Origin: Clostridia bacterium
GTDB taxonomy: Bacteria; Bacillota_A; Clostridia; UBA1212; UBA1255
Assembly: GCA_017522515.1 (NCBI GenBank)
Contig: JAFWZH010000192.1
Span: forward strand, 1 to 11,372
Reading direction: 5' to 3'
DNA: 11,372 nucleotides
Within the stretch, counting starts at the first letter, position 1, and each line of letters opens with the position of its first letter. Shown here piece by piece: positions 1 through 11,372 of this stretch. The translations under genes and the position numbers were made by a program. Under the pieces are notes generated by a model. It ran no database searches. It worked only from the letters and a program-made list of their open reading frames with translations, and had not been told where the DNA came from.

Positions 1-502
1 AGTCATGAACATGGGCAACTATGCACACGGCAACCAGCCGATACAACACATGATTTACCTATACAACTATGCAGGCGAACCGTGGAAAGCACAATACCGG
101 TTGCGTCAGGTAATGCAACACATGTACAGCCCCACCCCCGATGGATATTGCGGTGACGAAGACAACGGGCAGACATCGGCATGGTATGTATTCTCGGCAC
201 TTGGATTCTACCCCGTGTGCCCCGCAAGCGACGAATATGTGCTTGGCGCACCGCTGTTCAAGAATGCTGTCATACACCTTGAGAACGGGAAACAGATAGT
301 GATTGAAGCAGAAGATAACAGCGACAGCAACATTTATATTGGGCGAATGCTGCTTGACAGCAAGGAATACAGGCACAATTACATAACGCACAAGCGACTG
401 ACCGGAGGAACAAGGATGAAGATGTTCATGACCCCACAGCCCAACCTCTCACGCGGCACCGCAGACGAAGATGCACCATATTCATTTTCAAAAGAGAAAT
501 AA
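1..502 (+). CDS. GH92 alpha-mannosidase, C-terminal part (5' end outside window)
   Basis: This is the last ~167 codons of a glycoside hydrolase family 92 exo-alpha-mannosidase, a calcium-dependent enzyme that Bacteroidales export to trim mannose from N-glycans or yeast mannan. The reading frame is open to the left edge, so the ATG at position 5 is an internal methionine (family members are ~700-770 aa). Diagnostic sequence is the GDEDNGQTSAWYVFSALGFY block (positions ~152-211), which matches the acidic GH92 active-site segment followed by the conserved SAWYV-x-SALGFYP helix. It is followed by the VLGAPLF strand and a C-terminal beta-sandwich ending in the family-typical RGT...PYSFS. The stop is TAA at 500-502. 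Base composition is visibly richer in GC than the operon downstream, so this is probably host chromosome flanking the defence cargo. The family call is firm; the exact linkage specificity cannot be read from this fragment. Confidence 0.93.
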   Translation, partial: VMNMGNYAHGNQPIQHMIYLYNYAGEPWKAQYRLRQVMQHMYSPTPDGYCGDEDNGQTSAWYVFSALGFYPVCPASDEYVLGAPLFKNAVIHLENGKQIVIEAEDNSDSNIYIGRMLLDSKEYRHNYITHKRLTGGTRMKMFMTPQPNLSRGTADEDAPYSFSKEK

Positions 503-539
503 TCAAATCGAGAGGTACAAGAAGTTTCCACGACATCAT

Positions 540-593
540 AACCTATCATAAAATATAGAAAAAGTGCGGTTTTTATATATTATATGATAGGTT
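540..593. repeat. 54-bp near-perfect inverted repeat (hairpin)
   Basis: Two 24-nt arms (540-563 and 570-593) are reverse complements at 22 of 24 positions, around the 6-nt loop GTGCGG (564-569). The outer 11 bp (AACCTATCATA / TATGATAGGTT) pair perfectly; the inner part is almost all A/T. It lies 37 nt after the GH92 stop. It could end GH92 transcription, although there is no T-tract after the right arm. It could equally be a protein-binding palindrome, a small mobile-element end or an insertion junction. The pairing is directly visible; the role is not known. Confidence 0.8.
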
Positions 594-598
594 GAGCA

Positions 599-780
599 CT
601 TGCATGGGGGCTTGCATAGTCAGTTGCATGGTAGTATCATTAAATTAGCTTATACACACTTATGCACTAAGTTATACACACTTATATCAACTGGGTGCCG
701 ACTAGGTTCCGACTGGGTGCTAACTTACTGCCTTTATGAGCACTATCATGAGCAGTTCATGAGCAGTTCATGAGCACTAA
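599..780. repeat. Composite short direct-repeat (iteron-like) tract
   Basis: Four consecutive families of short direct repeats, each close to one helical turn, fill this non-coding stretch. First, TTGCAT occurs at 600, 612 and 624, exactly 12 bp apart. Second, TTATACACACTTAT occurs at 650-663 and 672-685, 22 bp apart. Third, three 11-bp units (ctgggtgccga, ctaggttccga, ctgggtgctaa) lie at 691-723. Fourth, ATGAGCA-headed units start at 736, 748, 759 and 770, with steps of 12, 11 and 11. Units are too short, too varied and not separated by spacers, so this is not a CRISPR array. Helical phasing suggests an array of protein-binding sites or an origin-like or recombination relic. Confidence 0.75.
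650..685 (+). other. Cluster of DnaA-box-like nonamers
   Basis: TTATACACA at 650-658 and again at 672-680 are exact matches to the bacterial DnaA-box consensus TTATNCACA. A third site, TTATGCACT at 660-668, matches 8 of 9. The three lie in the same orientation, 10-12 bp apart, inside the direct-repeat tract. No dnaA, dnaN, rep or partition gene is in the window, so a working origin is not supported. A relic plasmid or element origin, or chance within a repeat family, are the alternatives. Confidence 0.4.
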
Positions 781-789
781 ATTTATAAA

Positions 790-927
790 ATGGAGATGTC
801 GTTTATTGTAAAGAAACAGTTTAAGGTAAATAATGAAGTTTCTTTATCTATCTTTTCTGCATTATATAATAGGGCGCTTTCCAGAAAGCAAAATCGTATT
901 CAAACTACTTTATTATTAGTCTTCTAG
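790..927 (+). CDS. Doubtful 45-aa ORF, possibly a gene remnant
   Basis: An ATG at 790 opens 45 codons to TAG at 925-927, starting MEMSFIVKKQFKVNNEVSLS. The product is basic with a hydrophobic last few residues (TTLLLVF). I do not recognise it. There is no clear ribosome-binding site; only A/T-rich sequence precedes the ATG directly after the repeat tract. It has the AT-rich composition of the downstream operon rather than that of GH92. It could be a genuine small protein, the broken N-terminus of a lost gene such as an integrase or other mobile-element gene, or a chance ORF. It is listed because it is the only coding candidate in the 526-bp gap between GH92 and the methyltransferase. Confidence 0.22.
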   Translation: MEMSFIVKKQFKVNNEVSLSIFSALYNRALSRKQNRIQTTLLLVF

Positions 928-982
928 GCGTCTACAAATATTATTTTTACTAATCTCTCACTAAATAACCAATAAAATTTGT

Positions 983-990
983 TAACTTTG
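983..990 (+). promoter_or_regulatory. Probable Bacteroidales-type promoter (-7 box)
   Basis: TAACTTTG at 983-990 matches the Bacteroides sigma-factor -7 consensus TAnnTTTG exactly. The -33 TTTG element is not evident at the expected distance, which is common in AT-rich DNA. Transcription would start near 997, giving a leader of ~30 nt before the TTG start at 1029. It is the only good promoter candidate for the four-gene operon. Confidence 0.55.
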
Positions 991-1028
991 AGGTGTAATT
1001 TATCAAATACTAACCGAATAGATAAGCA

Positions 1029-2381
1029 TTGGATAAGAATAATGAAATAAAAAAACTCATAGAAACATTTCATTCTGAATACACTCAGAATGGAGAGCCT
1101 ATTCGTATCAATTTTCGAGAGATCGTAACAGAGTTAAGTTCAACTGAACGTTATTCTCATCTAATTCATTCTTATCCTGCAAAGTTACTTTGTCATATTC
1201 CATATTTTTTTCTACAAACAGACTATTTCTGTCCTGAAAATGGAGTTGTTCTAGATCCATTTTGTGGAACAGGAACAGTCATGTTAGAAGCAAATATTAG
1301 TGGCAGAAATGCTAAAGGTGCAGATGCTAATCCCCTAGCATGTTTAATCTCTAAAGTAAAAACGACCTACATAAAAAAAGAAGATTTACAAAAAACACTC
1401 GGGACTATTATATCTAGAGCAAAACGATTTAATACTAATGAATGCATAGATACATCGTCTGTATCTCGCTGGTTTTCAAAAAGCACAATTTCGCAATTAT
1501 GGCATTTGGAATGTGCAATAAAAAAAGTAAGAGATACAAAACAGCAGGATTTCTTTATGATGTGTCTTTCTAATTTAGTAAAGAAAGTTAGCTTTGCTGA
1601 CCCAAGTATTTCGGTCCCCGTAAAATTAAATCCTGAACGTTTTGCACAAAATCCAGAAAGAATGGAGTCTGCAAAATTTAAGTTAAAGACCTTGGAAAAT
1701 ATTGATGTATATGATAAGTTTGAAAATATATGTCAATTAAATATAAATCGGATTGAATCTCTTAAGGATATATATTCTAATGGAATAACATCTGAGATTA
1801 TATCTAACGATGCAAGATTACTAACAAAAGAGATTGGAAGCACAGAAATATTACAAGACAAAAGTGTTGATTTGATTTTAACATCACCACCATATGCTGG
1901 TGCTCAAAAATATATTCGTTCATCGTGGCTTAATTTATATTGGCTTGGCACAAAGAACAGTGAGGACATTCGTCTCTTAAATAAGCAAAATATAGGTAGA
2001 GAAGATTATCATAAAGCGGATATGTTTAGAGTCATAACCAGTATTCAAGCTGCAGATGATGTACTAACCTCCCTATATGATGAAGGGAAAAATGAAAGAG
2101 CTTTCATTGTGGGAAACTATCTGAATGAAATGAAATCTGCCATTGATGAGTCTGTTAGAGTTCTAAAAACAGGTGGATATATGATTATTGTCATAGGGAA
2201 TAACACTGTATGCGGTCGTCCATTCGATACACAAGACTATTTAACAACATACATAACATCAAAAGGATTAAGGTTACAATTTAAGTTAATAGATGACATT
2301 AAATCATATGGCTTAATGACAAAAAGAAATAAAACAGCAAGCCGAATCTCTTGTGAATGGGTGTTGGTTTTTAAGAAATAA
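1029..2381 (+). CDS. Site-specific DNA methyltransferase (SPPY type), first gene of putative defence operon
   Basis: A 450-aa amino-methyltransferase that would transfer a methyl group from S-adenosylmethionine to a base in DNA. Motif I, the SAM-binding loop, is DPFCGTGT at residues 76-83, preceded by HSYPAKLLCHIP (48-58), the usual motif-X-like lead-in. The catalytic motif IV is TSPPY at 285-289, with a late GGYMIIVIGNN strand (~385-395). SPPY rather than NPPY/DPPY is commonest in N4-cytosine methylases, but an N6-adenine product cannot be excluded. About 200 residues lie between motifs I and IV and may include target recognition. The start is TTG: an in-frame TAA at 1023-1025 excludes an upstream start, and the next in-frame ATG would remove motif I. 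It is followed after 8 nt by the PRTase gene. With no nuclease in the operon, it is not a plain restriction-modification methylase; a marking, self-protection or sensing role is inferred. Confidence 0.88.
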   Translation: MDKNNEIKKLIETFHSEYTQNGEPIRINFREIVTELSSTERYSHLIHSYPAKLLCHIPYFFLQTDYFCPENGVVLDPFCGTGTVMLEANISGRNAKGADANPLACLISKVKTTYIKKEDLQKTLGTIISRAKRFNTNECIDTSSVSRWFSKSTISQLWHLECAIKKVRDTKQQDFFMMCLSNLVKKVSFADPSISVPVKLNPERFAQNPERMESAKFKLKTLENIDVYDKFENICQLNINRIESLKDIYSNGITSEIISNDARLLTKEIGSTEILQDKSVDLILTSPPYAGAQKYIRSSWLNLYWLGTKNSEDIRLLNKQNIGREDYHKADMFRVITSIQAADDVLTSLYDEGKNERAFIVGNYLNEMKSAIDESVRVLKTGGYMIIVIGNNTVCGRPFDTQDYLTTYITSKGLRLQFKLIDDIKSYGLMTKRNKTASRISCEWVLVFKK

Positions 2382-2389
2382 TTATATCT

Positions 2390-3331
2390 ATGGATTTCCT
2401 AAATTCGAAATATGGCAAACAAATTGAGGTATTGAACTCTACAATATGGGAAAACAGAGTTCAAGGCCCAAAGATTATGGAATGGTTAGATAACTTTGAC
2501 GATGACAATGAGAAAAACTACGCTTTGTATATGCTGTCAAGACTAATGTATTTTAGCTCGTCAAGTATTAGAAATCTACTAAAGGCTCTGTATAGAGATC
2601 TATATAGATATCCCATTATTGAACAAATTAGAAAGGACAACAACAACACATTGGATCCTAATATTATAGAGCCTTCTTTTGAAAAAGAATTAATGGCGAC
2701 ACGTTTTTTGGGAGTTGGCAATCCCTCTGAAAGTGGAGTACACTTATTATACTATTTTAGACAAGAAAACAAAATTCCTAAAAACTTGTTCATAAATACG
2801 GATGACATTGTTGAATATGATGAAAATGGGAACTGCAAATTGAGGGATTCATATAAAGATGTTAAACATTATGTATTTATTGATGATTTATGTGGCAGTG
2901 GTGATCAAGCGACTTCAAATACTTCCAATGTCAAGCGTTGTGTACAACACTTGCGTAATATAGTAGAAGATGCTAAAATTTCATATTTCATGATTTTTGG
3001 GATGTCTAAAGGTATTCAAGTTATACGAAATAGCGGATTATACAATCAAGCTAATGCAGTTGTAGAACTCGATGAAAGTTATCGATGCTTTAGTGAACAA
3101 TCTAGATTTTTTGACGATGATAAATACAAACGAGCAGAGGCAAAGTCTATAGCATATAAGCATGGATATAAGTTGATGGGGTATCCGCAAATTTCATTAG
3201 GGTTTGGTGATTGTCAACTTTTATTAAGTATGCATCATAATACCCCAGATAATACCTTGCCGATTATTTGGTATGATGAAGACAATACAATTTGGAAACC
3301 AATTTTCAAACGATATAATAAAGTATATTGA
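2390..3331 (+). CDS. PRTase-CE-like phosphoribosyltransferase (conflict-system family)
   Basis: A 313-aa protein whose core reads as a phosphoribosyltransferase. A hydrophobic strand runs into a PRPP-loop-like motif, HYVFIDDLCGSGDQAT (residues 160-175). This is the 'VxxDDxxxSG' form of the classical PRTase loop, in which the two aspartates contact ribose and the glycine/serine turn holds the 5'-phosphate. Upstream, RFLGVGNPSESGVHLLYYFR (105-124) is a conserved family block that probably shapes the substrate pocket. The alpha-helical first ~100 residues may be an interaction domain. No signal peptide or membrane span is seen. The pattern fits PRTase-CE, a family named in comparative-genomic work on prokaryotic conflict systems and seen beside ORC-CDC6-like ATPases. 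The substrate is unknown; by analogy with PRTase toxins in other defence systems it may deplete PRPP or modify a nucleotide or nucleic acid. Spacing is 8 nt after the methylase and 1 nt before the ATPase start. Confidence 0.75.
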   Translation: MDFLNSKYGKQIEVLNSTIWENRVQGPKIMEWLDNFDDDNEKNYALYMLSRLMYFSSSSIRNLLKALYRDLYRYPIIEQIRKDNNNTLDPNIIEPSFEKELMATRFLGVGNPSESGVHLLYYFRQENKIPKNLFINTDDIVEYDENGNCKLRDSYKDVKHYVFIDDLCGSGDQATSNTSNVKRCVQHLRNIVEDAKISYFMIFGMSKGIQVIRNSGLYNQANAVVELDESYRCFSEQSRFFDDDKYKRAEAKSIAYKHGYKLMGYPQISLGFGDCQLLLSMHHNTPDNTLPIIWYDEDNTIWKPIFKRYNKVY

Positions 3332-3332
3332 T

Positions 3333-5324
3333 ATGATAAATAATCCTTTTGATATTACAAAAGCTGTAGATTATACAGATGATGAAATATATCGTTATTG
3401 GGTTGATATAAAGGAACATGGCTTTTATAATTTAATAAAGCCAGAAACTCTTATGCCAATGATTATAGTTGGTAGTAAAGGGAGTGGCAAAACTCATATA
3501 ATGAAATATTTCTCATATGAACTCCAAAAGATAACTAAACCCATTAATGAGGGTTTAGCAAAGGATAAATTTATAGGAGTATATATTAGGTGTAGTGGAT
3601 TTAATGCAGATAAATTCAGTGGGAAAGGTGTATCTGATGACATTTGGGCTACATTATATGCGTATTACTGGGAATTATGGATTGGCGAACGAATAACATC
3701 TATTTTGATAGACTTAAAACAAAATAATCTGATAGTTGATTTTAACGAATCAGACGTTGTTGATAGTGTGTTAAAATTATTCTCGAAACAAGGGATAAAA
3801 TTCAATACTCTCACAGAATTAAGCGATTATTTCCTTCTATTACAAAGGAATGTAGAGTATGAGGTACAAAATTTTATTTTTCAAGGGAAGAAAACCCCTA
3901 TTGTAGAGGTATTATTACCCATTGCAAAACTATCATATGAATACCCTGCTCTTTTAAAAGAAAAAGTTCCCTTCTTTAAAGACAAATATATACTTTATTT
4001 AATTGATGAGTTAGAAAATTTTTCTGAGACGCAACAACAACTAATTCAAACACTGTTAAGAGAAAAACCTGTCGCCTGCACTTTCCGTGTAGGAACACGC
4101 CCGTATGGTATACGCACATATAAGACATTAGGAGGCGTAGAGGAAAATCATGATGGTTCAGAATTTGAGAAAGTTGTTCTAGATGACTTTTTACGCGAAT
4201 TACAGGAAGATGACTACGAAAAATATATAACCGAAATTTGTGAAAGACGACTATACAATAGCGGATTGACTTTGTATAAGGATTTTAAGATTGAAGAGCT
4301 CATAGAAGATCAAACAAATGAAAACACTCTTGATAAAGTATATAAAAAGAAAGACATCCAATCTCGTGCTTACATACATCGATTGCGTAGCAATCTAAAA
4401 CATATAAGAAATAGCGGTTTGTCAGAAAAGGATATTGATACAATTATCAATAATATAACTTTCACTGATGATTATATCATTGAAAGAACAAATGTTGTAT
4501 TGATTTATCGACGTATCAAAGATAAAAGCAAAAGTTTGATTCAAGATTCCGAAGCGATAAATACATCTGCAAGACTTTATTATGAAACAAAGTCAAAAGA
4601 GACTGAGCAATTCAAGTATTTGGATAAATATAAACAAGATATTATTGATGCTATTGCTAGAGAAGGACGTGTTGATATACCTTATTATGGATTTAAGAAA
4701 CTTGTAAAACTTTCATGTGGTATACCTCGTACAATATTACGTTTATTAAAGGCTGCATATAATACGCAATATTTTGAAAGTGGAAAAATCCCATTCGTGG
4801 AAAATCGCAAATTAACCGTTAAATCTCAAAAGGCTGCTATTGAAACAACTTATAATTGGTTTTTTGAGGAAAACAGAATACCTTCATCTAGTCAAAGTCG
4901 AGCTGTTGATGCTGTTGTGCGTTTAGGAAATTATCTGCAATCATTAAGATTTACAGATCTTCCACCACAGTGTTCTATCAATATCTTTTCGATATCAAAA
5001 GAAAGTATGTCAGAGAAAGCAAGAGAGGTTTTTGAATTATTAGAAAGGTATTCATATTTTGTTAAAACTGATGAAAGAAGAGTAAAGAATACCAACATAA
5101 AAAACTCTGTATATATGCTAAATTCCATTTTAATTCCCAAGTGGGAATTGTCTTTGGCAAAAAGAGGACTAGTTGCTCTTTCTTCTGAAGATGCAGAAAT
5201 GATTTTTAATCCAGAAAAGCATATGGATTATAAAGACTATATAAATAAAAAAGTAAAACAATACATATATCCGTTTAGTCAACAAGAGGAACAGGCAGAC
5301 TTTTGGGGATTACAACTATTTTAA
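3333..5324 (+). CDS. ORC-CDC6-like AAA+ ATPase
   Basis: A 663-aa P-loop ATPase. Walker A is GSKGSGKTH at residues 47-55, Walker B is the hydrophobic strand ending LIDELENF (223-230), and FRVGTRPYG (~251-259) is a sensor-1-like strand. The N-terminal MINNPFD...AVDYTDDEIYRYWV matches the 'NPF' opening of ORC-CDC6-type conflict ATPases. The remaining ~370 residues are largely alpha-helical, with a lid and a likely winged-helix/partner-binding region. The expected role is an ATP-driven switch or DNA-bound platform that controls the effector. I chose ATG 3333 because it lies 1 nt after the PRTase stop, giving translational coupling, and because the family opening begins there. An ATG-ATG at 3273/3276 would add 20 residues and overlap the PRTase gene by 59 nt. 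It ends 4 nt before the next gene. The P-loop call is certain; the subfamily is likely. Confidence 0.82.
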   Translation: MINNPFDITKAVDYTDDEIYRYWVDIKEHGFYNLIKPETLMPMIIVGSKGSGKTHIMKYFSYELQKITKPINEGLAKDKFIGVYIRCSGFNADKFSGKGVSDDIWATLYAYYWELWIGERITSILIDLKQNNLIVDFNESDVVDSVLKLFSKQGIKFNTLTELSDYFLLLQRNVEYEVQNFIFQGKKTPIVEVLLPIAKLSYEYPALLKEKVPFFKDKYILYLIDELENFSETQQQLIQTLLREKPVACTFRVGTRPYGIRTYKTLGGVEENHDGSEFEKVVLDDFLRELQEDDYEKYITEICERRLYNSGLTLYKDFKIEELIEDQTNENTLDKVYKKKDIQSRAYIHRLRSNLKHIRNSGLSEKDIDTIINNITFTDDYIIERTNVVLIYRRIKDKSKSLIQDSEAINTSARLYYETKSKETEQFKYLDKYKQDIIDAIAREGRVDIPYYGFKKLVKLSCGIPRTILRLLKAAYNTQYFESGKIPFVENRKLTVKSQKAAIETTYNWFFEENRIPSSSQSRAVDAVVRLGNYLQSLRFTDLPPQCSINIFSISKESMSEKAREVFELLERYSYFVKTDERRVKNTNIKNSVYMLNSILIPKWELSLAKRGLVALSSEDAEMIFNPEKHMDYKDYINKKVKQYIYPFSQQEEQADFWGLQLF

Positions 5325-5328
5325 TGAA

Positions 5329-6270
5329 ATGAATTTTACATATTTATATAAGCACAGTTATTCCTCACTTGATGAACTTTCTTCAATAGAGGAATATGAC
5401 TATTACATATCTTCATTTATTAATTCTGAACGAGTTATAGTTCCTCCAACAAAGATAAAAACCAAAAAGAACATATGGATTGTAACCAAAGAAGAAGAGA
5501 ATAATAAATTTTTAGAAGGTTATTGTAAGATTATCATTGATTCAGACGAGAATTACGATATTATGATGGAAATGGTCAATAATATCGATGTTAATGATAA
5601 AGAAATATGTATTGATGCCACAGGATTTCTAATTCCAGATTTGCTGTTTTTAATTAGATATCTAAACTCAAAAGGAGTTAACCATCTTGATATTATATAT
5701 ACAGAACCATTAAAATATAAAAAAGCTGAGGATACCCAGTTTTCTGATAACTTTTATGAAGTAAAACAGATTTATGGTATGTCTGGAACTCATATATCAA
5801 AAATGGACAATGATATGCTAATCATTGCTGCTGGATATGACCATAGCCGTATTGTTGATGTTGCGAATAAAAAGAAAACTGCAAAAAAGGTTCTGTTATA
5901 TGGCTTCCCCTCAATAAGTCCAGGCATGTTTCAAGAAAATGTGTACAGAGCATTTGGAGCAGAACCTGCATTAGGGTCTGAATGCTTTAGAGATATGGAT
6001 ATGAATATATATGCACCAGCATATGATCCTTTTGTTACAGCTCAAATTATAAAGGAGTATGTGCAAAATAATCCGTATACAAATTTATATCTAGCCCCTT
6101 TATCAAGTAAACCACAAGCGTTAGGCCTCGCACTATTCTTTTTATGGGAAAAGGGCTACCAAAAGAACATTAGTATCATATACCCGATGTGTAAAAATTA
6201 TCTAACAGATAATTCTGAAGGAATTGCAAGAATATGGAAATATAGCTTTATACTTCCACCTCAAAGTTAA
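5329..6270 (+). CDS. Orphan Rossmann-like protein, last gene of putative defence operon
   Basis: I do not recognise the family of this 313-aa protein. Its strands and helices read as two Rossmann-like halves. The first has a strand and turn at KEICIDATGF (91-100), a long helix, then LDIIYTEPLKY (120-130). The second opens with MLIIAAGYDHSRI (163-175) and KVLLYGFPSISPGMFQENVY (187-206), and ends with NLYLAPLSSKPQALGLALFF (252-271), a helix, and ISIIYP (281-286). No Walker A, nuclease motif, signal peptide or membrane span is visible. 'DATG' after a strand, and a strand followed by 'PLSSKPQALGLALF', faintly recall CARF/SAVED ligand-binding proteins, but this is a loose resemblance, not an assignment. 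It starts 4 nt after the ATPase stop and is followed directly by the operon terminator, so it is very probably a functional partner: adaptor, sensor or effector. Confidence 0.8.
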   Translation: MNFTYLYKHSYSSLDELSSIEEYDYYISSFINSERVIVPPTKIKTKKNIWIVTKEEENNKFLEGYCKIIIDSDENYDIMMEMVNNIDVNDKEICIDATGFLIPDLLFLIRYLNSKGVNHLDIIYTEPLKYKKAEDTQFSDNFYEVKQIYGMSGTHISKMDNDMLIIAAGYDHSRIVDVANKKKTAKKVLLYGFPSISPGMFQENVYRAFGAEPALGSECFRDMDMNIYAPAYDPFVTAQIIKEYVQNNPYTNLYLAPLSSKPQALGLALFFLWEKGYQKNISIIYPMCKNYLTDNSEGIARIWKYSFILPPQS

Positions 6271-6274
6271 AAGC

Positions 6275-6309
6275 TTTCGGCGTTCACCCTCAACAAGTGA
6301 ACGCCGAAA
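6275..6309. terminator. Strong bidirectional intrinsic terminator
   Basis: A perfect 13-bp GC-containing stem (TTTCGGCGTTCAC at 6275-6287, GTGAACGCCGAAA at 6297-6309) with a 9-nt loop is followed by TTTT on the plus strand. It begins 4 nt after the stop of the last plus-strand operon gene and lies just beyond the stop of the Res remnant on the minus strand, so it can serve both converging transcripts. GTGAACGCCGAAA and its surroundings are richer in GC than the operon, so it may have come with the lost type III gene. Confidence 0.9.
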
Positions 6310-6314
6310 TTTTA

Positions 6315-6548
6315 TCAGCCTATCGCATTCATCCCATCTATCAAGTCTTGATAGGTAGCCACCTTGTGGTACTTTACATTGGCGGTGGAGATGGAGTTGA
6401 ACAACTTCTCTGCACAATCAATTTTGGCTCGTTCGATGGCTGACAAGTCCATTGACGACATTGAACCTTTAGTCTCGGCTACGAAGAAGATGTGCTTCGC
6501 ATTATTCAAAATGGCATTACCATCTGCTATATGAGATTGTATGACATT
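6315..6548 (-). pseudogene. 3' remnant of a type III restriction endonuclease (Res) gene
   Basis: Seventy-seven codons read on the minus strand from 6548 to a TGA at 6315-6317. They contain HIFFVAETKGSMSSMDLSAI and continue ERAKIDCAEKLF...VKYHKVATYQDLIDGM. This is the very C-terminus of type III Res subunits: VAETKGS carries the E-x-K of the PD-(D/E)xK nuclease core, followed by the helix with its KxxCA pattern and the closing strand. A complete Res is ~900-1000 aa, so more than 90% is missing, including the helicase; the upstream catalytic aspartate is not evident. There is no proper start (only an internal TTG at 6509). It is in frame with the preceding large gene, separated only by that gene's TAG at 6549-6551. 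Composition is more GC-rich than the neighbours. I read it as a scar left when newer cargo replaced an older type III system at its 3' end. Confidence 0.75.
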
Positions 6549-9500
6549 CTACATTGGTTTGATTTTGGATTCAATGAAGGCTATCTCTGATTCATCAAGT
6601 CCATACTTGGCATACAGCTGTTGGTCTATTTCTGCAACCGATTTACTCCAATCTATATCTGAATCGCTCGTAAAATCCTGAAGAGGTACATATTTATATG
6701 CACCTTGCATAGCATTCTGCGTATTCTTTAATATCGCAACTAATAGGTGGAAAAATTTTGTTTGCATATATTTCACCACGTTTTTTGCTTCTGCAATAAT
6801 TTCAAAGGGACCTACTATAAGGTATGTTTCATAGCAACATGATGGATTGCTAACGATAAGCGGAGTTAAAGAATCTTTTGAAGTATCTCCTATACCCCAT
6901 GCTTTAGGGATTAGCACCTTTACTTTATCAATCCATTCTTTATTTCGTTTTACCGATTCTTTTTTAACAAAGCCAATCCCTTTTGTCCTCCATCCGTGAT
7001 AATAAAACTCCACCCCATCCTTTATTGGTTTCAGTGATGGATTTACTTTTACTCTACGCATTGTACCTTCTATTCTAGAGTCAAAGCCAAATGGGTCATT
7101 AGGACTTACAATAGTAGAGAAACTACTTTCTCCTATATTTTGCACCTTTTGTAGAATATCTAAGTACTTTTGATATCTAACATAAACTTCAGTGTGTTGA
7201 TTTTTTAAGGCTCTTGTCTCTGAGATGATTTCATTCCCACAATGGATATTGACATTACAATCTCCATTGTGCTCTGTATCTCTTAAGAAATAACATACTC
7301 CACCTTTTAGTTCAACGCTTTTGCCGAAACAGTCTTCTGCATTATTATAGTCGTGCAAAGTAGAGATATGTTTATCTTCAAGCATAGTATTTCTAAAAGT
7401 TTCTAATTTGCCTCCTTGAACAGCGAACCATCTTGATGGCATAATCATATTGATCAAGCGTGGTGATAATGATTTTGCGACAGTAACAAAATCATCATAT
7501 ATAGCCGTTCCACTACTTTTATTTAGTCCACCTCCATTGCTCTTTTGATACGGCGGATTGCCTACTATGACATCAAATTTCATATCTTTTAATCTATTTA
7601 TCTTTTCTTCGTTATTTTCTTTAATCAAATCATAGGTTGTAAAATCTGCTGTGACATTTTCGACGGGCATCCCCAACAATTTGTATATCTTACGAGTAAA
7701 CTCATAACAAAGTTTAGATGTTGGCAATGAGTATATATTATTCTTAACAGCCTCATTGATGGTTGCAAATCTGTTATAGATAGCATAAGCAAATTCTCCC
7801 TGCTTTGACGCAATATCTAAGAACTTAACTTCTTCAATATTCTCCAAATCAGGCAACATTGCAATCATATCCTTTGCAACGTTCTTTGGTGTCACAATCT
7901 CAGAATCTGACATTCTACCAAACTGAGTTAAAGCAACTTCTGCTCGTTTGATAGGCTCCATTGCCTCATCGCTAATAAGATTATTTATGTTCTTAATCTT
8001 ATAATCAAGTTTGCTGTGGATAAAGTGAGAGCACTTACTATGCAATGCATCTAATTTATCTCTATCGAGTCCTAAATTTCTTGCAATACGTTTATTGTCA
8101 TCATTGGCTGACAACACATCTATAATATCTCTTAAGTTATCAACTTTGGATTCAGTTAAAAAGGCAAAGAACAAGATTTGGAGATAGTACGTTTGCAGTT
8201 TTTTAGCTAACTCTTTTGCTTCATCTTGTGAGGGTTGAGGTTGAGTTTCTGTGCCATCTCCACCCTGTGAACCGTTAGCCTCATTTGGTTGGTCTCCTTC
8301 ATTGGCTTCCGCCTCTCCATTATCGGGAGTGTCTATATCTTCACCCTCTCCTTCAATTGGTTTGAATGTAATACCTTTTTGGGAGTCAATAGGTGCAAGG
8401 TCTCTGATAATAGAGAGTATTTCGGTATCAGTCAATATGTTATCATCCACGGGAATATCAGTTGCCTCATCTATCACACTCCTGCTCTGCGAATATTCAC
8501 GCACAGCATCCATAATGTTAGCACTTGTTACCTGATGGAGTTTGTCTTTATTCAAACATATAATTGGTGATACTTCCAACTCTCTATTAAGACGCGCTTC
8601 TAACTTCTCATTTCCATCAGCATCTGTATTTGCATTATAGAATTGAGATTTTAACTCCTGTAAACGGAACATTCTATCTACATCAAAATCTACTAATAGA
8701 GTTTGAGGTTTCTTGTTATATTTAATAGTTCTACCTTCATCATCCTCGTATGTGACAACATATTGATTCTGCAATCGGAAAATAGCTTGGTCATATTCCT
8801 GAGGAGATGCAGTATCTTTCAGGAATATCATAGTATCCCACTCCTCGACAGTATTTCCTGTTAGCATACGATTGACTGTAAGAGTAATAGTTTTTTTACC
8901 CTCACTTTCAGATCGTTTAATTTTAGATTTAATGGTCTCTACTGATGGATATGATGTATTACCATCAACTCCTGCAATGTTGATAATCTCATATTGAGAC
9001 AGATTATCAAACTTCTTAGGATTATTTGTTATCAACTCCTGCATTGCATCACAAGAGGCACGATATGGTAATACAAATACCATATGATGGCACATCTCAC
9101 CCTCCTTAATCTTATCGTAATTCAAGAATGAGAAGATATTTTCATCCTCTTGAGAACCATCAATAGCTCTTAATAAATCACAAACCTCTGATTCATTCTC
9201 AAATTTCTTGTAGTTACCAGCAGCGTCTTTCTCTATTGATTGAGGTCTAAGCAACGCTGAAAGAGTCGCTGTTTTACCCAACTCTTTAAGTTGTTTTATC
9301 TTTTGTAGGGATGATTCATTTGGAGTAAAGGCAAAACGAATCATTTGAGGGAATCCATAATATGGATTCTCCCACTCATCTTCGGGTTTCTCTTTTTTAT
9401 TGTTGTCGTCTATCCACTTGTCTGACTCATCAATAATATCTGTGAATTGACAGAATGAAACAATATCATCTTCTGAAAATTCACTACTCATCAAGATACG

Positions 9501-10556
9501 ATATGGAGTTCCTGACAAATGAAGAGTAATCCTTGCTTTGAGGCACTTTTGAACCTCTTTGTCAATATCTTCTACAGATTCTATATCATTTTGTTTTAAC
9601 TCATTTTTGATTTGAGCCTTAGTCAATCCTGCATTTTGTAGCACTTTACCATATTCTGCTGCTCTTGCACCATAATGCGTCTCATCAACAATGAGTAGGT
9701 CTATTTGACTATCAAATACTTCTTTATGCTTCTCCTTTATTTCCTCTCCCTGTAGGTCTTGTAATGTCAGGAAAATAGCAACTTTTTTACCACTCTCAAT
9801 GTTAGATTTGATTATATTCTCATCTCTTGACAGCTGTCCTCCATCAAGAAATACAAAACCATCAAAGTTGGCAATCTTCTCAACAGTCTTCTTCCACTCC
9901 TCCTTCACATCAGCCTTTCCTGATACAATTACCACTATTTTGGCATCCATTGCATTAGCACAACACATTGAAGTAAAAGATTTACCAAATCGCATTACTG
10001 CATACATCAGCAATTTTGTACGACCCTTATCTTTTGCCTCCATAAAAGCTTCAACAGCTTTTTCTTGATTGGGACGTAGATTATATGGCTCAGTGTCTCG
10101 CTCGTAATGAGGAATTTCGGGTAGATGTTGCTCGTTATATAGTTGATATATACCTCCTCCTTGTTTTACATCTTGTTCTATATGCCTAAAAGCATCTTCA
10201 AGATTATCAACATTTATATCTTTGAAAAATTCATTAGAGTAATACAAACCAGCAGGCATATCTTCCCGTTGTAAACGTTCTTTGCCCAATTCTCGCTCTA
10301 AATAACCATGAATAGCATAGTCTCTGAAGAATTTATCACCTACTTTGGCTGCACGACTGTATTCTTGCGTAAGGTCCTGGTAATGTTTACGCCACTCAGA
10401 TAGACGTATTTTAACAGGGCGGACCGTATCTCCAACCTTCCAGTATTTAGGCACTGTATTAGTAGAGAAGGCATAGATATGAGGATATACTCTTCCTATT
10501 ATCAAATTCTCTAATACAGTAGTATTCAAACTCGTTTTTAATTTACCAACTTCCAT
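6549..10556 (-). CDS. GIY-YIG-like nuclease / SF2 helicase / N6-adenine methyltransferase fusion (Eco57I-like restriction-modification enzyme)
   Basis: A single 1335-aa chain with restriction and modification modules. Residues ~26-90 resemble a GIY-YIG/T5orf172 nuclease: HIYAFS, YWKVGDT, RPVKIRLSEW and a later GYLERE glutamate. An SF2 helicase/translocase follows: motif I MRFGKS (188-193), DETH (291-294), SGTP (348-351) and QAIFRLQ (590-596). A Pro/Glu/Gly/Asn-rich acidic linker (~734-782) leads to a methyltransferase: TPKNVAKDM (~889-897), SAM loop FLDIASKQGEF (912-922), and catalytic GNPPYQ (999-1004), the N6-adenine signature. The C-terminal ~300 residues are likely target recognition and end YKYVPLQDF...IESKIKPM, a normal Eco57I-type ending, so the gene looks complete. 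I chose ATG 10556 because it lies 5 nt beyond the upstream stop with a GTAGG-like site before it. An upstream GTG or similar start near 10610 would add 18 residues of poor similarity and overlap the neighbour. Motif I deviates from the usual GxGKT. Confidence 0.88.
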   Translation of the reverse strand: MEVGKLKTSLNTTVLENLIIGRVYPHIYAFSTNTVPKYWKVGDTVRPVKIRLSEWRKHYQDLTQEYSRAAKVGDKFFRDYAIHGYLERELGKERLQREDMPAGLYYSNEFFKDINVDNLEDAFRHIEQDVKQGGGIYQLYNEQHLPEIPHYERDTEPYNLRPNQEKAVEAFMEAKDKGRTKLLMYAVMRFGKSFTSMCCANAMDAKIVVIVSGKADVKEEWKKTVEKIANFDGFVFLDGGQLSRDENIIKSNIESGKKVAIFLTLQDLQGEEIKEKHKEVFDSQIDLLIVDETHYGARAAEYGKVLQNAGLTKAQIKNELKQNDIESVEDIDKEVQKCLKARITLHLSGTPYRILMSSEFSEDDIVSFCQFTDIIDESDKWIDDNNKKEKPEDEWENPYYGFPQMIRFAFTPNESSLQKIKQLKELGKTATLSALLRPQSIEKDAAGNYKKFENESEVCDLLRAIDGSQEDENIFSFLNYDKIKEGEMCHHMVFVLPYRASCDAMQELITNNPKKFDNLSQYEIINIAGVDGNTSYPSVETIKSKIKRSESEGKKTITLTVNRMLTGNTVEEWDTMIFLKDTASPQEYDQAIFRLQNQYVVTYEDDEGRTIKYNKKPQTLLVDFDVDRMFRLQELKSQFYNANTDADGNEKLEARLNRELEVSPIICLNKDKLHQVTSANIMDAVREYSQSRSVIDEATDIPVDDNILTDTEILSIIRDLAPIDSQKGITFKPIEGEGEDIDTPDNGEAEANEGDQPNEANGSQGGDGTETQPQPSQDEAKELAKKLQTYYLQILFFAFLTESKVDNLRDIIDVLSANDDNKRIARNLGLDRDKLDALHSKCSHFIHSKLDYKIKNINNLISDEAMEPIKRAEVALTQFGRMSDSEIVTPKNVAKDMIAMLPDLENIEEVKFLDIASKQGEFAYAIYNRFATINEAVKNNIYSLPTSKLCYEFTRKIYKLLGMPVENVTADFTTYDLIKENNEEKINRLKDMKFDVIVGNPPYQKSNGGGLNKSSGTAIYDDFVTVAKSLSPRLINMIMPSRWFAVQGGKLETFRNTMLEDKHISTLHDYNNAEDCFGKSVELKGGVCYFLRDTEHNGDCNVNIHCGNEIISETRALKNQHTEVYVRYQKYLDILQKVQNIGESSFSTIVSPNDPFGFDSRIEGTMRRVKVNPSLKPIKDGVEFYYHGWRTKGIGFVKKESVKRNKEWIDKVKVLIPKAWGIGDTSKDSLTPLIVSNPSCCYETYLIVGPFEIIAEAKNVVKYMQTKFFHLLVAILKNTQNAMQGAYKYVPLQDFTSDSDIDWSKSVAEIDQQLYAKYGLDESEIAFIESKIKPM

Positions 10557-10561
10557 AAAAC

Positions 10562-11372
10562 CTACTTGTTTAATAGAGAAACAAATTTTATAGCTTTCCC
10601 CACTGACCAATCCATGATTTCACAATAAATTCCGTTATGCCTATGTATATCACCTCTGGCGCATCCTTCACATATCTTTTCATGGGTTGTGGAACCTCCA
10701 AACAAATCTTGTGATAAAGTTTGTTCTATTCGACAACTGTTAGGAACTATGCCTTTCAAGCCATCCATCTGCCAAACATTCCACGAAATAATCTTGGCTA
10801 TACATTTAATTGACGCTGCAAGTGGGCGTTTGCCAAATCTCAACTCGTAGTTTTCAATAAAAGTATAGAGCATCGCTTCACGAGCAAGCAGTAGATTGTC
10901 ACCCTGCCACTCAAAGCCATATATACTTTTATAGGCTTCTTGTGCTGCCGTTAGCCACTCGCCAGGTGTGTTAACATTCTCATTGATTACGCGTAACTTG
11001 CGATCAAGAAGTCCTATGCGTTTTTCAACGGGAATTAACTCGCCAGTGGTCACATCGTAACGGCTAGTTATGTATGGAGCTTCTCCACATGTAATCTCCA
11101 TGCGATTATCTCTCACATAGTCTTTCCAAGTTTTACCCTCTGGGAACTCAATGGGGTCAGTGGTGGGAGTCCACGAATGCACACCATTCTCTTCTACTTC
11201 AATATTGAACACACCCTCGCGTCCAAACCAAGCATTGTCAATCAGATTATTCTGGGCATTGCATACCCAAGACGGAGTAAATACCTCTGCCATATCTCTT
11301 GAACGAGCAGTCTGCTGAAGCCTATTCTTCAAAACGCGAGGTATAATTTTATTGTTATCGCAAACTTTCTCG
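10562..11372 (-). CDS. 'Restriction endonuclease subunit M'-like protein, 5' end outside window
   Basis: The minus-strand frame is open to the right edge (visible residues begin EKVCDNNKIIPRVL), so the gene is cut off at its 5' end; a TTG at 11332 is internal. The conserved block RSRDMAEVFTPSWVCNAQNN (~11251-11310) resembles the TP-containing motif-X region that opens many N6-adenine methylases. It is followed by a conserved linker-like middle (TWKDYVRDNRMEITCGEAPY, LLDRKLRVINEN). I see no SAM loop or NPPY motif, so it is probably not an active methylase alone. The C-terminal part holds cysteines and histidines in CEGCARGDIHRHNGIYC (~10616-10666), a possible metal site. Proteins of this kind are commonly annotated 'restriction endonuclease subunit M'. 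It ends 5 nt before the fusion enzyme's start, so the two are co-transcribed and likely form one complex; specificity or assembly is the inferred role. Confidence 0.7.
   Translation of the reverse strand, partial: EKVCDNNKIIPRVLKNRLQQTARSRDMAEVFTPSWVCNAQNNLIDNAWFGREGVFNIEVEENGVHSWTPTTDPIEFPEGKTWKDYVRDNRMEITCGEAPYITSRYDVTTGELIPVEKRIGLLDRKLRVINENVNTPGEWLTAAQEAYKSIYGFEWQGDNLLLAREAMLYTFIENYELRFGKRPLAASIKCIAKIISWNVWQMDGLKGIVPNSCRIEQTLSQDLFGGSTTHEKICEGCARGDIHRHNGIYCEIMDWSVGKAIKFVSLLNK

Follow-up and report, generated by a model that had tools for sequence, protein, structure and literature searches.

The CARF6 family, including CARF6--CARF_STK_AAA, reportedly originates with Makarova et al. 2020, and Nicastro et al. 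2023 are said to have described PRTase-CE, HD-CE and calcineurin enzymes as nucleotide-targeting effectors. Both are relevant to the locus studied here, which lies in a stretch of 11,372 nucleotides that was analysed as a whole (the window). One of its proteins matches the CARF6 profile PDLC01914, and kinase–ATPase–CARF fusions occur in sister loci, whereas in the window the putative receptor stands alone and PRTase-CE fills the effector slot. The window PRTase matches PF24390, and HD-CE and PF24408 metallophosphoesterases occupy the same slot in sister loci.

PMC12548924 names PRTase as the effector that type III retrons usually carry. The window PRTase matches PADLOC PRTase_III-A and is related to the effector of retron type III-A; the window, however, carries an ATPase–CARF6 pair instead, with no reverse transcriptase domain among its proteins and no Rfam match. 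Clover, which combines a dGTPase with a nucleotidyltransferase (PMC12265719), would resemble the locus as a nucleotide-pool defence, and its dTTP infection cue offers a precedent for the thymidine link considered below, but its enzymes differ and its text makes no mention of CARF. BREX and Ssp share with the operon an ORC-Cdc6-clade ATPase together with DNA modification; PglZ, a BREX component, was not found among the window proteins.

CARF6 and PRTase-CE were absent among the matches listed in a literature text search. Most of those listed contain unrelated "HD-CE" terms, and the one ORC-CDC6-like match among them was a BREX paper (PMC12839542). Since Pfam has PRTase-CE, HD-CE and ORC-CDC6-like in consecutive entries and PADLOC includes a CARF6 family, at least parts of the system have been predicted by others. 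For DS-32, the main text of PMC13092281 (DefensePredictor) contains no mention, and the NCBIfam match reaches only 26 bits against a cut-off of 250; no conclusion is based on it.

Operon layout and protein families

Genes for a DNA methyltransferase (MTase), a PRTase-CE, an ORC-CDC6-like ATPase and CARF6 form a single tight operon at 1029-6270 that adjoins a restriction locus (Table 1). The four ORFs are all on the plus strand. As the preliminary description had stated, they are separated by 8, 1 and 4 nt and the operon is AT-rich, with a G+C of 0.29-0.33 across all 500-base steps from 1001 to 6000 compared to 0.49 at the GH92 end of the window; the restriction locus has 0.34-0.39. This locus, with type IIG-like and MTase-like genes on the minus strand, lies directly beside the operon as claimed, the type IIG-like gene being a unit convergent with it. 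The anticipated terminator is matched 3′ of the operon by a terminator-like hairpin, a perfect 13-bp inverted repeat. The promoter claim held only in part: the candidate TAACTTTG exists, and it resembles the Bacteroidales promoter consensus, but it is weak. Eight such octamers occur on the plus strand of the window, so they are not rare there, and sigma-70-like sites are at chance level (37 observed versus 34.1 expected).

Table 1. Positions and profile evidence for features of the window
Feature	Position	Strand	Details
Weak promoter candidate TAACTTTG	983-990	+	Bacteroidales-like octamer
DNA amino-methyltransferase (N6_N4_Mtase)	1029-2381	+	TTG start; PF01555 57 bits; PADLOC MTase_II 146 bits
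PRTase-CE, probable effector	2390-3331	+	PF24390 220 bits vs gathering 27 bits
ORC-CDC6-like ATPase, probable switch	3333-5324	+	PF24389 366 bits vs gathering 27 bits
CARF6, tandem-CARF probable nucleotide receptor	5329-6270	+	PDLC01914 285.9 bits over 1-307
Terminator-like hairpin	6275-6309		Perfect 13-bp inverted repeat, 6275-6287/6297-6309, between convergent units
Endonuclease-domain fragment	6315-6509	-	64 aa
Type IIG-like enzyme	6549-10610	-	
MTase-like	10562-11371	-	

All of the motifs named earlier (DPFCGTG, TSPPY, FIDDLCGSG, GSKGSGKTH and LIDELENF) were found, and they are mostly kept in homologues. The MTase has motif I (DPFCGTG) ahead of motif IV (TSPPY), with D76, G80, G82 and SPPY 286-289 retained in 25/25 aligned proteins. 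PRTase-CE scores above the Pfam gathering threshold and its PRPP-loop acids D165/D166 are present in 29/29; in 30-31 of 31 homologues the ATPase, which was assigned from its sequence, keeps G47, G50, G52 and T54 of Walker A along with D225 of Walker B. In family profile searches none of the four operon proteins matched a nuclease family, no cognate endonuclease was found within the operon, and PDB searches by sequence returned no useful match. A second PF24389 match in the same genome (C139, L002) scores 25.7 bits, or 27.7 with neighbours, and has no partner genes by profiles.

The fourth gene had been described as an orphan Rossmannoid, an assignment we rejected because its product matches the PADLOC CARF6 profile at 286 bits and its AlphaFold2 model is CARF-like. 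The model aligns with CARF proteins with Z up to 12, and its top alignments are cyclic-oligoadenylate-binding proteins after VIA re-alignment; plain Foldseek places unrelated rows on top with low TM-scores, and CARF rows lead only after that step. Its invariant residue set is R35/D96/K261. The profile and the model together suggest that the protein is probably a tandem-CARF nucleotide receptor. Sensing is then probably shared by CARF6 and the ATPase, so that the earlier view of the ATPase as sensor and switch is kept for the switch, its probable role, and is divided for the sensor.

The CARF fold and these best alignments could also fit an accessory receptor for cyclic oligonucleotides from type III CRISPR (Cas10) or CBASS, a reading we regard as very improbable. 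In the 21 operon genomes surveyed, which are drafts with PRTase-class loci only, matches over the cut-off numbered 0 for Csm1, 0 for Cmr2 (TIGR02578 and TIGR02577) and 3 for SMODS. The genome of the window itself has no Cas10 match and no SMODS, and no CD-NTase occurs among the window proteins. Below the cut-off, Csm1 was seen in three of the 21 genomes and Cmr2 in one; close to the start of a contig in G396 lies what is likely a piece of Cas10.

A constant ATPase–CARF6 pair with an exchangeable slot for probable effectors

A pattern scan of close relatives recovered the MTase-PRTase-ATPase order in 20/20 named loci from five phyla, with CARF6 in all 18 that were long enough; the order is thus not unique to the window genome. 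Distance correlations between the operon genes were 0.82-0.91 over 21 operons including the window, and 0/2000 permutations were as high. In loci of the PRTase version the four genes are inherited together, in one fixed order. Bdellovibrionota (Oligoflexales) are among the five phyla.

The operon is rare yet widely scattered. PF24389 profile searches at E<=1e-10 matched 18 of 1541 genomes (the sum of per-search counts over several searches), four of these being operon-bearing centres. One such search gave matches in 114 of 392 genomes at E<=0.001; only the window's own genome exceeded the cut-off, and the other, sub-cut-off matches were mostly Walker-A-sized. Loci used for profile building match those profiles by construction. 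In G677 (L072), the ATPase match of 50.7 bits has no partner by profiles and stands outside the 48-locus tally.

The 14 non-centre genomes are a fairer sample of effectors than this tally, which overstates PRTase, since the window's ATPase or close relatives served as queries for 28 of its 32 PRTase-class loci. CARF6 follows the ATPase in 13 of the 14, but the slot preceding the ATPase holds a kinase in five, PRTase-CE in three, a metallophosphoesterase in two and HD-CE in one; two were given no effector class and one has no CARF6. The exact four-gene make-up with the window's MTase family occurs once. These numbers weaken the preliminary description's proposal of a four-part make-up outside the close relatives. 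These counts identify ATPase and CARF6 as the constant pair, while PRTase-CE, HD-CE, a calcineurin-like metallophosphoesterase (with PF24408) or a protein kinase precedes the ATPase or is fused with it. Kinase–ATPase–CARF fusions with the same CARF6 family are sister architectures. Of the six kinases, L070 and L081 fall just below the Pfam cut-off, and no effector class was given to L093 (a ParA-like fusion), L097 or L124 (both cut). Left out were plasmid and phage hits H3, H5, H10 and H12 (near duplicates), H16 and H17 (partial), H19 and H20 (kinase part only), H62, H64-H66, and L072 (no partner); L061, L073 and L082 repeat L003, L018 and L021. The short genome-search stretches L031-L060, L062-L066, L074, L075, L083-L091 and L098-L111 were likewise left out as such, longer stretches standing in for those that were followed.

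PRTase-CE is likely the effector, as had been proposed, because other enzymes fill its slot in sister loci, its family occurs beside reverse transcriptases, and a paper on type III retrons names it as their usual effector (PMC12548924). Among eight loci tested in which PRTase-CE has other partners (L117, L119, L121 and L123 left out), these were a reverse transcriptase in three, NADAR in four and an AAA fusion in one. The operon and retron-type loci would thus have a PRTase-CE effector in common.

The adjoining MTases raise the question of whether DNA modification itself is read. The ATPase might scan for the MTase mark, a role that has been suggested for the ORC ATPases of Ssp and BREX, and fire the PRTase on unmarked DNA, with CARF6 as modulator or off-switch. 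A DNA MTase adjoins many loci (MT family, Dam/D12, N6_Mtase and one annotated cytosine MTase), the ORC/Cdc6 ATPases of Ssp are predicted to form rings around DNA (PMC10853773), and BrxC anchors BREX (PMC12839542). We nevertheless consider this reading unlikely: the family, place and presence of the MTase vary whereas CARF6 is constant, and L076, L077 and L080 have no profile-recognised MTase adjoining the ATPase. A methylase-like frame was seen by eye on the other strand of L077.

Relatives of the operon occur as plasmid copies (10 records), and other loci lie near integrases, relaxases and transposases. At the DNA level the window operon had no match in plasmids, and among viral contigs 151 stretches matched a pattern and none encodes a relative. 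The plasmid and mobile-element settings, together with neighbouring ThyA, ThyX and dUTPase genes that fit nucleotide metabolism, could mean that the module has no defence role and sits near defence genes as a cassette for mobile-element stabilisation or addiction, or as an operon for nucleotide salvage. This is quite improbable in our view, given that PRTase-CE adjoins reverse transcriptases and is called a retron effector (PMC12548924), and that HsdR, TIR, SIR2 or NACHT genes are close to several loci.

Proposed mechanism and linked thymidylate genes

We favour, as the probable reading, an immune system with swappable effectors, represented here by a version in which CARF6 and the ATPase switch on a nucleotide-attacking PRTase; its role in defence is one we infer. 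As a putative pseudo-dimer built from two CARF domains, CARF6 would bind a nucleotide that newly appears, or changes, during infection of the cell and relay the signal to the ORC-CDC6-like ATPase. The ATPase may then form or reshape a ring, perhaps on DNA, and release or activate the PRTase, which through its PRPP loop would attack nucleotides or PRPP metabolism and stop the infected cell. The MTase would mark self DNA and help to keep the ATPase off. The former orphan would become a CARF receptor, and a single receptor core would serve four or more effector enzymes. A known ligand-making enzyme is absent from the operon, which counts against this mechanism.

ThyA, ThyX or dUTPase genes lie within 2.4 kb of 13 of the 48 compiled loci. 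These three queries were chosen because the genes had been noticed beside the operon; used as a control on 264 kb of distal flank, the same queries gave 0 matches at E<1e-5. A weaker distal match (L003 17296-17985 to the L026 dUTPase, E 3e-4) was not counted. Eight of the 13 loci are ThyX cases from a single taxonomic order, Hyphomicrobiales, which leaves fewer than 13 independent events, and the window contains no thymidylate gene.

Extra thymidylate genes accompany the ATPase–CARF6 core in loci of three effector classes, and for this reason what is sensed may relate to the pool of dUMP, dTMP and dTTP. A tentative extension, which we consider rather unlikely, is a new CARF pathway without Cas10 or CD-NTase, in which CARF6 would read either a nucleotide of the thymidine type or how dUMP, dTMP and dTTP are balanced. 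A phage taking over this pool would fire any of the four interchangeable effectors, and dedicated second thymidylate synthases or dUTPases would determine the threshold for firing or save the host. If real, this link would give a testable answer to what CARF senses where there is no cyclic-oligoadenylate maker. The ThyA of L014 is 2.4 kb distant on the opposite strand, and the linked gene is a second thymidylate synthase in 4/4 genomes checked.

The four-gene unit and its conservation

The preliminary description had proposed a tight four-gene unit, and intergenic gaps of 8, 1, and 4 nt bear this out, as does a G+C content of 0.29–0.33 vs 0.49 at the GH92 end of the window for its AT-richness. 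A perfect hairpin supports the terminator called at the operon end, and the adjacent restriction locus, convergent to the operon, encodes type IIG-like and MTase-like proteins. Behind the type IIG-like gene lies an endonuclease-domain fragment that is likely a restriction-gene remnant. The fourth gene had been described as an orphan Rossmannoid; its product instead matches PADLOC models of CARF6, a predicted tandem-CARF receptor, as do all 16 sister proteins tested (6 + 10). CARF6 calls beyond these were made with in-house profiles.

Features of the window and of three sister loci
Feature	Location	Strand	Basis or detail
Stretch upstream of operon	503-1028		without any ORF of 60 aa
Inverted repeat, 24 nt	540-593		in ORF-free stretch
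Direct repeats, three 14-mers	690-725		11-nt spacing; in ORF-free stretch, where TTATACACACTTAT is present twice
MTase	1029-2381	+	ORF call
PRTase-CE	2390-3331	+	ORF call
ORC-CDC6-like ATPase	3333-5324	+	ORF call
CARF6	5329-6270	+	ORF call
Operon-end hairpin	6275-6309		perfect 13-bp stem
Endonuclease-domain fragment, 64 aa	6315-6509		PF19778, 38.5 bits
Type IIG-like protein, 1353 aa	restriction locus		PADLOC, 1201 bits
MTase-like protein	restriction locus		339 bits
ParA/MinD-like–ATPase fusion, followed by CARF6 and an MTase-like gene	L093, 8076-10916
DUF4365 gene	L006, 10990-11949		Pfam
DUF4365 gene	L008, 10992-11798		tblastn similarity

The gene order, singled out earlier for comparison across Bacteroidota and beyond, holds in five phyla. 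With ATPase peptides from close relatives as anchors, a genome scan gave MTase, PRTase-CE, and ATPase in this order in 20/20 loci from Bacteroidota, Bacillota, Pseudomonadota, Actinobacteria, and Bdellovibrionota (an Oligoflexales MAG), with the L012 MTase cut by the contig start. CARF6 comes next in 18; the remaining two (L009 and L022) stop within the ATPase. Distance matrices of the four proteins from 21 operons correlate at 0.82–0.91, values reached in none of 2000 permutations.

The PF24389 ATPase family is rare. At E ≤ 1e-10 it was found in 7/395 genomes of a Bacteroidota sample, 3/385 of an alphaproteobacterial class sample, and 7/369 of a gammaproteobacterial class sample, each count including the operon-bearing centre genome from which the group name was inferred. 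Only the window's own genome, G000, scored above cut-off among 392 genomes sampled from its own phylum. The window's contig may be a Bacteroidota contaminant in the G000 bin, where it is represented by 6770 bases, less than the window. The bin measures 2.7 Mb with 7.9% contamination (relatives, 0.4–1.8 Mb); GH92 occurs in 0/19 relatives, and the bin's sole match sits on this contig.

Exchange of the effector

ATPase is followed by CARF6 in 13 of 14 non-centre genomes (the PF24389 profile-search genomes minus the four centres; exception, G677). The effector slot, which precedes the ATPase or is joined to it as a fusion, holds a kinase in five, PRTase-CE in three, a metallophosphoesterase in two, HD-CE in one, and no assigned family in two. 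The four-part make-up proposed at the outset thus stands as a fixed order in the scanned loci but not as a fixed composition, since PRTase-CE occurs in 3/14 and the exact set, with the same MTase family, only in G575. A compiled set of 48 profile-search, plasmid, and other loci contains CARF6 in 46, with PRTase-CE in 32, a kinase in 6 (two slightly below the Pfam cut-off), a metallophosphoesterase in 5, HD-CE in 2, and no assigned family in 3. MTase families also differ between loci (the window's family, Dam/D12, N6_Mtase after CARF6, and one annotated cytosine MTase).

PRTase-CE was found at E ≤ 1e-10 in 14/345 genomes of the Bacteroidota sample, two with the window's operon type. Eight of the other 12 were tested for partners, giving an adjoining NADAR in four, a reverse-transcriptase domain in three, and an AAA-domain fusion in one. 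Type III retrons are described as usually having the PRTase as their effector (PMC12548924). Because the slot varies before a constant ATPase–CARF6 pair and PRTase-CE has other partners, receptor core and effector can be exchanged independently.

The ParA/MinD-like domain fused N-terminally to the L093 ATPase is possibly a further effector or carrier class. The pairing of PRTase-CE with an adjoining NADAR-domain gene at L113, L114, L115, and L116 (Bacteroidota sample) may represent a second system in which NADAR would act as an antidote or a partner. Plasmid-collection matches from H30 onward are distant PRTase-CE relatives on 127 Klebsiella plasmid records, with about 25% identity among the matches listed; conjugative plasmids make up 133/149 records matching the PRTase-CE search.

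Predicted mechanism and thymidylate genes

The operon is a member of an already predicted kind, given the named families PF24389, PF24390, and PF24391 and PADLOC's CARF6, which includes a kinase–AAA fusion. We infer each functional step, with somewhat better than even confidence in the whole: CARF6 would bind a nucleotide, the ATPase would relay the signal, PRTase-CE would attack the nucleotide pool, and the MTase would protect self. The 21 draft operon genomes (PRTase class plus G000) mostly lack the usual CARF-ligand makers for which they were searched (Csm1, Cmr2, and SMODS), with Csm1 and Cmr2 above cut-off in 0/21 and SMODS in 3/21; G000 has 0 matches to all three. Three of the 21 have a sub-cut-off Csm1 match, and in G396 Csm1 and Cmr2 both match one short frame near a contig start, likely a Cas10 fragment.

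A ThyX, ThyA, or dUTPase_2 gene lies ≤2.4 kb away in 13/48 loci, directly 5' of the first operon gene on the same strand in nine; the distal flank of the same loci contains 0 in 264 kb, vs 288 kb of proximal flank searched. L003 has a weaker distal dUTPase-like match (E 3e-4), and the window has no thymidylate gene. ThyX is linked in L015, L023, L027, L028 (broken), L029, L030, the kinase locus L081, and the HD-CE locus L125; ThyA in L006, L008, and L014 (with a dCMP-deaminase-like neighbour); and dUTPase_2 in L025 and L026. As all eight ThyX cases are in Hyphomicrobiales, independent events are fewer than 13, with at least five distinct configurations. The ThyX motif RHR is intact in 7/7 inspected copies and the ThyA motif Cys-His in 3/3. 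In 4/4 searchable linked genomes the linked gene adds a second thymidylate synthase (two ThyA each in G395 and G397; one ThyA and one ThyX each in G403 and G404); operon genomes without a linked gene (G392, G393, G402, and G407) have one each, G402 with a further 18-bit match below cut-off. Because it spans PRTase, kinase, and HD-CE versions, the linkage may belong to the sensor core. A precedent for dTTP signalling infection is found in Clover (PMC12265719).

L028 and L030 are Rhizobium plasmids whose operon copies look decayed, judging from broken frames (ThyX, MTase, and ATPase in L028; ATPase in L030). In the ThyA-linked Bacteroidales loci L006 and L008, a DUF4365 gene, possibly a sixth gene, begins a few bases 3' of CARF6. 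The L026 record (CAKLQF020000018.1), named 'Acinetobacter phage MD-2021a', looks like a bacterial chromosome; it carries efp, rpmE, cstA, and kamA, and its operon has the variant order dUTPase, PRTase-CE, ATPase, CARF, MTase.
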